DNA from: Glutamicibacter sp. B1
Lineage (GTDB): Bacteria; Actinomycetota; Actinomycetes; Actinomycetales; Micrococcaceae
Direction of reading: 5' to 3'
Length of the DNA stretch: 64,000 nucleotides
Assembly (NCBI RefSeq): GCF_039602135.1
Contig: NZ_CP125942.1
Span: 496,001-560,000, forward strand
The notes under the pieces are model-generated. The model saw only the letters and a program-made list of their open reading frames with translations. It was not told the origin of the DNA and did no database searches. The translations under genes and the position numbers were made by a program. This document shows, piece by piece, positions 1 to 64,000 of the stretch (position 1 is the first letter of the stretch; every line of letters begins with the position of its first letter).

Positions 1-777
1 ATCGCCCGCACCGGCGAAGAACTGACCGCGGCCCGACTCTCCGCGCTGGCAGCTGCCGGGGCCAGCGAACTGAGCGTACGCACCTCGCCTCGGGTCGCCG
101 TGTTGATCACCGGCGCCGAATTGCGCTCGCCGGGTGAAGAACTGGCCCGCGGTCAGATCCCGGAGAGCAATTCCTTCCTGATGTCCGGGCTGCTTGCCGA
201 ATCGGGCATCACCGCGGCCACGATCGCGCACTGTGTGGACGACGAACACCTCGTGCGCGCGAAGCTTGCTGAACTTTCCGCCACGCACGACGCGATCCTG
301 AGTACCGGCGGGGTGGGCCCGGGGGATTATGACGTGATGCGCAAGGTGTTGGCCGATCAGCCTCGTGTTTACGCCACCCGCGTGCGCGTACGGCCAGGTC
401 AGCCTCAGTGCGCCGGCCGGTTAATCGGTGGCGCGATGATTTTTGCCCTGCCCGGAAACCCGGTCAGCGCCGCGGTCAGCTTCGAACTCTTCGTGCGCCC
501 CGCACTGCGCGCCATGCAGGGTCATGGCCAGCTGCAACGCCCCCGACTGCAGGCCGTGGCTGCCGTAGGGTGGAGCACCGCAGGCAACCGGTTGCAGGTT
601 TTGCCCATCGTGTTCGAGCACGGCCAGAGTCTGCGCTGTGCCCCCGCAGTGGCCGCCGGGCGCATCTCCCATTCGGTCGGAGGCTTCGGCGCTGCCCAAG
701 GCTACGCGCTGATCCCCGACGGCATCCAACAGGTACACCCAGGTGACACCGTCGAGGTACTACGGACCGCGCCATGA
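1..777 (+). CDS. moeA: Molybdopterin molybdotransferase MoeA, C-terminal part (cut by window edge)
   Basis: MoeA inserts molybdate into adenylylated molybdopterin in the last steps of molybdenum-cofactor synthesis. The frame is open from base 1, so the N-terminus lies outside the window and the internal GTG at 100 is not the start. What is seen is the MoCF-type domain: a VLITGAEL-like strand, then ILSTGGVGPGDYD (family form TGGVS.GDYD), then ALPGNPVSA, followed by the small C-terminal beta-barrel. The stop overlaps the next ATG by four bases (ATGA at 774), so it is translationally coupled to the mobA-like gene. Confidence 0.93.
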   Translation: MARTGEELTAARLSALAAAGASELSVRTSPRVAVLITGAELRSPGEELARGQIPESNSFLMSGLLAESGITAATIAHCVDDEHLVRAKLAELSATHDAILSTGGVGPGDYDVMRKVLADQPRVYATRVRVRPGQPQCAGRLIGGAMIFALPGNPVSAAVSFELFVRPALRAMQGHGQLQRPRLQAVAAVGWSTAGNRLQVLPIVFEHGQSLRCAPAVAAGRISHSVGGFGAAQGYALIPDGIQQVHPGDTVEVLRTAP

Positions 778-1358
778 CCATCACCTTCGACGCCCTCATC
801 CTCGCCGGCGGCCGCGGCACCCGGCTCGGCGGTGCGAACAAGCCTGAACTATTGCTGCACGGCCAGCGCCTCGTAGATCGGGTCATCGATGCTGCCCGTC
901 GTGCAGGGGCACAGCGCGTGGTGGTGATCGGCGATTCGCCCGCCGGCACCAAGGCCGACGCCCTCGTGCGAGAAGACCCGCCCTTCGCCGGTCCGCTGGC
1001 TGGCATCGCCGCCGGAATCGCGGCCGTGGATCACCCCTGGTGCCTGATTTTGGCCTGCGATCTTCAGCACCCCGACGCGGTGATCGGCACCCTCCTGGAA
1101 AACCTCGATCGCCGCGCCGCCGACGGAATGGTGCTGCGCGATGCTCAAGGCTACCTGCAGTGGCTGGCCGGCATATATCGCACGACCGCCGTCGCCGACG
1201 CTTGCACTGAACTCGGCGATCGGCTGGTCAACGCCCCAGTGCGCGCCTCCTTGGGCACACTGGATTTGGCCGAACTGCCGGTGGATGATGAAACCACCAA
1301 CGACATCGATACTCCGCAGGCTCTAGAACGCGCCCGCAACAATGAAACCCAACAATGA
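774..1358 (+). CDS. mobA: MobA-like molybdenum cofactor guanylyltransferase
   Basis: Nucleotidyltransferase of 194 residues expected to attach GMP (or CMP) to molybdopterin. The N-terminus carries the GT-A nucleotidyltransferase signature LILAGGRGTRLGG with a following KPEL lysine, and the metal-binding aspartate is in LACDLQHPD near residue 100. Its four-base overlap with moeA supports cofactor synthesis as its role. The GMP versus CMP specificity (MobA versus MocA) cannot be decided by eye; length and context favour MobA. Confidence 0.85.
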   Translation: MTITFDALILAGGRGTRLGGANKPELLLHGQRLVDRVIDAARRAGAQRVVVIGDSPAGTKADALVREDPPFAGPLAGIAAGIAAVDHPWCLILACDLQHPDAVIGTLLENLDRRAADGMVLRDAQGYLQWLAGIYRTTAVADACTELGDRLVNAPVRASLGTLDLAELPVDDETTNDIDTPQALERARNNETQQ

Positions 1359-1369
1359 AAAGGACTAAC

Positions 1370-1642
1370 GTGGCTGTACATTTGCCTCCCGAAGCACTGA
1401 CCGAATGGCTCGAAGCCGCCACCGAAGAACTCGGCCTGGACGCCACCGAAGTCGACATCGCGACGGTATTGGACGTTGCCAAGCACGTGGCTCACGAGGT
1501 CGCCCGCCCTGCCGCACCATTGAGTACCTTCTTACTCGGCGTTGCTTTGGGCAGTGCCAAGGGCGATCTGTCCGCCCTCTCGAAGCAATTGGTCTCACGC
1601 GCCCATCAATGGGCCGACGAACACCCGGACAAGGACGCTTAA
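1370..1642 (+). CDS. DUF6457 domain protein of the molybdenum cofactor operon
   Basis: Small acidic, mostly helical protein of about 90 residues, similar in character to the DUF6457 proteins that follow mobA/moeA genes in Micrococcaceae. The function is unknown; context suggests a helper in molybdenum-cofactor handling. An ATG at 1355 is in frame, but a GTG at 1370 has AAAAGGA five bases upstream, so GTG is preferred. It overlaps or abuts the mobA-like stop and is the last gene of the operon. No strong terminator follows, only a weak GGACG/CGTCC pairing around 1645-1675. Confidence 0.7.
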   Translation: MAVHLPPEALTEWLEAATEELGLDATEVDIATVLDVAKHVAHEVARPAAPLSTFLLGVALGSAKGDLSALSKQLVSRAHQWADEHPDKDA

Positions 1643-1725
1643 GACGGACGAGTTTTCGAATTTTCCACGTCCGCGACCGAAATAACTCTTGTGAATAACC
1701 CCTGTTTTTAAAGGGATGTTGAGCG

Positions 1726-1731
1726 TATACT
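1726..1731 (+). promoter_or_regulatory. -10 element of a leaderless promoter
   Basis: TATACT lies six bases before the ATG at 1738, placing the transcription start at or next to the start codon. No Shine-Dalgarno is present. No convincing -35 is seen. Confidence 0.55.
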
Positions 1732-1737
1732 GGATAT

Positions 1738-3183
1738 ATGTTCGAAGACAATGAAGTGTTCGGTAGTGATTTCGAAGATACGGTTCCTGTGGGAACTACC
1801 TTCGCTAATACTCCATGTCTTTCTGAACAGGAAATGTCATTTATCAAAGAGGTGCTCGCCTCGGATGACCCTACTCTTAGCGTTTTAGCACTTCAGAAAA
1901 TTGAATCTCAGACGGCTTTTCTCGCTTCGGTTCAAGCGCGAGTAACGGCTCATCTAGACGCTACTCAGGGCGGAACTCTTAATGGGCCGGCGACAGCTAA
2001 ACAGCGCGGAACGGCTCATCAAGTGGCAATGGCACGTCGTCGCTCACAGAATGGGTCCCTGGCGTATGTGCGTCGCATGCGTTTCTTGATTGCTGACCTA
2101 CCATATCTATTTTCGCGGTATCAGCATGGCGACTTCAGTGAAAAATTGATCATGGCCATCTTGGCTCCGCTGGAAGATATGAGCAGAGCAGAACGCCGAG
2201 AGTTTGATAGGTTCTTCGCCAAGGCTCCAGCCATGTTTGACACTGCCTCAGTTAGTGAGGCCCGTGATCTCTCCCAAAAAGCAGTAGACAAAGTCCGCGG
2301 TGAAAATCGTGATGAAGACATTGAACGCAAGACGAACCACCGCGGAGTTTCCTTCTTCAAAGGAAAAGACTGCGTCAAGTTGAACGCCAGCTTGCCTATC
2401 GAAGTGGGTATTGCGGTGGAAGCTTCACTTGAGCATGAAGCTCAGCAGCTGAAAAAGGCCGGCGATGAGCGCTCAATTTCTCAGCTCAAGGCAGATCTTT
2501 TGGTCTCGCGGCTCACCGGCCACCCCTCGGATAAGCCACTGCCTATAAAGCTGCACGTAAATCTTGTAATGACGGATATGGCTTTATTGATGGATGGGAA
2601 CGAACCGGCCACAATCCCTGGCTACGGCACGGTGCCGGCAAACTATGCCAGGCGCTTGGTAGAAGCCTACGACGAGATTGATGATTGCTCCCCAATTTCA
2701 GAACTTGACCTGTTGCGTCGCAGAATCAGAGTCTTCCCAACGATACGGCGGCTCTACACCATGCCTGGTGGCCAGGATCTGGTGGCGATGGATTCTAAAG
2801 AGCGGCTCTTCAAAGGGTCATTACGCAAACTTCTGCAGCTAAGAGACCCTTACTGCCGCACCCCATATTGCAATAACAAACCTCGCCACGCAGATCATGT
2901 GCATCAGCACAGCAAGGGTGGGAAAACTAGCTGCAGCAATGGGTGCATGAAATGTGAATTCTGCAATTTGGCCAAAGAAGCTCCCGGATGGACTGAAGAA
3001 GTCGTTCGGGAATACCCTCATAAGATCAAGATCCATCCGCCCGGCGAAGTCACCTATGAATCCTCGCCACCGCCCATAATTGGCCTAGCGCGGATAGATA
3101 AATTGCTATCTGAACAGATCGATGGTCGGAAGAAGAATTCTCAAAACGTCCGTATCATTCGAATATTCCCCGAAGCATCCTAG
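1738..3183 (+). CDS. DUF222 / HNH endonuclease domain protein
   Basis: 481-residue member of the actinobacterial DUF222-HNH (13E12-type) family. The N-terminal two thirds is the helical DUF222 region. The C-terminus, from about residue 378, holds the HNH nuclease core: YC..PYC, then HADHVHQHSKGGKTS (the D-H pair of the motif), then two further Cys pairs CMKCEFC that probably bind zinc. Members are common in multiple copies in actinobacterial genomes and their role is unclear; a nuclease of mobile or accessory DNA is usual. The base composition is visibly more AT-rich than the moeA operon before it. It appears leaderless. Confidence 0.85.
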   Translation: MFEDNEVFGSDFEDTVPVGTTFANTPCLSEQEMSFIKEVLASDDPTLSVLALQKIESQTAFLASVQARVTAHLDATQGGTLNGPATAKQRGTAHQVAMARRRSQNGSLAYVRRMRFLIADLPYLFSRYQHGDFSEKLIMAILAPLEDMSRAERREFDRFFAKAPAMFDTASVSEARDLSQKAVDKVRGENRDEDIERKTNHRGVSFFKGKDCVKLNASLPIEVGIAVEASLEHEAQQLKKAGDERSISQLKADLLVSRLTGHPSDKPLPIKLHVNLVMTDMALLMDGNEPATIPGYGTVPANYARRLVEAYDEIDDCSPISELDLLRRRIRVFPTIRRLYTMPGGQDLVAMDSKERLFKGSLRKLLQLRDPYCRTPYCNNKPRHADHVHQHSKGGKTSCSNGCMKCEFCNLAKEAPGWTEEVVREYPHKIKIHPPGEVTYESSPPPIIGLARIDKLLSEQIDGRKKNSQNVRIIRIFPEAS

Positions 3184-3239
3184 ATGCTGAACGGTGGATG
3201 GCGCTCAGCTGCGTCTCAACCGCTGTAAACTCGAGAACT

Positions 3240-3782
3240 ATGGCTATCGGCGCGACTATGTACACTTTTGAGGTTCAACTTGCTGACGTAGATCGCGGGG
3301 TTTACGAGGATTTGTCACTGCGTGTGGCGCAACATCCGTCTGAAACAGACGCTTACATGATCACGCGAGTTCTTGCTTACTGCTTGGAATATGAAGAAGG
3401 TATCGCTTTCTCGGCCGGTGGAGTATCAACTGGTGAAGAGCCAGCGATTCTTGTCAAAGATCTGACCGGACTTATCACGGCGTGGATTGAAGTCGGTGCG
3501 CCAGATGCCCAACGTCTACATCTTGGAAGCAAGCGCGCAGACCGCGCTGCAATCTATACCCATCGTGATCCGGAGAAACTGCTTTCGGCGTGGCGCGGCA
3601 AGACTATCCACCAGGCTGAAGACATCCGTTTTAGATCTTTTGATCCCAGCTTCATCGATGACGCCGTGCGTTGCCTAACACGCAGAAACACGATGTCCGT
3701 TTCGGTAACTGAGGGCCAGATCTATCTTGAGTTGAACGGGACAACTTTGGAGACAACGTTCAGCGAACACGTCATTGATTAG
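3240..3782 (+). CDS. YaeQ family protein
   Basis: 180-residue YaeQ protein. The N-terminus matches the family pattern, with a VQLADVDRGVYEDL strand-helix, then RVAQHPSETDAYMITRVLAYCLEYEEG, and a later LITAWIEVG segment. YaeQ proteins have a compact PD-(D/E)XK nuclease-like fold but no settled biochemical role. The ATG at 3240 fits the family N-terminus better than the ATG at 3198, and a TAAACT -10-like element lies eight bases upstream. It stands alone between the HNH gene and the glycerophosphodiesterase. Confidence 0.85.
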   Translation: MAIGATMYTFEVQLADVDRGVYEDLSLRVAQHPSETDAYMITRVLAYCLEYEEGIAFSAGGVSTGEEPAILVKDLTGLITAWIEVGAPDAQRLHLGSKRADRAAIYTHRDPEKLLSAWRGKTIHQAEDIRFRSFDPSFIDDAVRCLTRRNTMSVSVTEGQIYLELNGTTLETTFSEHVID

Positions 3783-3879
3783 GAAAGATTAATCTTCGCT
3801 TCAACTTTGCGTGAAGTGAAGGTCATGCACGCACGAAAGCATGTTGGGTGTTCATCAACGACACCAAAGGATACCCAAC

Positions 3880-5082
3880 ATGAAACTGCGCAGTATCACC
3901 CTTGGCGTGGCAACTCTCTGCCTCGTTGCTGGAATTTCAGTCCCAACAGTCGCCGACGACAGTGAGACCTCCAAAGGCAACCCATTAGTTATTGGGCACC
4001 GCGGCGCTGCGGGCGTGGCACCAGAAAACACTTTGGAAGCAATCAGAACCGGAAGTCAGTCCGGCGCTGATTTCATTGAAATCGACGTACAGCTTTCAAA
4101 AGACGGGGTGCCGTTCATTTTCCACGATGGCACACCTGCTCGCACCACCAACGTTGAAGACATCTTTCCGGATCGTGCCAATGATCCGATTACCTCGTTC
4201 ACATGGGAAGAACTACAACAATTGGATGCAGGCTCATATTTCTCAGACAAGTTTATCGGGACCAAAATCCCGCGCTTTGACGATGTTCCTGGATCCTTGA
4301 CTGGCCAGACTGGCGTGTTCATTGAGATCAAAGATCCCGCAAAATCTCCAGGGGTCGAGCAGGTAGTCGCCGATGCGCTGGCCAACGAAGACCAATGGAA
4401 TTCCTTGCTCCGTGCGGGAAAGATCGAAGTTTTGGGTTTTGATGCCGCCTCCAATGAGCGTTTTGCCCAGTTGGCTCCCGACGTGCCTTTGCAACAACTT
4501 ACCGGAACCGTACCGTCTGCTCAGGTGCTTGAGCACTACGCCACTTACGCAGACGCTTTTGGTACCAGCTACCGCACCCTTGATGCTGCCGGAGCGAAAC
4601 GTGTGAAGGATGCGGGGTTGGACCTAGGCGTTTACACGGTCGATGCCACTGAAGTTGCAGACGAAGCATTGGCTTTAGGCGTTGAACGCATTACCGGCGA
4701 CTTTCCGCAGCAAATCGACCGTCACCTCGACGGGCAAAAGGTATTCCCTGCAAATAATGGTGTAGTGATTTCGGATGCCATCAACGACGTGCCAGGCAGC
4801 GACGTAACCCCGGAAAACGGCGAACACGTTATCTTGGAGAACACCGGACATCGCACCATTGACGTCAGTGGCTACTTGATTCGTGATGCTGCTAATAATA
4901 AGTTGCAGGTCGGCGACGGCTACGTCTTGAAGCCGGGTGAGAAACTACGCGTGTACCCCGGGCCAGGAACCAATAGCGATGATGCGTTCTACCTAGGCGG
5001 TGCAGCGATACTGAACAATGGGGGAGATTCACTGGCACTGTGGGATGCCAAGGGCAAGCTCGTAGACCTATTCTCCAACTAG
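3880..5082 (+). CDS. Secreted glycerophosphodiester phosphodiesterase with C-terminal lamin-tail domain
   Basis: Hydrolyses glycerophosphodiesters to glycerol-3-phosphate and an alcohol, outside the cell. The start at 3880 has AAAGGA at good spacing and gives a clear signal peptide (residues 1 to about 26, cleaved near VADD). Catalytic residues of the GDPD family are visible: GHRG (His40, Arg41), EID (Glu67, Asp69) and FHDG (His82). After the TIM-barrel domain, roughly residues 300-400 form a lamin-tail domain (NTGHRTIDVSGYLI, then a GGDSLALWD strand), a module often found in secreted enzymes. The fusion is complete with no frameshift. Confidence 0.9.
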   Translation: MKLRSITLGVATLCLVAGISVPTVADDSETSKGNPLVIGHRGAAGVAPENTLEAIRTGSQSGADFIEIDVQLSKDGVPFIFHDGTPARTTNVEDIFPDRANDPITSFTWEELQQLDAGSYFSDKFIGTKIPRFDDVPGSLTGQTGVFIEIKDPAKSPGVEQVVADALANEDQWNSLLRAGKIEVLGFDAASNERFAQLAPDVPLQQLTGTVPSAQVLEHYATYADAFGTSYRTLDAAGAKRVKDAGLDLGVYTVDATEVADEALALGVERITGDFPQQIDRHLDGQKVFPANNGVVISDAINDVPGSDVTPENGEHVILENTGHRTIDVSGYLIRDAANNKLQVGDGYVLKPGEKLRVYPGPGTNSDDAFYLGGAAILNNGGDSLALWDAKGKLVDLFSN

Positions 5083-5096
5083 CACTCAGGCAAAGT

Positions 5097-5131
5097 AAAA
5101 CCCCGTAGATTCGTTGAATCTACGGGGTTTT
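5097..5131. terminator. Bidirectional hairpin terminator
   Basis: 12-bp perfect stem (CCCCGTAGATTC with its complement, loop GTT) flanked by A-run and T-run. It can end both the glycerophosphodiesterase gene (+) and tRNA-Ser (-). Confidence 0.9.
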
Positions 5132-5133
5132 CT

Positions 5134-5224
5134 TGGCGGTGACGGTGGGATTTGAACCCACGGTACGGGGTTACCGTACACAACATTTCGAGTGTTGCAC
5201 CTTCGGCCGCTCGGACACGTCACC
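5134..5224 (-). tRNA. tRNA-Ser(CGA)
   Basis: Class II tRNA read on the minus strand. Acceptor GGTGACG pairs with CGTCACC, anticodon loop CTCGAAA gives CGA, the variable arm is long as expected for serine, and the T-arm reads GTTCAAAT. Discriminator G and an encoded CCA follow. A TATAGA/TAGAGT -10-like element lies just upstream (about 5233-5240). Its 3' end faces the AT-richer 1.7-5.1 kb stretch. Confidence 0.95.
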
Positions 5225-5318
5225 AGACCTGATAACTCTATACCGAACCTAAGGTGAATACAAAAACGAGAACCCAATAATCCGGCTGAAGTGGTTCGAA
5301 ACACACGAATTGACGGGT

Positions 5319-5795
5319 TTAGCCGCGTTTTGCCCGGAAAAATTGCCGCAAGAGCTCCGCGCATTCCTGTTCTTTCACCCTCGAATAGACTTCGACCCAG
5401 TGATTGAGTCGGGGTTCGCGAACAATGTCGAACACTGATCCGCAGGCTCCGGCCTTTTCATCCCACGCGCCGAAGACCAGCCGTGGAATTCTTGAAAGCA
5501 CGATCGCTCCGGCGCACATGGCACAGGGCTCAAGGGTCACCACCAGGGTGCAATCCTCTAGACGCCACCCGTCGCTTTCACCTCGTGCTTCCAGCGCGCG
5601 TACTGCATTGCGAATGGCCACGACTTCCGCGTGAGCGGTGGGGTCTTTGATCGCCTCGCGTTCATTGCGTCCGGTGGCAAGCACCTGACCGTCGGGGGAG
5701 AAGATCACCGCGCCGATGGGGACATCATCGGTGACTAGAGCCGCGCGTGCTTCACTCAGCGCGAGGTCCATCCAAGCATCGTATTCGTGCACCAT
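5319..5795 (-). CDS. tadA: tRNA adenosine(34) deaminase TadA
   Basis: Converts wobble A34 to inosine in tRNA-Arg(ACG). 158 residues with both halves of the zinc deaminase site: HAE at residues 55-57 (His ligand, catalytic Glu) and PCAMC at 90-94 (two Cys ligands). The length fits bacterial TadA. Two substrate tRNA-Arg(ACG) genes are in the same window at 26 kb. The start ATG has a TAGAGT -10-like element nine bases upstream, so the leader is at most a few bases. It is divergent from upp. Confidence 0.93.
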
Positions 5796-5906
5796 AGTGC
5801 TTTTACTCTACGTGCTTGGGCCTCATTCCTGTTTCTTTGGGCACATCATTATCGTTTATGAGCGGAAATTCGGGGTTTTCTATCGATTCGAGCATAGCGG
5901 TGCTGA

Positions 5907-5912
5907 TAGATT
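5907..5912 (+). promoter_or_regulatory. Extended -10 element, leaderless upp promoter
   Basis: TGA-TAGATT forms an extended -10, seven bases before the ATG at 5920. No Shine-Dalgarno is present, and an upstream in-frame extension does not resemble Upp. Confidence 0.5.
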
Positions 5913-5919
5913 TCTACTT

Positions 5920-6567
5920 ATGCGCGTACAGGTAGTCGACCACCCGCTGGTGGCACACAAGGTTTCGGTTCTTCGAGATAAGAACACCCCGTCTTCGATC
6001 TTCCGTCAGCTCACTGACGAACTGGTAACCCTGCTTGCTTACGAGGCAACCCGCGAGGTGAGAACCGAACGAGTTGAGGTTCAGACCCCGGTTGCTACCA
6101 CCGTTGGCACTGCTATTGCCAAGCCAACTCCGTTGGTTGTTCCTATCTTGCGCGCCGGGTTGGGCATGCTTGAAGGCATGACCCGTCTGGTGCCTACCGC
6201 TGAGGTCGGCTTCCTGGGTATGGCTCGCAATGAAGAAACCCTGGACATCATCACCTATGCCGACCGCGTGCCTAACGACCTGACCGGCCGACAGGTATTC
6301 GTGCTTGACCCGATGCTGGCTACCGGTGGAACCTTGGCTGAAGCCATTAAGTTCATTTTCGATCGTGGCGCCGAGTCCGTGACGTGCATCTGCCTGATCG
6401 CCGCCCCTGAGGGCGTGGCCCGCTTGGAAGAAATCCATGGGGACGACGATCGAGTACATGTTGTGCTCGCTTCGTTGGACGAGAAACTGAACGAAAAGTC
6501 GTACATCATTCCAGGTCTGGGCGATGCCGGTGACCGCCTGTACGGCGTCACCCCACCGATTGCCTAA
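5920..6567 (+). CDS. upp: Uracil phosphoribosyltransferase
   Basis: Pyrimidine salvage enzyme making UMP from uracil and PRPP. 215 residues from the ATG at 5920, the usual length. An N-terminal [20 protein letters not shown] block is typical, and the PRPP loop is DPMLATGGT. The C-terminal [13 protein letters not shown] uracil-binding segment is complete. The open frame extends upstream to 5716, but those codons do not look like Upp. It is divergent from tadA, and its message ends in the hairpin at 6585. Confidence 0.95.
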
Positions 6568-6584
6568 CCGCATCAAGCTTTAGC

Positions 6585-6618
6585 CCTCAGGCCACGATCA
6601 CTTGATCGTGGCCTGAGG
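6585..6618. terminator. Bidirectional terminator overlapping the end of a histidine kinase gene
   Basis: 16-bp perfect stem (6585-6600 with 6603-6618) and a 2-base loop. It ends upp on the plus strand. On the minus strand the hairpin contains the last codons and stop of the sensor kinase gene. Confidence 0.8.
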
Positions 6619-8115
6619 TGTTTCTGGCTCGGTTTCCTCATCCGCCAGTGGCAGACGAACCTCGAAGACCGTGTTGCCCGGTTCGGAGCGTACCGAAATG
6701 CTACCGCCGTGAGCTTCGACGATGCTCTTGGCGATCGGCAGGCCCAGCCCGGTGGTGCCATCGGATCCGGATCGAGCCTTATCGGCTCGGGTGAAGCGTT
6801 CGAACACCTTGGGGAGGAACTCAGGCGCGATGCCTTCGCCGGTGTCGTGCACTTCAAGTACTGCTTCGTCGGTGTCATCGTCCTGGTCAATGGTCACGGT
6901 GACGGTATTGCCCGCGGAGGTGTGCTTGCGCGCGTTGGCCAGCAAATTGGTGATGACTCGGCGTAGCGCGGCTGCGTCACCAAAGACCGTTGTTTGTTCA
7001 GCGAGGCATTCGAATTTCCAATGATGGTCGCTGGCGGTGAGCTTGAAATCTTCGGTGATATCGGCGGTGAGCATGCTCAGATCCAAGCTACTGCGCTTAA
7101 ACGAACTTTCTTCGTCCAAACGAGCCAACAGCAACAGATTCTCCACCAAGGTTCCCATGCGGCTACTTTGCTGAAGCACGCGGTCTACCGAGCGTTGGCC
7201 GTCTGGCGAGAAGTGCTCGGTGGCCGATAGCAATTCGGTGTAACCGCGAATTGAGGAGAGCGGGGTGCGCAATTCGTGCGAGGCATCGGCCACAAACTGG
7301 CGCATCTGGGCCTGCGACTTTTCGCGAGCGGTCAGCGCCGTGGAAACATTGCTAATCATGGCGTTCAGCGCATTGCCGACGTTGCCCACTTCGGTCCCGG
7401 GAACAGCATCGGCAGCTGGCACCCGCTGGGTCAGCGCGACCTTGCCTGAATCCAGATCCTCTTCTGCCACGGACGCCGCCACGGAGGCCACGCGCTTCAA
7501 GGAAGCTAGGGAACGGGAAATCAACCACGACCCAGCCAACCCGGCACCAGCGATCAAAATCAACGCGATAAATAGTGTCAGCCATGCCATCCCGCGCAGC
7601 GCCATGTCGGTGCTGTGTAGTGGCAATCCGACGATCAGGATGCCATTGGATCCAGAATCTTTGACCGCGACGAGGTAGTAGTCGCCGACCGTCAGGTGGG
7701 CGCGTACCGGGTGGAAATTATCGCTGTCCTGATGAACGTCGCTGAGCTCAAGATCTACCATCGGGATGGCATCTTCCTGGCTGAGCTGTTGCAATTCACC
7801 GGTGCGCTCATCAAGCACTCCGCCATTGAAGACGTACTTATCAACGAAGCGCGCGGTGAGCGTGCCCGCGGACTGCCCTGGTGCATCCAAGCGAGAGTTC
7901 ACCGCTGGCGCGCCCTGTGAGTAATTCAGCGCGCGCTCGGTCGTCAACCGCAACTGGCTGTTGAGCTGATCCATCAGGGTTTGGCGCATGCCCGCGTTGT
8001 AGAGCACACCCAACAAGACGGAGACAGCGGTCAACGAAGTCAGCAGGATCAACAGGAGTTTGCGCTGCAAGGAGTGGGGGGAACTGACCTTGGTACTAGG
8101 GGAGAAAAAACTCAT
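6598..8115 (-). CDS. Sensor histidine kinase (OmpR-family partner, TrcS/PrrB-like)
   Basis: 505-residue membrane sensor. It has a TM helix at about 18-40, an extracytoplasmic domain to about 175, TM2 at about 176-198, then HAMP. The HisKA box is ASHELRTPLSS (phospho-His near residue 280), the N box NLLANARKHT, G1 DTGEGI, and G2 GTTGLGLPIAK. All catalytic motifs are intact. It overlaps the response regulator by four bases (ATGA), so the two are one operon. The stimulus is unknown. The last few residues are encoded inside a terminator hairpin. Confidence 0.92.
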   Translation of the reverse strand: MSFFSPSTKVSSPHSLQRKLLLILLTSLTAVSVLLGVLYNAGMRQTLMDQLNSQLRLTTERALNYSQGAPAVNSRLDAPGQSAGTLTARFVDKYVFNGGVLDERTGELQQLSQEDAIPMVDLELSDVHQDSDNFHPVRAHLTVGDYYLVAVKDSGSNGILIVGLPLHSTDMALRGMAWLTLFIALILIAGAGLAGSWLISRSLASLKRVASVAASVAEEDLDSGKVALTQRVPAADAVPGTEVGNVGNALNAMISNVSTALTAREKSQAQMRQFVADASHELRTPLSSIRGYTELLSATEHFSPDGQRSVDRVLQQSSRMGTLVENLLLLARLDEESSFKRSSLDLSMLTADITEDFKLTASDHHWKFECLAEQTTVFGDAAALRRVITNLLANARKHTSAGNTVTVTIDQDDDTDEAVLEVHDTGEGIAPEFLPKVFERFTRADKARSGSDGTTGLGLPIAKSIVEAHGGSISVRSEPGNTVFEVRLPLADEETEPETPQATIK

Positions 8116-8852
8116 GCCGCCGGCTTCAGTACGTAGCCAACGCCACGTACGGTGTGGATCATTGGCTCTGCGTCAACGTCGATCTTCTTGCGCAGGTAGG
8201 AGATGTAAAGTTCGACGATATTTGCCTGGCCATCGAAGTCGTAGTGCCAGACGTTATCAAGGATCTGGGACTTGGAAACCACGCGACGAGCGTTGCTCAT
8301 CAAGTAGCTGAGCAGATCAAACTCGGTGGCGGTCAGCGAAATGTCACGGCCAGCACGGGAGACATCGTGGGAGTCCATGTTCAAGACCAAATCACCGACG
8401 ACCAGTTCGGCAGAGTCTGCTGCTGCGGCGCCCGAGCGCTCCACCAAACGGTGCAAGCGGATCAGCACCTCTTCGAGGCTAAATGGCTTGGCGACGTAGT
8501 CATCGGCGCCTGCGCCCAAACCTTCGATGCGATCTTCGACCGCGTCCTTGGCGGTGAGGAACAGTACGGGAATCTCGGGGAAGTGGGTGCGGACCTTGCG
8601 TAGCACTTCTGGGCCGTCAAAGCCGGGCAGCATCCAGTCCAAGACAAGAACATCTGGTGCCAGGTTACGTGCGGTGGCGACGGCTTCTGGACCATCGTGT
8701 GCGACGGTGGCTTCCCAGCCGAGCATGCGGGTTCCCATGGAGACTAGTTCGGCCAGCGATGGTTCGTCGTCGACTACGAGGACTTTAATGGGGGTGCCAT
8801 CAGGATGGGTGAGACGGGGCAATTGCGAAGGTGAAAACCGAGATTCATTCAT
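8112..8852 (-). CDS. OmpR/PhoB-family response regulator
   Basis: 246 residues. The receiver domain has the acidic pair VVDDE, phospho-acceptor Asp72 in VLDWMLPG, and the conserved lysine in FLTAKD. A winged-helix effector follows, ending in the usual IHTVRGVGYVL. The N-terminus has about 20 extra residues before the receiver. It is the first gene of the operon with the kinase at 6598-8115. AGGAG lies about 13 bases before the ATG, a rather long spacing. The sequence resembles the TrcR/PrrA type, but regulon and signal cannot be read from it. Confidence 0.92.
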   Translation of the reverse strand: MNESRFSPSQLPRLTHPDGTPIKVLVVDDEPSLAELVSMGTRMLGWEATVAHDGPEAVATARNLAPDVLVLDWMLPGFDGPEVLRKVRTHFPEIPVLFLTAKDAVEDRIEGLGAGADDYVAKPFSLEEVLIRLHRLVERSGAAAADSAELVVGDLVLNMDSHDVSRAGRDISLTATEFDLLSYLMSNARRVVSKSQILDNVWHYDFDGQANIVELYISYLRKKIDVDAEPMIHTVRGVGYVLKPAA

Positions 8853-9221
8853 GTTTAAAAGCGTCTCCTATTGCCATGGGGTAAGAATATGTTTTTGCTG
8901 TGCGGGAGCTATGACTGTATGTCGAGTTTATGCAGGAAAATTGCTGATGGATAGTGCTTAATTTGGTCAACTTTGCCGATCGGCGAATGATTGAAGTGTG
9001 GACAGCGTGTCGCCATGAATGCTTATACATCGCAATGAATGGACCAGTCGATGTGTTCTATTGGTGACTAGAGTATTGAACATATTGCTTAGTTAAGCGC
9101 TTAGATACCCTCGATATGGCTAACGTGGCGTGCATCACCTTTGAGCATTATTGTCTCACTATGTGGACATGCCCCTGGTTTGTTACTTGCAAGTTGACAA
9201 TGTTACGAGGAAACTAGAGGT

Positions 9222-9317
9222 GTGAGTACGGCGCAGAACAGCAAAAAGTATCCCGGCGGACAGCCGTGGCGTACCGATGCAAGTTGCAATCGAATGCTCG
9301 GCGTCAGCGAAAGATAA
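9222..9317 (+). CDS. Possible 31-residue leader ORF
   Basis: A GTG at 9222 opens a short frame ending in TAA at 9317, with GAGGAA nine bases upstream. Its product is basic and not recognised. It sits in the untranslated region before the winged-helix gene and could be a leader peptide or chance. Confidence 0.2.
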   Translation: MSTAQNSKKYPGGQPWRTDASCNRMLGVSER

Positions 9318-9324
9318 ATGGAAT

Positions 9325-9341
9325 TTACGAGTAATTCGTAA
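9325..9341. repeat. Palindrome in the winged-helix gene leader
   Basis: TTACGA and TCGTAA arms separated by five bases, about 130 bases before the ATG at 9471. It could be an operator; no family consensus is recognised. Confidence 0.3.
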
Positions 9342-9470
9342 TCGACATCTTGTCAGTCGCTGACGGGGAACCCAACTGCTGAACGTGGACGAAGGCCGCG
9401 AACAGCGCAAGCAAAACCCGAAGCACGAGCGCCAAACCACTTGGCCTTCGCACTAAAAGAGGAAAACATC

Positions 9471-10256
9471 ATGTCGGCTGGATCCGGATACGTCCACGTT
9501 TCAATTCGCAACGCGCAGAACCGCGCAGCTGCTGCACAGCGCCAGGCCACTGGCAACTATGCTCCAGCAGGTTATCGCCCACTGCGTGCAGTTTCTAACG
9601 TTCATGAAACTCGTGAAACAACGCATCAGTCGACCAACGCTCCGGTACAGGCAGCCGGTCAGGCCAGCGCAGATACCTCGGCACGAGGATTTGTCCTGTA
9701 TGTCGGACTAGACGAAGCCGCAGCGCAGGCACAGGGCACCTCGCTGGGCAAGCTGGCGACCCAGGTTCGCGCGTTCTTGGCCACCCTCTCACCACAAGCA
9801 CAGACCCATGCTGCTGTTGCACTGGCACCAACCAGTGCCCAGGGTGAACCCATTGACGTTGTCCGTCAGGCATTGGGTGACCCAACGGTTTCGCGTCGCC
9901 CACGCACCGAAGCTCGTCCGAGCACTCCACGTCCTTCGGGCGTGCTGATCGACCTGTCACGTCGAGAAGTGTACCTGGACGGTGAAACGCTGAACCTAAC
10001 CTTCAAGGAGTTCGAACTGCTGAACTTCCTCGTTGAAAACGGTACTCGCACCGTGGGTCGCGAAGAACTGCTTGAAAACCTGTGGCGCAATGCCGAAGAG
10101 GTTCCCAACGAGCGCACCATCGACGTGCATATCCGTCGCCTGCGCTCCAAGCTTGGGCGCTTGGCTAACACCGTGCGCACCGTGCGCGGTCAGGGTTACC
10201 GCTTCTATGAGCACCCAGAAGTTGTCGTTTGGGCAGCACCTGAATACTCGATCTAA
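9471..10256 (+). CDS. Winged-helix (PhoB-type) DNA-binding protein without receiver domain
   Basis: 261 residues. The C-terminal about 100 residues are an OmpR/PhoB winged helix: a GVLIDLSRREVYLDGE beta strand region, FKEFELLNFL, RTIDVHIRRLRSKLG recognition helix, and TVRGQGYRF wing. The N-terminal half is Ala/Gln-rich and low in complexity to about residue 65. A small unrecognised alpha/beta segment (residues about 70-120) follows. There is no phospho-acceptor Asp, so control must be by something other than a kinase. The ATG at 9471 has AGAGGAAA upstream. It is a single gene, ended by the hairpin at 10267. Confidence 0.85.
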   Translation: MSAGSGYVHVSIRNAQNRAAAAQRQATGNYAPAGYRPLRAVSNVHETRETTHQSTNAPVQAAGQASADTSARGFVLYVGLDEAAAQAQGTSLGKLATQVRAFLATLSPQAQTHAAVALAPTSAQGEPIDVVRQALGDPTVSRRPRTEARPSTPRPSGVLIDLSRREVYLDGETLNLTFKEFELLNFLVENGTRTVGREELLENLWRNAEEVPNERTIDVHIRRLRSKLGRLANTVRTVRGQGYRFYEHPEVVVWAAPEYSI

Positions 10257-10266
10257 GGTCGTTTCC

Positions 10267-10310
10267 CAGTAGCGGCGGGCAAACCATATTCGGTTTGCCC
10301 GCCGCTACTG
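10267..10310. terminator. Strong hairpin terminator
   Basis: 19-bp perfect stem with a 6-base loop, right after the winged-helix gene and just before the SixA-like gene. It is followed by TCTT on the plus strand. Confidence 0.85.
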
Positions 10311-10325
10311 TCTTAAGCTGAGAAT

Positions 10326-10853
10326 ATGAATACCATGCACACGCGTAAGTTGATCTTGATGCGCCATGCCAAGTCCGACTATCCATTGGGACTGGCCGAC
10401 CATGATCGCCCCTTGGCCGCGCGCGGAAACCGTGAGGCTCCCTCGGCTGGCGCGTGGCTCGTGGAGAACGATCTGATACCGGACTACATTCTGTGTTCGG
10501 ATGCGTTACGTGCACGTTCGACCTGCGCATGGGTGCTTTCTGAGCTGGGCGAAAAGGGGCCAACGCCCTATGTGGACTCCAGGATCTATGGTGCAGGGGT
10601 GTCTGAGCTGTGTTCCATTATCAACGAAGTGCCCGATACCGTCAGTACTTTGCTGGTCATTGGACACCAACCCATCCTTCAAGAACTCGCCTTGCGATTG
10701 GCATCGGTTGATTCGGATGAGGAAGCCGTCTACGAGTTGGCGATGAATTATCCGACGTTGGGGACTACCGTATTGGAAACCAACTATTCGTACTCGCATC
10801 TAGATGCGCGGGATGCCCGGGTGACGCATTTCGTAGCTCCCCGGCCCGAATGA
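10326..10853 (+). CDS. Histidine phosphatase family protein (SixA-like)
   Basis: 175 residues of the phosphoglycerate-mutase-like superfamily. LMRHAKSD near residue 12 is the RH(G/A) phospho-His motif in the SixA form, LRARSTCAW follows, and the second catalytic His is in VIGHQP. SixA proteins dephosphorylate phosphohistidine; the substrate here is unknown. TAAGCT six bases before the ATG suggests a leaderless message. It is a stand-alone gene. Confidence 0.88.
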   Translation: MNTMHTRKLILMRHAKSDYPLGLADHDRPLAARGNREAPSAGAWLVENDLIPDYILCSDALRARSTCAWVLSELGEKGPTPYVDSRIYGAGVSELCSIINEVPDTVSTLLVIGHQPILQELALRLASVDSDEEAVYELAMNYPTLGTTVLETNYSYSHLDARDARVTHFVAPRPE

Positions 10854-10918
10854 GAAAACTCTCACCGAATATTTTCTTATGCACTAGTCAAAGAGCATTA
10901 TTTGGATGATCTGGGGTT

Positions 10919-10996
10919 ATGAAAACCCTCTCATCTCTCCCACGGGAAGACACCAGCTTCAGTTCATCTTTGATTAACCATTACTCGTTTCACTGA
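10919..10996 (+). CDS. Possible 25-residue leader ORF before the P-loop NTPase
   Basis: An ATG at 10919 with GGGG just upstream runs 25 codons to TGA. The product is Ser-rich and unrecognised. A GTTGGC/GCCAAC hairpin follows at 11002-11019, so a short translated leader plus stem could regulate the operon. This is weak and could be chance. Confidence 0.2.
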   Translation: MKTLSSLPREDTSFSSSLINHYSFH

Positions 10997-11070
10997 ACAC
11001 TGTTGGCAGCACCGCCAACACCGTAGCACCGAAAAGTGCCACGGTTCATGTGTGAAAGAGGAATGGGACT

Positions 11071-12198
11071 ATGGCCGTCATCGCAGAAACACTTCCAGCT
11101 CAGAGCAGCGTTGCCCGTGATGAAGTGCACCAGGTTTTGGACGCACCACGTGCCCAGAGCATACGAGTCGCCTACACCACGCGTTTTGTGGCCGCAGAAG
11201 TCCAGCGCAATCCCCAAGACTTCCAGATCCTCTACCGGGCGTCAATGGTTCCTTCAGCAGGGGATGTGGTGATCGCGAAGGTCAGCGAACTAGGTAAGCA
11301 CACCCGTTTGCAATCCCCGGTATCCCGGCGCCAACTGATGTTTGTCGGACAAGAAATCATGGTCGCCTACGGCCATCGCTATGCACCGGACCAGTTCCTG
11401 GCCCACGTTCCCAAGGATTTGGGGCCATGCCAGTTGGTGGCCTCAGGCGGCGTGGCCAGTGAAGTGATCGAACAGCATGCCTCCATCGATCAGGCCACGC
11501 AACTAGAGCCAGTGGGTTTGCTGATGCGCCACGGTCAGGTAGTTAACCTCGCAGACTTTGCACCCCTAGACATCAACAACGAATCACCGCAGGCTGCACA
11601 ATCCGGAGCCGTGCACCCGCCGGTCATCGCAGTGTTGGGAACCTCGATGAACTCCGGAAAGTCCACCACCCTAGGGTGCCTCGTCAATGGGCTGGTCAAT
11701 GCAGGATTGAACGTTGCCGCGGGCAAGGCCACGGGAACCGGCGCCGGAAATGACCCGAACCTGTTCACCGATGCCGGGGCCTTCAGCGTCTGCGACTTCA
11801 CCGATTTCGGCTTCCCGACCACCTACCGTTTGGAGTACGAGACGGTGCGCTCGCTGCTGGTGGCGATGATCCGAGAGCAAAGTGCCACGGGTGCCGATGC
11901 GGTCGTCATCGAAATTGCCGACGGACTATTCCAGGGTGAAACCTCGCGGCTTCTTGCTGACCCGATCTTTACCCAGCATGTGGATCGGGTGCTCTTTAGC
12001 GCGCAGGACTCGTTAGGTGCACAGGCCGGCGAGCGTATTTTGCTAGAAGCAGGTGTGGATCTCGCTGCGGTCTGCGGGGTGGTGACCGCGTCACCATTAG
12101 CTACCCAGGAAGCTCAGGCTCAGCTGTCCACACCGGTGATCGGCACCTACGAGCTGTGCCGGGCCGAGGTGGCCGTCAGTCTGCTACCGGCCAAGTAA
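11071..12198 (+). CDS. Uncharacterised P-loop NTPase of dethiobiotin-synthetase/MobB-like type
   Basis: 375 residues. Residues 1 to about 170 form a beta-rich domain of unknown function. It is followed by an NTPase domain with Walker A GTSMNSGKST at 190-199, AGKATGTGAGND, DFTDFGFP, and a Walker-B-like VVIEIADG (Glu281, Asp284). The layout resembles the dethiobiotin synthetase/CobQ/MobB fold, but no biotin or cofactor gene is near. Shine-Dalgarno AAAGAGGA fits the ATG. Its TAA overlaps the next ATG (TAATG at 12196), so it is coupled to a degenerate ABC protein. The function is not recognised. Confidence 0.8.
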   Translation: MAVIAETLPAQSSVARDEVHQVLDAPRAQSIRVAYTTRFVAAEVQRNPQDFQILYRASMVPSAGDVVIAKVSELGKHTRLQSPVSRRQLMFVGQEIMVAYGHRYAPDQFLAHVPKDLGPCQLVASGGVASEVIEQHASIDQATQLEPVGLLMRHGQVVNLADFAPLDINNESPQAAQSGAVHPPVIAVLGTSMNSGKSTTLGCLVNGLVNAGLNVAAGKATGTGAGNDPNLFTDAGAFSVCDFTDFGFPTTYRLEYETVRSLLVAMIREQSATGADAVVIEIADGLFQGETSRLLADPIFTQHVDRVLFSAQDSLGAQAGERILLEAGVDLAAVCGVVTASPLATQEAQAQLSTPVIGTYELCRAEVAVSLLPAK

Positions 12199-13787
12199 TG
12201 TTGCCCCAGCTCTACGCTCCCGGGCGACGCAAGTTGCTGGCACAACTGGTCAGCCTTGGTATCACCGCGGGGTTGTTCTCCTTAGCCATTGGCTGGCTGA
12301 TCGGCCAGCTAGCTGGCGGTTTTAACCTCTGGCTAGCGCTGCGGGTGCTGGTATTGGTGGCCGGATTCTTTGTGGCGAAGTTTCTGGAACGGGTCCTGGC
12401 CGAGAAACTTGGCCAGAACTATGTGGCGGAATTACGGCGCGGGCTGGTGACCCATGCGCTGCTGAGCGAACGTGGACCATCGACCGGAATCACTATCGCG
12501 CGTTCCACCAATGATCTGTCCTCGATCCGCAATTGGATCGTCTTTGGAATGGTGCCATTAATGGCGGGCCTGCCGTTATTGCTGGTCAGCGGGGTGGGGC
12601 TGTTCGCGCTGCACCCCCTGCTGGCGGCAAGTTTGGGATTGACCCTGGCGCTAGAAGCGGTGTTTTTGTTCGGGCTAGCTGGTGGAACTTTTTCCAGTGC
12701 CAGGACTCTGCGCCGGCACCGAGGTAACTTGGCTGCCCGAATTGCGGACACGGTGGCGGCGAGGACCGCGATCTCTGCCGGTGGCGGGGTTCAGCGTGAG
12801 GTGGCGCGGGTCCAGAGCAGTGCGCAGAAGGTCGTCGACGCGTCAGTGCATCGGGCGCGCTATGCTGCGGCTCTGCGATCCTCGGCGTTGGCCGTGCCGC
12901 TGTTGGGCACGGCGCTGGTCGTCTCGGTGTGCCAGATGTTGGGGTTGCCGGGATCTGCGGTGGCCAGTGCCCTGACCTTGATGGGGATCTGCGCCGGGAG
13001 CCTGGGCGAATGGGGTAAAGCGGTAGAATACCGACAAAATTACAAGGCCGGACGCCGGATCATCGCACCTCTGCTAGCGCAGGAAGCACAATTTTCCCGG
13101 GCCGGGACACCGCTGGTCAGTACCAGGGATGCTAAGGAATTCATGGGGCAATTTTCGGCCGTGCGAATTCAGTTTCCAGTCGATGACTTCGGCCAGTTCC
13201 CGGTACTGCGGGCTCAGCCCGGTGAACGCATACACATCGTCGGGGCAGAGCGCCAGCGCACGAGGTTATTGACCGCGATCGCTACCGGAAGCCTGGGGAA
13301 TCTGGGTGCGAGCCACTACGGGGTGTGGGTTGCCGAGGGGCGCAGTGAGGATTTGCTGCCGACCACTCGACGCAAGGTGATCGGTGCGGCCTTGGAAAGT
13401 ATGGTCCCGGAACGTGGCACTCTTGCCCGGGCCCTACGGTATCGTCACCCCTCAGCTTCCGTGGAAAAAGCGTTGGACTTGGCCAAGAAGTGTGGGCTGG
13501 ATCTAGAAGCATTGCCGCAACGGGAAGCAACGCGGTTGCGGCGGGGCGGGGAGCCGTTGGAACCTGGCCAGCAGGCGGCACTGCTGGTGGCTCGCGCCCT
13601 GTTGCGTGAGCCACCGGTGCTCGTGCTCGATCAGCTCCTGACCCGGCTGCCACTCACCGGCTACCAGTATGTGGTGCAGCGGGTGAACAACTACCCGGGA
13701 GTGGTGATCTTTTCCGGGGCGCTGCCGGGGATCGAAGCGACTAGTTTGTGGTGCGAGGCCGGGTTGCCAGCAAACCATCAACCGTGA
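12198..13787 (+). CDS. ABC exporter-like membrane protein with degenerate ATPase domain
   Basis: 529 residues laid out as a type IV ABC exporter half: about six TM helices in residues 1-300, then a nucleotide-binding-domain remnant. Every ATPase motif is changed. Walker A is GAERQRTRLL (no GKS/T), the signature LSGGQ reads LEPGQ, Walker B PPVLVLDQ has Gln for the catalytic Glu, and the switch His is replaced by Gly (IFSGAL). Spacing and fold pattern are kept and the frame is intact, so this is a conserved inactive module, not a fresh pseudogene. It starts within the stop of the P-loop NTPase. It overlaps the TetR gene tail-to-tail by 47 bases. Confidence 0.8.
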   Translation: MLPQLYAPGRRKLLAQLVSLGITAGLFSLAIGWLIGQLAGGFNLWLALRVLVLVAGFFVAKFLERVLAEKLGQNYVAELRRGLVTHALLSERGPSTGITIARSTNDLSSIRNWIVFGMVPLMAGLPLLLVSGVGLFALHPLLAASLGLTLALEAVFLFGLAGGTFSSARTLRRHRGNLAARIADTVAARTAISAGGGVQREVARVQSSAQKVVDASVHRARYAAALRSSALAVPLLGTALVVSVCQMLGLPGSAVASALTLMGICAGSLGEWGKAVEYRQNYKAGRRIIAPLLAQEAQFSRAGTPLVSTRDAKEFMGQFSAVRIQFPVDDFGQFPVLRAQPGERIHIVGAERQRTRLLTAIATGSLGNLGASHYGVWVAEGRSEDLLPTTRRKVIGAALESMVPERGTLARALRYRHPSASVEKALDLAKKCGLDLEALPQREATRLRRGGEPLEPGQQAALLVARALLREPPVLVLDQLLTRLPLTGYQYVVQRVNNYPGVVIFSGALPGIEATSLWCEAGLPANHQP

Positions 13788-14349
13788 GCAGGATCGCGCG
13801 AACCACTTGCTCATGGGCCAGATCATCGCGCCGCGTACTACTCATCCGAGCGGTGAACAGGGCCGCACCGAAGATCGTGCTGGCCACCGGTAGTTTTTCG
13901 GCCTGATCAAGGTGCACCAGTCGATCGAGCACTTCGATGAGCAGGGCGGTGACCTGGCGGTGCAACGGGCTCTGCGCAAAGTCGCTGGACTTGTCCGATT
14001 GCAGCTGTTCCTGCATCCACAATTGGGCGAAGGACGGATAACCGGTGACAAACTCCATGGCGAACTCGATCATAGACTTCAGCGCCTGATAAGGATCATC
14101 GTCCTTGGCCAGTTGCGTTAGCTGATGCATGAGTTTGCCCGCACCGTATTCCAGAATCTGGCTGACCAGTTCGTCCTTGGAACCGAAGTTGTAGTACACG
14201 GTCCCCTTGGACACCCCTGCGGCAGCGGCAATCTGATCGACCGAGACAGCCTCGGGGGAACGCGAACCGAGCAACTCCATCGCGGCCTCAAAGAGCCGTT
14301 CCTTGGAATCGGTGGTGCGAACTCGACGACGAGCACCTGGAAGCATCAT
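13741..14349 (-). CDS. TetR-family transcriptional regulator
   Basis: 202 residues with a classical N-terminal helix-turn-helix (AAAGVSKGTVYYNFGSKDEL) after an SKERLFEAA helix. The C-terminal ligand domain is unclassified. It is the third gene of a minus-strand operon (ABC-like, YhgE, TetR): its ATG shares one base with the YhgE stop. Its likely operator is the perfect palindrome at 17609-17638 over the operon promoter, implying autoregulation. Its 3' end overlaps the ABC-exporter-like gene on the other strand. Confidence 0.9.
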   Translation of the reverse strand: MMLPGARRRVRTTDSKERLFEAAMELLGSRSPEAVSVDQIAAAAGVSKGTVYYNFGSKDELVSQILEYGAGKLMHQLTQLAKDDDPYQALKSMIEFAMEFVTGYPSFAQLWMQEQLQSDKSSDFAQSPLHRQVTALLIEVLDRLVHLDQAEKLPVASTIFGAALFTARMSSTRRDDLAHEQVVRAILLTVDGLLATRPRTTN

Positions 14350-16679
14350 TATTCCTTCAACTCCGGCTGCAGTGTTTTCAGGGTCCAGGTCTTGCCCTTA
14401 CGTACCGCAAGCATGCTCAGCAAGAGCCCGATCGCGGTGTAGATGAGCAAGGAGCCTGCGACCGCGGAGAGCACATTCAATTCCGCTCCGTACACCAGGT
14501 GACGTAGTCCGACGACCACATTACCCATCGGCAAGATCTGGTGCAGGAAGTGCAATGGCGCTGGCAGTGTCTCCCACGGGAAGGTACCGCCGGCGGTGAC
14601 CAGCTGTAGCACCATCAAGACGAGCACCACAAACTTGCCGGCAGTTCCTAGCAGGGCGAAGCAGCCTTGGATGAGGGCGCTGAAGCACAGGGCGGCGAGG
14701 ACCAGAAGGAACCATGCCATCCATGGGTGCGCGGTGTGTAGACCCAGTCCGAAGTGCACCACTGCGTAGAGCAAGCTGGTCTGGATCACGGCAATCGCGG
14801 CGAATGGTATCCAACCACCGAGCGAGATCTTCCAGTTGCTGCCGTTAGAGAGTAGCGCGCGCTTGGTAATGGGTCGCATTACCTGGGTGAGGATTAGTAC
14901 ACCGATAAAGGTCGCCAGCGTCATGAAGAATGGGGCTAGACCCTCACCATAGACCTGGACTTCAGACTGCTTGGTGTTCTCTACCGTCACCGGGTTACCG
15001 ATCACGTCGGAGAGCTCTTCACTGGTCTTCTTATCCGGGTTAGGAACCTGCTTGACGCCGTCATCCAAGCCCGTGGCCAGCTCGTTGGAGCCATCTTGGA
15101 GCTTGGTGGTACCGTCGGACAGATCCCCGACACCATCGGAAAGCTGGACCAAACCGCTGTGGAGCTGGTCGGCGCCGGTCACCAGAGAACCGGCTCCGGA
15201 ATCCAGTTTCTTGGCTCCCTCGGAGGCCTGGGTTGCACCGGTCAGTGCGGACTTCTGGCCTGCGGCCAACTGCTTGGCACCGTCGTGGGCGCTGTTGGCG
15301 CCGGTGGCAAGCTTCGCTGAGCCGTCAGCGGCCGAGGAAATTCCGTCAACGAGGCTTGGTACCGCAGCGTTCAGCGTCTTGGTGCCCTGGGCAAGGGTGC
15401 CCAGGCCGGTAGCGAGCTGTTCGTTACCATCGGCGACTTTGTCGGCACCATCCGAGAGCGTGTGCAGGTTATCTTGCAGTCCTGCAAGGCCGGTGTTGAC
15501 CTTGTCCACCTTGTTCTTCAGGGTGTTGCTTAGCGTCGAGTTCTCCACGCTGTCGCTGACCTTGGACTTGATGGTGTCTGCCTGCTCTTGGGTCAGCACT
15601 CCGTCGGTTACCAGCTTGTCCAGCTCGGCCTGCGTATCGGTTTTGACGTTCTGCAGTTGCTTGTCGGTTTCGTCCTGCAGCTCGTTGATCACCGAGATGG
15701 CGTCATCGGCGGTGTCGGAGAGCTTCTTGTTTCCATCGGCGACCTGACGTGCGCCGGTGGCCAACTGGTCGGCAGCGCTCTTGGCGCTCTGGGCGCCATC
15801 GTTGAGCTGTTTGACCGAGCTTGGCAGGGTCTTGGTTTTGGACTTCATGGTGCTCAAACCATCGCTGAGCGTATCGGCACCCGTGGCTAGCTCGCCGGTG
15901 CCATCGGCCAGAGAATTGCTGCCATCGAGCAGTTTCTTCTGGCCGGTGACCAACTGAGAAAGGCCACTGGAAAGTTCGCTGGTTCCGTCCTTAAGCTGGA
16001 CGGCACCGTCGGAAAGATCGCTGCTGCCATCAACAAGCTTGGTGGTGCCATCGGCCAGGGTCACGATGCCATCACCTAGGGTGATCGTGCCGTCGTAGAG
16101 CTGTTGTGCGCCGTCCGCGGCTTTGTCCATGGAGCTGTGAATGTCTACAAAGCCGGCGATCATCGCTGACGCGGTTTCGGTGCCGACCTGTTCGGAGACC
16201 GAAGTGCGCACCGAGGTGGTCAGGGTCCTTGCGAAGTTGGAGACCATGAAGTTATTCGCGTCATTGGTCAGCAGCTCAATATTGGCCTGGCTGGCATCTT
16301 TGAAGTCGCCGGGGGACAGCAGCGCAGCGGTGAAGTTATCGGGCAGAACCAGGGCGAAGGCGTATTTGCCGCTGGCCACCGCGTCGGCGGCTTCGTCTCT
16401 CGAATCGAGATGCGCCCAGCTGAAGGTCCCATCGTCTTCGAGGTTCTCAACGACATCGTCGGCGACACGGGTGAATTTGCCGTCCTTTTCCCCGCCGTCA
16501 TCGAGATTAACGACGGCCGCGGTGACCTTGTCCAAGTTCCCCTGAGGGTCCCAGTTGGCGTAGAGGTAGAGGGCACCATAAAGCAGGGGCACACAGGTCA
16601 CGGCAATGAGCGCCAGCTTTGGCAGGGTGCCACGGGTCATGCGCTTTAGCTCGGAGAGCGCAAGTTGCAAAGTGGTCAT
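14349..16679 (-). CDS. YhgE/Pip family membrane protein
   Basis: 776 residues. There is an N-terminal TM helix (about 22-42), then a long extracytoplasmic region dominated by seven-residue repeats of the L.DG type (for example LYDGTITLGDG, SDLSDGAVQLKDG) covering roughly residues 180-540 and predicted to coil. Five or six C-terminal TM helices of the ABC-2 type follow. YhgE/Pip proteins include a phage-infection protein and secretion-related proteins; the substrate is unknown. The start overlaps the upstream ABC-like gene by ATGA. The TetR partner suggests inducible efflux or envelope export. Confidence 0.88.
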   Translation of the reverse strand: MTTLQLALSELKRMTRGTLPKLALIAVTCVPLLYGALYLYANWDPQGNLDKVTAAVVNLDDGGEKDGKFTRVADDVVENLEDDGTFSWAHLDSRDEAADAVASGKYAFALVLPDNFTAALLSPGDFKDASQANIELLTNDANNFMVSNFARTLTTSVRTSVSEQVGTETASAMIAGFVDIHSSMDKAADGAQQLYDGTITLGDGIVTLADGTTKLVDGSSDLSDGAVQLKDGTSELSSGLSQLVTGQKKLLDGSNSLADGTGELATGADTLSDGLSTMKSKTKTLPSSVKQLNDGAQSAKSAADQLATGARQVADGNKKLSDTADDAISVINELQDETDKQLQNVKTDTQAELDKLVTDGVLTQEQADTIKSKVSDSVENSTLSNTLKNKVDKVNTGLAGLQDNLHTLSDGADKVADGNEQLATGLGTLAQGTKTLNAAVPSLVDGISSAADGSAKLATGANSAHDGAKQLAAGQKSALTGATQASEGAKKLDSGAGSLVTGADQLHSGLVQLSDGVGDLSDGTTKLQDGSNELATGLDDGVKQVPNPDKKTSEELSDVIGNPVTVENTKQSEVQVYGEGLAPFFMTLATFIGVLILTQVMRPITKRALLSNGSNWKISLGGWIPFAAIAVIQTSLLYAVVHFGLGLHTAHPWMAWFLLVLAALCFSALIQGCFALLGTAGKFVVLVLMVLQLVTAGGTFPWETLPAPLHFLHQILPMGNVVVGLRHLVYGAELNVLSAVAGSLLIYTAIGLLLSMLAVRKGKTWTLKTLQPELKE

Positions 16680-17599
16680 TCTTTTTCCTTCGCGTCGCTA
16701 TCCTCTGCGACAGTTGGTTCTGCGTCGCTGTGTTCGGCCGGTGTGGATTCTTGCTCCGTTGCCTCTTGCTCCGCTGCCTCTGAAACGTCTAGATCCAGTT
16801 CATCTTGAACAGATTCTTGCGACAAAACCTCAGTTTTATCGGGTTCTTCTAGTTCTGCAGGCGCTTCAGAATTTTCGAGCTCTTCTGGCTCTTCTAGTTC
16901 TTCGGGTTCTTCTGGCTCTTCAACTAGAGGTTCTTCGGAGATGAGCGCGGTGGCTTCTTCCGGCGATTCAAATTCTTCGTATTCGTTGGATCCGAGATAA
17001 GTAATCGGTCCATCCCACTCGTAAGGGGCGTTACTGACAATTGCGACGACCGCGAATGCGCGGTTCGAACCAGCAAATTCAAGCAGGAGATCCAGCCAGA
17101 CATCATCTTGCATGTCGTGGCGATCAGGAGAATCAAGGACGATAAGTTCGATGCGGGAGTCTTCTGCAGCCAATAAAAGTTGCAGTTCCAACCGTCGGGC
17201 AGGGTCTAGGGAATCTGCCCATTCTTTGGCCACATCATCGAACCCGTGCAGTGCCGTCCACTTCTTATTGCGTGGTTTTCTCCAGATCGGGCCCGGCAGA
17301 AGGGCGAGGTCTTCGGCGATGAGATCGCGGACCTTCATATGTGATTCAGGTTCGTTGACCTCTGGAGAATCCAGGAGGGCGGTGTGCTGGCGCAGGGTTT
17401 TCAGCGAGTCAGCGTGACCCCACGAGACGGTCCCCGCAGATGGTTTCATGCGCCCACTCAGGGCGAGGGCCATGGCGGTACGTGAGATTTGCGGGTCGGC
17501 CACCACAAGGTGTACCTCTCCGCGATTTACGTGAAGCGAGGTGGGGGGCACCAGTAAATCGTGGCGTCCCTTGACGGAAAGTGAGTCTGCGATAAGCAC
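16676..17599 (-). CDS. ABC-ATPase-like protein with lost catalytic motifs and acidic tail
   Basis: 307 residues. Residues 1-215 follow the ABC ATPase pattern (LHVNRGEVHLVV, then ALALSGRMKPSAGTVSWG), but Walker A reads ADPQISRTA (no GKS/T), the signature region reads LDPAR, and Walker B is LIVLDSPD with Ser for the catalytic Glu. The last about 90 residues are a very Glu/Pro-rich low-complexity tail. It is translationally coupled to the YhgE protein, so it is probably a structural or regulatory partner, not an ATPase. The start is a GTG placed at the predicted transcription start (leaderless). Confidence 0.75.
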   Translation of the reverse strand: MLIADSLSVKGRHDLLVPPTSLHVNRGEVHLVVADPQISRTAMALALSGRMKPSAGTVSWGHADSLKTLRQHTALLDSPEVNEPESHMKVRDLIAEDLALLPGPIWRKPRNKKWTALHGFDDVAKEWADSLDPARRLELQLLLAAEDSRIELIVLDSPDRHDMQDDVWLDLLLEFAGSNRAFAVVAIVSNAPYEWDGPITYLGSNEYEEFESPEEATALISEEPLVEEPEEPEELEEPEELENSEAPAELEEPDKTEVLSQESVQDELDLDVSEAAEQEATEQESTPAEHSDAEPTVAEDSDAKEKE

Positions 17600-17605
17600 A
17601 AAACA

Positions 17606-17638
17606 AGACTAATTGAACTGACCGGTCAGTTCAATTAG
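17606..17638 (-). promoter_or_regulatory. Promoter and TetR operator of the ABC-like/YhgE/TetR operon
   Basis: A perfect 30-bp palindrome spans 17609-17638, centred on TGACCGGTCA. On the minus strand TTGAAC (17634-17629) is a -35, separated by 17 bases from -10 TAGTCT (17611-17606), so the palindrome covers both elements and the spacer. The -10 is six bases from the GTG at 17599. Binding by the TetR protein at 13741-14349 is inferred. Confidence 0.8.
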
Positions 17639-17725
17639 GGAGAATATTCCTTTAATCACGTCTAGACGTAAACCGCTTGATGCTCTTGGATGGTTCTTGG
17701 CTAGGCCTTATAAACGCGGTGTGGA

Positions 17726-17743
17726 GTTCACGAGTAGTTCACT
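17726..17743 (+). promoter_or_regulatory. PHO-box-like direct repeat upstream of the secreted nuclease
   Basis: GTTCACG, 4 bases, GTTCACT: two copies at 11-base pitch matching the actinobacterial PHO box GTTCACC-N4-GTTCACC. It lies about 80 bases before the ATG at 17821, upstream of a TAGTCG -10-like hexamer at 17766. RegX3/PhoP binding is inferred. Confidence 0.6.
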
Positions 17744-17820
17744 GAACTCTGATTACCTCGAAGCCTAGTCGCCATTGGCGGTTCTGACTACCGCCTAACG
17801 ATCATCAACCGAGGGAACCT

Positions 17821-19737
17821 ATGAGCAAGAGACGAACTACCAGTATTGCGGCAGTGTTGCTGTCTGGGGCTGTTGTTGCATCCACCTTCACGGCAGCTCA
17901 GGCTGACACAGTGGAGATCACCCCCATCGAGCAGGTGCAAGGTACGGGGGATACCTCCCCATTGGTCGGCCAAAAGACCACCGTACGTGGCGTGGTTACC
18001 GCCGCCTATGCAGAGGGTGGAATTCGCGGATTCTACCTACAAAGCGCCGGCAGTGGGGCAGAGATTCCAACAGAAGGAAGCTCGGCGGTGTTCATTTACG
18101 CCCCGGACGATGTAGCTTCAGTTGAGGTCGGGGACCACCTGCAGGTCTCTGGAACGGTCAGTGAGTACTACGGGCTCACCCAGATCAAAGCCCAGAGTGT
18201 GAAGTCCCTGAGTGAGCCGGCCGAAAGCGTTAAGCCATTGGCCATCACCTTGCCTAGCGACGAAGCCGGGCGTGAGCAGATCGAATCCATGCTCATTGAA
18301 CCTCAGGGGGAGTTCACTGTCTCGGATAACTATTCGCTGAACCAGTACGGTGAACTGACCCTAGCCATGGGAACAAGCTCCATCCTGCCAGGGGAAAAGC
18401 TGCTGCGTCAGCCCACCGACGTCTTTGCTCCGGGCAGTGCGCAGGCCGCTGAGCTGGAGAAAGAAAACGAGCAGCGCTCGATCGTGGTGGACGATGGTGC
18501 CACCTTGAATTTCAGCACCGCCAAAAACACCACCGTTGCCCTGCCGTATATTGATTCCGCTCAACGCGTCAGTGTTGGAGCGGAAACCACCTTCACCGGA
18601 CCGATGATTCTGGACTACCGGTATGACCTGTGGCGACTGCAGCCTCAGGGGCAGGTGATCGGCTCCGATGACGCAGATATCGCCCTGCACTTTGAGCAGA
18701 TCGATAATAGTGCCCCACAGGATGTCGGCGGCAATGTGTCCGTAGGTAGCTTCAATGTGCTGAACTACTTCACCACTACCGGCGATGAACTTTCCGGTTG
18801 CAGTTACTACTCGGATCGCGAAGGCAATCCAGTGACCGTGCGCCAGGGATGCGATGCCCGCGGAGCTGCCAACCAGGCCAGTTTTGAACGTCAGCAGTCC
18901 AAAATTGTTGCTGCGTTGAGCAAATTTACCGCGGATGTCGTGGTACTGGAAGAAATTGAAAACTCGGCTCGCTTCGGCCAGGATCGTGATGCTGCCCTAG
19001 CTCATCTGGTGGATCAGTTGAACTCGGCCGCCGGTTCAAAGATCTGGAAGTTTGTCCCAAGCCCGGATGCTACCCCGGCTGATGAAGACGTGATCCGCAC
19101 CGCAATCATCTACCGCAACAAAGCTGTGAAGCCGATCGGCGAATCGGTCATTCTCGAAGACGAGGCCTTTGATAATGCGCGCGAACCACTGGGTCAAGCC
19201 TTCCAGAAGGTCGGCGGAAATCAGAAGACTCGTTTTGTGGTCGTAGCCAATCACTTCAAGTCGAAGGGCTCAGACCCGAAGGATGGTTCGGGCAACGCTG
19301 ACTCCGGCGATGGTCAGGGTGCCTGGAACGCCGATCGAGTTGATCAGGCTAAGGCGCTGGTTAGTTTTGCGGAGCAGCTGAAGAAGTCACGTAACACCCA
19401 GAAGGTCTTGCTCGCTGGCGACTTCAATTCCTACGCTGCCGAAGATCCAATTCGAGTGCTCGCCGAGGCGGGCTACGTTGATCTCGGTGCCAAAGCTGAC
19501 TCGCAGAGCTACGTTTATGGTGGGCTGAGCGGTTCCTTGGATCATATTCTGGCTTCCCCAGAGCTGGCTTCCAAGGTCACCGGCCAGGATATCTGGAATA
19601 TCAACGCCATCGAATCCGTCGGCTATGAATACAGCCGCTACAACTACAACATCACCAACCTGTTTAGCTCGAACCAGTACCGTTCATCGGATCATGATCC
19701 GGTTCTGGTCGGATTGCAGTTGAACAAGAAGGGCTAG
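17821..19737 (+). CDS. Secreted ExeM/NucH-family endonuclease
   Basis: 638-residue extracellular DNase. There is a signal peptide at 1 to about 29 (ending AQA), an OB-like N-terminal region (QKTTVRGVVTAAY), then an endonuclease/exonuclease/phosphatase domain from about residue 300. Active-site motifs are SFNVLNY, VVLEEIEN (metal-binding Glu), AGDFNSY (catalytic Asp-Asn) and SDHDPV (catalytic Asp-His). It likely degrades extracellular DNA for phosphate or nucleosides; the PHO-box-like repeat upstream supports phosphate scavenging. Shine-Dalgarno GAGGGAA precedes the ATG. It is a single gene with its own terminator. Confidence 0.9.
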   Translation: MSKRRTTSIAAVLLSGAVVASTFTAAQADTVEITPIEQVQGTGDTSPLVGQKTTVRGVVTAAYAEGGIRGFYLQSAGSGAEIPTEGSSAVFIYAPDDVASVEVGDHLQVSGTVSEYYGLTQIKAQSVKSLSEPAESVKPLAITLPSDEAGREQIESMLIEPQGEFTVSDNYSLNQYGELTLAMGTSSILPGEKLLRQPTDVFAPGSAQAAELEKENEQRSIVVDDGATLNFSTAKNTTVALPYIDSAQRVSVGAETTFTGPMILDYRYDLWRLQPQGQVIGSDDADIALHFEQIDNSAPQDVGGNVSVGSFNVLNYFTTTGDELSGCSYYSDREGNPVTVRQGCDARGAANQASFERQQSKIVAALSKFTADVVVLEEIENSARFGQDRDAALAHLVDQLNSAAGSKIWKFVPSPDATPADEDVIRTAIIYRNKAVKPIGESVILEDEAFDNAREPLGQAFQKVGGNQKTRFVVVANHFKSKGSDPKDGSGNADSGDGQGAWNADRVDQAKALVSFAEQLKKSRNTQKVLLAGDFNSYAAEDPIRVLAEAGYVDLGAKADSQSYVYGGLSGSLDHILASPELASKVTGQDIWNINAIESVGYEYSRYNYNITNLFSSNQYRSSDHDPVLVGLQLNKKG

Positions 19738-19750
19738 CATTAGCTAGTTC

Positions 19751-19798
19751 AATCGGCCAGATAACTTTCCTTGGGGTAGTTGTCTGGCCGATTTTTTC
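19751..19798 (+). terminator. Intrinsic terminator of the nuclease gene
   Basis: 16-bp stem (19751-19766 with 19778-19793, one G-U pair) followed by TTTTT. Confidence 0.9.
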
Positions 19799-19806
19799 GT
19801 TAAGGG

Positions 19807-19836
19807 TTGACAAGCAGAATCCATCGTGGAGAATTA
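19807..19836 (+). promoter_or_regulatory. Probable promoter of the beta-glucoside operon
   Basis: TTGACA at 19807-19812 with a weak -10 GAATTA at 19831-19836 (18-base spacer). The CRP-like palindrome follows immediately. Confidence 0.4.
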
Positions 19837-19845
19837 TGGAAGAAG

Positions 19846-19867
19846 TTTTGTGAGAGCGCTCACAAAA
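19846..19867. promoter_or_regulatory. CRP/GlxR-consensus palindrome overlapping a LacI-type core
   Basis: TGTGA-GAGCGC-TCACA (19849-19864) is an exact match to the CRP/GlxR consensus TGTGA-N6-TCACA, with symmetric TTT/AAA flanks. Its centre also carries GAGCGCTC, the core of the LacI operator 90 bases downstream, so two regulators may compete here. Confidence 0.65.
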
Positions 19868-19936
19868 TAGCTAAGCGGAGTTGCTGTCATTGCCATGGCA
19901 AATGGGGTTCAGGAAGAACCCTCATATTTTTGCCAC

Positions 19937-19958
19937 ATTTTGAGAGCGCTCTCAAAAT
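19937..19958. promoter_or_regulatory. LacI-family operator
   Basis: Perfect 22-bp palindrome with core TGAGAGCGCTCTCA, the form bound by CebR-like LacI repressors of cellobiose genes. It lies about 50 bases before the solute-binding protein start. The repressor is probably the LacI protein encoded at 24927-25946. Confidence 0.8.
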
Positions 19959-20006
19959 ATGTTGGTCTCACCTCACTCGCACAAACAAGACTTGAATGGA
20001 GTCACC

Positions 20007-21338
20007 GTGAACCCCTCACGAACAGCTCGGCTAGCCAAGGTTGTAGCCCTGAGCTCAAGTATTGCCCTGCTCGCAGCAGGCTGCGCATCGGGCGATAGCA
20101 AGGACGCCGCCCAGCCAGCCTCCGCGGATAATCCTGTCACCCTGACCATCACCACCTTCGGCACTCAGGGATTGGATCCCTTGTACAAGCAGTACGAAGC
20201 CGATAACCCAGGCATCACCATTGAAGCCACCAACATTGATACCGGTGGCAATGCACTGACCGACTGGAAAACCAAGCAAGCAGCCGGCGCCGGACTGCCC
20301 GATGTTCAAGCCGTAGAAGAGGGCTGGCTTGGCCAAGTCATGACCGTTTCAGATAGCTTCACCGACCTCAACGAGTACGGTGCCAAAGATATCGCCGGCG
20401 ACTGGGTGGACTGGAAAGTAAAGCAGGCCACCGACGCTGAAGGCCGCACCATCGGCTACGGCACCGACATTGGACCAATGGGGCTGTGCTACAACAGCAA
20501 GCTCTTCAAGGCAGCCGGTCTGCCCAGCGATCGCGAACAGGTTGCCGAACTCTTCGGCGGCGCCGACTCCACGTGGGATGACTTCTTCTCCGTGGGCGAG
20601 GACTACGTGAAGAAAACCGACAAAGCCTTCTACGATCAGTCCGGTTTTGTTTGGAACGCCATGGTCAACCAGCTCGACGAAGGCTACTACAAAGCCGATG
20701 GCTCACTGAACATTGAGGGAAACACCGCACTGCGTGAGCGGTGGGACCAACTTTCGGCTGCAGCGTCCAAGGGACTGTCCTCGGCACAGACCCAATGGGA
20801 CTGGGGCAAGGGACAAGCATTCGTCGACGGCTCCTTCGCAGTGATGCCATGCCCAGGCTGGATGTTGGGCAACGTCAAGGGCCAGGTTGAAGGCGCCGGT
20901 GGTGACGCATCGGACGGTTGGGACTTTGCCGATGTCTTCCCAGGCGGTGCAGCTAACTGGGGCGGTGCATTCCTGACGGTGCCAAGCACTTCCAAGCATC
21001 CCGCTGAGGCGGCCAAGCTCGCGCAGTACCTGACCAACGCCACCTCGCAGGCGACCTCCTTCGAAGAAGCCGGAGCCTTCCCAAGCAACATCGAAGCACA
21101 GAAGTTCAAGGCCGTTACCGGTGAGAACGAGCTGACCAAGTTCTTCAACGGTGCACCGATCGGTGAAATTCTCTCCAACCGCGCCGAAGGCGTCAAAGCA
21201 CAGTACAAGGGCGCGGATGATTCGGTGATTCAGGAGCAGGTCTTCGGCCCAGCAACTATCGCCATTGACAAGGGCACTGACGGGGACACCGCGTGGAACA
21301 CGGCCCTGTTAACGCTGCAGGAACTGGAAATCAAGTAA
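20007..21338 (+). CDS. Sugar ABC transporter solute-binding lipoprotein
   Basis: 443-residue family 1 extracellular sugar-binding protein, first gene of the uptake operon. From GTG 20007 (AATGGAG upstream) it has a lipoprotein signal ending in lipobox LAAGC, so it is anchored to the membrane outer face. The body shows the usual two-lobe pattern and motifs such as FVDGSFAVMPCPGWM. Downstream permeases and a GH1 beta-glucosidase point to cellobiose or another beta-glucoside as ligand; no ATPase gene is in the cluster, so a shared MsiK-type ATPase elsewhere is expected. An in-frame ATG at 19959 would spoil the signal peptide. Confidence 0.9.
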   Translation: MNPSRTARLAKVVALSSSIALLAAGCASGDSKDAAQPASADNPVTLTITTFGTQGLDPLYKQYEADNPGITIEATNIDTGGNALTDWKTKQAAGAGLPDVQAVEEGWLGQVMTVSDSFTDLNEYGAKDIAGDWVDWKVKQATDAEGRTIGYGTDIGPMGLCYNSKLFKAAGLPSDREQVAELFGGADSTWDDFFSVGEDYVKKTDKAFYDQSGFVWNAMVNQLDEGYYKADGSLNIEGNTALRERWDQLSAAASKGLSSAQTQWDWGKGQAFVDGSFAVMPCPGWMLGNVKGQVEGAGGDASDGWDFADVFPGGAANWGGAFLTVPSTSKHPAEAAKLAQYLTNATSQATSFEEAGAFPSNIEAQKFKAVTGENELTKFFNGAPIGEILSNRAEGVKAQYKGADDSVIQEQVFGPATIAIDKGTDGDTAWNTALLTLQELEIK

Positions 21339-21360
21339 TCGGATTGGCCGACACAGCACC

Positions 21361-21399
21361 CTGTGGGGTAAGCGTTCATCACTGACCCTGGCCCCACAG
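21361..21399 (+). other. Intercistronic stem-loop after the solute-binding protein gene
   Basis: CTGTGGGG (21361-21368) pairs with CCCCACAG (21392-21399). Such hairpins commonly protect the upstream binding-protein message or reduce read-through, giving more binding protein than permease. The role here is inferred. Confidence 0.55.
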
Positions 21400-21429
21400 A
21401 GCGCAACTGCAGCAGAAAAGAAGACACCG

Positions 21430-22530
21430 ATGAGCACCACGACACCCATGCCACGGCCGAAACTACGGGCCGAAAAACCCAGTACGCCCACCCCAGAAAG
21501 GCTGCAGGAAGCCAAGGCAGAACGCAAAATGCGTCGCAGGCACCTGCGTGGCCGACTGGATTTTAAGTACTCCCCATACCTATATATCTCGCCCTTTTTC
21601 ATCCTCTTCGCGCTAGTTGGCCTCTTCCCACTGATCTACACCTTCGTGGTATCAATCAACGACTGGGACCTGCTAAGTGGAGCCGGTGACTGGGTGGGGC
21701 TGAAAAACTACCAGGCAGAACTAGCCTCACCGCTGTTCTGGAATTCGCTGTTCAACACTTTCAGCATCTTCCTGCTCTCCGCCATTCCGCAGCTGGTAAT
21801 TGCCACCTTCATCGCAGCGATGCTTGATCAAAATATCAGGGCAAAAACTTTTTGGCGGATGAGCGTGCTGGTTCCCTACGTGGTGACTCCGGTGGCTGTC
21901 ACGCTGATCTTCTCCACTGCCTTCGACGAGAAATACGGACTGATCAACAACCTGCTCGGTGCACTGAACCTGGACACCATTGCCTGGAAAACCGATGTGT
22001 TCCCCTCCCACATGGCTATTGCCACCATGGTGAACTGGCGTTGGACTGGGTACAACGCGTTGATCTTGCTGGCGGCCATGCAGGCCGTACCTCGGGAACT
22101 ACACGAATCGGCGGCCATCGATGGGGCAGGGGCCATTCGTCGGTTCTTCTCCATTACTCTGCCAAGTATCCGTCCCACCATGATCTTCGTGATCATCACC
22201 GCGACCATCGGCGGTTTACAGATCTTTACCGAGCCCAAACTCTTCAACCCCAGTAGTTCGGTCCCGGGCGGACCTGATCGGCAGTATCAAACCACGGTGC
22301 TTTACCTGTGGGATCTGGCCTTCAACCGCGGGGACTTTGGGCGGGCTTCGGCCGTGGCCTGGATGCTGTTTTTGATCATCATCGTGATCGGCGTGATCAA
22401 CTTCTTGATCTCCGGCACCATCGCCTCGTCTTCAGATAAGCGCAGACCCCGACGGATTCCAGGCCGAAAAGCCAAACGTATCAAATCCCATCCCACAGGT
22501 TCGCTCCGAGAAAGTGCCAACGATGAGTAA
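21430..22530 (+). CDS. Carbohydrate ABC transporter permease (MalF-like)
   Basis: 366 residues, six predicted TM helices after a 50-residue basic cytoplasmic N-terminus. The EAA loop that contacts the ATPase is seen as ELHESAAIDGAGAIRRF. The C-terminal tail is Arg/Lys-rich. It pairs with the MalG-like permease that begins within its last codons. It imports the sugar delivered by the upstream lipoprotein. Confidence 0.92.
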   Translation: MSTTTPMPRPKLRAEKPSTPTPERLQEAKAERKMRRRHLRGRLDFKYSPYLYISPFFILFALVGLFPLIYTFVVSINDWDLLSGAGDWVGLKNYQAELASPLFWNSLFNTFSIFLLSAIPQLVIATFIAAMLDQNIRAKTFWRMSVLVPYVVTPVAVTLIFSTAFDEKYGLINNLLGALNLDTIAWKTDVFPSHMAIATMVNWRWTGYNALILLAAMQAVPRELHESAAIDGAGAIRRFFSITLPSIRPTMIFVIITATIGGLQIFTEPKLFNPSSSVPGGPDRQYQTTVLYLWDLAFNRGDFGRASAVAWMLFLIIIVIGVINFLISGTIASSSDKRRPRRIPGRKAKRIKSHPTGSLRESANDE

Positions 22531-23410
22531 CGCTACCTTGCAATCAACTGCTAGACCCAAGTTGATACGCCCGGGCCGAAACAAGAACTTTTCAGCCGAC
22601 CGGCGTCCAGGATTTCTCACCTACGGCATCCTGCTGGCCTTCCTCATCGGAAGCACCTACCCGCTGTGGTACTCCTTTGTGATCGGTTCTTCTACCGGTG
22701 CAGTCTTTTCTTCGGCATGGCCGCCACTGCTTCCGGGCGGACAGTTCTGGACTAACGTGGCTGAGGTCTTTGACTCGGTGGATTTCTGGGCGACACTGGG
22801 TAACAGCTTGATTGTTTCCTCCGTTATTACCTTCTCGGTGGTGACGTTTTCTACCCTTGCCGGTTACGCCTTCGCCAAGTTGCGCTTCCGCGGGCGTCAG
22901 GGACTGCTGGTTTTTGTCATTGCAACACTGGCGGTGCCGACCCAGCTCGGGATCATCCCGATGTTCATGATGATGAAGGAACTGGGATGGACCGGTTCTT
23001 TGGGCGCGATCATGATCCCAACCCTGGTGACAGCCTTTGGCGTCTTTTTCATGCGCCAATATCTGGTGGACAATATCCCCGACGAACTCATCGAGGCTGC
23101 CCGAGTGGATGGCGCCTCCATGATTGGAACCTTCTGGCACGTTGGTGTACCGGCCGCGCGCCCAGCGATGGCGATCTTGTCGCTGTTCACTTTTATGACC
23201 GCATGGACCGACTATCTTTGGCCAATGCTTGTCGCACCACAAACACCTACCCTGCAGGTGGCATTGAGCCAGTTGCAATCAGCCCGCTATGTTGATTACA
23301 CCATCGTGATGACCGGCGCACTGATGGCCACGATTCCTCTGTTGTTACTTTTCATCGTGGCCGGCAAACAACTTGTATCCGGAATTATGGCAGGAGCTGT
23401 TAAAGGTTAA
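22523..23410 (+). CDS. Carbohydrate ABC transporter permease (MalG-like)
   Basis: About 295 residues with six TM helices and the EAA loop ELIEAARVDGASMIGTF. The ATG at 22523 overlaps the end of the MalF-like gene by eight bases; an in-frame GTG at 22514 is possible but less likely. The stop overlaps the next ATG (TAATG), so uptake and hydrolysis genes are translated as one unit. Confidence 0.92.
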   Translation: MSNATLQSTARPKLIRPGRNKNFSADRRPGFLTYGILLAFLIGSTYPLWYSFVIGSSTGAVFSSAWPPLLPGGQFWTNVAEVFDSVDFWATLGNSLIVSSVITFSVVTFSTLAGYAFAKLRFRGRQGLLVFVIATLAVPTQLGIIPMFMMMKELGWTGSLGAIMIPTLVTAFGVFFMRQYLVDNIPDELIEAARVDGASMIGTFWHVGVPAARPAMAILSLFTFMTAWTDYLWPMLVAPQTPTLQVALSQLQSARYVDYTIVMTGALMATIPLLLLFIVAGKQLVSGIMAGAVKG

Positions 23411-24828
23411 TGACTCATCATCTATCTCAAGAATTCGCGTGGCCCAAGCACTTCCTTTTTGGATCAGCTACCGCCGCAGCGCAAATTGAAGGTGCCGGGC
23501 ACCTCTACGGCAAGGAAGACTCTATCTGGGATGCCTTCGCCCGTAAGGAAGGTGCCATTGCCGGGGGAGAGGACCTCGAAGTCGCGGTAGATCATTATCA
23601 CCGCTACCGCGAAGACGTTCAGTTGATGCGAGAACTAGGACTGGATTCTTATAGATTCTCTACCAGTTGGGCACGAGTGATTCCTGGCGGACGCGAGGTA
23701 AATGCTCAGGGGCTGGATTTTTATTCGCGCCTTGTTGACGAGCTGCTCGAAAATGGAATCTTGCCGTGGCTGACCCTGTACCACTGGGATTTACCGCAGG
23801 CCCTTGAGGAACAAGGTGGTTGGACCAATCGCGAGACAGCCTACAAATTTGTGGAATATGCCGAAGTTGTTTACAACAAGCTTGGTGATCGGGTCCAGCA
23901 TTGGACAACTTTTAATGAGCCACTGTGCTCGTCTCTGATTGGTTATGCTGCAGGAGAGCATGCCCCTGGACGCCAAGAACCCAAGTCCGCGTTGGCTGCT
24001 GTGCATCATCAGCACCTGGCACATGGGTTGGCCGCGCAACGGTTGCGTGAACTTGGCGCCCAGGAACTGGGGATCACCCTGAACCTGACCAATGCTGTGC
24101 CTAATGATCCTAGCGATCCAGTTGATCAGGAAGCTGCTCGTCGCATTGATGCGTTATGGAATCGCATGTACCTAGATCCGCTATTAAAGGGCTCCTATCC
24201 TGAAGATCTCCTCGAAGATGTCAGTGATTACGGTTTAGCCGAGCTGATTCAGCCCGGTGATCTGGAAACTATTCACCAGCCGCTGAACTTCCTGGGCGTG
24301 AACCACTATCACGATGACAACGTTTCAGGACACCCGCTGCCCCATGACCAACCGGTCGCGGTGGTTCCGACGGACTCAGCGAAGTCTTCGCCGTTTGTCG
24401 GCAGTGAATACGTCACTTTCCCTGCACGAGACTTGCCTCGGACCGCGATGGGATGGGAAGTGAATCCCCAGGGCTTGCGAGTGCTGCTTAACCGCTTGCA
24501 TCGGGACTATGAAACTCTGCCGGCACTGTACATCACCGAAAATGGTGCCGCCTACACCGATGTCGTGAGCGAAGAAGGAAGCATCGAGGACCATGAACGA
24601 AGCGAGTACGTCTTAGATCATCTAGACGAAGTGGCCCACGCAATTGAAGACGGCGTGGACGTGCGTGGCTATTTTGTTTGGTCCTTGCTCGATAACTTCG
24701 AATGGGCCTGGGGCTATAACAAGCGATTCGGCATTATTTACGTGGATTATCAGACCCAAGAACGAATCATCAAGAATAGTGGCCGGGCCTACGCAAGCCT
24801 CATTGCGGCTAATCGTACAATGGCATAA
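23410..24828 (+). CDS. GH1 family beta-glucosidase
   Basis: 472 residues, normal length for glycoside hydrolase family 1. The acid/base Glu is in TFNEP and the nucleophile Glu in ITENGAA; the glycone-binding region FEWAWGYNKRFG near the C-terminus is intact. There is no signal peptide, so it cleaves imported beta-glucosides in the cytoplasm. It starts inside the permease stop. It probably works on the sugar carried by the upstream transporter. Confidence 0.93.
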   Translation: MTHHLSQEFAWPKHFLFGSATAAAQIEGAGHLYGKEDSIWDAFARKEGAIAGGEDLEVAVDHYHRYREDVQLMRELGLDSYRFSTSWARVIPGGREVNAQGLDFYSRLVDELLENGILPWLTLYHWDLPQALEEQGGWTNRETAYKFVEYAEVVYNKLGDRVQHWTTFNEPLCSSLIGYAAGEHAPGRQEPKSALAAVHHQHLAHGLAAQRLRELGAQELGITLNLTNAVPNDPSDPVDQEAARRIDALWNRMYLDPLLKGSYPEDLLEDVSDYGLAELIQPGDLETIHQPLNFLGVNHYHDDNVSGHPLPHDQPVAVVPTDSAKSSPFVGSEYVTFPARDLPRTAMGWEVNPQGLRVLLNRLHRDYETLPALYITENGAAYTDVVSEEGSIEDHERSEYVLDHLDEVAHAIEDGVDVRGYFVWSLLDNFEWAWGYNKRFGIIYVDYQTQERIIKNSGRAYASLIAANRTMA

Positions 24829-24842
24829 CAACGGAGCAAGAT

Positions 24843-24878
24843 GATGGTTCGCAGATCCTACGGGCACTGCGAACCATC
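24843..24878. terminator. Hairpin after the beta-glucosidase gene
   Basis: 12-bp stem GATGGTTCGCAG/CTGCGAACCATC with a 12-base loop, extended by further partial pairing. There is no clear T-run. It may attenuate rather than stop transcription into the lacI-type gene. Confidence 0.55.
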
Positions 24879-24926
24879 TTGCTTACGTGGCTGATCAATA
24901 AACTCCTCGGACCTAGGCGTAAAAGA

Positions 24927-25946
24927 ATGAGCATGGAAGAACCGCGCAAGCCACAGGCAACGCTCGAATTGGTGGCAGAACGGGCAGGGGTATCGCGTGC
25001 CACTGTCTCGCGGGTTGTTAACGGTTCAGATCGTGTTAAGGCGGGCGCCAAAAAAGCAGTCGAGCAGGCCATTAGAGAACTGAACTACGTGCCTAACCGT
25101 GCAGCACGCTCGCTGGCACAGGGCAGAAGCAACTCCATCGCGCTTGTCGTTCCAGAGAATACTGCAAAGTTTTTCGCAGATCCCTACTTTGCCAAGGTTG
25201 TTCAGGGCGCCGCACAGTATTTGGCCGGGACCGAATTTATGCTGACTTTGTTGCTCTCTACAGAATCTGATCCGGCAAAAACTACCCGCTATCTTCAAGG
25301 CGGAAACGTTGACGGTGCCCTGGTCCTGTCGCACCATGCGGATGATCAATCGTATGCGGATTTAGGAGCGTTGCTGCCGATGGTTTACGGCGGACGAACC
25401 ATGAGCACCGATCAGAATGAAATTTACGTCGTGGACATTGACAATATTGCAGCGGCGCGTCAGGCAACTGAACTGATCATCGACCGAGGCCGGAGTAAAT
25501 TAGCAATGATTGCCGGGCCACAGGATATGGGCGCTGGGCTGGACCGTTTGATCGGATTCCAGCGCGCCGTCCAAGACGCTGGATTGGAACCGGTAGCCAT
25601 TGAAGCTGGAGATTTCACCCCAGCTAGCGGCCATCAGATCATGCAGCAGATGATTAAGAACAACATAGAGTTTGATGGCTTGTTTGCTGCCAGCGCCCAG
25701 ATGGGCTTCGGAGCGTTACAGGCTCTCGCAGAGGCAGGAATTAGTGTTCCGGAGCAGGTTTCGGTAACAGCGGTGGACGATGACTCTTTTGCGCGCAGCT
25801 CAACTCCGCCTTTGACGACGATTGCACAATTCCCTGAACGTCAGGGGGAGATCATGGCCGAATTGTTGATCAAGCGGATCCATGGAGAGCAAGTGCCTGA
25901 ATGGAGCATCATGGACACCAAACTTGTCTTGCGCGATTCTCACTAG
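24927..25946 (+). CDS. LacI-family regulator of the beta-glucoside operon
   Basis: About 340 residues. The N-terminal helix-turn-helix TLELVAERAGVSRATVSRVVNG is complete with the hinge helix PNRAARSLA, followed by a periplasmic-binding-protein-like sensor domain. The likely start is ATG 24927 (or 24933); upstream in-frame codons from 24879 are not family-like. It probably represses the operon through the palindrome at 19937-19958 and is released by the imported sugar. A TAGGCG-like element sits just before the start. Confidence 0.9.
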   Translation: MSMEEPRKPQATLELVAERAGVSRATVSRVVNGSDRVKAGAKKAVEQAIRELNYVPNRAARSLAQGRSNSIALVVPENTAKFFADPYFAKVVQGAAQYLAGTEFMLTLLLSTESDPAKTTRYLQGGNVDGALVLSHHADDQSYADLGALLPMVYGGRTMSTDQNEIYVVDIDNIAAARQATELIIDRGRSKLAMIAGPQDMGAGLDRLIGFQRAVQDAGLEPVAIEAGDFTPASGHQIMQQMIKNNIEFDGLFAASAQMGFGALQALAEAGISVPEQVSVTAVDDDSFARSSTPPLTTIAQFPERQGEIMAELLIKRIHGEQVPEWSIMDTKLVLRDSH

Positions 25947-25974
25947 GAGCTCGTCAAATACCGTGTAAACGCAA

Positions 25975-26005
25975 AAAAATTCCCACTCATTTGAGTGGGA
26001 ATTTT
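25975..26005. terminator. Bidirectional terminator between lacI-type gene and tRNA-Arg
   Basis: 10-bp stem ATTCCCACTC/GAGTGGGAAT with A-run and T-run on its two sides. It is near-identical to the terminator at 26811-26840. Confidence 0.85.
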
Positions 26006-26012
26006 CAATTTG

Positions 26013-26086
<74 letters not shown>

Positions 26087-26249
26087 ATATTTATTTGTTG
26101 TCGCCTTGACGACTTGAATAACTCTACACGAGATTGAGCCGGAGGAAAAACCAAAACTGCCAAAAGTGCGGTGATTCACAAAATATCTAATGAAAGTCGT
26201 TTTGGGTGAAGCATGAGCGTGACAATTTGGCGCACTGCGCGGGGAAGGG

Positions 26250-26789
26250 TCACTCATGCAAGATGGCTTGATACAGATTATGGTCCTGCCAACGTCCGTT
26301 GATTTTGAGGTAATTCGGTGCCATGCCGATGTGGGTGAATCCGTTGTTCAAGAGTACTCGCGCAGACGCTTGATTATGTAGAAGAGTGCTCGCTTCAATC
26401 CGGTGTAACTTGAGGGCGCTAGTTGCTTCTTTGAGGAGTTCAGCCACTGCGCGCGAAGCTAAACCCTGGCCAGTGTATTGGTGGTCCACCCAATAGCCGA
26501 GGCTTGCACTTTGGAAAGCGCCGCGGACGACGGACGAGATGTTGAAGCGACCTATCAGGATTTCGCCGCGGAATAGACCATAGGGAAAGGCTAGACCCTT
26601 GTGATTCGCTGCGAGGGTCTGAGAAATGTTCTCCGCTTGCCAAGCTTCGGTATAAAACTCGCGATCGCGTTCTGGCTCCCACTGGAGTAGGTGCTCCTGG
26701 TTTCGTTGGTAGGCCTGGGCAATTTGAGCGGCGTCGTTAACCTTGAGTATGCGCAGGGCGGTTTGAGAATCGACGGGTATGCGTCGCAC
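26250..26789 (-). CDS. GNAT-family N-acetyltransferase (RimJ/RimL type)
   Basis: 179 residues of the RimJ/RimL-like acetyltransferase family. The acetyl-CoA site is DHQYTGQGLASRAV, and the typical C-terminal block RIEASTLLHNQASARVLLNNGF is present. The acceptor could be a ribosomal protein N-terminus or a small amine; it cannot be told here. It is a lone gene enclosed by two near-identical tRNA-Arg plus terminator copies in the same orientation. Confidence 0.88.
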   Translation of the reverse strand: MRRIPVDSQTALRILKVNDAAQIAQAYQRNQEHLLQWEPERDREFYTEAWQAENISQTLAANHKGLAFPYGLFRGEILIGRFNISSVVRGAFQSASLGYWVDHQYTGQGLASRAVAELLKEATSALKLHRIEASTLLHNQASARVLLNNGFTHIGMAPNYLKINGRWQDHNLYQAILHE

Positions 26790-26810
26790 TAAATTCTCCT
26801 AGAGAAGCAA

Positions 26811-26840
26811 AAAATTCCCACTCGTAAGAGTGGGAATTTT
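26811..26840. terminator. Terminator of tRNA-Arg copy 2
   Basis: Stem ATTCCCACTC/GAGTGGGAAT with loop GTAA and T-run on the minus strand. It is part of the duplicated tRNA unit. Confidence 0.85.
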
Positions 26841-26847
26841 CAATTTG

Positions 26848-26921
<74 letters not shown>

Positions 26922-27237
26922 ATATTCTATTGTTGATTCGTTCTCACGAACCTCGAATTACTATACAGGTCGTTTTGTGCATGTACAAATCGGCAGGCAA
27001 AGCTACCGCGCCCAGATGAACAAAAGGTTATATGAAGCGGGTGAAAGGGTACCGGTCTACGTGACCTTAGTCACATATTTTTACCCTTGACACTTTTGTT
27101 TTTCCCGGAATTTCGGGAATTTTCTTCTTTGCGCTTTGCTTGCTGAAGATTTCTGAGGTCTCAGTCACACGTCGCCCGCCAGTCGTTCCCCATAGCCTTG
27201 ATTCATTGCTAGTTGAGCCCAATGGAGGGAACACATA
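26922..27237. other. Divergent intergenic region between tRNA-Arg and pckG
   Basis: About 315 bases with no gene. It holds the tRNA promoter, a CRP/GlxR-like site at 27060-27075, a TTGACA hexamer at 27087-27092 and a TTCCCG/CGGGAA inverted repeat at 27102-27119. Confidence 0.6.
27060..27075. promoter_or_regulatory. CRP/GlxR-type site upstream of pckG
   Basis: CGTGA-CCTTAG-TCACA matches TGTGA-N6-TCACA at nine of ten fixed positions. It sits 12 bases before a TTGACA -35 candidate and about 165 bases before the pckG start. This fits carbon-source control of gluconeogenesis. Confidence 0.6.
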
Positions 27238-29070
27238 ATGAGCACGAGCTCGGATCAGACCGTAATCGACGCAGTAGCAACTTCGCACAAGGAGTTGGCA
27301 AGCTGGGTTGAAGATGTGGCCGCACTGACGAAGCCGGATCGTGTTTATTGGGTTGACGGATCAGCTGAAGAATCAGAGCGACTGAATGCCGAATTGGTTG
27401 AGTCCGGAACCTTGGTCAAGCTGACCGATCCAAACTTCCCTAACTCCTACGCAGGTTTTTCCGATCCTAAGGACGTTGCACGCGTAGAAGAGCGCACCTT
27501 CATCTGCTCCAAGAAGAAGGAAGACGCCGGCTTCACCAACAACTGGGAAGACCCAGAAAAGATGAAATCCATGCTTAATGGATTGTTTGACGGCTCGATG
27601 CGCGGACGCACCATGTACGTCATTCCGTTCGTCATGGGTCCGCTGGATGCAGAAACTCCTGCTTACGGCGTCGAAATCACCGACTCGGCCTACGTTGTCG
27701 CCTCGATGCGCATCATGGCCAAGATCGGTACGGAAGTACTGCGCAAGATGGAAGCCGAGAACGCTTTCTTCGTTCCCGCACTGCACTCGGTAGGCGCACC
27801 ACTGAAGCCAGGACAGAAGGACGTTGCATGGCCATGCAACGACGACAAGTGGATCGTGCACTTCCCAGAAGAACGCTCCATCATGTCTTACGGTTCCGGC
27901 TACGGTGGCAACGCGCTGCTGGGCAAGAAGTGCTACTCGCTACGTATTGCGTCGGCCATGGCTCGTGACGAGGGATGGCTTGCAGAGCACATGCTGATCC
28001 TGAAGCTGACCAGCCCACAGAACAAGGCCTACCACATTGCTGCTGCTTTCCCATCGGCTTGTGGCAAGACCAACCTGGCTCTGCTGGATCCAACCATCGA
28101 AGGCTGGAAGGCTGAAACCCTGGGTGATGACATCAACTGGATGCGCATCGGCAGCAAGGGCGAACTGCGCGGCGTTAACCCAGAATACGGACTGTTCGGT
28201 GTGGCACCGGGCACCGGCTGGTCCACCAACCCGAATGCCATGCGCGCCATTGCCAAGGGCAACAACATCTTCACCAACGTTGCGCTGACCGACGAAGGTG
28301 GCGTGTGGTGGGAAGGCATGACCGACGAGGCCCCAGCACACCTGATCGACTGGTTGGGCAATGACTGGACCCCAGAGTCCGGTCGCCCAGCGGCTCACCC
28401 TAACTCGCGTTTCTGCACGCCGATCTCCCAGGTCGACATGCTCTCCGAGGATTACTACTCGCCAAACGGCGTGAAGATTGATGCGATTCTCTTCGGTGGA
28501 CGTCGCAAGACCACCATTCCTTTGGTGACCGAAGCTCGCAGCTGGACTAACGGGATCTTCATGGGCTCCACCCTGTCCTCCGAAACCACTGCAGCTGCTG
28601 CGGGCGCCACCGGCGTTATCCGTCGTGACCCAATGGCCATGTTGCCATTCATCGGTTACAACGCAGGTGACTACCTGAACCACTGGGATCAGATCTCGAC
28701 CAAGCTCAACGAAGAGCAAATGCCGAAGATCTTCCTGGTCAACTGGTTCCGTCGCACCGCAGATGGTGGCTTCGCATGGCCAGGCTTCGGCGACAACTCG
28801 CGTGTACTGAAGTGGGCTATCGATCGCATCGAAGGTACCGCGGATGCCAAGGAAACCATCATTGGTAACGTCCCAACCGGCGAGTCCATCGATTTGACCG
28901 GACTCGAAGGGTTCACCCCCGCTGATGTTGAGGCAGCCGTAGCCGTCAACAAGGACGAATGGGCTACCGAAGTTGAAGGTATCGAAGAATGGTACGCAAA
29001 CTTCGGCGACGCATTGCCAGCATCGTTGCGTGCTGAGCTTGATGGCCTGAAGGCACGCCTGAGCGCCTAG
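27238..29070 (+). CDS. pckG: Phosphoenolpyruvate carboxykinase (GTP)
   Basis: 610-residue GTP-type PEPCK converting oxaloacetate and GTP to PEP, GDP and CO2, the gluconeogenic entry step. The kinase loop reads FPSACGKTN near residue 276, and the metal and guanine-binding segments ([17 protein letters not shown]) are conserved. Shine-Dalgarno GGAGGGAA fits the ATG. It is monocistronic, with its own terminator and a CRP/GlxR-like site upstream. Confidence 0.97.
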
Positions 29071-29100
29071 TCTAAACCCCGGAGTAATCCGCGATCTAAG

Positions 29101-29139
29101 GCTCCTTGATTCTGGAACCCCAGAGTCAAGGAGCTTTTT
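29101..29139 (+). terminator. Intrinsic terminator of pckG
   Basis: 15-bp stem (one G-U pair), 4-base loop, then TTTTT. Confidence 0.92.
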
Positions 29140-29247
29140 CGTGTCCATGGGATGCTGCTCGGTGCGGAATAGTCACAATCCGGGCACAGTTTTCCCACGC
29201 CGAGTAAAAGTGGGTGCAAAATCAACTAACTGTGAAAAGATAATTCT

Positions 29248-29775
29248 ATGGTTTTGGCACGTTTGATTCTTGGGCTACTGTGTTTGTCACCGATGACCGG
29301 CTATGAACTCAAAAAGCACTTTGACTCCTCTATTAACCACTTTTGGAACGCGGATAAGGCGCAAATATATCGCACCTTGGCCCAGCTGGTTGATAAGGGA
29401 TATGCCACCGTGCGCACGGTAGCGCAGAGCAACTACCCTGACCGCCAGGAGCACCACATCACCGAAGCGGGGCGCGAAGTCCTCACCGGTTGGCTCTCAT
29501 CTGGTGCAGCGCAGTCCCCAGAACGAGACCCCTTCATGGGTCAGGTGTTCTTCGCAGCCGAGCTGGAACGCGAAGACATTGAGCAGCTATTGATCCAGCG
29601 CCGTGAAGCGACGCAGTTCATTCTCGACGACTATCTTTCCCAACGCGAAGGCATCGACATGCGAGCCGCAGCTGACCGCCGAAGTTTCCTCATGGCCGCC
29701 ACACTTGACCATGCCATCCGACAACAAGCCGCAGAGCTGGAATGGCTCGACGCGGTATTGGAGTACCTGCCATGA
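29248..29775 (+). CDS. PadR-family transcriptional regulator
   Basis: 175 residues: N-terminal PadR winged helix (LILGLLCLSPMTGYELKK, then FWNADKAQIYRTLAQLVDKG) and a C-terminal helical dimerisation arm. AAAAGA precedes the ATG. Its TGA overlaps the ATG of the following hydrolase (ATGA), so it likely controls itself and the hydrolase. The ligand is unknown. Confidence 0.92.
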   Translation: MVLARLILGLLCLSPMTGYELKKHFDSSINHFWNADKAQIYRTLAQLVDKGYATVRTVAQSNYPDRQEHHITEAGREVLTGWLSSGAAQSPERDPFMGQVFFAAELEREDIEQLLIQRREATQFILDDYLSQREGIDMRAAADRRSFLMAATLDHAIRQQAAELEWLDAVLEYLP

Positions 29776-30806
29776 CTTCCGATAAAGAATCAGGACCCAA
29801 GGCAACGCAGGATTTTGTGCGTGAGGCCACCGACTACCCCGAAGTGCACCCGGGACGAGCGCCCGAAGGCCAGCGCCAGGCTCAAACTCTGGTTTTCTTG
29901 CACGGCGGGAATGTTGGCAACTGGAGCTGGGACCCACAGGTTTTGGCCTTCGGTGATTTCAACATCTTGACCTTACATTTGCCTGCCTTTGGCGCGCGTT
30001 TCGAAGAAACCTGGGACGGGCTGGAATCAGCGGCCGACGATGTTGCCGCCTTGATCGCAGATGAAGTTTCCGAAGGCGGAGTGCATCTGGTCGGGATTTC
30101 ACTCGGAGGCGTCATCGCCTTGCACGTGGCGGCGCGACATCCAGAACTGGTGGATTCCGTATTGGTCACCGGCACCCCGTTGACCGGGGCCAGCGCGACG
30201 GCGCGAGCCTTAAACCGAATGCAACTGAAGCTGATTGGCAGTGAGTGGTACTGGCGATTCCAAGCTGGCGCCTATGGCATGGTCGATGATGAGCGTGAGC
30301 TTTTCACCGAGCACGGGGTCAAGCTTAAGCCAGAAAATATGCGGGCCATCATGGATGATCTGGATCCTGGCGCGTTGCCTAAGAACTTGGAGAACTACCA
30401 AGGGCCAGTGTTGGCCCTGGTGGGAGCCAAAGAACCTAAACTTGTGCAAAAGTCCTTTGTGGCTCTGCGCGAGAAACTTCCGCAAGCAATCACCCGCGTG
30501 GTACCGGGCATGCACCACCAATGGAATATTGAAAACCCAATCCTCTTTAACTCGGTACTACGCAAGTGGATTTCAGACGGCGGTTTACATCAGATCCTGG
30601 TCGATCCCGAGGCAGCAAAACCGAGCCGCACCCTCGAAGTCCCAGCAGGTATGAGCAAGGCAGCCGAAGAAACGGAGCAAGGTAGCGCGGGTAAATTCCC
30701 TAAAAAGCTTGATCCGCGAAGGCTGGATCCTAAGAAGTTGGATTTCAAGAGGAAGACGACGAAGCAGAGCGAAACTGCTCAAGCTCCTGAGGAAACCGAG
30801 AAATAA
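29772..30806 (+). CDS. Alpha/beta hydrolase with basic C-terminal tail
   Basis: 344 residues. Hydrolase core: oxyanion motif LHGGNVG, nucleophile elbow GISLGG, and a late catalytic His in GMHHQW. It is followed by a charged tail of about 60 residues with a short repeat (KLDP, RLDP, KKLD), probably disordered. No signal peptide. The start overlaps the PadR gene by four bases. The substrate is unknown; PadR coupling suggests an aromatic or hydrophobic ester. Confidence 0.82.
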   Translation: MTSDKESGPKATQDFVREATDYPEVHPGRAPEGQRQAQTLVFLHGGNVGNWSWDPQVLAFGDFNILTLHLPAFGARFEETWDGLESAADDVAALIADEVSEGGVHLVGISLGGVIALHVAARHPELVDSVLVTGTPLTGASATARALNRMQLKLIGSEWYWRFQAGAYGMVDDERELFTEHGVKLKPENMRAIMDDLDPGALPKNLENYQGPVLALVGAKEPKLVQKSFVALREKLPQAITRVVPGMHHQWNIENPILFNSVLRKWISDGGLHQILVDPEAAKPSRTLEVPAGMSKAAEETEQGSAGKFPKKLDPRRLDPKKLDFKRKTTKQSETAQAPEETEK

Positions 30807-30816
30807 CGACAAAAAA

Positions 30817-30856
30817 GTGCTGCAGGTGAATTCCCCAAAAATTCAACCTGCAGCAC
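30817..30856. terminator. Bidirectional terminator between hydrolase and hmp
   Basis: 16-17 bp stem with one bulge (GTGCTGCAGG/CCTGCAGCAC core) and A/T runs on both sides. It serves both converging genes. Confidence 0.88.
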
Positions 30857-30874
30857 AGCTATTCGACCTGTTGG

Positions 30875-32050
30875 TTAGGCAGCAAGCCATACATCTGGGC
30901 CGAAGACTTCATAGTGAATACGCTCGGCTGGAACGCCGGCTTCGAGTGCCTGGTTACGCACCGCATTCATGAACGGCAAAGGACCGCACAGGTACACCTG
31001 AGCATCCTCGGTCAGTGCCTCGGTGAGATCCATGTAACCGGCCTTGGCGTTCAAGCCCTCTGGAAGTTCGCCACGCTCGAACCAGGTGCTGATGGTAGCT
31101 TCTGGCAGTTTGCTAACGGACTCAATCATCTGATCGCGCAGTGGCCAAGCGGAGAATTCCTGATCAGCGTGCAGGACGGTAACCTTGCGGTTCGAGCCAT
31201 TGGCTGCCAAAGTCTGCAGCGCAGCAGCACTCGGAGTGCAACCAATGCCCGCGGTAGCGATAACCAGTGGCGAACCGTCGTTTTCTACGACCAAGTCGCC
31301 GTAAGGGTTCGAGAGCTCAACGATGTCGCCGATTTTCAGGTCGTTGTGGATGACTGGAGAGAACTCGCCATTGACATCCAACTTCACGGTGATGGTACGG
31401 CGGCTGGCATGTTCGATGTCGTTGCTCAGGGTGTACTGACGTACCTGACGGATACCATCTGCCATCGGCATACGAACCGAAACAAACTGGCCCGGCTTCG
31501 CCACGGTCACTGGAGTCTCATCAGCTGGCTCAAAGCTAAAGACGACTGAATCAAGGCCGGTTTCGGTGCGCTCAACCAGCTTCCATGGAGCGTAGATTTC
31601 TGCGTTGGCCTGCTGTGCGTACAAGCCCTTCTCGATCTTGATCAGCGCGTGAGCCATGAGCCAGTAGACCTCGGTCCAGGCCTCGGCGATTTCTGGGGTG
31701 AGCGCGTCACCCAGGTCTTCGGCGATAGCGTCAAAGAGGTGCTTGTACACAATCGGGTACTGTTCCTCGACGACACCGAGCGAAGTGTGCTTGTGGGCTA
31801 CACGGGCAAGCATGGTTTCTGGGGTGGTGTTGGGGTACTTGACCAGGTAGGTGGCGAAGACAGCGATGGATCCTGCCAGAGCTTGCTGCTGGGTGCCATT
31901 CTTCTGGTTCGAGCGGGAGAAAATTCCGTCCAGTAGTTCTGGATGCGCGGTGAACAGGCGGTTGTAGAAGTTCGGGGTAATGCTGGAGATGCGCTCAGCG
32001 ATGATTGGCAATGTGGCTTCGATGACCGGGAAGGATTTGGTGGACAGCAT
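30875..32050 (-). CDS. hmp: Flavohemoprotein, nitric oxide dioxygenase
   Basis: 391 residues that oxidise NO to nitrate with NAD(P)H and O2. The N-terminal globin domain (to about 140) carries the proximal-His helix (ARVAHKHTSLG); the FAD domain has RQYTLSN, and the NAD domain has ATAGIGCTPSAA and YLCGPLPFM. All three domains are intact. Shine-Dalgarno AAGGAGA precedes the ATG. A CTTGTATCT/AGATACAAG palindrome lies upstream and the NsrR-like gene is adjacent, so control by nitric oxide is likely. Confidence 0.95.
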   Translation of the reverse strand: MLSTKSFPVIEATLPIIAERISSITPNFYNRLFTAHPELLDGIFSRSNQKNGTQQQALAGSIAVFATYLVKYPNTTPETMLARVAHKHTSLGVVEEQYPIVYKHLFDAIAEDLGDALTPEIAEAWTEVYWLMAHALIKIEKGLYAQQANAEIYAPWKLVERTETGLDSVVFSFEPADETPVTVAKPGQFVSVRMPMADGIRQVRQYTLSNDIEHASRRTITVKLDVNGEFSPVIHNDLKIGDIVELSNPYGDLVVENDGSPLVIATAGIGCTPSAAALQTLAANGSNRKVTVLHADQEFSAWPLRDQMIESVSKLPEATISTWFERGELPEGLNAKAGYMDLTEALTEDAQVYLCGPLPFMNAVRNQALEAGVPAERIHYEVFGPDVWLAA

Positions 32051-32076
32051 CGGGTCTCCTTGGGAATAGGGGATTA

Positions 32077-32095
32077 CTTGTATCTGAGATACAAG
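32077..32095. promoter_or_regulatory. NsrR-type operator in front of hmp
   Basis: Perfect 9+1+9 palindrome CTTGTATCT-G-AGATACAAG. It lies just downstream of the predicted hmp transcription start (about +6 to +24), a position suited to repression. Confidence 0.7.
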
Positions 32096-32107
32096 ATTTA
32101 TGATTCA

Positions 32108-32136
32108 TTTCTACGCCTGGTAGAAAAGGATTGCAA
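32108..32136 (-). promoter_or_regulatory. Probable hmp promoter
   Basis: On the minus strand -35 TTGCAA (32136-32131), 17-base spacer, -10 TAGAAA (32113-32108). Confidence 0.45.
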
Positions 32137-32150
32137 GTTAAATAGTTCTC

Positions 32151-32175
32151 ACATCACACCGAAAGTGTGTGATGT
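32151..32175. terminator. Hairpin after nsrR
   Basis: ACATCACAC/GTGTGTGATGT stem between nsrR and hmp. There is no long T-run. Confidence 0.5.
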
Positions 32176-32196
32176 CACTTCAAGGGCAAAGCTCGC

Positions 32197-32655
32197 CTAG
32201 GAAAAGCTGCGAATTGTAGGGAACGGGAGTGCCTTAATAGGCGATCCTGGTGCGACCGGGCAGATATCTTCAATGGTCAGCGGATCCAATGAAGCATAGA
32301 ACGCTTCACGGGCCTGACGGAATACCGCCCGTAGTCTGCAATTACCCGAAAGTGGGCAGGGGGTTTGGGCATCATGCTCGGAACAGTCCACGATATCCGT
32401 ACGCTTGTCCAACTTGCGCAAGAGTCCGCCGAGGGATGCCTGCAAGGCATCATTGCTCAACGTCGCGCCACCATTGCGGCCGCGAGTAACCTGCAAGATC
32501 CCTAGGGTACGTAATTCCAGTACGGCCTTGGCAACGTGGTTATAGGGGACTCCCACTGAATCGGAGATTTCCCGGCTAGTCAGTTGCCCGGTACCTGGCG
32601 TTGCTAGAACCATGATGGTTCGCAAGCAGACGTCGGCGAAGGCACTGAGTTTCAT
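32197..32655 (-). CDS. nsrR: NsrR-like Rrf2-family regulator
   Basis: 152-residue Rrf2 protein. The winged helix is LTSREISDSVGVPYNHVAKAV; three cysteines (DCSEHDAQTPCPLSGNC) are spaced as the Fe-S cluster ligands of NsrR. The ATG at 32655 is chosen because MKLSAFADVCLR is the family N-terminus and a TAAAGT -10 lies exactly seven bases upstream, implying a leaderless message; the frame is open further upstream to 32682. It probably senses NO and represses hmp. Confidence 0.9.
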   Translation of the reverse strand: MKLSAFADVCLRTIMVLATPGTGQLTSREISDSVGVPYNHVAKAVLELRTLGILQVTRGRNGGATLSNDALQASLGGLLRKLDKRTDIVDCSEHDAQTPCPLSGNCRLRAVFRQAREAFYASLDPLTIEDICPVAPGSPIKALPFPTIRSFS

Positions 32656-32680
32656 GTTTATTACTTTACGTGGGAAAAGC

Positions 32681-32719
32681 ATTCTGGGGTCAGCATAGTG
32701 ACTATGCTGACCCCAGAAT
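32681..32719. terminator. Strong hairpin terminator upstream of nsrR
   Basis: 19-bp perfect stem with a one-base centre, TTTT on the minus-strand side. It ends the phosphomannomutase/hypothetical operon just before the nsrR promoter. Confidence 0.88.
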
Positions 32720-32734
32720 ATGTGTATCTATGTT

Positions 32735-33205
32735 TTAGAGCGCGTTGGCCCAGATAGCTTCGGCGGACTCGGCAGCTGGCTCGTCAAAGATCCACTCTCC
32801 ACCAGGCTCTGCTGGCATGGTGTACGGCTGGACGATGGCCAAGGCCGCGCCAATACGGTGTTCAGCCACTACGTGGACAGCATCGCGGTCGTTCTCTTGC
32901 AACAGAACGTCCGAGGCAATGGCGATGGCCTCGAAGTGCGTTCCCTGCTGGTTTAACACCTGGACCAGCTCTGCAGCCATGGCCTCGGTGTCGATGTCGG
33001 CATCTGGATCCTCGGGATCGTCCGTTGGAGGAACAGCAATGAGACGGAGCTCAGGTTCGTCCTCGCCTTCCTTTGGCTCCAGCGCGATGGCGAAGGGGAG
33101 GAATACGCCCTGCTCTTCAAGCTGTTCGCGAGCCACACCCAAGGCGGTGCCCAGAACCTTGTTCAGTGCGTCCTTGACGCCCTCATCTAATGATTCGAGA
33201 TTCAT
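32735..33205 (-). CDS. Conserved hypothetical acidic protein
   Basis: 156 residues, not recognised. It is acidic, with a predicted N-terminal amphipathic helix (VKDALNKVLGTALGVAREQL), an alpha/beta body and a DDPEDPDADID linker. No signal or TM segment. Shine-Dalgarno AAAGGGAAG precedes the ATG, 12 bases after the phosphomannomutase stop, so it is co-transcribed with that gene. No function is proposed. Confidence 0.75.
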   Translation of the reverse strand: MNLESLDEGVKDALNKVLGTALGVAREQLEEQGVFLPFAIALEPKEGEDEPELRLIAVPPTDDPEDPDADIDTEAMAAELVQVLNQQGTHFEAIAIASDVLLQENDRDAVHVVAEHRIGAALAIVQPYTMPAEPGGEWIFDEPAAESAEAIWANAL

Positions 33206-33217
33206 GTCTTCCCTTTG

Positions 33218-34642
33218 TTAGTTGGTGACGTTTTCTGAACGCACGATTGCCAATACGGTATCGCGCAGGGGCTCAATGATTTCTGCAGTTCGACCTTCGC
33301 CGTTAAAGCGGAGGTACGGTTCGGTATTGGAAGGACGCAGGTTGATCCACCAGCTTCCATCAGTGGCTGAAATGGTCGTGCCATCCATCTTCATCACATC
33401 CACCGGCTGTCCGTCAAAGTGCGCCAGCACCAACTCGATGGCAGCGTCCTTGTCTTCAACCTGGGAATTGATCTCACCGGTAGCGACATAGGGCTCGTAT
33501 TCTGCGCCCAGCTCGGAAAGCGGAAGTTCTTGTTCGCCCAAAGCCGCCAGCACGTGCATGGCAGCGAGCATACCGGTGTCAGCATTGTAGAAGTCGCGGA
33601 AGTAGTAGTGAGCGGAGTGTTCGCCACCAAAGACCGCACCCTGGGCTGCCATTTCAGCCTTGATGAAGGAGTGACCCACACGAGTCATTACCGGGGTCCC
33701 GCCGGCCTTGGCGACAAATTCCGGAACCGCTTTAGAAGTGATCAGGTTGTGGATGATCACAGGGTTTTGTTCGCCGGCGGCCTGAACGCGAGCGATTTCA
33801 CGAACAGCGACCAGGGCGGTGATGGCCGAAGGCGAGAGCGGTAGGCCGCGTTCGTCGATAACGAAGCAACGGTCCGCATCCCCGTCGAAGGCCAACCCCA
33901 AATCCGCTGAGTGCTCTAGCACGGCGGCCTGCAGATCCTTGAGATTTTCTGGTTCCAGCGGGTTAGCCGGGTGATTAGGGAAGGTCCCGTCCAGTTCGAA
34001 GTACAGCGGAACAATTTCCAATGGCAGGGCCGAGAGCACGGTGTCGCCCAGTACCGCTGGGGTGGTCAGGCCGCCCATACCGTTGCCTGCATCCACCACA
34101 ATCTTCAGCGGGCGGATAGCGGAAAGATCAACTAATTCGCGTAGGTAGGCAGCGTAGTCGGCGAGCACATCACGTTCGATGGTGCTTCCCTGCGGGGCGT
34201 CACCAGAGACCGGCAGGCCCTCGTTGAGGTACTGCTGTGCGAGATCACGAATGTCGAACAGACCGGTGGCCGAAGAGATCGGACGGGCGCCAGCCTTGGA
34301 CATCTTAATGCCGTTGTACTGTGCTGGGTTGTGGCTAGCGGTGAAGACGACGCCAGCTGCATCTAGCTTGCCTGAAGCAAAGTACAGCTCGTCGGTGGAA
34401 ATCAGTCCGAGCATGATGACATTAGCGCCACGGTAGGTCGCACCTCGGGCGAAAGCCTGGGCAAATTCCTCCGAGGACGGACGCATGTCCCCACCGACCA
34501 GTACGTCCTTGCCAGCCAGGGACAAGACATCAACAAAAGCTGCGCCGATCGCTTCGATTGCTTCGGCATTCAAGCTTTCGCCGACGACGCCACGAACGTC
34601 GTAGGCCTTAAAGCTCTGATTAAGATCAATTTCTTCACTCAC
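33218..34642 (-). CDS. manB: Phosphomannomutase/phosphoglucomutase
   Basis: 474 residues interconverting hexose 1- and 6-phosphates for nucleotide-sugar and envelope synthesis. The phosphoserine loop is FTASHNPAQYNGIK, the metal-binding loop DGDADRC, the sugar loop GGEHSAHYYF, and the phosphate-contact region RPSNTEPYLR. All four domains are complete. The start is a GTG with TAGGCT seven bases upstream, so it is predicted leaderless. It heads a two-gene operon. Confidence 0.92.
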   Translation of the reverse strand: MSEEIDLNQSFKAYDVRGVVGESLNAEAIEAIGAAFVDVLSLAGKDVLVGGDMRPSSEEFAQAFARGATYRGANVIMLGLISTDELYFASGKLDAAGVVFTASHNPAQYNGIKMSKAGARPISSATGLFDIRDLAQQYLNEGLPVSGDAPQGSTIERDVLADYAAYLRELVDLSAIRPLKIVVDAGNGMGGLTTPAVLGDTVLSALPLEIVPLYFELDGTFPNHPANPLEPENLKDLQAAVLEHSADLGLAFDGDADRCFVIDERGLPLSPSAITALVAVREIARVQAAGEQNPVIIHNLITSKAVPEFVAKAGGTPVMTRVGHSFIKAEMAAQGAVFGGEHSAHYYFRDFYNADTGMLAAMHVLAALGEQELPLSELGAEYEPYVATGEINSQVEDKDAAIELVLAHFDGQPVDVMKMDGTTISATDGSWWINLRPSNTEPYLRFNGEGRTAEIIEPLRDTVLAIVRSENVTN

Positions 34643-34811
34643 GCCTTTCAGCCTACCGGTTTGACTGATTCAAATCATTGAGAACTGCGCGATTGTGCAT
34701 GGGAAATGCCTAACACTTCCGCTAAATAGTGGTGCGGCGTGGCCGGTGGCACCCAGTTATTGCACAAATGGGGTCACGCCAGGACTAAAACAGGGGAGGA
34801 AACTGAAATAC

Positions 34812-34831
34812 TTGAGCCATGGATGGCTCAA
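34812..34831. repeat. Palindrome enclosing the recQ start codon
   Basis: TTGAGCCAT-GG-ATGGCTCAA, perfect 9-bp arms; the ATG at 34819 lies inside. In RNA it would form a hairpin over the start site; in DNA it could be an operator. Confidence 0.6.
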
Positions 34832-36939
34832 TGCAAGTGGATCTGAAAACACTCGCCCTGCAGAAACTGCGTGCCCTGGTACAAAACCCGCAAGCCCAGT
34901 TTCACGACGGACAATATGAGGCGATCGAGGCTTTGGTCGCCCAACGTCGTCGTGCCCTCGTCGTGCAACGCACCGGCTGGGGAAAATCTGCCGTGTACTT
35001 CATTGCATCACTGCTCTTGCGTGAGCAAGGTTATGGGCCGACGCTGATCGTTTCGCCTCTGTTGGCCCTGATGCGTGACCAGGTGGCTGCCGCCGAGCGG
35101 GCCGGGGTGCGTGCTGCGGCCATCAATTCTGCCAATGTGCTCGAATGGCGCGAGATTCTTGAAAAACTGCAACGCAATGAACTCGACGTGTTGCTGGTGT
35201 CGCCTGAGCGACTGAACAATCCATCCTTCCGCGAGCAACAATTACCGATGCTTTTAGAACGCTTGGGGCTATTGGTGATCGATGAAGCGCACTGCATCTC
35301 GGACTGGGGCCATGATTTCCGTCCGGACTATCGGCGTATCCGCGATTTGATCGCACGCTTGCCGCAAGGTCTGCCGGTATTGGCCACTACCGCCACAGCC
35401 AATAGCCGTGTTGTTAAGGACGTGGCAGAACAATTGGCTGGTGGAAGTGCGCAGGTCTTTACCCTGCGTGGAACATTAGCTCGTGATTCCCTACGGCTTG
35501 GGGTGCTTCGTCTGCCTTCACCGCGAATGCAGTTGGCCTGGCTACTGAGCCATATCAACGACTTCAACGGTTCGGGGATTATCTATACCCTGACGGTATC
35601 GGCGGCCGAGGATATTGCCAGGCTCTTGCGCGAAGCAGGACATGAAGTGGCTTCGTATACCGGGCGCACCGATCTGCAAGAGCGCGAACGTCTTGAACTG
35701 GCTCTGAAAAACAACGAAGTTAAAGCGTTGATTGCCACTAGCGCGCTGGGCATGGGCTTCGATAAGCCGGACCTCGGATTTGTCCTGCACATCGGTGCAC
35801 CGAGCTCACCGGTGGCCTACTACCAGCAGGTGGGTCGTGCTGGCCGTGGCAGTGTCAACGCGGATGTGCTGTTGCTTCCCGGCCCGGATGACTCAGAAAT
35901 CTGGGAGTACTTTGCAACCAGCTCTATGCCAGATGAATTCCGCGCAACTCAGGTGCTGGACGCTTTAGCCAGTACCGATGGGGCGATGAGCGTTCCGGCG
36001 TTAGAAAGCGCAGTGAACTTGCGACGTTCACCCTTGGAACTGCTGTTGAAGGTATTGGCCGTCGACGGCGCGGTGGAGCGTGTTGCTGGCGGATGGATGC
36101 GCACCGACATGCCGTGGAACTACGACGCTGACCGGTACAAGCGCGTGGCACAAAGCCGGATCCATGAGCAGACCCTGATGGTCAGCTACGAAAACACGCG
36201 CGGTTGCCGCATGCAATTTTTGACCGAAGCTTTGGACGATCCCCGCTCGGTACCTTGTGGTCGGTGCGATAACTGCGCCGGTGTGTGGTTCGATGACCAC
36301 ATCCCAGAAGACTCTAAAGACAGTGCTCAGGCAGCTTTGGGCCGCGTTGGTATTCCGATCGAACCCCGCAAGCTCTACCCTTCAGGGCTGGACCGACTAG
36401 GGTACTCGCTCAAGGGAAAAATCCCAGTCGACGAGCAGCTCGCTGAGGGGAGGGCCCTGGCTAGATTGACCGACCTGGGATGGGGCAATCGACTGCGTCA
36501 GCTCTTTGCAGATCCTACGGACCATCCAATTGATCAGGCGATGCTTGATGCCTGCGTCAAAGTATTGGCCGAATGGAATTGGGAAGAGCGGCCTGTTGGA
36601 GTGGTGGCCATGCCATCAAATAAGCGTCCGCAGCTGATTACTTCACTGGCGCAGAAATTGGCACAGGTGGGCCGTCTTCGCTATCTGGGACAACTGGAGT
36701 ATCGGGGAACTGGTCCGCAAAATGGCCCCGGCGGAAACTCTGCCTTCCGAGTGGCCGCGGTGGCGGACACCTTTGAACTTCCCGCCGATCTAGAGTCGTT
36801 GATCGCCAGTGCACCTGGTCCAATATTGCTGGTTGATGACCTTGCGGATTCTCGTTGGTCCTTGGCCATGGCCGGGCGGGCCCTGAGGATCGCTGGGGCG
36901 CCGGGTGTCTTGCCTTTCACTTTGGGCGTAGCAGGGTAA
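34819..36939 (+). CDS. recQ: RecQ-family ATP-dependent DNA helicase
   Basis: 706 residues. Superfamily 2 helicase motifs: Walker A RTGWGKS, DEAHCISDWGHDFRPDY, TATAN, and motif VI QQVGRAGRG. The zinc-binding region follows (CGRCDNC with an upstream Cys in TRGCRMQF). The C-terminal part (about 600-706) ends in ILLVDDLADSRWSLAMAGRA, which resembles the PRPP-binding loop of phosphoribosyltransferases, as seen in other actinobacterial RecQ-like proteins. An in-frame TGA at 34813 fixes the start at 34819. GGGAGGA is 18 bases away, too far for a normal ribosome site unless the start palindrome folds. Confidence 0.9.
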   Translation: MDGSMQVDLKTLALQKLRALVQNPQAQFHDGQYEAIEALVAQRRRALVVQRTGWGKSAVYFIASLLLREQGYGPTLIVSPLLALMRDQVAAAERAGVRAAAINSANVLEWREILEKLQRNELDVLLVSPERLNNPSFREQQLPMLLERLGLLVIDEAHCISDWGHDFRPDYRRIRDLIARLPQGLPVLATTATANSRVVKDVAEQLAGGSAQVFTLRGTLARDSLRLGVLRLPSPRMQLAWLLSHINDFNGSGIIYTLTVSAAEDIARLLREAGHEVASYTGRTDLQERERLELALKNNEVKALIATSALGMGFDKPDLGFVLHIGAPSSPVAYYQQVGRAGRGSVNADVLLLPGPDDSEIWEYFATSSMPDEFRATQVLDALASTDGAMSVPALESAVNLRRSPLELLLKVLAVDGAVERVAGGWMRTDMPWNYDADRYKRVAQSRIHEQTLMVSYENTRGCRMQFLTEALDDPRSVPCGRCDNCAGVWFDDHIPEDSKDSAQAALGRVGIPIEPRKLYPSGLDRLGYSLKGKIPVDEQLAEGRALARLTDLGWGNRLRQLFADPTDHPIDQAMLDACVKVLAEWNWEERPVGVVAMPSNKRPQLITSLAQKLAQVGRLRYLGQLEYRGTGPQNGPGGNSAFRVAAVADTFELPADLESLIASAPGPILLVDDLADSRWSLAMAGRALRIAGAPGVLPFTLGVAG

Positions 36940-36969
36940 TTGCACAGTTAAACGAAGTAGTCTGGATGT

Positions 36970-37884
36970 ATGGAAATTATCATCTGGCTCGTCGTTGTCA
37001 TCGCCGTGATTGCCCTGGGCTACTTCGGATTGCAGGCATTACGGAAGAAGAACACTGCGCAGGTTGCGCAGGCGATCTCCCGTGAAGCGGCTGAAGCTGC
37101 CAACGCGAAATTAGATGATTCCTCGCGCAATTCGGTCTATCGCAATTTGGCCAAGGGCGATGTTATGGGTGCCGTCCAGGCATATCGCGCTGCAACCGGT
37201 GACACCGTGAAGAACTGCGTCATCGCGGTGCGTAGCCTCGACAAATACCCGCAGGTGGCTCCGGCTAAGGAACTGCCCATTGATGAATCCGAAATCAAGG
37301 CTTTGAGCGACAAGTTGGAAGCTCAGGTAGAGCGCGAAGACCGTGAATCGGCCAAGGACAAGGCTCTGGAACCACTGGATGGTTCGGCTGATGACCTTTG
37401 GGTGGTGCCTAAGGAATGGAGCGAGCAGTTTGGTTCAGAAAACGAACCGAGCGCCACTCATTTCAAAATGGCCTTTGAGCTTGACGGTGAGAGCCGTGAG
37501 TTTTCCAGCGAGCAGTTGCCACCGAATGAGTATGATCAGCTGTTCTCCATGTTGCGTGATTCCAACTTTGAAGAAGCAGCAAAAATCTTGCATGGATACA
37601 CGGGCCTGCCGGTCGAAGACTTGGAGCGAATGATCGCCACCTCGCCAATGTCTGGCGGAGTCTCCAACGGTAATGTCGCGGATTTCCGTTTTGAAGGACA
37701 GGGTCCAGACGGTCCCGTTCATTTTGACGCAGCAGATTTGCCTGAGGCGGATCGTGAGGCGCTTTTTGAAGCCATCGCCGATACTGATCTCGATCGCATG
37801 TCAGAGATCATCGTGCGCCACACGTCATTGCCGGAAGATATTGTGCAGAACATGCTGCAGACCTTCGTTAAGCGCAAGGACTAG
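36970..37884 (+). CDS. Membrane-anchored protein with three helical repeats (unknown function)
   Basis: 304 residues, not recognised as a named family. There is one N-terminal TM helix (residues 1-24) followed by a basic RKK stop, so the body is cytoplasmic. Three repeats of about 30 residues occur at about 60-95, 190-222 and 265-300, with the pattern hydrophobic helix, G/T-L-P turn, second helix (for example AVQAYRAATGDTV, AAKILHGYTGLPV, MSEIIVRHTSLPE). They resemble the L7/L12-type short repeats found in bacterial helper proteins. TAGTCT six bases before the ATG suggests a leaderless message. Confidence 0.75.
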   Translation: MEIIIWLVVVIAVIALGYFGLQALRKKNTAQVAQAISREAAEAANAKLDDSSRNSVYRNLAKGDVMGAVQAYRAATGDTVKNCVIAVRSLDKYPQVAPAKELPIDESEIKALSDKLEAQVEREDRESAKDKALEPLDGSADDLWVVPKEWSEQFGSENEPSATHFKMAFELDGESREFSSEQLPPNEYDQLFSMLRDSNFEEAAKILHGYTGLPVEDLERMIATSPMSGGVSNGNVADFRFEGQGPDGPVHFDAADLPEADREALFEAIADTDLDRMSEIIVRHTSLPEDIVQNMLQTFVKRKD

Positions 37885-37911
37885 CCCAAGCCTTAAGATC
37901 CCGAATCTTTT

Positions 37912-37961
37912 AACACTGATGGCGTCCACCAAACTTTTGTTTGGTGGACGCCATCAGTGTT
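37912..37961. terminator. Long hairpin, probable terminator
   Basis: 23-bp perfect stem with a TTTT loop. No T-run follows on either side. It is the only notable feature of 37885-38128 besides unremarkable sequence. Confidence 0.7.
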
Positions 37962-38128
37962 ATGTAGTGAAAATGTCCGTAAAGCGCAAAGAAAAACGTG
38001 TTTCTGGAGGAGCTGCTCAGGTCTGCGCGACACTGATTTTTTGATGGACGGGCAGTGCACCGGTGGGCTGAGGTGAGCAGCGATCCTCAAGATGACAGAT
38101 CTGGCATGTTCTTTGACCGGAGAAAAAG

Positions 38129-38154
38129 AAAACCCCTACCTGAGTAGGGGTTTT
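38129..38154. terminator. Terminator of tRNA-Ser(GCT)
   Basis: AAAACCCCTAC/GTAGGGGTTTT stem with loop CTGA; T-rich on the minus strand. Confidence 0.85.
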
Positions 38155-38155
38155 A

Positions 38156-38247
38156 TGGCGGACACGGGGGGATTTGAACCCCCGGTCGAGTTTAACCCCG
38201 ACCCTTCATTAGCAGTGAAGTCCATTCGGCCGCTCTGGCACGTGTCC
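38156..38247 (-). tRNA. tRNA-Ser(GCT)
   Basis: 92 bases including encoded CCA. Acceptor GGACACG/CGTGTCC, anticodon loop CTGCTAA giving GCT, long serine-type variable arm. Confidence 0.95.
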
Positions 38248-38310
38248 ATCCGCTGTTTCCAGCAGAATCTAGCCTACCTGAAGATAGGCGCGTGTTCCAA
38301 AACGAGTAGG

Positions 38311-40398
38311 CTACCGCACATGTCGCCACAGGAATTCGTAGCTGGTAGCCAGCATTTTCGCGGTCGATTCGTTATCTGTGGACCCAGCATGGCCTCCGCC
38401 CTCTGGCTCGTGATACCGCACATTTTCAATACCCAGATCCATCATCTTGGCTGCCATGATGCGGGCCTGCGAGGGACCAACGCGGTCATCAGAGGTTGTG
38501 GTCCAAATCAACGAGGCCGGGTAGTCGTCTACTGGATGCGGCTGATCGCTGAGTCGGTGTACCGGCGAGAACGTCCGCAAGAATTTCCAGTCCTCAGCGT
38601 TCTCAGGATCCCCGTATTCGGCAATCCACGAATGTCCCGCTGCTAACTGGGTGTAGCGCTGCATATCAAGCAGCGGAACGCCGCAGGAAATGACACCGAA
38701 CAAATGAGGATATCCGGCGATCATATTGCCCATGAGCAGACCACCATTGGAACGGCCGGTAGCGGCCAAATGGGCTCGTGAAGTCACACCGCGACGTACT
38801 AAGTCTTCGGCGATCGCCGCAAAGTCCTCGTAGGCGCGGTGGCGATTTTCACGCAGCGCTGCTCGGTGCCATGCCGGGCCGTATTCGCCACCACCGCGAA
38901 TGTTGGTCATAACGTAAACAGCGCGCCGACCACTATCGTTGCGGCGAGATAACCATCCAACACCCATCGCTGCAGCGTAACCGGGCGTCATACTGTGCTG
39001 GAAGCCGCCATATCCGTCCATGAGCACCGGATTCTGACCGTCAAGCAACATGTGCTCGTCTGCCACCTGGAAGTATGGAACCTGTGTCCCGTCCTTAGAC
39101 GTCGCGAAATGTTGGGTGACTTTTAACCCTTCGGCAGAAAAACGCTCTGGTGATCTCTTTACAGCGTTCGCTGTGGAGCCGACGGATCCCCGTAGCAGGG
39201 TAGTCGGTGTCGTGAATCCGGTGACGGTCATCCAATAGTCATCGCCCGCGGTTGCGTCCTCATCGTCTACGGCACCCACCGAAATGCTCAGCATCGGATC
39301 TTCGAGCGGCATTTGTGATTCGCTGAAGTTCTCTCGCAGGTTGATCACGCGAACTTGCGCTGCCACATGGTGCAACACAGTGAGCAGTAGATAATTTGCG
39401 GTAAAGCTCAAGGATTCCAACGCAGTGCTGTCATCAGGAATGAACAGCACCTGCTGGATAGTGCCGTCCTCAAAGAATTTTTCCAGTTCGGCAATGGCCA
39501 AGGAGCCTGCTGTAATGATCTGGCCTTGATGCTCCCAATCTGTTTGCGGAGCAAAGAGCACCCACTGACGATGAAGACTAACCTGAACATCGGTAGGAAC
39601 GTCGATCACGCGATGTTCCTGATCGATCAAGACTCCGGTGATGGAATGATAAAAATCGATGGCATCCGTGGTGACCACGCGTTCGAAGCCCGAGGTGGAA
39701 TCGAAGTATCCAAAGGCTGCCACGTGCTCCTTGTTAACCTCGAACAATTTTGGAGCATCTTCAATTTCCATTCTGCGCGCAACCCGTCGCAGGGTGTTGG
39801 CATACGTGGAGCGAGTGGTGAACTGCTCGCTGCTGGCTGAACCAACGAGTAATGTATCGCGGTCGATCCAGGAAGCCTGAGTCTTAGCCACCGGCAGGTC
39901 AAAGCCGTTGGCAACAAAGGACTTACTCGTCAGGTCAAACTCACGGATGCGCACCTGGTCGCCTCCGTCGGGGCTTAGGCGAATCAGTGCCCGTTCATAC
40001 GGTTCAGATTCCTTCGGGCGAAGAAGCGTGGAGCCTGCGAAATGCCATTCCTGCCCTTCAGATGCGGCTAAGGCGTCCAGATCCAGCAAGATCTCCCATG
40101 TAGGGTCGTCGGTGAGATAGGACTGCCAGGTGGTGCGTCGCCACAGCCCGAGCCGGTGTTCCGAATCCCGCCAGAAGTTGTAATAGTGCTCGCCGCGTTT
40201 GGTGACCATGGGAATGCGGTCTTGGGCATCGAGCACGGTCTTGATGTGTTGAACTTGCTCGTGGAATGAGTCATCGTACAGTTCGTCTTCGGTCCGGGCA
40301 GTTTGCTCTCGAACCCATCTAAGGGCTGCCTCGTCCCGGGTTTCTTCTAGCCATGAATACGGATCGTTGCTCGTCGCCTTGGAAACATGCTCAGTCAT
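38311..40398 (-). CDS. Prolyl oligopeptidase family serine peptidase (S9A)
   Basis: 695 residues: N-terminal beta-propeller region and C-terminal alpha/beta hydrolase. The nucleophile is in ATGRSNGGLLMG; the catalytic His is in GGGHAGS near the C-terminus, and the Asp is expected in TSDDRVGPSQ. No signal peptide, so it is a cytoplasmic peptidase of short Pro-containing peptides. Two in-frame ATGs exist at 40404 and 40398; TAGACT lies exactly six bases before 40398, so the second is preferred. It is divergent from the FAD-binding protein gene. Confidence 0.92.
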   Translation of the reverse strand: MTEHVSKATSNDPYSWLEETRDEAALRWVREQTARTEDELYDDSFHEQVQHIKTVLDAQDRIPMVTKRGEHYYNFWRDSEHRLGLWRRTTWQSYLTDDPTWEILLDLDALAASEGQEWHFAGSTLLRPKESEPYERALIRLSPDGGDQVRIREFDLTSKSFVANGFDLPVAKTQASWIDRDTLLVGSASSEQFTTRSTYANTLRRVARRMEIEDAPKLFEVNKEHVAAFGYFDSTSGFERVVTTDAIDFYHSITGVLIDQEHRVIDVPTDVQVSLHRQWVLFAPQTDWEHQGQIITAGSLAIAELEKFFEDGTIQQVLFIPDDSTALESLSFTANYLLLTVLHHVAAQVRVINLRENFSESQMPLEDPMLSISVGAVDDEDATAGDDYWMTVTGFTTPTTLLRGSVGSTANAVKRSPERFSAEGLKVTQHFATSKDGTQVPYFQVADEHMLLDGQNPVLMDGYGGFQHSMTPGYAAAMGVGWLSRRNDSGRRAVYVMTNIRGGGEYGPAWHRAALRENRHRAYEDFAAIAEDLVRRGVTSRAHLAATGRSNGGLLMGNMIAGYPHLFGVISCGVPLLDMQRYTQLAAGHSWIAEYGDPENAEDWKFLRTFSPVHRLSDQPHPVDDYPASLIWTTTSDDRVGPSQARIMAAKMMDLGIENVRYHEPEGGGHAGSTDNESTAKMLATSYEFLWRHVR

Positions 40399-40404
40399 GG
40401 GCAT

Positions 40405-40449
40405 AGTCTATGCGTTGAGGCGTGTGGCCTGCGTTAAAGGTAATAACCT
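40405..40449. promoter_or_regulatory. Compact divergent leaderless promoters
   Basis: Minus-strand -10 TAGACT (40410-40405) and plus-strand -10 TAACCT (40444-40449) serve starts at 40398 and 40456, only 57 bases apart. Their -35 regions must overlap. Confidence 0.5.
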
Positions 40450-40455
40450 ATAGGG

Positions 40456-42471
40456 GTGAGCACCGTGAACGATAATCCAATCAACGAATACAGTCTGGCC
40501 ATTGTCGGGGCGGGGCCGCGTGGCACCAGCGTCGTGGAACGATTCGCAGACCTGTCACTGAAGCTGGCGCCCAAGGGCAGCAAGCTGAATATTGTGGTTT
40601 TTGATCCCTATCGTCCGGGCTCAGGACATGTTTGGAATCCTCACCAGTCAGAAAATTTCTGGATGAACACTCCAGCTTCCTTTCCCACTGTGGCGCCAGA
40701 ACGTATCAGCGATGAACCGGGTCTGAGCTTTAGGCAGTTCGTTGCGTTGCGTGGGGACGGGCGACAGCTCACCGACGAACATGCGAAAAGTATTGAACAG
40801 ATTACTGCCGGAACGTACCCATCACGGGCCATGTACGGCGAGTACCTAGAACATGTTTTTGACCGCAGCTGTGCGGTGCTTGAACAGCATGAATCATTTA
40901 CTATCCAGCATGTTCCTGCAGAAGTACTTTCACTGCGCCCACAGGGCAACGGGTATGACTTGGAATATCGTGCAAGTACTCAAGGTTCAGAGATACAGCA
41001 TCTATCTGTAGATGCTGTGGTGTTGGCTCTAGGGCACCAGAGCGCTGAGCTGAATCCCTGGCAAAAACAACTGCAAGAAGCTGCCGCTAACCATGGCGCT
41101 ACCTATTTGCCACCGAACATTCCAGCAGACCTAGATTTCAGCAAATTTGCTGAGGGTCAACCAGCGCTCATTCGTGGGCTAGGCCTGAATTTCTTTGACT
41201 GCATGGCTGAACTCACCATGGGTCGTGGTGGTATTTTCCGAGAAGTCAGTACCGAACCTGGCCAGCGATTTGAGTACATAGCTTCTTCTCGGGAACCAGA
41301 GCTGATCGTTGCCTCGCGTAGAGGAACTCCTTATTGGGGTAAGCCTGTCGTCGAGCAATTCATACCGGACGAAATTCAATTACGTTTTCTAGACGTTCAG
41401 GACTTGATTGGTCATCTGGCCGAGCTTCGTGCGACGAATTCGAACGCTACGTTGGAGTTTTCCCGGCATATTTGGCCAAAGCTTCACCGCGATGTGCTCT
41501 TTGCCTACTATCGGCAGTGTGCACGAAACAGTGGTGCACCTGAAGGGTTCTCTGTCGAGGACTTTGTCGAACAGCTAGAGGCGATCCTTGTTGCTGAACA
41601 CCGTGAGGGAAGCCAAGTGTGGTTGGGGGAGTTGCGCAAATTCATCTCGCAGTTCCCAGAGATCCAGTGGCTGGATGTTCCAAAGCTTGCAAGACCATTT
41701 GAAGAGATCGGCTTCGCTTCTGATGAGGACTACCAGCAGGGTGTGCAGGAGTATCTGGTCAGCAATGCCCAACACAGCTCCGAAGGCCTCAACGACCCAC
41801 TGTCCTGCGCAATTATGACGATGAACGCCGGTCGTATGCTGGTCAAAGAGCTGATTGTCGCTGGCGTTATCGATGAACAATCAAGAATTGAAGAGATCCA
41901 AGCTCACTTCGAACCTCTGGTGGAAGGGCTTGCCTCCGGACCGCCCTTGGAGCGCATTGAACAGCTATTGGCGCTATCTCGTGTCGGGATAGTGACCTTC
42001 ATCGGACCAGAACCTGAATTCTCCTTCGACGAAGTAACTGGCCAATTCACTGCCTCTTCGCCATGGGTGGATGCCGAAGTGCACACCGCCAAAACCATGT
42101 GTGAAGCCATGATGCCTAGCAATCGTGTTCTGCAGAATGACACAACACTCATCCAACAGCTGCTCAAGGACCACGTCGGACGTGCACACACCTGGCGTAA
42201 CTCCGAAGGTGAAATTCTTCCAGGGTCGGGTTTCGACGTTGTGGGTGAGCCCTATCGTCTGGTCAACAGTGAAGGACTGGCGCATCGAGGAATTTTTGTG
42301 ATGGGGCTACAGCTTTCATCGGCTCAGTGGGGCACGGCCATTGCCGCGCAGGCAGGGGACCTGAACAACCCAGCGGCTCGCACGCTCAAGGACGCTACCC
42401 ACGTTGCTAACGAAGTGGCGCGTTTAGCGGGATTCCTCGTTGGTGAAGGATTGCCAACGCAGAGACTTTAA
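40456..42471 (+). CDS. FAD/NAD(P)-binding protein (NAD_binding_9 type)
   Basis: 671 residues. The N-terminal Rossmann motif is AIVGAGPRGTSVVERF; the following FDPYRPGSGHVWNP and NTPASFPTV blocks are typical of this actinobacterial FAD/NAD(P)-binding family. The C-terminus has GLQLSSAQWGTAIAAQAG. Substrate and partner are unknown. The GTG at 40456 has TAACCT six bases upstream (leaderless); a GTG at 40465 is a weaker alternative. It is monocistronic, with the terminator at 42475. Confidence 0.82.
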   Translation: MSTVNDNPINEYSLAIVGAGPRGTSVVERFADLSLKLAPKGSKLNIVVFDPYRPGSGHVWNPHQSENFWMNTPASFPTVAPERISDEPGLSFRQFVALRGDGRQLTDEHAKSIEQITAGTYPSRAMYGEYLEHVFDRSCAVLEQHESFTIQHVPAEVLSLRPQGNGYDLEYRASTQGSEIQHLSVDAVVLALGHQSAELNPWQKQLQEAAANHGATYLPPNIPADLDFSKFAEGQPALIRGLGLNFFDCMAELTMGRGGIFREVSTEPGQRFEYIASSREPELIVASRRGTPYWGKPVVEQFIPDEIQLRFLDVQDLIGHLAELRATNSNATLEFSRHIWPKLHRDVLFAYYRQCARNSGAPEGFSVEDFVEQLEAILVAEHREGSQVWLGELRKFISQFPEIQWLDVPKLARPFEEIGFASDEDYQQGVQEYLVSNAQHSSEGLNDPLSCAIMTMNAGRMLVKELIVAGVIDEQSRIEEIQAHFEPLVEGLASGPPLERIEQLLALSRVGIVTFIGPEPEFSFDEVTGQFTASSPWVDAEVHTAKTMCEAMMPSNRVLQNDTTLIQQLLKDHVGRAHTWRNSEGEILPGSGFDVVGEPYRLVNSEGLAHRGIFVMGLQLSSAQWGTAIAAQAGDLNNPAARTLKDATHVANEVARLAGFLVGEGLPTQRL

Positions 42472-42474
42472 ACA

Positions 42475-42510
42475 GTTTGGCGGGCTGATCTCATGATCAG
42501 CCCGCCAAAC
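42475..42510. terminator. Hairpin terminator
   Basis: 16-bp perfect stem (GTTTGGCGGGCTGATC and complement), loop TCAT, between the FAD-protein gene and tRNA-Ser(TGA). Confidence 0.85.
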
Positions 42511-42518
42511 TTAAAACG

Positions 42519-42606
42519 CGGATGGTAAGGGATTTGAACCCTTGAGACGGGGTTGCCGCCTACTGGTTTTCAAGACCAGCTCCTTCGGCCGCTCGGACAA
42601 CCATCC
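42519..42606 (-). tRNA. tRNA-Ser(TGA)
   Basis: 88 bases, acceptor GGATGGT/ACCATCC, anticodon loop CTTGAAA giving TGA, long variable arm. CCA is not encoded. A TATACT -10 lies at 42617-42622 on the minus strand. Confidence 0.95.
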
Positions 42607-42656
42607 AACCCGAAAAAGTATACGGCATGAACCCCGGATGAAAGGAATCGACCTCC

Positions 42657-43646
42657 ATGAGTGAAGTAATGAGCGCCTATATCTATAACGCTGGCGGCGG
42701 TCCAGAGGTTATCGAACTGATCGAACGGCCAATCCCAACCGTCGGTTCAGGCGAAGTTTTGGTCAAGGTAGAAGCGTTCGGACTGAACCGTGCAGATGTG
42801 CAACAACGTAAAGGTGTGTACCCGCCCCCACCGGGTGCCAGCGACATTCCAGGATTAGAAGTATCCGGAAGTATTGTCGCGGTCGGTGAGGACGTGACTG
42901 ATTGGAGTATCGGAACCCGGGTCGCCGCCCTGTTGGCCGGCGGTGGCTACGCACAGTTTGTCAACGTGCCGGCCGAGTTGCTCTTCCGAATCCCAGAGGG
43001 CTTGTCGAGCGTTGAAGCCGCGGCACTACCAGAGGTCTGTGCGACGGTGGTTTCCAATCTCTTCATTGAAGGCGATCTGAAGTCCGGAGAGACAATCCTG
43101 ATTCATGGGGGAGCCGGCGGCATCGGGTCCATGGCTATTCAGCTGGCCAAGGCTGCTGGCGCACGAGTGCTTGTCACCGCGTCTTCGCCCGAGAAACTCG
43201 AGTACTGTCTGAGTCTCGGAGCAGATGAGGGAATCAACTATCGAGAGGATGACTTCGAAGCACGAGTCAAAGAGCTCACTGACGGGCAGGGCATTGACCT
43301 CATTCTGGATGTCATCGGCGCAAAGTACCTAGAACGTAACATCCGGGCGCTCGCCGTGGAGGGGCGAATGGTGGTCATCGGACTGCAAGGCGGAACGAAG
43401 GCTGAACTGAACCTCGGAGTGTTGCTGGGCAAGCGGGCTCGAATCATTGCCACAACTCTTAGGTCCCGTCCTTTGTCGCAGAAGTCTGAAATTGTGAAGC
43501 AGACCGTCGCACGGGTGATGCCGTTGGTCGATGCAGGAAAAGTGTCCATCAACGTCTCGAAGGTCTTCGACTTCTCCCATTTGACTAGTGCTCATGAATA
43601 CTTTGATTCGGGTGAACATACGGGAAAAATTGTTATTGAGGTTTAG
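42657..43646 (+). CDS. NAD(P)H quinone oxidoreductase (zinc-less MDR family)
   Basis: 329-residue medium-chain reductase of the Qor/PIG3 type. The N-terminal GroES-like domain includes GLNRADVQQRKGVYPPPPGASDIPGLE; the NAD(P) domain has IHGGAGGIGSMAIQLAKAAGA. There are no zinc-binding cysteines, as usual for this branch. AAAGGA lies ten bases before the ATG. It probably reduces quinones or enones; the exact substrate is unknown. Confidence 0.9.
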   Translation: MSEVMSAYIYNAGGGPEVIELIERPIPTVGSGEVLVKVEAFGLNRADVQQRKGVYPPPPGASDIPGLEVSGSIVAVGEDVTDWSIGTRVAALLAGGGYAQFVNVPAELLFRIPEGLSSVEAAALPEVCATVVSNLFIEGDLKSGETILIHGGAGGIGSMAIQLAKAAGARVLVTASSPEKLEYCLSLGADEGINYREDDFEARVKELTDGQGIDLILDVIGAKYLERNIRALAVEGRMVVIGLQGGTKAELNLGVLLGKRARIIATTLRSRPLSQKSEIVKQTVARVMPLVDAGKVSINVSKVFDFSHLTSAHEYFDSGEHTGKIVIEV

Positions 43647-43713
43647 CCAGAATTGTTTCAGGCGCGTAAAGTGACAAAGTAGTCATAAAGACGTGATTGA
43701 CCTTATAAGGGCT

Positions 43714-43729
43714 AGTCACGTGCATCACT
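43714..43729. promoter_or_regulatory. Weak CRP/GlxR-like site before cstA
   Basis: AGTCA-CGTGCA-TCACT fits TGTGA-N6-TCACA at about seven of ten positions, 28 bases before the cstA start. It is suggestive only. Confidence 0.3.
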
Positions 43730-43756
43730 TGTTACGCCCTGAGGAGGATGCTCACC

Positions 43757-45991
43757 TTGAGTACCCAAAATACGCTGCCCCCGGCAGGCGTAGATCCCGA
43801 AGTCGCTGAGCGCGAAGAATCCCGGTGGACTCCCTTACGCATTGCTATCTGGATTGCCATCGCGTTAGTCGGCGGTATTGCCTGGTCCTTCCTCGCCTTT
43901 TCGCGAGGCGAAACTATCAACGCGATTTGGTTTGTCTTCGCAGCGGTAGCGACGTACCTCATCGCCTACCGTTTCTATGCGAAGTTCATTGAACGCAAGA
44001 TCGTCAAGCCTGATGATTTCCGTGCAACTCCGGCCGAATCGGTCAACAATGGCCGTGACTTCGTTCCGACCGACCGCCGTGTGCTCTTCGGACACCACTT
44101 CGCAGCTATTGCCGGTGCAGGTCCGTTGGTTGGTCCGATTCTGGCTGCCCAGATGGGCTACCTGCCAGGAACGATCTGGATTATCGTCGGTGTGGTCTTG
44201 GCCGGCGCTGTACAGGACTACCTGGTGATGTTCTTCTCCATGCGTCGCGGCGGGCGTTCGCTGGGCCAAATGGCTCGCGAAGAACTCGGATTGATTGGTG
44301 GCACCGCTGCCCTGATCGCCACGCTGACGATTATGATCATCATTACCGCCATTCTGGCGCTCGTTGTGGTCAATGCTTTGGGCGAATCTGCCTGGGGCGT
44401 GTACTCGGTGGGTCTAACCATTCCTATCGCCTTGTTCATGGGTATCTACCTCCGCTTCATTCGTCCGGGCAAGGTTCTAGAAATCTCCATCATCGGCTTC
44501 GTCCTGCTGATGTTCGCGATCATCTCAGGCCGTTGGATTGCCGAATCACCTTGGGGCGCTGAATTCTTCCATCTAGATCGCACCACCATTGCGTGGGCCA
44601 TCATTATCTACGGCGTTATCGCTGCGGTTCTACCGGTCTGGTTGCTGCTGGCACCACGTGACTATCTGTCCACGTTCATGAAGATCGGTGTCATTGCCCT
44701 GCTGGCCGTAGCCATCATCGTTGTGCGTCCAGAAATTACCGTTCCGGCGTTCTCTGAATTTGCTGGTCGTTCTGATGGTCCGGTTGTTTCCGGGCATATT
44801 TTCCCGTTCCTGTTCGTGACTATTGCCTGTGGTGCGCTCTCTGGCTTCCACGCGTTGATCTCCTCGGGTACCACTCCGAAGCTGGTTGAAAAGGAAAAGC
44901 AGACCCGCTTCTTGGGTTACGGTGGCATGCTCATGGAATCCATGGTGGCCATCATGGCATTGGTTGCCGCGATCTCCATTGACCGTGGCGTGTACTTCGC
45001 GATGAACTCTTCGGCGGCCGCCACCGGTGGCACCGTGGAAACTGCGGTCGCCTTTGTGAACTCCTTGGGGCTCACCGGGGTGAACCTGGAACCAAACACA
45101 CTCACGGAACTGGCCACGAACGTCGGCGAAACCAGTGTGGTATCTCGTACAGGTGGTGCTCCGACCCTGGCCGTGGGCATCGCACACATCATGCATCAGT
45201 GGTTCGGTGGAACCGCGATGATGGGCTTCTGGTACCACTTCGCCATCATGTTCGAGGCATTGTTCATTCTTACCGCGGTAGACGCTGGTACCCGTGTTGC
45301 TCGCTTCATGCTGCAGGACACCATCGGTAACTTCCTGCCGAAGTTCAAAGACACCTCATGGCGCCCCGGGGTATGGATTTGTACCCTGATTATGGTCGCA
45401 GGGTGGGGCTACATCCTCATTCTTGGCGTCACCGATCCACTGGGCGGAATCAACACCTTCTTCCCACTCTTCGGTATTGCCAACCAGCTCTTGGCGGCCA
45501 TCGCACTAGCCGTGGTGATGGGTATCATCGCTAAGCGCAACAACTTCAAGTACCTCTGGGTTGTAGCTCTGCCATTGGCCTTCACCGTGGTGGTGACCTT
45601 CGTTGCCAGCTGGCAGAAGATCTTCTCGACCGATACCAAGGTCGGGTACTTCGCTAACCACAATGCCTACAAAGATGCACTGGCCAATGGCGAAACCTCA
45701 CTCGGATCAGCCAAGACGGTCGAGGCCATGGAAGCCGTGGTCCGCAATACCGGCGTCCAGGGTTGGCTTTCGGTGCTCTTCTTACTGTTGACCGCAGTGG
45801 TGATTGTTTCGGCGATCGTAGCGACGATCAAGGCCAAAAAGAACGGTGGCGGAAACAATACTGAAGACCCTGCAGTTCCTTCCAAGATGTACGCACCGGC
45901 AGGGATCATTTCCACTCCTGCCGAAAAGCAGTTGGCGAATCAGTGGAAGCAGGTTCCTGCTGCTTCTCAAGTTCAGCGTGGCGGGCACTAG
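43757..45991 (+). CDS. cstA: Carbon starvation protein CstA (pyruvate/peptide transporter)
   Basis: About 744 residues with 16 or more TM helices; the CstA core motifs RRVLFGHHFAAIAGAGPLVGP and GFHALISSGTTPK are present. Family members import pyruvate and some peptides during carbon limitation. GAGGAGG abuts the ATG at 43748, so the TTG at 43757, nine bases from it, is the better start. It is followed three bases after its stop by the YbdD-like gene. Confidence 0.93.
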   Translation: MSTQNTLPPAGVDPEVAEREESRWTPLRIAIWIAIALVGGIAWSFLAFSRGETINAIWFVFAAVATYLIAYRFYAKFIERKIVKPDDFRATPAESVNNGRDFVPTDRRVLFGHHFAAIAGAGPLVGPILAAQMGYLPGTIWIIVGVVLAGAVQDYLVMFFSMRRGGRSLGQMAREELGLIGGTAALIATLTIMIIITAILALVVVNALGESAWGVYSVGLTIPIALFMGIYLRFIRPGKVLEISIIGFVLLMFAIISGRWIAESPWGAEFFHLDRTTIAWAIIIYGVIAAVLPVWLLLAPRDYLSTFMKIGVIALLAVAIIVVRPEITVPAFSEFAGRSDGPVVSGHIFPFLFVTIACGALSGFHALISSGTTPKLVEKEKQTRFLGYGGMLMESMVAIMALVAAISIDRGVYFAMNSSAAATGGTVETAVAFVNSLGLTGVNLEPNTLTELATNVGETSVVSRTGGAPTLAVGIAHIMHQWFGGTAMMGFWYHFAIMFEALFILTAVDAGTRVARFMLQDTIGNFLPKFKDTSWRPGVWICTLIMVAGWGYILILGVTDPLGGINTFFPLFGIANQLLAAIALAVVMGIIAKRNNFKYLWVVALPLAFTVVVTFVASWQKIFSTDTKVGYFANHNAYKDALANGETSLGSAKTVEAMEAVVRNTGVQGWLSVLFLLLTAVVIVSAIVATIKAKKNGGGNNTEDPAVPSKMYAPAGIISTPAEKQLANQWKQVPAASQVQRGGH

Positions 45992-45993
45992 CC

Positions 45994-46185
45994 ATGGCTT
46001 CGTTGATGGAACGCCTTAGTCAGGCCAAGCGGTTTGTAGACGGGGTGCTGGGCGCAGATAAGTACCAGCACTATCTGGAACATCACGCTCGAAATCATCC
46101 GGAACAAGCACCGATGAATGAACGTGAATTCTGGAAGGACTATACCGACTGGCAAGAGAAGAACCCTGAGGGGCGTTGCTGCTAG
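45994..46185 (+). CDS. YbdD/YjiX family small protein
   Basis: 63 residues of the family that accompanies CstA/BtsT transporters. The KYQHYLEHHARNHP segment and a C-terminal Cys pair are typical. It starts just after the cstA stop and is probably required for transporter activity or assembly. The in-frame ATG at 45943 lies inside cstA and is less likely. Confidence 0.88.
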   Translation: MASLMERLSQAKRFVDGVLGADKYQHYLEHHARNHPEQAPMNEREFWKDYTDWQEKNPEGRCC

Positions 46186-46195
46186 AGACGCTGCG

Positions 46196-46242
46196 AACCG
46201 GCCTTGGAACCTGCCCACCTGCGGTAGGTTCCAAGGCCGGTT
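46196..46242 (+). terminator. Terminator of the cstA operon
   Basis: 17-bp perfect stem AACCGGCCTTGGAACCT and complement, 13-base loop, then TTTCGTTTT. Confidence 0.9.
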
Positions 46243-46333
46243 TCGTTTTATGTCGATGTCAGGGAAATGGTGATGCCTTCCCACCGGTAGGCTAGAACTA
46301 AGCAATTTTGTACAACACCACTAAAGAAGAGTC

Positions 46334-46783
46334 ATGGCGTTCTTTTCACGACTTCGCGCACAACGCGCAGCTACTCGCGAACTTGGCGAGGGCGTGTGGC
46401 GTCGCGCCCACGATCGCTTCGAGCGATCCTTGGATCGCGTTTTTCAAGTGGTGGAAGGCATTAGCGATGTCCAGGTGTACAACCAGCTGGTGAAGGAAGC
46501 CAATGAGATGGCCGACCTGCTGCCTACCGTGCGACAGCTGTGCTGCATGGCTCATCAGCTCACACCGAGTAATGATGAGCATATTCCGCAATCCACGGCC
46601 GGCGTACACCGTAGCCTGACCAAGTCAGCTAATGATCTTGCTACTACCGCACAGGTTATTGCGATGATGAGGATGCAGGCTGAGGCGGGGGAGAACATCG
46701 ATATTGAATCGGTGCGTCATCGGGCACAACTCGTTAAAGAAGATGTTGGACGAGCAGCCCAGTTGCTCACCGAAAATGAATAG
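46334..46783 (+). CDS. Conserved hypothetical helical protein
   Basis: 149 residues, not recognised. Almost entirely helical and charged, no signal or TM segment. There is a central HQLTPSNDEHIPQS turn between two long helices. AAGAAGAG precedes the ATG, and a TAGGCT -10-like element lies about 40 bases upstream, so this gene has a leader. It is a single gene; no function proposed. Confidence 0.7.
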   Translation: MAFFSRLRAQRAATRELGEGVWRRAHDRFERSLDRVFQVVEGISDVQVYNQLVKEANEMADLLPTVRQLCCMAHQLTPSNDEHIPQSTAGVHRSLTKSANDLATTAQVIAMMRMQAEAGENIDIESVRHRAQLVKEDVGRAAQLLTENE

Positions 46784-46851
46784 TTGATCTTTCCCGATCA
46801 GTTGCGTAGCAATCCTAGATATCTGAGTATTTTGTGCACTAGATTGGTTGC

Positions 46852-47694
46852 ATGACCCAAACAATACCCAAAAGTAAGTTCCTCGACGGAAACACCATCG
46901 ATCAGCTGGGCTACGGTGTCTGGCAAGTTAAAGATGACGAAGCGGAAGTCGCTGTTGGCAAGGCATTAAAGGCTGGCTACCGTCACATCGACACCGCAAA
47001 GATTTATGGCAATGAGGCTGGCGTTGGCCGCGCTGTTGCTGCCAGCGGAATTGCTCGCGAAGACCTTTTCATCACCACCAAGGTCTGGAATGCAGACCAG
47101 GGTTATGACAAGACCCTCGCAGCGGCCGACGCTTCCTTGGAACGATTGGGTCTGGAGTATGTCGACCTGTACCTGATCCACTGGCTGCAGCCGAAGCGTG
47201 GCACCTACGTGGACACTTGGAAGGCGCTGATCCAGCTCCAGAAGGACGGCAAGGCCAAGTCCATTGGCGTCTGCAACTTCACCGTAGAAGCCCTCGAAGA
47301 GCTCTACACCGAAACCGGTGTGCGCCCGGTTATCAACCAGGTGGAAACCCACCCATACTTCCCCCAGGCCGAACTGCGTGCCTACGAAGCCGAACATGGC
47401 ATCCTGCACGAGTCGTGGTCACCACTGGGCCAGGGCGGGGACCTGCTCAAGGACCCAGTACTTGAGAGCATCGCCAAGAAGCATGACGCCTCGGTAGCGC
47501 AGGTTGTCATCGCTTGGCATCTGGCTCTGGGCAATGTCGTGATTCCTAAGTCCGTGACCGATGCACGCATCGTTGAGAACTTCGAATCGCTGAACGTGAG
47601 CCTAGACGCTGAAGACATCGAAGCGATCGCCACCTTGGATCGCGGAGCAGAAGGACGCATCGCGGCTGACCCAGCCACCGCCGACTTCGAGTAA
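46852..47694 (+). CDS. Aldo/keto reductase (2,5-diketogluconate reductase-like)
   Basis: 280-residue TIM-barrel NADPH reductase. The catalytic tetrad is visible: Asp in HIDTAKIYGNE with Tyr, Lys in ITTKVW, and His in YLIHW. The C-terminal NADPH-binding VIPKSVTDARIVENF is complete. TAGATT six bases before the ATG and no Shine-Dalgarno indicate a leaderless message. The substrate is unknown. Confidence 0.93.
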   Translation: MTQTIPKSKFLDGNTIDQLGYGVWQVKDDEAEVAVGKALKAGYRHIDTAKIYGNEAGVGRAVAASGIAREDLFITTKVWNADQGYDKTLAAADASLERLGLEYVDLYLIHWLQPKRGTYVDTWKALIQLQKDGKAKSIGVCNFTVEALEELYTETGVRPVINQVETHPYFPQAELRAYEAEHGILHESWSPLGQGGDLLKDPVLESIAKKHDASVAQVVIAWHLALGNVVIPKSVTDARIVENFESLNVSLDAEDIEAIATLDRGAEGRIAADPATADFE

Positions 47695-47710
47695 GACAAA
47701 GCATTAGCCC

Positions 47711-47747
47711 ACGGCCCCTCAGATTCTTGGAGAATTTGAGGGGCCGT
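47711..47747. terminator. Hairpin terminator
   Basis: 17-bp stem with one G-U pair (ACGGCCCCTC/GAGGGGCCGT core), loop TGG, after the reductase gene. Confidence 0.85.
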
Positions 47748-47787
47748 TGTGGACCGTGTACCCCACAATTCCAGAGGAGAAGTCGCC

Positions 47788-48102
47788 ATGCATAAGCTCG
47801 TCGTGCTATATCCAGAACCAGAAGATCGTACCGCTTTCATTGAGTACTACGAGAAGACCCACTTGCCACTTGCGGCCCAACTTCCGGGGCTTCGTTCGTG
47901 GCGCTACTCAACGGATATTTCCCTGGACGCGCAAGGTAACCCGGCGAAGTACTTCGCGATTTTTGAGGCCGAGTTCAGTGATGTTGAAGCGTTTCGTGTT
48001 GCCATGGCCTCACCCGAGGGTCAAGCCGTTGCCGTCGACGTTCCTAACTACGCGACCGGGGGAGCGATAACGCTCGACTATGAAATTACCGGTGGCAATT
48101 AG
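47788..48102 (+). CDS. EthD-family small protein
   Basis: 104 residues of the EthD ferredoxin-like dimeric alpha/beta-barrel family, matching its pattern of KLVVLYPEPEDRTAFIEYYEKTHLPL, then PGLRSWRYS and an AIFEAEF strand. It likely binds or converts a small hydrophobic molecule; the role is unknown. The ATG at 47788 with AGAGGAGAAG upstream is chosen over an in-frame start at 47749. Confidence 0.85.
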   Translation: MHKLVVLYPEPEDRTAFIEYYEKTHLPLAAQLPGLRSWRYSTDISLDAQGNPAKYFAIFEAEFSDVEAFRVAMASPEGQAVAVDVPNYATGGAITLDYEITGGN

Positions 48103-48895
48103 GCAGTGGGGATGCGAAAACCCCCGGAATCGCGATCGCTTTAAGTTCCAGCAGAATATGCACAAATCGGTGCACATAGCTGTGTGCTCGAAGTCTTCGG
48201 GACCGCTGGTAGCAACGAAGCATTCTGGGACTTCTCTCAGGTTGTGTCCCGTGGTCCTGCCCTTGCTTTATTCTCAGTGATTCACGTTGGAAAGTTTCGA
48301 ATCAGGGAGCAAAGAAAGACTCCAAAAAAGAGTCCGCACCCCCTTTTTTGGCACTTAACCCGAAATTTGAGAGTATCTGCAGGCGCTTCTTTCTCGTAGG
48401 CAACCCGGATCCGTGTCGTGACTAAAGTTGCGGCCGCCGTTTCCTCAAGAACACTCCGTGGCTTACTTGAATTGCGCGGGGCCTCAGACCGTTCAATTTC
48501 TTTTTGCCGCGTGGTTTCGTAGTGTGACAACGGGTGACTACATGCGAGTTTATTGATTTGAGGATCAGGATCCTCTTCTAACCTTTGAAGCGCTCCCCGT
48601 CTGATGCTGCGGTGGTGAAGATGCGCTGGTTGGCGATATGCAATATTGAGGACAAACAGGCCCGCGAGCGCTTCAAAGATACGCAGAAGAAGGGCCGCAC
48701 CCCGTGCCCTGGTGCGGATTAGCACATGGTCGAGGGGACCGGGAAGAACAGTTGGAAGCAGGGAGTGCAACAGCTGGCGATGGCTTACTCGGAGCGTATT
48801 GAAGCGTATTTTAGGTAATTGCTACGAAGCTCAGGATAACAAATGTGACTAGGGCTTATATAAGCAAGCTGACAAGCTCCGAAGGGTCTTTCTTG
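48103..48895. other. Gene-poor, probably decayed region
   Basis: Nearly 800 bases without a gene that can be supported. Open frames here (for example 162 codons on the minus strand, 48282-48770) are Arg/His-rich and lack a ribosome site. A short plus-strand segment near 48617-48723 (frame with ICNIEDKQARERFKD) looks protein-like but is broken, suggesting gene remnants. Confidence 0.5.
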
Positions 48896-49438
48896 TTACC
48901 GATGGTCGACAAAAATTTTGCGCACTAAAACGAAAAAAACTACTACAACTGCTATGGCGACAAGCGAAACTACTGATCCTTGCACAAGTAGATTAAAACT
49001 TTCCAAGGCTCCCGCGGATCCGACAATTAGGACTAACACGGCAATAAATGCGCATGCATAACTAGCTTTGAGAGCCGATGAACCATCGCGTTGACGACTT
49101 ATGAAAACACCCCAAAACATCGAAGCTATTGGCACGATGGCAATTAGCGAAATAGAAGCGCTAAAAATGTAATAACCGGCGATGATAGCAAGTGGCCCCG
49201 CCAGTGCGCACCAAAGCCCGTGCTGCTTGGTTAATATCGCGGGTTCACTATTTTCAACGTTCTTCGAAAGTGAAAAAATCTTGACAAACATCCAAGCGAC
49301 GCAGATGCCAAGAAGCCCGAGTCCTAGCACGCCCCAAGTCGCCGTCGTGCTCATAGATGCAGCTATTCCGAAAGCAGCCAAAAATAGTGGCATCGATGGC
49401 AAAGCTACTACATCCGTGCGTCGTAGGTTTTTTAGCAT
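48896..49438 (-). CDS. Hypothetical membrane protein
   Basis: 180 residues with five or six predicted TM helices and short loops; no known motif. Its base use is clearly more AT-rich than the core genes around it, and it sits in an accessory stretch next to tRNA-Thr. The start ATG at 49438 gives a basic N-terminus (KNLRR) before the first TM helix. No function proposed. Confidence 0.65.
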   Translation of the reverse strand: MLKNLRRTDVVALPSMPLFLAAFGIAASMSTTATWGVLGLGLLGICVAWMFVKIFSLSKNVENSEPAILTKQHGLWCALAGPLAIIAGYYIFSASISLIAIVPIASMFWGVFISRQRDGSSALKASYACAFIAVLVLIVGSAGALESFNLLVQGSVVSLVAIAVVVVFFVLVRKIFVDHR

Positions 49439-49581
49439 GCTGTCATCTTAACCCTAAGGGTAATTGATTGTTTAGGTGCAAAGGCGTCGCGGTTTCAAAA
49501 GTGCGAGTTAAATGAGATTGGCGCTTTTTTGACCCATTATTTGGGCTCTATCAGACAGTGCCGCAACTAGATTTAGGCAAC

Positions 49582-49623
49582 AAAAATCCCGGAATCATGC
49601 GTAAACATGATTCCGGGATTTTT
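49582..49623. terminator. Strong bidirectional terminator
   Basis: 18-bp perfect stem (AAAAATCCCGGAATCATG and complement), loop of six bases, T-run on both strands. It lies just 3' of tRNA-Thr. Confidence 0.92.
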
Positions 49624-49632
49624 CTTCACATG

Positions 49633-49704
49633 AGCCCCCTGCCGGATTTGAACCGGCGACCTGCTCTTTACGAGGGAGCTGCTCTACCCCTGAGCTAAGG
49701 AGGC
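49633..49704 (-). tRNA. tRNA-Thr(CGT)
   Basis: 72 bases. Acceptor GCCTCCT/AGGGGGC (one G-U), anticodon loop CTCGTAA giving CGT, T-loop TTCAAAT. The last anticodon-stem pair is a C-A mismatch. CCA is not encoded. Its 3' end faces the accessory stretch 48103-49580. Confidence 0.9.
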
Positions 49705-49785
49705 CTGTACCTGTAAACAGGCACCACGTCACTTTATCCGAGGAATTGTCTGAACGTCAAAACGAGCAAGACATGAATGCCCCAG

Positions 49786-51324
49786 TTAGCACTGAGTATT
49801 CGACTCCGGCACCTTCCCATCAATTAGGTAGCCATCTACTGCCTCGGTAATGCAGTCATTGGAGCGACCGTACGCGGTGTGGCCATGCCCCTGATAGGTC
49901 AGTAGCGTGGCGTTATCCAACTGTTCGGCCAACGATTGCGACCACTGGTACGGGGTCGCAGGATCCGAGGTGGTACCAACCACCAAGATTTCGTTCGAGC
50001 CCTTAGCGGTTAACGCACCGGCCTTACCCGTGGACTTTTCATCCCACACGTCGCAGGCAATCTCACCGTAGGCAAGATACTTGCCCAAAGTGGGCGCCAC
50101 ACGCATTAATTCGATGGCTTCCTTATTCATCGTCTCAGCGTCAGCATTCATTGGGCGATCCAAACAGTTGATTGCAGTGAACGCATCGCTGGAGTTGGAA
50201 TCGTAGGTCCCATCGCTCTGTCGATCAGCGGCAAGGTCAGCAAATCCGAGGATCGTATCGACGTTCCGGTCATTCACAGCAGAAGCCATGGCTTGAGTCA
50301 GATATGGCCAATTGGAATTGTCGTACAACGGCAAGATGAAGCCGTTAACAAAATCGATGATGGGTACGGTACGACCGTCGCTGGAAACCATTGGTTCGTT
50401 CTCGACTTGAGCAAAGAACTGCTGCAACTGCACCTTAGCGGATTCGACCGTGCCACTGAACGGGCAACCGTCGGATTCTAGGCATTGGCCAAGCCAAGCT
50501 TCAATCTCTTGCTCGAAACCAACAGCCTGCGCCTTGGTTAGATCCGAGGCCTGGCTCTTTGGATCCATGGCGCCGTCGAGGACAAAACGTCCAACCTTTT
50601 GTGGGAACAAATCAGCATAGGTAGCTCCGAGGAACGTCCCGTAGGAGAACCCGAGATAATCCAGCTGTTTATCGCCGAGTACCGCGCGGATAACATCCAT
50701 GTCCTTGGCAGCCGACACCGTATCAACGTGGCCCAAGAGGTCTCCGGTATTTCGCGCACAATCCTCCGCGTAATCTTCAGTTTCTTCGATGATTTGATCC
50801 TGGTCTTCAGGCAGCCAAGCCCGCAGGTTCTCTTGACGCCCTGCATCAGTTTCGGCATCGCTCTGACAGGTGACGGGGGTGCTTTCACCGACGCCACGAG
50901 GATCAAATCCGATGATGTTATACGCCTTTTGGAGGTCGGCGCTGAACATGCTCTGCACCGATGACTCCACCAGATCCAGGCCGGAACCACCTGGTCCGCC
51001 GGGGTTCACGAGGAGGTTTCGGCTGGCGCCTTCAGCGACTCGTCGATTCAGCGCCAGATCGATACTGTCACCACTCGGATCGGCATAGTCCAGCGGCACC
51101 TTGATGGTGGCGCATTCAATGACGTCGCCGCACTTTTCCCAATTAACTTGTTGAGAGTAATAGTTCTCCAGCCCTTGGGGTGCATCGGTATTGCCGGCAT
51201 TCTGGGTTGCGTCGCTACCCTCTACCTCGGGAAGCGATGAGCTTGCCGAACAACTAGTTAGCCCAGCCATGGCAAGTAGGGTCCCCACTGCAAGCAAACG
51301 CAGTTTGGATGAGCGTACAGGCAC
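49786..51324 (-). CDS. Secreted alpha/beta-hydrolase lipoprotein, tripeptidyl-aminopeptidase-like
   Basis: 512 residues. The lipoprotein signal ends in lipobox LTSC; then comes an alpha/beta-hydrolase with oxyanion motif NPGGPGGSG, nucleophile GFSYGTFLG, and a TAP-like C-terminal domain (GTTSDPATPYQW Asp region, GHGHTAYG His). It is of the SlpD/SlpE-type exported aminopeptidase family. GTG start with AAGGAG. It lies 22 bases after holB and is probably the last gene of the tmk-holB operon. Confidence 0.9.
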   Translation of the reverse strand: MPVRSSKLRLLAVGTLLAMAGLTSCSASSSLPEVEGSDATQNAGNTDAPQGLENYYSQQVNWEKCGDVIECATIKVPLDYADPSGDSIDLALNRRVAEGASRNLLVNPGGPGGSGLDLVESSVQSMFSADLQKAYNIIGFDPRGVGESTPVTCQSDAETDAGRQENLRAWLPEDQDQIIEETEDYAEDCARNTGDLLGHVDTVSAAKDMDVIRAVLGDKQLDYLGFSYGTFLGATYADLFPQKVGRFVLDGAMDPKSQASDLTKAQAVGFEQEIEAWLGQCLESDGCPFSGTVESAKVQLQQFFAQVENEPMVSSDGRTVPIIDFVNGFILPLYDNSNWPYLTQAMASAVNDRNVDTILGFADLAADRQSDGTYDSNSSDAFTAINCLDRPMNADAETMNKEAIELMRVAPTLGKYLAYGEIACDVWDEKSTGKAGALTAKGSNEILVVGTTSDPATPYQWSQSLAEQLDNATLLTYQGHGHTAYGRSNDCITEAVDGYLIDGKVPESNTQC

Positions 51325-51346
51325 GTTGAGTGTCTCCTTGCGTGGG

Positions 51347-52501
51347 TTATCGACGACCGGGGTTCGGTAAGAGTCGTGTCATGAGGGCTTCCAAAGCCAT
51401 GAGCTGATTGACGTTGGCCGCCAAGCGGCTCCGCGTCTGATTGATGGCATCTAATTGAGCCAGAGATTTTTCTTTACTCTGATTCTGCGAGTAGGTTTCC
51501 AGTTTGTCCCGCAGGTGTTCATTGATCAGTTCAATGCCTGTTCCTAGCTGAAGGCTCAAGACATCGCGGAAAAAGGTGGTCAAGTCGGTCAGCGTCCGAT
51601 CTAACGCATCAAAACTGGCGCGACGGGCGAAGCGTTTCGCGTCTTCTTCCAACGCTTTAAACTGGCTGCGCAAACCTGGGGGAATGGTTTCTTCAGCCCC
51701 CAAACCATTAGCGTGGCGTAGCTGTTCGGTCTTCTTCTGCAAATCGGTGCCGGTGATGTTCTCAGCGCGCTCTGTGGCCAGCTTCGATATTTCTGCAGCA
51801 GCGGCCATAGCCTGAGGCAAAGTAGTGGTGCGCAGTGGCAAAGTGACTACTTTTTCACGCTGGATGCGAGCCTGCTCATCACGAGCCAGCAGGCGAGCCA
51901 CACCAATATGGGACTGCGAAACGCGGGCAGCAAAGAGTGCCTGCTGCGGATCAAGCCCATCACGACGCACCAACAGGTCGGCCACGTCATTGGTTGAGGG
52001 AACCGACAGATTTACTGCGCGGCAGCGCGAGCGGATGGTCACCAGAACGTCGGCCGGAGATGGTGCGCACAGGATCCAGATCATCCGCGCAGGTGGCTCT
52101 TCGATGGCCTTGAGCAGCACGTTGGTGCTGCGTTCAGACATACGGTCCGCGTCTTCAATAATGATGATGCGCCAACGACCGGTGCTCGCGCTTTCCTGGG
52201 CACGAGTGATCAGGTGCCGGACATCGGCAATCTGGTATTCAAACTTGTCGGTGGAGACGAAGGAAACATCGGGGTGGGAGGAGGCGAGGACCAATTTGCA
52301 GTTCTCGCATTGACCGCACCCGGCCGGAGTCTGCGTGCACTGCAGAGCCGCGGCAAAGGCACGGGCAGCGGTAGTTCGCCCCGAACCCGGTGGGCCAGTG
52401 ACCAACCATGCATGGGTGGGATTTCCACGGTCAACTTCGGCGCACAACGTATCGATCACGCGTTGTTGGCCCGCCAGATCAGCAAAGACCGGGCGACTCA
52501 T
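51347..52501 (-). CDS. holB: DNA polymerase III subunit delta'
   Basis: 384-residue clamp-loader subunit of the AAA+ type. The Walker A region reads GPPGSGRTT, with Arg for the usual Lys; this agrees with delta' not being an ATPase. A zinc module of four Cys (C.....GCGQCENC) follows, then IIIEDADRMSERSTNVLLKAIEEPP and an SRC motif at SRCRAVNL. It overlaps tmk by four bases (ATGA). Confidence 0.93.
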   Translation of the reverse strand: MSRPVFADLAGQQRVIDTLCAEVDRGNPTHAWLVTGPPGSGRTTAARAFAAALQCTQTPAGCGQCENCKLVLASSHPDVSFVSTDKFEYQIADVRHLITRAQESASTGRWRIIIIEDADRMSERSTNVLLKAIEEPPARMIWILCAPSPADVLVTIRSRCRAVNLSVPSTNDVADLLVRRDGLDPQQALFAARVSQSHIGVARLLARDEQARIQREKVVTLPLRTTTLPQAMAAAAEISKLATERAENITGTDLQKKTEQLRHANGLGAEETIPPGLRSQFKALEEDAKRFARRASFDALDRTLTDLTTFFRDVLSLQLGTGIELINEHLRDKLETYSQNQSKEKSLAQLDAINQTRSRLAANVNQLMALEALMTRLLPNPGRR

Positions 52502-53151
52502 AGCAGGCCAGCTAGGTGTTCGGTGATGGACTGGTGCAGATCTTCAACACTGGAATTCGCATCCAGCACGAGATAACGTGCTGGCTCGCGAGCGGCCAAC
52601 TCCAAAAAAGCCTGACGGATGCGTTCATGGAAGTCGTCGGGCTCTGCCTCTAACCGGTCAGCTGCTTCCACGCCACCACCGGCAACGATCCGTCGAGCCC
52701 GACCATCGGCAGCCGAAATATCTAAAATGATGGTCAGATCTGGCTTCAACCCATTGGTGGCAAAATCGTTGATACTGGCCACAGCATCAAAGCCGAGGGC
52801 ACGGCCCATGCCTTGGTAGGCCAGCGAAGAGTCAACAAAGCGGTCACAGATGACATGGGCGCCGCGAGCCAACGCCGGGGTAATGACCTGTTGGACGTGC
52901 GCTGCCCGCGCCGCAGAGTAGATGAGCGCTTCGGTACGTGAGTCGATTTCACCGTGGCCGTGTTCAAGCACTAACGAACGTAGCGCTTCGCTAATTTGGG
53001 TTCCTCCAGGTTCACGGGTGGTGATGACCTCGGATCCCTGCTTTCGTAGCCACTGTTGGGCCAGGGCGACCTGCGTGGATTTACCTGCGCCGTCGCCGCC
53101 TTCAAAGACTATGAACAAGCCAGGGGCCGGCGCGCTCGATTCATTATTCAC
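52498..53151 (-). CDS. tmk: Thymidylate kinase
   Basis: 217 residues phosphorylating dTMP to dTDP. The P-loop is FEGGDGAGKSTQ, the DR(Y/F) motif is CDRFVDSSLAYQG, with TREPGGT, and the lid lies in the Arg-rich RARRI segment. GTG start with TAGGCT six bases upstream (leaderless). It is first gene of tmk-holB, divergent from the PLP enzyme gene. Confidence 0.95.
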   Translation of the reverse strand: MNNESSAPAPGLFIVFEGGDGAGKSTQVALAQQWLRKQGSEVITTREPGGTQISEALRSLVLEHGHGEIDSRTEALIYSAARAAHVQQVITPALARGAHVICDRFVDSSLAYQGMGRALGFDAVASINDFATNGLKPDLTIILDISAADGRARRIVAGGGVEAADRLEAEPDDFHERIRQAFLELAAREPARYLVLDANSSVEDLHQSITEHLAGLL

Positions 53152-53298
53152 CCCTCTAGCCTATCCAAGTAGCCACCGAAAAATTTGCGCAACCCTGATA
53201 CTCGGGATAACTAATCGCCAAGTTGTGGCAGATCCCTCCGGTGAAATGTAGTGAAATCCATCCGTGGCTTCGTGGGGGCTGCGCGTAAAGTTTTTTCC

Positions 53299-54456
53299 AT
53301 GAACTCCAGCAGTATGCCCTCAGCTCCGAGCCCGCAGTGGGATCCGAAGACACTCATCGTTGCCGGCGGCCGCCCGGCCCATGACACCGATGCGCCGGTG
53401 AATTATCCGGTGACCTTTACCTCTACATATCACTCCCAGGGGCAGGCTGCCGCCGGCGAACGTGTTTATGCGCGCTTCTCCAACCCGACCTGGGATCCAT
53501 TCGAAGAGGTATTGGGTCAGTTGGAAGTTGCTGACTCACCTGCACTGGTGTTCTCCTCGGGGATGGCGGCCATTGCGGCGGCCCTGAACTTGGTTCCGGC
53601 CGGGGGAGTGCTGGTCATGCCTAAGCATTCTTATAACGGTTCCTTAGCGCTGAGCTCGGAATTGCAGGCTGCTGGCCGGTTGAGTATTCGTCCGGTAGAT
53701 ATCGCAGACACCGACGACGTGATTGCCGCGTTGCAGGGTGCAGACGTGCTGTGGGTCGAGTCGCCGACCAACCCCATGCTGGAAGTGGCAGATTTACCCG
53801 TATTGCTAGCGGAAGCCAAGAGCCGTGGTGTGCTAAGCATCGTGGATAACACCTTCGCCACTCCCTTGCTGCAACGCCCGCTGACTCTGGGCGCCGACCT
53901 GGTCGTGCACTCGGTGACCAAATACCTCTCCGGGCATTCTGACGTCATCATGGGCGCCTTGGTCACTAGCGATGAATCACTGCGGCAAAAACTGCATGGT
54001 TACCGCACCTTGCACGGAGCGATTTCATCTCCGATGGATACCTTCTTGGCTTTGCGTGGGGTACGCACCATGGCGGTGCGCATCGAACGTTCGCAGAAGA
54101 ATTCTCAAGTGCTCGCCGAGCGTTTGGCTGCGCATCCCAAGGTGCAGGCTGTGCGCTATCCGGGGCTGGAGCAGGACCCCGGTCATGAGCGGGCGACCCG
54201 GCTGATGGATGGTTATGGTTCGGTGATCGCCTTCCAAGCCGGACAAGATGCTGCGCAAGCAGATCAACTTGTCGCGGCCTTTGAACTCATTACTGGTGCG
54301 ACATCGCTCGGTGGGGTAGAGACCTTGGCTGAACGCCGAGCCCGCCATGCCTCGGAACCAGAAACAGTGCCAGAAAACTTGATTCGCTTGTCTGTGGGTA
54401 TTGAAGAGGTTGAAGATCTCTGGCGCGATCTGCAGCAAGCCCTGGAACAGCTTTAG
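53299..54456 (+). CDS. Cystathionine gamma-synthase/lyase-type PLP enzyme
   Basis: About 385 residues of the Cys/Met trans-sulfuration family. The PLP lysine is in HSVTKYLSGHSDV; the active-site arginine loop is YARFSNPTWDPFE and the phosphate-contact FSSGMAAI is present. The choice between gamma-synthase, gamma-lyase and methionine gamma-lyase cannot be made by eye. The ATG at 53299 has TAAAGT seven bases upstream; the in-frame ATG at 53251 adds a basic, non-family stretch. Confidence 0.88.
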   Translation: MNSSSMPSAPSPQWDPKTLIVAGGRPAHDTDAPVNYPVTFTSTYHSQGQAAAGERVYARFSNPTWDPFEEVLGQLEVADSPALVFSSGMAAIAAALNLVPAGGVLVMPKHSYNGSLALSSELQAAGRLSIRPVDIADTDDVIAALQGADVLWVESPTNPMLEVADLPVLLAEAKSRGVLSIVDNTFATPLLQRPLTLGADLVVHSVTKYLSGHSDVIMGALVTSDESLRQKLHGYRTLHGAISSPMDTFLALRGVRTMAVRIERSQKNSQVLAERLAAHPKVQAVRYPGLEQDPGHERATRLMDGYGSVIAFQAGQDAAQADQLVAAFELITGATSLGGVETLAERRARHASEPETVPENLIRLSVGIEEVEDLWRDLQQALEQL

Positions 54457-54503
54457 CGCGTGGCAGTACCCAAAACCCGAAGGGTGATAGGTAGAGTAAA
54501 GAT

Positions 54504-54821
54504 ATGTCCATGATGTATGTTGCACACCTGATCGAGTACTACTTGATGCTGGCTCTGAGCGTGATCATTCTGGTGCTCGCTGTCTGGGCACTCGTTGACT
54601 GCCTGCGCCACGGTGCACAGCGCTTCGCGCAAGAAGGAAAACGGACCAAAGGCTTCTGGACTGGCCTGACAGCTGCCAGTGCCGTGGTGTCATTACTGGG
54701 CATCCTCACCGGTGGCGGGATTGGTTTCCTGCAGCTCATTGGAGCCTGCATCGCCTGTGTCTACCTGGCAGATGTAAAGCCGGCAGTCAGTGGACAAGGC
54801 GGCGGCTGGTACAACTACTAG
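54504..54821 (+). CDS. DUF2516 family membrane protein
   Basis: 105 residues with an N-terminal TM helix, a short basic loop (CLRHGAQRFAQEGKR) and a second pair of hydrophobic segments, ending YLADVKPAV.. as in DUF2516 proteins. Function unknown. TAGAGT six bases before the ATG indicates a leaderless message. Confidence 0.85.
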   Translation: MSMMYVAHLIEYYLMLALSVIILVLAVWALVDCLRHGAQRFAQEGKRTKGFWTGLTAASAVVSLLGILTGGGIGFLQLIGACIACVYLADVKPAVSGQGGGWYNY

Positions 54822-54847
54822 CCCACGTCGAACCACCCTGAATTTTC

Positions 54848-54890
54848 GAGAACCCGTACCATGCGTTACCTGCAAGGTGCGGGTCTTCTC
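54848..54890. terminator. Imperfect hairpin terminator
   Basis: GAGAA-CCCGTACC pairs with GGTGCGGGTCTTCTC with a two-base bulge, between DUF2516 and gpmA. Confidence 0.5.
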
Positions 54891-54952
54891 AATTAATGAA
54901 CACTCCTTAACTTTGGCGCAACTGTGCCAGAGCATTCGATAGGATGGATCGT

Positions 54953-55699
54953 ATGAGTCACACTTTGATCTTGCTTCGCCACGGGCAGAGCGAATGGAAT
55001 GAAAAGAACCTCTTCACCGGTTGGTACGACGTATCGCTGACCGAGCAGGGACGTGCCGAAGCATCACGCGGTGGCCAGCTGCTGGTGGAAGCCGGTTATA
55101 AGCCAGAGGTACTGCATACCTCGTTGCTGACCCGCGCGATTGTCACCGCTAACCTGGCGCTGGAAGCAGCCGGACGTTCGTGGATCCCAGTGAACCGCGA
55201 CTGGCGCCTGAACGAGCGTCACTACGGTGCGCTGCAGGGCAAGGACAAGGCACAGACCTTGGCCGAGTTCGGCGAAGAGCAGTTCATGGAATGGCGTCGT
55301 AGCTACGACACCCCACCACCAGCTTTGGATGACTCCTCGGAATTCAGCCAGATCAACGACGAGCGCTACGCCGCGTTGGGCGATTCCGCACCACGCACCG
55401 AGTGCCTCAAGGACGTTCTCGAGCGCATGCTTCCTTACTGGGAGAACAACATCAAGGCAGATCTGTCCGCCGGCAAGACCGTGATGGTTACCGCACACGG
55501 AAACTCGCTGCGCGCACTGGTCAAGCACCTGGATGGGATCAGCGATGAGGACATTGCTGGTCTGAACATCCCAACCGGCATTCCACTGGTGTATGAGTTG
55601 GACGACAACTTCCAGCCAATTACCAAGGGTGGAACCTACCTTGACCCAGCAGCTGCGGCCGACGCAATTAAGGCTGTTGCGAACCAGGGACGCAAGTAA
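54953..55699 (+). CDS. gpmA: 2,3-bisphosphoglycerate-dependent phosphoglycerate mutase
   Basis: 248 residues converting 3- to 2-phosphoglycerate in glycolysis and gluconeogenesis. The phospho-His motif is [10 protein letters not shown]; other active-site blocks are [13 protein letters not shown] and [21 protein letters not shown] lies seven bases before the ATG at 54953; the in-frame ATG at 54944 would overlap that element. It is monocistronic, with a strong terminator. Confidence 0.95.
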
Positions 55700-55710
55700 G
55701 ACCCACTTTT

Positions 55711-55759
55711 CGGCGGCACCAGAACCCAAGTTTTTAACTTGGAAGTTCTGGTGCCGCCG
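55711..55759. terminator. Terminator of gpmA
   Basis: 15-bp perfect stem CGGCGGCACCAGAAC and complement, with an inner CCAAG/CTTGG stem. Confidence 0.88.
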
Positions 55760-55896
55760 TTACGTCTTTAACCTAGAAAATAGGGTGGGCGTATGGCTGT
55801 GAGCGAAACAACTACGCACGATTGTATTTTTAGCATTAGTATGCTGTAATCTCCTATTTCGAATAGGCTCAATGGCTCACGTTAGGAATGCAATTC

Positions 55897-56199
55897 GTGG
55901 CAACTGATTACGATGAAGTCCGCCCAGACGTTGCTGAGGCACGTAAGGCTTCTCTGGATGCGGTCAAGTCCGCAAACGCACCGGACGCCAAGTCCGTCGT
56001 GCGCGAGCTCGACGAAGCCGATCACACCGATGGTATGGATCTGCCAGGCGCAGATTTGTCCAACGAGGAACTGACGGTTACCGTCATTCCACAGAAAGAC
56101 GACGAGTTCATCTGTGGCTCGTGCTTCTTGATTCGCCACCGCTCACAGCTGGTTCGCGAAGAAGGCAATGTAGGTTTCTGCGTAGAGTGCGAAGGCTAA
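55897..56199 (+). CDS. DUF4193 family protein
   Basis: About 100 residues: an acidic N-terminal part (ATDYDEVRPD, SVVRELDEADHTDG) and a C-terminal zinc-ribbon-like pair of Cys motifs (CGSC near 82, CVEC at the end). Conserved across actinobacteria; function unknown. The GTG at 55897 fits the family N-terminus and has AGGA ten bases upstream; an in-frame ATG at 55888 is possible. Confidence 0.88.
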   Translation: MATDYDEVRPDVAEARKASLDAVKSANAPDAKSVVRELDEADHTDGMDLPGADLSNEELTVTVIPQKDDEFICGSCFLIRHRSQLVREEGNVGFCVECEG

Positions 56200-56239
56200 T
56201 TCCAGCTTTACGCTGGCGCCATTAGCGCGCCGAAAACAT

Positions 56240-56279
56240 CGAAGGGCAACCCACCAACTGGTGAGTTGCCCTTCGCCTT
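56240..56279 (+). terminator. Terminator of the DUF4193 gene
   Basis: CGAAGGGCAAC/GTTGCCCTTCG stem with a partly paired loop, followed by CCTTT. Confidence 0.85.
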
Positions 56280-56335
56280 TAAAGCACGAGGATTATGTGC
56301 GGCGTTTATGCACGATATAAATGCTCAACAAAAAA

Positions 56336-56375
56336 GTAGTGCCTACTTCCGGAAAGTTCCGAGAGCAGGCACTAC
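56336..56375 (-). terminator. Terminator of phoU
   Basis: GTAGTGCCT/AGGCACTAC stem followed by six T on the minus strand. Confidence 0.75.
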
Positions 56376-56404
56376 ACCATCATTTCAGCGTAAATCTCTG
56401 ACGC

Positions 56405-57058
56405 TTAGACGTCGGATGGATCCCATTCGCCAGTCACTAGGTAGGTCACCTTGCGGGCTACCGAAACACCATGGTCGCCGAAGCGCTCCAGGTAGCGGCT
56501 GGTCAACGAAACGTCTACGGTCGTTGGTGCCGATTCGTTCCAGCCGGCCTCAGCGATCTGAGCGAACACGCTGGAGTGCAAACGATCAACCTCGTGGTTC
56601 AGCTCAATAATCTGGGTAGCAATCTTCAGATCGCGGGTATCGAGCAGGGTAGCAACTGCCTGAGCGATCTGGATATCGAGCTTCGCCATGTCAGCAAAGG
56701 TCTGCGCGATCGCTTCAGGAATGGCTGGCTGCGGGAAACGCAGGCGGGCTAGCTGTGCCAAGTGGCGTGCCAAGTCGCCCATGCGCTCCAGGGAAGCACT
56801 CATACGTAGCGAACCAACGATCATACGCAGGTCGCTGGCTACCGGGCCCTGGAGGGCGAGGGTATCAATAGCTCGTTCATCTAGCTGGTTCTGCAGGAAA
56901 TCAATTTTCGCGTCCGCGGCGATGACTTCCTGAGCCAAGTCAACATCGGCATTTGCCAATGAATCCCATGCACGACCCATAGCGGTCGCGACCTGGTTGG
57001 CCATTTCAATAAGTTCTTCGCCAATTTGTTGTAGATCTGCCTGAAAAACCTTACGCAT
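56405..57058 (-). CDS. phoU: Phosphate transport regulator PhoU
   Basis: 217 residues made of two three-helix PhoU repeats; each carries the metal-binding SLERMGDLARH and RYLERFGDHGVS type motif. PhoU dampens phosphate signalling by linking the Pst transporter to the sensor kinase, here probably SenX3. It is divergent from senX3 across a 229-base region with a PHO box oriented toward phoU. Confidence 0.95.
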   Translation of the reverse strand: MRKVFQADLQQIGEELIEMANQVATAMGRAWDSLANADVDLAQEVIAADAKIDFLQNQLDERAIDTLALQGPVASDLRMIVGSLRMSASLERMGDLARHLAQLARLRFPQPAIPEAIAQTFADMAKLDIQIAQAVATLLDTRDLKIATQIIELNHEVDRLHSSVFAQIAEAGWNESAPTTVDVSLTSRYLERFGDHGVSVARKVTYLVTGEWDPSDV

Positions 57059-57198
57059 AGCAGTTCCTTTCGAGTGTCGGTTCCCATGCCAGCTGGCTTC
57101 TCTGCCATAACGCAGTAAAGCACCCCGAACAGTTTTATGGCATGGTGGAGGGTCTTCCCCCAGCCTGTCAGTGGGTGATTAACGAATATGCCACGAAA

Positions 57199-57216
57199 TG
57201 TGAACGTTTGGTGAAC
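57199..57216 (-). promoter_or_regulatory. PHO box between phoU and senX3
   Basis: On the minus strand GTTCACC-AAAC-GTTCACA: two 7-mers at 11-base pitch, matching the PhoP/RegX3 consensus. A CATATT -10 candidate lies downstream toward phoU (57190-57185). Confidence 0.75.
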
Positions 57217-57287
57217 AGCGCGCCGATTTGGCCATATTCGCGTCATTTAGGAACGAAGGGACCCATCGGGGAAGCTAGGCTAAAAGG

Positions 57288-58502
57288 GTGAACGATGTGA
57301 TCTCGACTCTGATAGCCGGTCTCCTCGGTCTGGCCCTGGGCATCGTTGGCGTGATCGCTTTTAGGATTTCCCAACGCCGGACCGCCCGACTGCCGCAGGT
57401 AGACGAGCCCCTGCTCCCCGAAGGTGCGGCGGCCGTTTTGTCCGTTATTGGACGCGCCTTCGTGATCCTCGACGACGTTGACGGTGTCGTGCGCGCCAAC
57501 CCAGCCTCGTATGCCTACGGGCTGGTACGTGGCCACACGCTGGTGCACAGCGAATTACTGGCTCTGGTGCGCCAGGTACGAGCAGACGGCGTGATCGCTG
57601 AAAGCCAATACGAACTGCAACGTTCAACGCTGGGGGCGGGCCAGCTCATTGTGCATGTGCGTGTGGCTCCCTTGGGCGATGAGTACATTCTGTTGCTCGC
57701 CGATGACCGCACCGAGATCACGCGAACCGAAGCCATGCGTAATGACTTCGTAGCCAACGTGTCCCACGAACTCAAAACTCCAGTCGGCGCCATTTCCCTG
57801 CTGGCTGAGGCGATTACCGAAGCCGCCGACGATCCAACCGCCGTGCGCCGCTTTTCCACCCGCATGGACAAGGAATCGCGACGGTTGGCCGCGCTGGTGC
57901 AGGACATCATTGAGCTCTCCCGACTGCAGGCCAGTGACGCCATTGTGCAGGGCAAGGAAGTGAACATCGACAGCGTGGTGGCCGAAGCCGTGGATCGCAG
58001 CCATTTGCTCGCCGAAGAAAAGGGCATCCAGATTACCGTCGGTGGTCATCTGGAAGAGCCGATCCTTGGCGACCCGGATCTGTTGATGACTGCAGTACGC
58101 AACCTGATCGATAATGCGATCCGCTATTCACCGGAAAATACCAAGGTGGGTGTGGGCGTGCGTCAGCGTGATGGTTACGCGCAGATTTCGGTCACCGATC
58201 AGGGTCCCGGGATTTCTCCCGAGGAGCAAGAGCGCGTGTTCGAGCGTTTCTACCGGGTCGATTCGGCACGTTCACGACAAACCGGTGGTACCGGCCTGGG
58301 GCTGAGCATCGTAAAACACGTGCTGGCCAATCACGGTGGCGAAGTATCCCTGTGGTCCCAACCAGGTCAGGGCTCCACTTTTACCCTTAGACTTCCCCTA
58401 GCGGACGAAGAACGGGCCGGCACTGATGGTGCCCCCGACGAGATGATGAAGGAACGAGCGGTCGAGGCGAGAACCTCGGATCGCGAAGGAGGACGACGAT
58501 GA
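57288..58502 (+). CDS. senX3: Phosphate-sensing histidine kinase SenX3
   Basis: 404 residues. One N-terminal TM helix (about 5-26) is visible, then a PAS-like domain (FVILDDVDGVVRANP), HisKA with phospho-His160 in NVSHELKTPVG, N box NLIDNAIRYS, G1 DQGPGIS, and G2 GGTGLGLSIVKH. The neighbours regX3 (ATGA overlap) and phoU give the name. GTG start with TAGGCT six bases upstream (leaderless); a GTG nine bases further in is possible. Confidence 0.92.
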   Translation: MNDVISTLIAGLLGLALGIVGVIAFRISQRRTARLPQVDEPLLPEGAAAVLSVIGRAFVILDDVDGVVRANPASYAYGLVRGHTLVHSELLALVRQVRADGVIAESQYELQRSTLGAGQLIVHVRVAPLGDEYILLLADDRTEITRTEAMRNDFVANVSHELKTPVGAISLLAEAITEAADDPTAVRRFSTRMDKESRRLAALVQDIIELSRLQASDAIVQGKEVNIDSVVAEAVDRSHLLAEEKGIQITVGGHLEEPILGDPDLLMTAVRNLIDNAIRYSPENTKVGVGVRQRDGYAQISVTDQGPGISPEEQERVFERFYRVDSARSRQTGGTGLGLSIVKHVLANHGGEVSLWSQPGQGSTFTLRLPLADEERAGTDGAPDEMMKERAVEARTSDREGGRR

Positions 58503-59179
58503 CCCGCATTTTGATCGTAGAGGACGAGGAATCGCTCTCTGACCCGCTGTCTTTCCTGCTGGAACGCGAAGGGTTCGAAGTTCGGATCGCCGAAGACGGA
58601 CTGGTTGCCGTGACCGAGTTCGAACGCCACGGCGCCGATCTGGTGCTCCTGGACCTGATGCTGCCAGGCCAGCCGGGTACCGAGGTTATTCGTCAGATCC
58701 GTCTGAACAGCCAGGTTCCGGTGATCATGCTGACCGCTAAGGATTCCGAAATTGACAAGGTAGTTGGCCTGGAACTCGGAGCCGATGACTACGTCACCAA
58801 GCCATATTCTTCACGCGAACTACTAGCTCGTATTCGGGCTGTCTTGCGTCGTCAGGGCGAAGGCGAAGAACTCATCAGCAACGTGGTCACCGCCGGCCCG
58901 GTACGCATGGACGTCGAACGCCACATGGTTTCGGTAGATAACACCGAGGTATCCATGCCGCTGAAGGAATTCGAACTACTTGAAATGCTGCTGCGTAACG
59001 CCGGCCGCGTGCTGACCCGTGGCCAGCTCATTGACCGCGTTTGGGGTAGCGACTACGTGGGGGACACCAAGACTCTGGACGTACACGTCAAGCGCCTACG
59101 CTCCAAAATTGAACCTGATCCAGCTTCGCCAGAGCACTTGGTGACGGTGCGAGGACTGGGCTACAAGTTCGTCGTCTAG
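58499..59179 (+). CDS. regX3: Phosphate response regulator RegX3
   Basis: 226 residues. The receiver has VEDEE, phospho-acceptor Asp52 in LLDLMLPG and the conserved Lys in MLTAKD; the winged helix ends TVRGLGYKFVV. It overlaps senX3 by four bases. It is expected to bind the PHO box before phoU and possibly the one before the secreted nuclease gene at 17.8 kb. Confidence 0.94.
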   Translation: MTRILIVEDEESLSDPLSFLLEREGFEVRIAEDGLVAVTEFERHGADLVLLDLMLPGQPGTEVIRQIRLNSQVPVIMLTAKDSEIDKVVGLELGADDYVTKPYSSRELLARIRAVLRRQGEGEELISNVVTAGPVRMDVERHMVSVDNTEVSMPLKEFELLEMLLRNAGRVLTRGQLIDRVWGSDYVGDTKTLDVHVKRLRSKIEPDPASPEHLVTVRGLGYKFVV

Positions 59180-59192
59180 ACGACGGGGGCTT

Positions 59193-59250
59193 AAAAGCTA
59201 GGGAGCCGGGCTGCGAATCAAATGATTCGCAGCCCGGCTCCCTAGCTTTT
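59193..59250. terminator. Very long bidirectional terminator
   Basis: 28-bp perfect stem with a two-base loop and flanking A4/T4, between the converging regX3 and lpqE-like genes. Confidence 0.92.
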
Positions 59251-59255
59251 AGTGC

Positions 59256-59795
59256 TTAGTGGCCCGAGGTCGAGTGAGTCTCGGTGGCCTTCAGATGCTC
59301 GGTGACCGATTCATCGGATCCGCCTGGAACGAAGTCGCGGTATTCAGCAAGGGTGCCGTCGACTACCGGAACGCTGAAGTCCACGGTTTCGCCGGCGACG
59401 GTGAAGCTGGTTTCTGCGTGCTCGCCAGCCATGATGTGCAGGTTGGAGATGATCTTCTCGTTGGCATCATCTTCCAGCTTGACGCTCTGCTCAGCAGGAA
59501 CGGAGATGGTGACCGGCGTGGTGCTTGCTGCTTCAACGCTCAGGGTCAGTGCGGACTTGCTGTCGTTGACAACGGAGCCGATCAGACGAGCTTCCGAACC
59601 GTCGCTGTTGGTCACGAGCAACAGGTTGCGGACCTTTGCATCGGCGACGTCGACATGCACGCCATCGCTGGCAGCGTAGTCGGTGTTGGTGGCCTGCTCG
59701 TTGATGGCGCCACAGCTGGTGACACCGAATGCCAGGGCAGCCACAGCGAGGGACGCGGCAATGCGACGTCCAGCGGTCATGCGTGCGGTGATCAC
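59256..59795 (-). CDS. lpqE: LpqE-like lipoprotein
   Basis: 179 residues. The lipoprotein signal ends in lipobox VTSC; the body is an Ig-like beta domain with DAKVRNLLLVTNSDGSEARLIGSVVN, as in LpqE of mycobacteria. The C-terminus is His-containing (TETHSTSGH), which could bind metal. The neighbourhood lpqE-carD-ispD-ispF-cysS-rlmB matches the mycobacterial order and supports the name; function is not established here. GTG start with GAGGAG nine bases upstream. Confidence 0.72.
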   Translation of the reverse strand: MITARMTAGRRIAASLAVAALAFGVTSCGAINEQATNTDYAASDGVHVDVADAKVRNLLLVTNSDGSEARLIGSVVNDSKSALTLSVEAASTTPVTISVPAEQSVKLEDDANEKIISNLHIMAGEHAETSFTVAGETVDFSVPVVDGTLAEYRDFVPGGSDESVTEHLKATETHSTSGH

Positions 59796-60149
59796 GACAC
59801 TAACTCCTCGGTGAGAATAATGAGTTGCTTGGGTTCATGGCTAAACGTTGGACCGCGCCCATTGCAGGGAGCTACCAAAGATATAGACCACGATTACCTC
59901 TAAGCCTAGCTGTTTTTCACTCAAAGACGTGATTTAGCGACGTGCAACACACGCTTTTCGACAAGAAGTAGAGAACGGGGTTTGGGATAAAGAGGTATGA
60001 AACCCGACTTCGTGTACTTTCTTCTTACCATATTTCTCTTGCGAATAGAAGAGGTGATTCCGCATGAATCCGCGGTTATATGGGGCACAAGCGGGGACTG
60101 GTTGCCGGCAAACATGTTAGACTAGATAGTGGGAAAGGGGTTTATCCAC
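59796..60149. other. Divergent intergenic region lpqE/carD
   Basis: About 350 bases. It holds a possible carD promoter (TTGCCG at 60102, 17-base spacer, GATAGT at 60125) and a possible 18-codon ORF at 60064-60120. No other gene or RNA was recognised. Confidence 0.5.
60064..60120 (+). CDS. Possible 18-residue upstream ORF before carD
   Basis: An ATG at 60064 with AGAGGTG about eight bases upstream encodes 18 residues ending GTGCRQTC, then TAG, 29 bases before carD. If the carD promoter is at 60102-60130 this ORF is upstream of the transcript; if another promoter exists it could be a leader peptide. Confidence 0.25.
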   Translation: MNPRLYGAQAGTGCRQTC

Positions 60150-60635
60150 ATGGTTTTTGAGGTTGGCGAGACTGTTGTCTACCCGCACCACGGTGCCGCA
60201 ATGATCGAAGAGATCAAGATGCGCAAGATCAAGGGCGAAGAGAAAATGTATCTCAAGCTCAAGGTGGCTCAGGGCGACCTGACCATTGAAGTTCCTGCAG
60301 AGAACGTTGATCTGGTTGGCGTGCGTGACGTGGTAGGTCAGGAAGGCTTGGACCATGTGTTCGATGTCCTTCGTGCTGAATTTACTGAAGAGCCGACCAA
60401 CTGGTCGCGCCGTTACAAGGCAAACGTTGAGAAGCTAGCTTCCGGCGATGTCATCAAGGTTGCTGAGGTCGTTCGTGACCTCTGGCGCCGTGAAAATGAT
60501 CGTGGTCTCTCGGCTGGCGAAAAGCGCATGCTGGCCAAGGCCCGTCAGGTTTTGATCAGTGAATTGGCTCTGGCCAAGGATCTGGACGAGACCAAGGCCG
60601 AGGGCCTGCTGGATGAGGTTTTGGCTTCGGCCTAA
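60150..60635 (+). CDS. carD: RNA polymerase-binding transcription factor CarD
   Basis: 161 residues. The N-terminal RNA-polymerase-interaction domain is [20 protein letters not shown]; the C-terminal DNA-binding domain contains the [13 protein letters not shown] helix with the Trp that wedges at the -10 upstream edge. CarD stabilises open complexes, chiefly at rRNA promoters. The ATG at 60150 has AAAGGGG nine bases upstream, so the open frame from 60129 is not the start. Confidence 0.95.
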
Positions 60636-60740
60636 GCAAAACTCCCGATTGCATCTTGCCGTGGAGCGCTGAAAAGCGTTTCACGGCTGTTGCCGTTAAA
60701 AGCCCAAACACTATCGGTGGAACACGATAAGCTGAGCGCT

Positions 60741-61979
60741 GTGAAGCAAACCCCATTGAATACTTCGAGTCTGATCTTGGTTGCCGCCGGAATGGGCACC
60801 CGGCTAGGAGCCGGAATTCCTAAAGCACTGGTCAAAGTGGCCGGTAAAACCTTAGTGGAACACGCTATCGACCGCATCCTCAAGGTCGAAGAGATCACCG
60901 AAATAATCGTGGTCACCCCCGCCGATGATCCGCGGATGGCCGAAGTATTGGCACCCTATGGCACGGCGCTACGCACCGTTGACGGTGGAAGTAGCCGAGC
61001 CGATTCAGTACGTCGCGGGCTTGGTGAAGTCAGTGACCACGCCAGAAACATTTTGGTTCACGATGCTGCCCGCGCATTTGCCCCGGTAGAGCTCTACCAA
61101 CGCGTGATCGATGCCCTCAACGCAGGGAAAGCCGCCGCGGTCATTCCAGCACTAGCGGTCACCGACACGATTTCGGTGGTGGAACCAGCAGGAGAAGCGG
61201 GCGTCGAATTTATCGCAAACACTCCGGCACGATCCACCCTTCGCGCCGTGCAAACACCACAGGGCTTCAACGCTGAGGCGCTACGCCAAGCCCATGCCCA
61301 GCTTGATCACTACACCGAATCCGAATTGGAAAAAGTGACCGACGATGCTTCGATCGTGCGGGCCAACGGGGAAAAGGTTCAAGTGGTCAACGGTGATCAG
61401 CAGGCGTTGAAGGTTACCCATCCCGAGGACATCGACACCGCCAATCAACTCGTCGCTGAACAAGACTCGCGCGTGAAGAAATCGAAGGAAACTATGAACC
61501 TGCCACGTATAGGGAATGGCATCGACGTGCACGCGGTGAGCCAAGACCCAGCCCGCCCGATGTGGTTGGCCGGCCTGCATTTCCCCGAAGACATAGGACT
61601 TTCAGGGCATTCGGACGGCGACGCGGTAGCCCATGCAGCCTGCGACGCACTCTTTAGCGCGGCAGGGATCGGGGATCTGGGAACCCACTTTGGTGTGGAT
61701 CGCGAAGAATTTGCGGGGGCAAGTGGGGTTCGCCTCCTGACTGAAGCGGCACGTTTGGTGCGTGAAGCAGGCTTCGAAATTGGGAACGTTGCTGTGCAAT
61801 TTGTGGGTCGACGACCACGCTTCGCCGCCCGGCGCGAAGAAGCGAACCAGGTACTCAGCGAAGCGATCGGCGCTCCGGTCAGCGTCAGTGCAACCACGAG
61901 TGATGGTCTGGGCTATGAGGGGGATGGGCAAGGAATTACCGCCTACGCCACCGCCCTCGTCTTCGCCCAGCACAGCTAA
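60741..61979 (+). CDS. ispDF: Bifunctional IspD-IspF enzyme of isoprenoid synthesis
   Basis: 412 residues joining two MEP-pathway enzymes. IspD (residues about 10-235) has [18 protein letters not shown] and HDAARAF; it makes CDP-methylerythritol. IspF (about 250-412) has the metal-binding GNGIDVHAV and [17 protein letters not shown]; it makes the cyclodiphosphate. The intermediate step enzyme IspE is not in the window. GTG start at 60741 with TAAGCT seven bases upstream (leaderless); a TTG at 60690 is in frame but upstream of that element. Confidence 0.95.
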
Positions 61980-62066
61980 GCATGCAGGTGCCAGCGAAAG
62001 CCTCGGTGTAGCGAGCGCGTCACAAGGCAGGTACAAGAAGTGTCTGGATCGGATAACCTTTAAGGC

Positions 62067-63518
62067 GTGAGCCTGCGATTTTATGACACCAAAACAGCAT
62101 CCGTACGTGACTTTCAGCCGATCACCGAAGGCGAAGTTAAGCTGTACTACTGTGGCGCCACTGTGCAGGGCATGCCGCACGTGGGCCACGTTCGTAGCGC
62201 CATCGTCTTTGATGTTTTGGTTCGCTGGCTGGAATACAGCGGGTTTGCGGTCACCACGGTTCGCAATGTTACGGACATCGACGACAAGATCCTAGAAAAG
62301 TCGTCGAAGTCTTTTGCTGATGGTTTTGAAGCAGATGAGTACTACAAGCCCCGTGAAGAATGGTTTGCCCTGGCCTACCGTTTCGAACAGGAATTCGCTC
62401 GCGCTTACCAAGCCTTGGGCGTTCGTCGGCCGACCTACGAGCCACGCGCAACCGGGCACATCACCGAAATGCACGAGCTGATCGCGCAGTTGATCGAGAA
62501 TGGCCACGCCTACGCGGCCTCCGATGATTCAGGCGATGTGTACTTCGACGTGCGCTCCTATGCGCAGTATGGTGCCCTGACCCGACAGAAGATCGACGAT
62601 ATGCAAGACGCCGCGGATTCGGATCCGCGTGGCAAGAAGGATCCACGAGACTTTGCCCTGTGGAAAGGGCACAAGGACACCGATCCACTCACCGCTTCAT
62701 GGCCAAGTCCGTGGGGACGGGGACGCCCGGGATGGCACCTTGAATGCTCGGCCATGGCAGGCAAGTACCTTGGCAGCGAATTCGACATCCACGGTGGTGG
62801 ACTTGACCTACGCTTCCCGCACCACGAAAACGAGATGGCACAGTCGAATGCTGCTGGGCATGGCTTCGCCAATTTCTGGATGCATAACGGCATGGTCACC
62901 TATCAGGGTGAAAAGATGTCCAAGTCTATTGGCAACACCATTTCCCCAGAAGAAATGCTCGCCTTGGCCCCGGCCCGCGTGGTGCGTTACTTCCTAGGAC
63001 AGGCGCAGTACCGCTCGATGCTGGACTACCGCCCCGATTCGTTGACCGAAGCGGGAGCAGCAGTAGAACGAATCGACACCTTCATCTCCAATGCCCGTTA
63101 CCGATTGGGCGCAAACGCGTCAGCAATCGTTGCCACACAGGTGCCCGAAGCTTTTGCCGCGGCGATGGACGACGACCTGAATGTTCCGATGGGTCTTGCT
63201 GCACTGCATGAAACCGTACGCCAGGGAAACGCTTCCCTGGATCAGCACGATGACGCAGCTACGGCTACCGCCCTGGGCCAGGTATTGGCCATGACCCAGG
63301 TACTCGGATTGGACGATGCCGGTGATGAGCAAAACTCCGCAGCCTCAGCCGAGCATGAGGTATTGGATCAACTCATTCAAGCGCAGCTTGCTGAGCGCGC
63401 TGAAGCCCGAGCAGCCAAGGACTGGTCTCGCTCGGATGCGATCCGCGATGCATTGGCCGCTGCGGGAATCACGGTTCTCGACTCTGCTGACGGCGCCCGC
63501 TGGACTCTGAACAACTAG
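62067..63518 (+). CDS. cysS: Cysteinyl-tRNA synthetase
   Basis: 483 residues charging tRNA-Cys. The class I HIGH motif is HVGHVRSA after the zinc ligand CGATVQG; further zinc residues lie at HLECS and [14 protein letters not shown] is intact ([10 protein letters not shown]). The length is typical. GTG start with TAACCT seven bases upstream (leaderless). It lies between ispDF and rlmB as in other actinobacteria. Confidence 0.97.
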
Positions 63519-63561
63519 CCGCTGATCGGCTACGACAAACTCAACTATAAGGACACATATT

Positions 63562-64000
63562 ATGAGCAAAAAGGGCCCAACCAAGGGCAGTGGTGGCAAG
63601 GGACGACGTTCCCTCGAGGGCAAGGGCCCGACCCCCAAGGCAGAAGATCGCCCGTACCACAAGGCCTACCGAGCCAAGCAGCTATCGGAGCGCTCGGCAG
63701 CTAAACGCGCCACCGGTCAGCGCACCGGCCGCATCAAGGTCAACGCTGAATTTGTCACCGGTCGTAACTCGGTAGTTGAGGCGCTGCGCGCGGGGATTCC
63801 TGCCAAGGCACTTCACGTGGCAATCCGCATTGACGTCGATGACCGCGTGCGCGAATCACTCAAGCTTGCTGCCGCGCAGGGTATTCCACTGATGGAAGCG
63901 TCGAAGCCAGAACTCGATCGCATGACCGATGACGCGATCCACCAGGGTCTTGCTCTGCAGATCCCTCCTTATGAGTACAAGGACGCCGTGCAGTTGGCGA
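63562..64000 (+). CDS. rlmB: 23S rRNA (guanosine-2'-O)-methyltransferase RlmB/TrmH family, N-terminal part
   Basis: At least 146 residues, cut by the window end. A basic, disordered N-terminus (SKKGPTKGSGGKGRRS) of about 70 residues precedes the SpoU substrate-binding domain (VTGRNSVVEALRAGIPAKAL, then IPLMEASKPELDRMTDDAIHQGLAL). The SPOUT methyltransferase domain lies outside. AAGGA precedes the ATG. Linkage to cysS supports RlmB. Confidence 0.9.
   Translation, partial: MSKKGPTKGSGGKGRRSLEGKGPTPKAEDRPYHKAYRAKQLSERSAAKRATGQRTGRIKVNAEFVTGRNSVVEALRAGIPAKALHVAIRIDVDDRVRESLKLAAAQGIPLMEASKPELDRMTDDAIHQGLALQIPPYEYKDAVQLA

Follow-up and report, generated by a model that had tools for sequence, protein, structure and literature searches.

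What can a protein with the fold of an ABC exporter be doing once the key motifs by which it would use ATP have gone, and why does its gene overlap that of an intact P-loop protein? The question is raised by two genes in the 64,000-nucleotide stretch of Glutamicibacter sp. B1 DNA that we analysed (the window; the host genome is 3.6 Mb, and the closest named relatives among the matches listed are Glutamicibacter and Arthrobacter). The original prediction described an intact P-loop protein (ORF1) whose stop overlaps the start of an ABC-exporter-like protein (ORF2), the latter keeping the exporter layout in an open frame and lacking Walker A, an intact signature, the catalytic Glu and the switch His; for the window we confirmed all of this (Table 1). 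In structures predicted for the two proteins separately, ORF2 has a six-helix transmembrane domain fused to an ABC nucleotide-binding-domain (NBD) fold; its Pfam matches (ABC_membrane and ABC_tran) are sub-threshold, and it scores 54.3 bits against the CydC equivalog TIGR02868, below the cut-off of 329.05. Scans for promoters and terminators gave no signal above shuffles, and no RNA family reached its gathering score between positions 9000 and 15000. When the first in-frame start near the stop of the P-loop gene is taken, the two genes overlap by 4 bases in 40 of the 79 named loci that have an ABC gene, and by 1 base in three more.

Table 1. Features of the two-gene locus, in window coordinates.
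Feature	Position	Strand	Remarks or basis
ORF1, 375-residue SIMIBI-class P-loop protein	11071..12198	+	beta-rich N-terminal part ~18-155; BioD/DUF1611-like P-loop domain ~180-375
ORF1 Walker A GTSMNSGKST, residues 190-199	11638..11667	+	M193, N194, G196, K197 among 50 positions common to all partner groups
TAATG, ORF1 stop / ORF2 start overlap	12196..12200	+	sequence
ORF2, 529-residue ABC-exporter-fold protein with degenerate nucleotide-binding domain	12198..13787	+	
ORF2 transmembrane domain, residues 1-300	12198..13097	+	motifs common to both active sets
ORF2 nucleotide-binding-domain fold, residues 320-529	13155..13784	+	fold comparison
ORF2 Walker A position, now GAERQRT	13242..13262	+	motif alignment
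ORF2 signature position, now LEPGQ	13557..13571	+	motif alignment
ORF2 Walker B Asp, then Gln replacing catalytic Glu	13629..13634	+	motif alignment
ORF2 switch (H-loop) strand position GVVIFSGA, without His	13698..13721	+	motif alignment

The loss is shared by a whole family, with few exceptions for motifs other than Walker A; we refer to this family as the dead clade. The Walker A pattern occurs in 0 of 121 dead-clade proteins (the window protein and 120 listed of the 133 matches to it, which are chosen by likeness to the dead protein since they came from a search with it), against 117 of 117 proteins from a search with an active sister (at least 520 residues, or 500 in the first part of the search; their gene context mostly unseen). 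For the LSxG[QE] signature the corresponding counts are 2 of 121 and 117 of 117. Walker B D-E persists in seven of the 121 and a His in the switch column in four, and one member (P0004) lacks the Walker A stretch altogether. The names among them include Glutamicibacter, Paeniglutamicibacter, Arthrobacter, Janibacter, Georgenia, Promicromonospora, Corynebacterium and Brachybacterium, along with others, and none of the dead-pair ABC proteins of 77 named loci has Walker A. We infer from these motifs that ORF2 is without ATPase activity.

The adjacency of the two genes is conserved across actinobacterial genomes. In all but one of 80 named loci (the best 80 of 452 relatives) the P-loop gene is followed immediately by an ABC gene; three of these 79 end at a contig edge (L069, L115, L126), and two or perhaps three are frame-split (L098, L114, perhaps L122). 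The exception is Tessaracoccus oleiagri (L128, 8725-10080), which has a dead-clade P-loop gene with no ABC gene downstream. Genome samples, which share genomes with one another and were searched with alignment queries scoring the top 3 to 6 candidates per genome, agree with this. Among 58 relatives, 20 genomes have the P-loop gene and 19 the family ABC (E < 1e-60), and in all 19 the two lie side by side; within the genus, 16 of 18 genomes have the pair and the remaining two (G006, G008) show neither gene. Of 394 genomes sampled across the class, 22 have the P-loop gene (20 of them at E 1e-20 or better) and 10 the family ABC, at 189 bits or more (the next ABC scores, at most 120 bits, were taken as ordinary exporters); of 297 sampled across the order, 14 have the P-loop gene and 10 the family ABC. 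In both samples all 10 ABC genes adjoin the P-loop gene. No family ABC without the P-loop gene was seen in the three samples. The P-loop gene does occur without an ABC gene, in nine genomes of one genus and in G298 in the class sample, and in G052, G559, G493 and G462 in the order sample, the last two being partial or weak. What had been predicted, that the two genes are kept as a unit whose ABC half has no motor and whose P-loop protein is intact, is thus what we found, and the motor loss is not local, because Walker A is absent from all 121 family members and the ABC gene adjoins the P-loop gene in 79 of 80 loci. Local decay or a sequencing error in the window is ruled out by the family-wide loss of motifs together with the open frame. 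Other departures from the usual layout were seen: in one close relative, G012 (contig C5, 317413-319957), both pair genes are split over two frames each, through assembly error or as pseudogenes, and Corynebacterium pollutisoli (L109, 7515-10020) has two tandem P-loop genes ahead of one ABC gene.

Homologues with intact motifs, which on the original prediction would imply local decay if they were close, do exist, but they form a sister group and are not close relatives, so that the loss is old and shared. In eight genomes of the class, the same P-loop gene is followed immediately by an ABC gene with Walker A, LSxGQ, D-E and the switch His. The ABC of a ninth sister pair, from Arthrobacter sp. 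AL12 (L101), retains Walker A and D-E, but its signature reads LSHSQ and its switch His is replaced by Gln, so that it may itself be partly degenerate; this locus carries a dead pair (8845-11750, +) and the Walker-A-bearing pair (14017-17084, -) within 9 kb. A protein search with one of the eight active ABCs found members named Nocardiopsis, Streptomonospora, Amycolatopsis and Pseudonocardiaceae, as well as a wider active exporter family, some of it named from other phyla, with gene context unseen. Trees built after taking out the catalytic columns unite the actinobacterial dead proteins in a single clade (SH-aLRT 100 with 39 rows; 100/100 with 28 rows in the second tree), nested among active proteins on a long stem (1.09 and 0.91 in the two trees).

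Plasmids extend the comparison beyond the actinobacteria. Eight plasmid records have a P-loop homologue, of which we inspected six (the other two being from Tritonibacter): three have an adjoining ABC gene, and those of Microvirga, P. marcusii (a broken gene) and Priestia have no ABC gene beside the homologue. In Paracoccus albus and P. liaowanqingii the ABC encoded next to the P-loop gene has no Walker A, and in Sulfitobacter it has GPNGSGKS, LSSGE, LLLLDEPD and ITHN; plasmids gave no close relative of the active ABC P0294 at E 1e-60. The two Paracoccus proteins group with the Sulfitobacter protein (support 100/100), with the actinobacterial dead clade as the sister of this trio (97/86). A tree constrained to keep the 30 dead rows in one group is 59.5 log units worse (p-AU 3.85e-07), in an AU test run after the tree had been seen and on a group chosen by motif. 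The placement requires either two motor losses or one loss followed by a regain in Sulfitobacter, two losses being the simpler account.

As for the partner, ORF1 belongs to a large P-loop family (1631 homologues at E 0.001 among 7995 candidates scored), and all 104 P-loop proteins in the scanned loci retain the P-loop itself. Its score against DUF1611 (PF07755) is 18.9 bits, below the Pfam gathering score of 25, and 37 of 56 aligned relatives match DUF1611 at E 0.01; we take 2g0t/TM0796 and DgcN to be members of that family. The C-terminal domain folds like dethiobiotin synthetase (BioD) and DUF1611, an assignment that concerns the P-loop domain, the N-terminal part having been barely probed by the fold searches. 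This is the fold common to BioD, SRP GTPases, HypB and ApbC, for which the class name is SIMIBI. In one comparison the best folds were BioD enzymes with SRP GTPases and CTP synthase close behind, and in Foldseek the SRP GTPases ranked first; SIMIBI folds include mechanical and targeting GTPases. At the sequence level the match to BioD is weak (E 0.015), and ORF1 keeps a BioD-like Lys and a Glu (conserved Lys219 and Glu281); a search of PDB sequences with ORF1 alone found nothing at E 1, and NCBIfam at E 1 had no match, including to the BioD model TIGR00347. That model has no match in the whole host genome either (9 of 14 control genomes were positive), and no BioA is over the cut-off (best 304.6 bits against 405); since BioA is missing too, ORF1 is unlikely to be the BioD of this genome. 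The genome does have bioB, as if dethiobiotin were taken from outside. An anti-phage defence system was also considered and rejected, PADLOC giving 0 families for ORF1 and 0 for ORF2 at E 0.01; one active-sister locus (L158) matches ten PADLOC ATPase models, which we took as generic.

The original prediction held that ORF1 may supply or regulate the NTP-driven step for the membrane protein, and one form of this idea is a replacement motor: as in ArsA/ArsB, a soluble NTPase would attach to the dead exporter and power its cycle. The unbroken retention of the P-loop, the overlap of the genes, the conserved cytosolic coupling regions and folded NBD of ORF2, and the mechanical NTPases among SIMIBI folds would all suit such a role. 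A motor recruited to a dead exporter sits poorly, however, with what we saw in ORF1 itself: across 30 dead-partnered rows and 17 others (nine with Walker-A-bearing partners, five solo and three alphaproteobacterial, with L128, L202 and L207 left out) 50 positions are conserved whether the partner is active, dead or absent, against only three specific to dead partners (S198, G218 and F246). In addition, ORF1 exists alone in other genomes, and the ABC of the sister pairs has a motor of its own. Since ORF1 looks alike whatever its partner, it is more likely an enzyme than a recruited motor; with BioD enzymes first, and SRP GTPases and CTP synthase close behind, in one of the fold comparisons, the predicted role was not borne out, and we regard a replacement motor as possible but not favoured, and unlikely.

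The gene neighbourhood was examined by clustering the neighbours in 95 loci (the 80 named, nine other pairs and six without an ABC gene), and no third conserved gene emerged, only the P-loop gene, the ABC gene and their antisense shadow frames occurring in most. After these in frequency come a sensor kinase, near the pair in 30 of the 95 loci, and a response regulator, in 28; both families are abundant, the clustering merges unlike members of them, and we did not count them as partners. Two-component genes are present in the window (6598-8852, -) and, in a Nocardiopsis-type locus (L193, 4314-6853, +), lie immediately upstream of the P-loop gene. These neighbours, and the possibility that a dead exporter fold binds a ligand without transporting it, would agree with a sensor pair, in which ORF2 is a membrane sensor reporting a ligand to ORF1, itself a switch that makes no product. 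Most loci, however, are without two-component genes, and a switch of this kind is hard to square with the BioD-like Lys and the Glu kept by ORF1; we find a sensor pair improbable.

Other neighbours may be read as weak hints to a ligand. A CapA-like (PGA_cap) gene follows two deep Walker-A-bearing pairs: in L101 (12899-14017) and in L198 (1750-7083), where the order is P-loop gene, active ABC and CapA-like gene (5980-7083). Three alphaproteobacterial pairs have an alpha/beta hydrolase-type gene directly upstream, a call that comes from annotation in two of them (Pfam below cut-off) and from sequence reading only in L205. On a Priestia megaterium plasmid (L207, 2728-10490) a distant P-loop relative lies amid two ATP-grasp ligases, thiamine-diphosphate enzymes and a PEP mutase, a cluster looking like a phosphonate pathway. 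None of these genes adjoins the window pair, and the one CapA match of the host genome is elsewhere. The window has a second ABC ATPase-like gene (16676-17599, -) with, by reading, no Walker A (VADPQISRTAM in its place), which adjoins a YhgE/Pip membrane protein (14349-16679, -) and a TetR regulator (13741-14349, -); its homologues occur in 19 of 38 genomes, namely G019 and every one of the 18 genus members, the two that show no pair among them.

What ORF2 has kept was measured against two active sets (40 dead-clade, 30 and 33 active representatives). Mean conservation in the dead clade is 0.32 over the Walker A columns, where the active sets reach 0.83 and 0.90; it is 0.78 over the first cytosolic coupling region (active sets 0.77 and 0.79) and 0.76 over the end of the last helix (active sets 0.67 and 0.66). 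Motif residues of the membrane domain common to both active sets are E69, G72, Q73, R80, G97, R102, R111, W113, G117, R172, E201, E277 and Y278, all except R111 being near-invariant in all three sets. Between close relatives ORF2 is under purifying selection: among the seven closest distinct gene pairs, whose dS is 0.09-0.39, dN/dS is 0.09-0.37 over the whole gene, 0.06-0.21 in the membrane domain and 0.14-0.46 in the NBD. Some deeper pairs have dN/dS near 1, which we put down to low or saturated dS and set aside.

These values bear on whether ORF2 is a slowly decaying relic, retained because its gene overlaps that of ORF1. A relic would account for the weaker constraint on the NBD than on the membrane domain (six of the seven closest pairs), the long stem of the dead clade, the absence of the ABC in L128 and the solo lineages, and the frame-split genes in L098, L114, perhaps L122 and G012. 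It is at odds with the low dN/dS in all seven closest pairs, with 30 columns that are invariant across 49 diverse sequences, and with positions such as N105, Q280, P291 and P453, at which the dead clade is conserved and the active sets are not; we consider decay of this kind quite unlikely. Least probable is that ORF2 serves as the degenerate half of a heterodimer with an unlinked active half-exporter in ATP-driven transport: the host genome has other ABC exporters and, in the excerpted part of one review, exporters with one degenerate site are well known (PMC7756269), but on the description of the sites given there a half without both Walker A and signature would spoil both composite sites, and no second ABC gene recurs beside the pair.

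The reading we favour, to which we give about an even chance, is that ORF1 works as a nucleotide-dependent enzyme and that its partner in the membrane, ORF2, has become a pseudo-transporter that needs no ATP. The two would act as one functional unit, with ORF1 a cytosolic enzyme of the BioD/DUF1611-like SIMIBI class whose conserved N-terminal part may bind substrate. The ancestral ORF2 would have been a working ABC exporter, probably moving the product or substrate of ORF1, as the sister pairs still appear to do; in the window lineage, and separately in Paracoccus, the ATP motifs would then have been lost and the membrane domain, cytosolic loops and folded NBD kept. Since ORF2 keeps its membrane-facing parts, its cytosolic loops and a motif-less folded NBD, it probably still binds a ligand or ORF1. 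It would most likely be a membrane scaffold or receptor that holds ORF1 and a hydrophobic or membrane-bound ligand; alternatively, it may be a passive conduit, pulled by ORF1 consuming the ligand. The recurrence of the pair, with its loss of motifs, in many related bacteria suggests that the pump-like protein now has a role for which it needs no fuel of its own. The contact between ORF1 and ORF2, the enzyme activity of ORF1, and the nature and direction of the ligand are all putative here. Several points weigh against this reading: ORF1 occurs without the ABC in several lineages and in L128, so that ORF2 is dispensable for ORF1; the NBD is less constrained than the membrane domain; SIMIBI folds include mechanical and targeting GTPases; and the sequence match to BioD is weak. 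A bolder version, that an ABC exporter family gave up ATP altogether, at least twice, to become the nucleotide-free membrane subunit of a SIMIBI-class enzyme whose reaction pulls or presents the ligand, is one we would put forward only tentatively and think doubtful as a whole.

Compared with known systems, the parts of the pair, an exporter fold and a SIMIBI P-loop protein, are familiar; their combination, and a repeated and complete loss of the motor, were not found among the open-licence PMC papers listed (searches on DUF1611, DgcN, degenerate or inactive ABC transporters, and SIMIBI with BioD). ORF1 differs from DUF1611 proteins (structure 2obn is so named) in falling below the gathering score, and from BioD in the lack of an NCBIfam match, in its extra N-terminal part and in a host genome with no BioA over the cut-off; the pair is a first lead on this large uncharacterised P-loop family. 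In the ArsA/ArsB arsenite pump a soluble P-loop ATPase likewise works with a membrane protein, but one of another kind. Type IV ABC exporters (MsbA, Sav1866, TmrAB, TM287/288, CydDC) have the transmembrane domain and NBD fold of ORF2 and carry at least one canonical ATP site, whereas ORF2 has none. TM287/288, TAP, CFTR and Pdr5 have one of two ATP sites degenerate, according to the excerpted review (PMC7756269), and thus resemble ORF2 in being kept despite lost catalytic residues; in an ORF2 homodimer, however, both sites would be degenerate. ABC transporters are defined by their ATP motor, and the degenerate ones covered in the excerpts retain one working site (PMC7756269). The nearest counterparts are the active sister pairs, which have the same P-loop gene directly upstream and membrane-domain motifs in common with ORF2, and differ in that the ABC of eight of the nine retains the full set of motifs; a dead clade spread over many genera beside an active sister with the same partner offers a natural before-and-after comparison for an exporter fold without ATP.
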